The notes under the pieces are model-generated. The model was given only the letters and a program-made list of their open reading frames with translations. It did no database searches and was not told the DNA's origin. DNA of 5,839 nt, from assembly GCA_003557545.1 (NCBI GenBank), contig PWOD01000043.1, forward strand, positions 1 through 5,839, in the 5' to 3' direction. Each line of letters opens with the position of its first letter. The first letter of the stretch is position 1. Source of the DNA: a bacterium. GTDB lineage: Bacteria; T1Sed10-126. The position numbers were made by a program, and so were the translations under genes. Below are positions 1 to 5,839 of the stretch, in pieces.

Positions 1-150
1 CTGCTGCTAAATATTCCGGACTATCTTGGCCGGGACCGCGGCTTTTTTATCCGCTATGAACTGCCGGTATGGGTTTCGGAAGCTTCCCCGCATCAAAAGA
101 ATTTCGATCTGAGACATCTTTTGGGTCTGGGAGCACACTTCCGGTTTTAA
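1..150 (+). CDS. Outer-membrane beta-barrel protein, C-terminal end (partial)
   Basis: Frame 1 is open from the first base to a TAA at 148-150 and gives 49 residues; the start lies outside the window. The tail alternates hydrophobic and polar residues typical of barrel strands (GFFIRYELPVWV, then LRHLLGLGAHFRF) and ends in phenylalanine, the usual C-terminal signal recognised by the BAM machinery in outer-membrane proteins. The two strands are joined by a polar loop (SEASPHQKN). The exact family cannot be told from so short a piece. Its stop codon lies inside a 13-bp tandem duplication. The gene runs in the same direction as the nfo remnant that follows 66 bp later. The barrel assignment rests on strand pattern and terminal Phe only. 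Confidence 0.6.
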   Translation: MLLNIPDYLGRDRGFFIRYELPVWVSEASPHQKNFDLRHLLGLGAHFRF

Positions 151-170
151 TGTCCGGTTTTAATGTCCGG
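141..170. repeat. 13-bp tandem repeat over the stop codon
   Basis: The unit ccggttttaatgt occurs at 141-153 and 154-166 without mismatch, and a third partial copy begins with ccgg at 167. The first copy contains the last two codons and the stop of the outer-membrane protein, so the duplication leaves that protein's end unchanged. A further short direct repeat follows: ggatggcc at 178-185 and again at 199-206. The stretch looks like the product of replication slippage. Confidence 0.75.
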
Positions 171-216
171 CTTTCAGGGATGGCCTATTCTTTCTTCAGG
201 ATGGCCGGTTTGATTT

Positions 217-429
217 GTGTTATCAGAAATGCCGCAATCAGACAGGCAAATCCGGCATGCCCATATCGGCGAAGGGAAGATTGGCACAGCAGGATTTGCC
301 TGTCTGATCAACGACACTCGCTGGCAAAAAACAGCCCTGATCCTCGAAACGCCGGTCGACGACGGCGACTGGAAAGCAAGCTACAGTAAAAACCTTTCCA
401 CTCTCCGTAAACTGCTCGACAAGGGCTGA
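217..429 (+). pseudogene. nfo: Endonuclease IV (nfo) remnant, C-terminal fragment only
   Basis: An open frame of 70 codons starts at a GTG and ends at TGA 427-429. From residue 13 onward it aligns without gaps to the C-terminus of endonuclease IV, the zinc-dependent AP endonuclease of base excision repair. It shows RHAHIGEGKIG, then NDTRW, then LILETP, then a closing helix LSTLRKLLDKG. By alignment with E. coli Nfo, the zinc ligands His231 and Glu261 are kept, but Asp229 is replaced by Ile. The first ~228 residues of the ~280-residue TIM barrel, holding the other zinc ligands (His69, His109, Glu145, Asp179, His182, His216), are absent; the upstream DNA is the end of another gene. No convincing ribosome binding site precedes the GTG. 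It cannot fold as a nuclease and is best read as a relic. The typical terminator after it survives. A short functional peptide is possible but unlikely. Confidence 0.8.
237..308. repeat. 20-bp inverted repeat at the nfo breakpoint
   Basis: The arm at 237-256 (atcagacaggcaaatccggc) is the reverse complement of the arm at 289-308 (gcaggatttgcctgtctgat) in 19 of 20 positions; the only mismatch is at 254/291. The loop is 32 nt. The right arm lies inside codons that align to endonuclease IV (AGFACLI), whereas the left arm occupies the place where family homology stops. The left arm therefore looks like an inverted copy of the right arm. As RNA the pair would make a strong long-stem hairpin. Confidence 0.85.
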
Positions 430-468
430 AGCTGACCGGGTAAATTTCTTACCTGGCTTCGGTTTTTT
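427..468 (+). terminator. Intrinsic terminator after the nfo remnant
   Basis: Bases 436-443 (ccgggtaa) pair with 449-456 (ttacctgg) around a 5-nt loop, with one G-T pair. An outer stem is possible between 427-432 (tgaagc) and 456-461 (gcttcg) if a few bases bulge. Six T residues follow at 463-468. The T-run is on the + strand side only, so it terminates rightward transcription. It begins within the stop codon of the remnant and extends into the 3' end of the converging molybdopterin subunit gene. Confidence 0.7.
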
Positions 469-2791
469 CCAGCTCGGCCAGCAGTTTGTCCGGTTTGAAG
501 GGACCCTCTTTTATTCTAATCCCAACAGCATCGAAAATTGCATTTCCGATGGCAGGCAGCGGACCATTGATTCCTATTTCAGAAACTGATTTGGCACCAT
601 AGGGCCCGGTCTCCTCATAGGTTGGAACGAGGATACATTTCAACTCCGGCATATCCGGCATTTTGTAGATGTTATAACTATCGAAACTGGCATTCAACAT
701 CTTCCCGCGGCTACTGAACTGATATTCCTCTGTCAGGGCAAAGCTCAACCCATTAACGGTCGCACCCTCACACTGCCCTTCAGCCAGCCGGGGATGAATC
801 GCTGTCCCACAATCAGTCGCGTTAACATACTGTATAAGCTCCACTTTACCGGTCTCAGTATCAACCTCAACTTCAGCAAAATGGGCCGAGAAAGGTGGAG
901 GTGATTTATGTGAGATACTGGAATCATGGGCCGCTATCTGATGCTGATTGGATTCGTATAATGAATAGGTGGCTATCTCTTCATAACTCACTTCATTACC
1001 CGAAGAATCAACCACTTTTTTAGCGCCAAGACTAACATCTTCCAGCTCGACTTCCAGCATTTCCGCACCAACTTTAAGAATCTGCTGCTTAACCTTACCC
1101 GCACACTTATCTACCGCCTTACCACTGAGGTAGGTCGTGCTGGAGGCATAAGCCCCAACATCGAAGGGGGTCAGGTCGGTGTCAGAAGAATACGGGATAA
1201 TATCCTCCGTCGGTACATTGAGAGTTTCAGCAGCTATCTGACTCAAAACTGTGTCACTACCAGTGCCCAGATCGGTGGCCCCCATTAGCAGATTAAAGCT
1301 GCCATCCTCGTTCATCTTAATCGACGCTGCGGCCATATCGATCTCAGGAATCGAACTACCCTGCATCAACGTACAGATACCAAATCCTCGCCGTTTTGAA
1401 CCACTCGAGAGGGAGCGGCGCTCTTCCCGTGTATCCCAGCCAAAAGCCTCTTTTCCCTGCTCCAGACACTGGGGCAGACCACAGGATTCAATTGTCTGCT
1501 CAACCCCCTCCTTACCCTCACCCAGAGCGGCAAAAACCGGGGATGTCTCACCATTCTTAATATGATTAATCTCCCGCAGTTTTACCGGATCGATATCTAA
1601 CCGGTGGGCGATCTCATCCAGGGCGGATTCAACCGCGAAATAGGTCTGAGTCGCACCATAACCCCGGTAGGCACCACCAACCGGAAGATTGGTATAAACA
1701 ACTTTACCATTAAATTTAACAGCTTTCGCCGTGTTGTACAGTGGTAGCACCTTACTTCCACTGTTACAGACAACGGTCAGAGCATGACCGCCATAGGCGC
1801 CTGTATTCATTAGAACATCAAGATTAATCGCCCTGATTGTTCCATCCGAATCCGCCCCAATCGTTACATTAATAATCTGGGGATGACGGGTCCGGGAGGA
1901 TACAAACTCCTCCTCACGGGTCATCAAAAACTTCACCGGACGACCGGTTTTCATAGCCATGGCGGCCACAATATCTTCAACCAGTACCTCCTGCTTGGCA
2001 CCAAATCCTCCACCTATCCGGGGTTTAATAACCCGGATCTTCTTCTCCGGTAGTTCCAGACGTTGTGCTACAATCCGCCGAACATGGAACGGTACCTGGG
2101 TACTGGTCCGAATAACAACCCGTCCCCGGGAATCGATATAAGATATACAGACATGTGGTTCAACCGGACAATGCTGTGCATAATGACTTTCATACTCATC
2201 CTCAACAATAATGTCAGACTTGGCAAACTCTTCCTCAAGATCACCAAAACTGAACTCAACCGCTGAAGCAAGATTTCTTTCAGGCTCATATGGTATTGGA
2301 ATGATCACCTTACAGTCATCTTCATCATGGATAACCGGCGCTCCTTCATCGGTAGCTTTACGGGGATCCAGGACCGGTTCCAGAACTTCGTACTCAACCT
2401 TAATTTTTTGGGCTGCTTCGCGGGCCAGCTCCGGCGTCTCAGCGGCAATTGCTGCAACCCTATCTCCCACATAACGGACTTTATTGTCCAGTGTATGACT
2501 ATCATAGGGAGATGGTTCGGGATAACCCTGTCCGGCGGTCGTATGGGGAACCCTGGGAAGATCAGCATGGGTCAATACAGCTGCTACTCCCTCCATTGCC
2601 TCAGCTTCTGAACTGTCAATACTGAGAATCCTGGCGTGAGCGTGGGGGCTCCGCAGTACCTTTAAATACAGCTGGTTCTGCATATCATAATCTTCAACAA
2701 ATTTGTCCTTACCACAGGCCAGAGCAAGTCCGTCAATCTTTTGAACCGACTTACCCACCTGAGCAAAATTAGCTGTTTTTTGCTCGGACAT
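449..2791 (-). CDS. Xanthine dehydrogenase family protein, molybdopterin-binding subunit
   Basis: This is the catalytic large subunit of a molybdenum hydroxylase, 780 residues and full length for the family. The N-terminal part (about 15-140) is the a/b hammerhead domain (VGKSVQKIDG, YVGDRVAAIAAET). The Mo-pterin domains follow: PRIGGGFGAK at 257-266, GAYRGYGATQ at 373-382, DLGTGSDT at 507-514, GAYASSTTYLSG at 546-557, DCGTAIHP at 660-667 and GAKSVSEIG at 732-740. Glu738 corresponds to the catalytic base (bovine Glu1261) and Arg376 to Arg880. Gln267 stands where bovine xanthine oxidase has Glu802, so the substrate need not be xanthine; other N-heterocycles or aldehydes are possible. No signal peptide is seen, so it is cytoplasmic. 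ATG at 2789-2791 overlaps the preceding stop (TGATG), with GAGAGGTGG upstream as ribosome binding site. Last gene of the three-gene operon. The family is secure, the substrate is not. Confidence 0.95.
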   Translation of the reverse strand: MSEQKTANFAQVGKSVQKIDGLALACGKDKFVEDYDMQNQLYLKVLRSPHAHARILSIDSSEAEAMEGVAAVLTHADLPRVPHTTAGQGYPEPSPYDSHTLDNKVRYVGDRVAAIAAETPELAREAAQKIKVEYEVLEPVLDPRKATDEGAPVIHDEDDCKVIIPIPYEPERNLASAVEFSFGDLEEEFAKSDIIVEDEYESHYAQHCPVEPHVCISYIDSRGRVVIRTSTQVPFHVRRIVAQRLELPEKKIRVIKPRIGGGFGAKQEVLVEDIVAAMAMKTGRPVKFLMTREEEFVSSRTRHPQIINVTIGADSDGTIRAINLDVLMNTGAYGGHALTVVCNSGSKVLPLYNTAKAVKFNGKVVYTNLPVGGAYRGYGATQTYFAVESALDEIAHRLDIDPVKLREINHIKNGETSPVFAALGEGKEGVEQTIESCGLPQCLEQGKEAFGWDTREERRSLSSGSKRRGFGICTLMQGSSIPEIDMAAASIKMNEDGSFNLLMGATDLGTGSDTVLSQIAAETLNVPTEDIIPYSSDTDLTPFDVGAYASSTTYLSGKAVDKCAGKVKQQILKVGAEMLEVELEDVSLGAKKVVDSSGNEVSYEEIATYSLYESNQHQIAAHDSSISHKSPPPFSAHFAEVEVDTETGKVELIQYVNATDCGTAIHPRLAEGQCEGATVNGLSFALTEEYQFSSRGKMLNASFDSYNIYKMPDMPELKCILVPTYEETGPYGAKSVSEIGINGPLPAIGNAIFDAVGIRIKEGPFKPDKLLAELEKTEAR

Positions 2792-3258
2792 CAGATACCA
2801 CCTCTCATTTTTTGAGCCGCACTTTGAACCGCTTCAATCTGTTTTACGTAACCGGTACATCGACAGTAATTACCATCGAGGCCACGTTTGATTTCATCTT
2901 CGGTTGGATCGGGATGGGTTTCCAGAAGGGATTTTGAAGAAAGGATCATTCCCGGTATACAGAAACCACACTGCACAGCACCTTTGTCAACAAATGACTG
3001 CTGTAATGGATGTGGATCGTTCACAGTACCCATACCTTCTATCGTGGTAATTTCAGCACCATCAGCCTGGGCAGCAAATTTGATACAGGACAGTATCGGC
3101 TGACCATCAAGCAGAACTGTACAACTCCCACAATGACCTTCATCACAACCCTTTTTAACACCTTGATAACCAGCACTTCGCAGCAAATCGATAAGCCGGG
3201 TAGAAGGATCCACCTCAAACTTTTTGCTGTCACCATTAATCGTCAACTTAATCTCCAT
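2791..3258 (-). CDS. (2Fe-2S)-binding subunit of molybdenum hydroxylase
   Basis: This is the small electron-transfer subunit of the xanthine dehydrogenase family, 155 residues, normal length. The N-terminal ferredoxin-like domain carries Cys38, Cys43, Cys46 and Cys58 (GCDEGHCGSC, then C12 residues on) for one [2Fe-2S] cluster. The C-terminal helical domain carries Cys97, Cys100, Cys132 and Cys134 (QCGFC, NYCRCTGY) for the second, which lies next to the molybdopterin. All eight ligands are present. It passes electrons from the Mo centre to the FAD subunit. The start ATG (3256-3258) has a GGGGG purine run 7 nt upstream, held in the loop of a small hairpin. It ends one base into the molybdopterin subunit gene, which indicates translational coupling. 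Separate FAD, FeS and Mo genes match the bacterial three-subunit architecture rather than the fused eukaryotic one. Confidence 0.96.
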   Translation of the reverse strand: MEIKLTINGDSKKFEVDPSTRLIDLLRSAGYQGVKKGCDEGHCGSCTVLLDGQPILSCIKFAAQADGAEITTIEGMGTVNDPHPLQQSFVDKGAVQCGFCIPGMILSSKSLLETHPDPTEDEIKRGLDGNYCRCTGYVKQIEAVQSAAQKMRGGI

Positions 3259-3260
3259 AC

Positions 3261-3276
3261 TATGACCCCCGTCATA
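3261..3276 (-). promoter_or_regulatory. Ribosome binding site in a hairpin loop
   Basis: On the coding strand the bases just before the FeS-subunit start read tatgac-gggg-gtcata-gt-ATG. The six-base arms are perfectly complementary and the four G residues, with the next G, form the likely Shine-Dalgarno element 7-8 nt from the start codon. The element is thus displayed in the loop of a short stem. The dyad is seen directly; any effect on translation is inferred. Confidence 0.45.
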
Positions 3277-3344
3277 TTAATAAACTAGGATATAAAACAC
3301 AATTTTAGTTGTTAATAAATTTCTACTAATCCTACCGGTATCCG

Positions 3345-4187
3345 CTACTCAGCTATCTGTAACAGATTCCGTTTAACAAGCTTTTCAATTAACTTTGATT
3401 TATAACTGGCGCTGCCCCAGACATTATCAGTCGTCTTAACCTCTTCACGGGCAAGTTTTCCTGCTTTGACCGCCAGTTCCTGCGAGAATTTTTGGCCTTC
3501 CAGGGCCTCTTCAGCCGCTGTACAGCGGGTTGGAAAAGGTGATGCGGAACCAATTGCAATCCTTGGATTTGTCACTATACCATCATTCAGCTCAGCCAGT
3601 ACTGTTACTGTAACCGTTGCGTAAGCATCAGATGTCATGGCAAATTTTTCATAATTTCCACGGTAATCAGCCAGCTTCTGATCCAGGTTAACCTGTTTAA
3701 TCAAACAACTTTTATCCAGCAAACGGGTCGGATGTTTACTAAAAAACTCCACCGCCGAATAGCTCTGCTCACCCTCCGGTCCAGAGACCACGATCTCCGC
3801 ATCAACTGCTAAAAATACCGGCGGAAGATCAGCCCAGACTCTCATCTGTGCCAGAGAACCACCAAGGGTAATCATGTTACGCAGAGGTGTTGTGCCGACA
3901 TTTGCCGCTGCTTCGGCCACGACTCCACCGGCGTACTGTTTCAGCAGGTCAGAGCTTTCCAGCTGCCGCATCGTCGCAACAGCGCCCAGAGCAAGTTGTT
4001 CGCCGGCCTCCTCAATATAGTCTAACTCCAGCCCGGTCAGATCTATCAAGCCATCTATTTGCTGACTGTCGGTCACACTAACACCGGTTCCACCGGCCAG
4101 CAGTTTCCGTTTGCCAGGCCGTTCAATCAGCAGTTCAACCGTCTCTTCAACTGTTGCTGGTTTTAAAAATTCTGATAGTTTTCTCAC
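3345..4187 (-). CDS. FAD-binding subunit of molybdenum hydroxylase (CoxM/XdhB type)
   Basis: This is the medium subunit of a xanthine dehydrogenase family enzyme, which holds FAD and hands electrons to the final acceptor. With the GTG start chosen here it has 280 residues, usual for the family. The N-terminal FAD-binding domain shows the SEFLKPATVEE opening, LAGGTG at 30-35 and RNMITLGGSLAQ at 103-114 followed by ADLPPVFLAVDAEI. The C-terminal CO dehydrogenase flavoprotein domain covers roughly 175-275. No insertion carrying an extra iron-sulfur cluster is seen. An in-frame ATG at 4224-4226 would add 13 residues (RHAEKNNKGEKT type, lysine-rich), but GTG at 4185-4187 has AAGGGTG 8 nt upstream and starts where family members normally start. 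First gene of the operon; 86 AT-rich bases separate it from the FeS gene. Confidence 0.92.
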   Translation of the reverse strand: MRKLSEFLKPATVEETVELLIERPGKRKLLAGGTGVSVTDSQQIDGLIDLTGLELDYIEEAGEQLALGAVATMRQLESSDLLKQYAGGVVAEAAANVGTTPLRNMITLGGSLAQMRVWADLPPVFLAVDAEIVVSGPEGEQSYSAVEFFSKHPTRLLDKSCLIKQVNLDQKLADYRGNYEKFAMTSDAYATVTVTVLAELNDGIVTNPRIAIGSASPFPTRCTAAEEALEGQKFSQELAVKAGKLAREEVKTTDNVWGSASYKSKLIEKLVKRNLLQIAE

Positions 4188-4195
4188 GGTTTTTT

Positions 4196-4202
4196 CACCC
4201 TT
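4196..4202 (-). promoter_or_regulatory. Ribosome binding site deciding the GTG start of the FAD subunit
   Basis: The coding strand reads AAGGGTG, then eight bases, then GTG at 4187. The competing ATG at 4226 has only a weak gagaac upstream. This spacing and strength favour the GTG. Confidence 0.6.
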
Positions 4203-4259
4203 GTTATTTTTTTCAGCATGCCTCATACAAAGTTCTCAATTAATATGCGTGTTACATTG

Positions 4260-4280
4260 TAAACCACAACAAGCGGTTTA
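4260..4280. repeat. Small dyad in the leader of the hydroxylase operon
   Basis: TAAACC (4260-4265) and GGTTTA (4275-4280) are perfect reverse complements around a 9-nt loop. They fall between the candidate promoter and the first gene, so they would form a weak hairpin in the 5' leader. Role unknown. Confidence 0.35.
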
Positions 4281-4294
4281 AACAAGTCCTTTTG

Positions 4295-4324
4295 ATTGGG
4301 CTTGATATTTTGCCCGATTAATCG
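4295..4324. repeat. Overlapping dyads at the candidate promoter (possible operator)
   Basis: attgggc (4295-4301) and gcccgat (4312-4318) are complementary apart from one G-T pair, with a 10-nt loop. The perfect 10-bp palindrome CGATTAATCG lies at 4315-4324. Both overlap the -10 and spacer of the candidate promoter, a common place for a repressor or activator site. No regulator gene is in the window to pair with it. Confidence 0.35.
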
Positions 4325-4336
4325 ATGAGTTATCAA
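4307..4336 (-). promoter_or_regulatory. Candidate sigma-70-like promoter of the hydroxylase operon
   Basis: On the coding strand TTGATA (4331-4336, five of six to the -35 consensus) is followed after 18 bp by CAAAAT (4307-4312, four of six to -10). It would start a leader of roughly 110 nt before the GTG of the FAD gene. It is the best pair in this gap by eye. The spacer contains a palindrome, and the -10 lies in a larger dyad. Confidence 0.35.
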
Positions 4337-4413
4337 CAGAACTTCTTTTTAATCCCGCAGACAAACTCCATATCCGTTAACCAGAAAAAAGCTATCTTTT
4401 TCCCAAAAACTCC

Positions 4414-4428
4414 CTGAAAACCTTTCAG
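4414..4428 (-). terminator. Weak candidate terminator after the outer-membrane protein gene
   Basis: On the coding strand ctgaaa-ggt-tttcag forms a perfect 6-bp stem, then five Ts after ggag. A second A/T-only stem (aaaaag, atag, cttttt) follows about 12 nt later. The stems are poor in G-C pairs, so termination here may be partial and read-through into the hydroxylase operon is possible. Confidence 0.3.
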
Positions 4429-4467
4429 ACCACCGGCCAATCCACTCAACAAATTTAGATGTGCAGG

Positions 4468-5124
4468 TTAATAAGAGTAACGATATTCAATCTGGACAGA
4501 GCGCGTTTCAAAATCACCAAAACTTATCTCATCACCGGTTTGGGAGTCCTCAAACCTCATCCCACGGGTCAGCTCAACCACCGCCTGAAGGGCAAGGTTA
4601 CTATTTTCCGATAAGAAAAACTGAACTCCACCTCCACCCCGGTAAATTAATGAATGATCGCTATCTTTAAACAACCTGGGACCACCCCGACGATTAATTT
4701 CCAGCTCAGTCCGGACTGCACCCAGACCAACAAAACCAAAAACCGCCATACGGGATGCAACTCCCGGTAATTTTCTCTGTTCAAAAATATTTAAACTCAA
4801 CAGATAACTTTGAAGATCACCGCGGGCCGCCTGCGGACCAAGGCTATCATGATAACCGGCCAGCGACGCCCGGTTCAGGGCCAGTCTGTATTCAACCCGC
4901 AACGCCCCTACCTCTCCTCCCCAGCCGAGCCCATAATTTTCTCCCCGCTCAAACTCAATTAGCCGCCCGCCTCCGGTCAAATCATCCGGGGAAAAATTGC
5001 CCATCTGGAAATAAAAATGATTGCTCTCTCCCGCCAGTGAGGGGCTGAAATAAACTCCCATAACAACTACTAAAAAAAGTAGCTGACAGTAAAACCAACA
5101 ACCGCTACCAGCTCGGCTAAACAT
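4468..5124 (-). CDS. Small outer-membrane beta-barrel protein, function unknown
   Basis: The protein has 218 residues. A signal peptide is clear: Arg4, a hydrophobic core at 10-30 (FYCQLLFLVVVMGVYF) and a likely cleavage after SLA at 31. The mature part, about 187 residues, has alternating hydrophobic/polar segments suggesting about eight strands (for example 65-87, 103-116, 125-145, 158-173, 175-191, 207-218), a size like the OmpX/OmpW or general OMP_b-brl barrels. The last segment QIEYRYSY ends in an aromatic residue, fitting BAM recognition. No catalytic motif or peptidoglycan-binding domain is seen. Its ATG lies inside the end of gmd (8-bp overlap), with AGGA 9 nt upstream, so the two are probably translated from one mRNA. 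A role in surface glycan export or anchoring is a guess from context only. Confidence 0.8.
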   Translation of the reverse strand: MFSRAGSGCWFYCQLLFLVVVMGVYFSPSLAGESNHFYFQMGNFSPDDLTGGGRLIEFERGENYGLGWGGEVGALRVEYRLALNRASLAGYHDSLGPQAARGDLQSYLLSLNIFEQRKLPGVASRMAVFGFVGLGAVRTELEINRRGGPRLFKDSDHSLIYRGGGGVQFFLSENSNLALQAVVELTRGMRFEDSQTGDEISFGDFETRSVQIEYRYSY

Positions 5125-5839
5125 CTCTATCTATCCTGTCGAGGTCGGCCCGCACCATAATTTCCACCAGCTGTTCAAATGAACTGTCTGCCTTCCAACC
5201 TAATTTTTCCTCAGCTTTCGAAGGATCCCCGACAAGCGATTTTAGGTCGAGCGGTCGATAATAATCAGGATCTACCACCACAACCGGCTGGCCGGTATCG
5301 GCTCGCAAGGCAAATTCCTCTGTTCCTGTTCCCTGCCAGTTTAAGTTAATACCAACCGTTTCAAAAGCACAGCTAACAAATTCCCGCACAGAATGTGTTT
5401 CTCCTGTGGCCAGAACAAAATCTTCGGCAGCATCCTGCTGCAGCATCAGCCACATTCCCCTGACATATTCAGGAGCATATCCCCAATCACGTCGGGCATC
5501 AAGATTACCCAACCGTACCTGTTCTTCTGCGCCCCGGCTGATCCGGGCAACTGCACGAGTAATTTTACGGGTGACAAAATTTTCTCCGCGGCGGGGCGAT
5601 TCATGATTAAATAAAATTCCATTGCAGGCAAACATCCCGGAAGCTTCACGATAGTTACGGGTTATCCAATAAGCGTAAAGTTTTGCACAGCCGTAGGGAC
5701 TGCAGGGTGTAAAACCCGACTGTTCATTTAAGGGTTGACCACTATTATTACCAAAAATTTCACTGGTTGATGCCTGGTAAAAACGGGTGGCAGGACTACT
5801 CCTCTGTACCGCCTCCAGCAGACGCAGCACCCCCAGTCC
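5117..5839 (-). CDS. gmd: GDP-mannose 4,6-dehydratase, N-terminus cut by window edge
   Basis: This enzyme converts GDP-mannose to GDP-4-keto-6-deoxymannose, the precursor of GDP-fucose, GDP-rhamnose, GDP-perosamine and related sugars for surface glycans. The frame is open to the last base and gives 240 residues. Visible active-site parts are STSEIFG (Thr25 and Glu27 of the fragment) and the YxxxK pair Tyr49 and Lys53, with the same Glu-to-Tyr spacing of 22 as in E. coli Gmd (Glu134, Tyr156). Family blocks follow: FNHESPRRGENFVTRKI, GNLDARRDWGYAPEYV, TGETHSVREF, YYRPLD and GDPSKAEEKLGW. By that alignment about 107 residues are missing, including the Rossmann GxxGxxG. The GTG at 5828-5830 is not a start, since homology continues upstream of it. 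Cytoplasmic, SDR superfamily. It overlaps the outer-membrane protein gene downstream by 8 bp. Confidence 0.95.
   Translation of the reverse strand, partial: GLGVLRLLEAVQRSSPATRFYQASTSEIFGNNSGQPLNEQSGFTPCSPYGCAKLYAYWITRNYREASGMFACNGILFNHESPRRGENFVTRKITRAVARISRGAEEQVRLGNLDARRDWGYAPEYVRGMWLMLQQDAAEDFVLATGETHSVREFVSCAFETVGINLNWQGTGTEEFALRADTGQPVVVVDPDYYRPLDLKSLVGDPSKAEEKLGWKADSSFEQLVEIMVRADLDRIDRDV

Follow-up and report, generated by a model that had tools for sequence, protein, structure and literature searches.

In multiple displacement amplification, inverted joins are the main type of chimera, and more than 70% of the junctions carry 2–21 nt of complementarity (PMC1855051). Library preparation also yields inverted chimeric reads, for which the PDSM model describes chimeric molecules that carry inverted copies of nearby sequence and start from genomic inverted repeats or palindromes (PMC10908179). 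In short-range replicative template-switch mutations (for example PMC7954356, PMC8794818), a short piece of neighbouring sequence is copied in inverse and creates a hairpin, and the switch returns to the original locus.

The stretch of DNA analysed here, hereafter the window, is 5,839 nucleotides long and makes up the whole of contig C156 in a draft genome of 239 contigs and 91.9% completeness. At the 3′ part of nfo, the endonuclease IV gene, it shares features with each of these systems. As in amplification chimeras, the window contains an inverted joining that appears to be primed by brief complementarity, 2 nt in this case, but the inverted piece is just 15 nt long and is followed by an apparent second switch to unrelated DNA. 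As in the PDSM model, an inverted copy of nearby sequence is present, whereas native nfo has no inverted repeat or palindrome here from which such a molecule could start. The short inverted copy and the hairpin that it creates also resemble the template-switch mutations, but the path in the window leads into unrelated DNA at a contig end as opposed to returning to the original locus.

An inverted repeat at the edge of the nfo homology

A repeat search of the window confirmed the inverted 20-bp duplication reported in the initial annotation, with arms at 237–256 and 289–308 that are 95% complementary (19/20) and separated by a spacer of 32 nt. Within the arms, window 237–251 is the exact reverse complement of 294–308 (15 nt). 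The CC at 252–253 extends the inverted match beyond this block, base 254 breaks it, and on the other side the likeness ends left of 237. The right arm, on the + strand, is native nfo coding sequence, also found at 6352–6371 of a second contig of the same draft, C137. The left arm, on the same strand, is composite: the repeat search and the comparison of the two contigs at the junction assign 237–251 to sequence foreign to nfo and 252–256 to native nfo. Its proposed foreign character is borne out by its absence from the intact gene on C137.

The inverted repeat is not due to chance. Our sample of the same genome comprised 40 other contigs, 4 of them masked, and rarity was assessed on 38 unmasked contigs or parts of contigs that total 322 kb; these contained no further inverted repeat that matched at 19 or more of 20 positions across a spacer of 3–80 nt, and no comparable repeat arose in 20 first-order Markov simulations of equal length (322 kb). 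A search of the genome for further copies of the 20-mer, which had been suggested as a check, returned one copy only.

A dyad of this kind could have been kept as a functional RNA hairpin or a protein-binding site, as the initial annotation offered in the alternative, and the predicted RNA fold is very stable (−41 kcal/mol, z −5.6). However, this stability follows from the inverted copy itself, and native nfo without the left arm folds no better than shuffles (z −0.5). The dyad is absent from the intact gene on C137, its left arm is missing from the aligned nfo of relatives, and it occurs as a single copy in the genome. Rfam gave no match and the terminator-like sites of the region lie elsewhere, and we rejected a terminator or an Rfam-type hairpin. 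Overall, we give a function of the hairpin almost no credence.

An intact nfo across two contigs

C137 was found by searching the genome with window 150–480. Its last 81 bases (6315–6395 of 6395) are identical to window 252–332, on the + strand. The two contigs are identical from window position 252 on and diverge leftward, which identifies window 1–251 as an alternative branch and not as the native left neighbour of the nfo 3′ part. The junction, between 251 and 252, falls inside codon 231 (GAC), which corresponds to Asp229 of E. coli, with base 252 as the third base of the codon; comparing C137 with the window thus places it where the initial annotation had located it by residue. At this point C137 reads ...AAACTGGA followed by CCGGCATG, and the window reads ...GGCAAAT followed by the same CCGGCATG, with a CC/GG microhomology at the joint and the CC at 252–253 shared. 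Both features by which we recognize a template switch, a nearby inverted copy and short complementarity at the joint, are present at the window junction, and the earlier description of the left arm as a templated inverted insertion with microhomology is a good one, the arm being a 15-nt exact inverse copy plus CC.

Together, the two contigs encode a complete enzyme. The 3′ part of nfo with its stop codon (427–429) occupies window 252–429 on the + strand, and C137 joined to window 333–429 yields a complete nfo of 289 residues. The joined protein scores 244.7 bits against the endonuclease IV model TIGR00587 and so passes the curated cutoff of 129.65, whereas the window’s own 70-amino-acid frame reaches merely 40.5 bits. 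Aligned to E. coli 1qtw, the joined protein shows matching H, E and D residues, including VDRH/LDRH, at what we take to be the metal-site ligand positions of endonuclease IV, among them the Asp of the DRH motif. C137 and the window joined therefore form a full-length member of the family with its metal-site residues, whereas the window by itself contributes no more than the final 58 codons and one base, the last, of the codon before them, fused to foreign sequence. In the window alone, homology to endonuclease IV begins at the inner end of the left arm, as first noted: the alignment runs from Arg-His on and the preceding Asp is replaced, giving IRH where endonuclease IV has DRH.

These results bear directly on the initial view that nfo had been broken in this genome. 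A pseudogene reading needs there to be no intact missing part, yet C137 5623–6393 supplies nfo codons 1–257 in the reading frame of the window, the codon for the Asp229 equivalent among them, and the contig ends in the same 81 bases, which leaves the breakage of nfo unsupported. The related proposal that the inverted piece had replaced Asp229 correctly puts the start of the foreign piece in that codon, yet the native path retains the Asp. A search of the assembly revealed no second nfo 3′ end. Most likely, the native sequence follows C137 up to its end, the 81 bases in common included, and goes on at window 333.

Comparison with close relatives covered two genomes of the phylum, the present one (G000) and G001, which belong to the same family. 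G001, the sole same-family genome compared, has the gene order thiO–ilvD–hsp20–nfo, the same as on C137, and its nfo is intact. The left arm is absent from the G001 nfo and from the nfo of the other aligned relatives. Downstream, G001 has dapB-like genes and no xdh genes after nfo, so the adjacency of nfo and xdh is not confirmable from this genome; two observations, the reading frame and the 81-base overlap, suggest it. The xdh-like genes of the window (449–4226, − strand) form a three-subunit molybdenum hydroxylase operon, with XdhA/XdhC/XdhB-like or glyceraldehyde dehydrogenase subunits, all of which score under the curated equivalog cutoffs; the substrate is uncertain.

The joined piece and its origin

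The sequence to the left of the inverted copy, window 1–236, has a GC content of 48.3%, which matches that of the genome, and contains two convergent reading-frame ends. On the + strand, a frame with an open 5′ end (1–150 in the list of open reading frames) supplies the last 49 codons of a gene, with a stop at 148–150; judging from its terminal ...HFRF, it is perhaps the C-terminus of an outer-membrane protein. A 13-base tandem duplication of TCCGGTTTTAATG (140–165) lies across the stop of this frame. On the − strand, a putative membrane-protein C-terminus (186–256, stop at 186–188), which translates as AGFACLIAAFLITQIKPAILKKE, spans the left arm. Neither short frame end matched Pfam or NCBIfam, and no significant homologue of either was found in the sets searched. 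Window 1–251 has no second copy in its own genome and no exact 27-mer match in viral contigs, and its source was found neither in the own genome nor in G001 or distant relatives.

Our preferred explanation, which we hold to be probable, is that the first 251 bases of the window are wrongly joined to the 3′ part of an intact nfo by way of a chimeric DNA molecule made in vitro. Such a molecule would have formed when the DNA was amplified or made into a library. An nfo minus-strand copy with ...GG at its end would have folded back on its own CC, the folded strand would have copied 15 nt of nfo inversely (window 237–251 from 294–308), and a template switch to unrelated DNA would then have given window 1–236. 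The assembler would have kept this short branch on the nfo–xdh contig and stopped C137 at the branch point. A stretch of 251 bases separates the join from the end of its contig, and C137 runs on for 81 bases after the branch before it ends. A misjoin by the assembler at the repeat itself is unlikely: no exact inverted match exceeds 17 nt, and such an event would leave a single copy, not two. What counts against the chimera is that the searches did not find a source for window 1–236, even though completeness of the genome reaches 91.9%.

Alternatively, the 15 matching nt may not have been copied at all but may belong to the minus-strand gene end itself. The left arm would then belong to an unrelated minus-strand gene that shares 17 bases with nfo by chance, and this likeness would have paired the strands, with the chimera forming nearby. 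The difference from the preferred explanation concerns only the origin of 15 nt (ATCAGACAGGCAAAT in the arm). Consistent with a native arm, the minus-strand frame crosses the arm with no stop and its translation resembles a membrane helix followed by a lysine-rich tail, and a rough calculation gives hundreds of pairs of loci with 17 bases in common in a genome of 2 Mb. However, when 5,000 random fusions of a genome piece with the nfo segment were made, none exceeded 11 inverted nt beside the joint, the longest match being 11 nt as opposed to 15 nt in the window. The searches returned no homologue of this gene end, and crossing where the bases are shared should yield a single copy instead of an inverted pair. 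We regard a native arm as improbable.

Odd contig ends in the draft and a possible real variant

Contig ends elsewhere in the draft are also unusual. Overlaps of exactly 111 bases (mid-contig) and 121 bases (end to end) were observed, a pattern that would resemble de Bruijn graph contigs at branch points, built with several k values. Bases 1–111 of C150 are found in the middle of C20, and the two contigs then diverge just behind a stop codon, forming a second branch point. The last 108 bases of C200 consist of two pieces of C144 (383–441 and 540–601) in changed order, at a tRNA gene-like place. No fold-back signature was found at the overlapping ends of C150/C20 and C200/C144, so the fold-back is particular to the window joint. 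At the far end of the window, no overlap was found. C137 itself begins with a 95% direct copy (1–253) of part of its own thiO (2192–2575), from which approximately 122 bases are missing; in thiO the missing stretch lies between the short similar words TCCGGATA and TCCGGGTA. This copy could have arisen by duplication followed by decay, could reflect variation between strains or could mark a further chimeric contig end.

The position of the join at a contig end, the odd other ends of the draft and the inverted chimeras described from multiple displacement amplification and library preparation favour an artefact, and a chimera of amplification, library preparation or assembly is the favoured reading. 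The same signature could also arise in the cell. A real and recent rearrangement by double template switch would have occurred in part of the population of this uncultured bacterium, a replicative switch joining another locus and breaking nfo in those cells while the rest kept it intact, and both forms would have been assembled together. A short inverted copy and a 2-nt microhomology fit replicative template switching equally well, the joined piece shares the GC content of the genome, and a mixture of strains may lie behind unusual contig ends, for example that of C137 with its 95% thiO copy. The join nevertheless lies at a contig end and extends no further, and the junction was not seen in any other genome searched. 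We consider a real structural variant unlikely, though less so than a native arm; if real, such a variant would amount to an ordinary rearrangement by template switching in a lineage of which little is known.

The apparent break in nfo is most likely not a real biological feature of this bacterium but a chimeric join in its draft assembly. As such, the window offers a clean example of a chimeric contig end that mimics the loss of a gene and carries a striking mutational scar, and such a chimera comes to light when the remaining contig ends of the assembly are searched.
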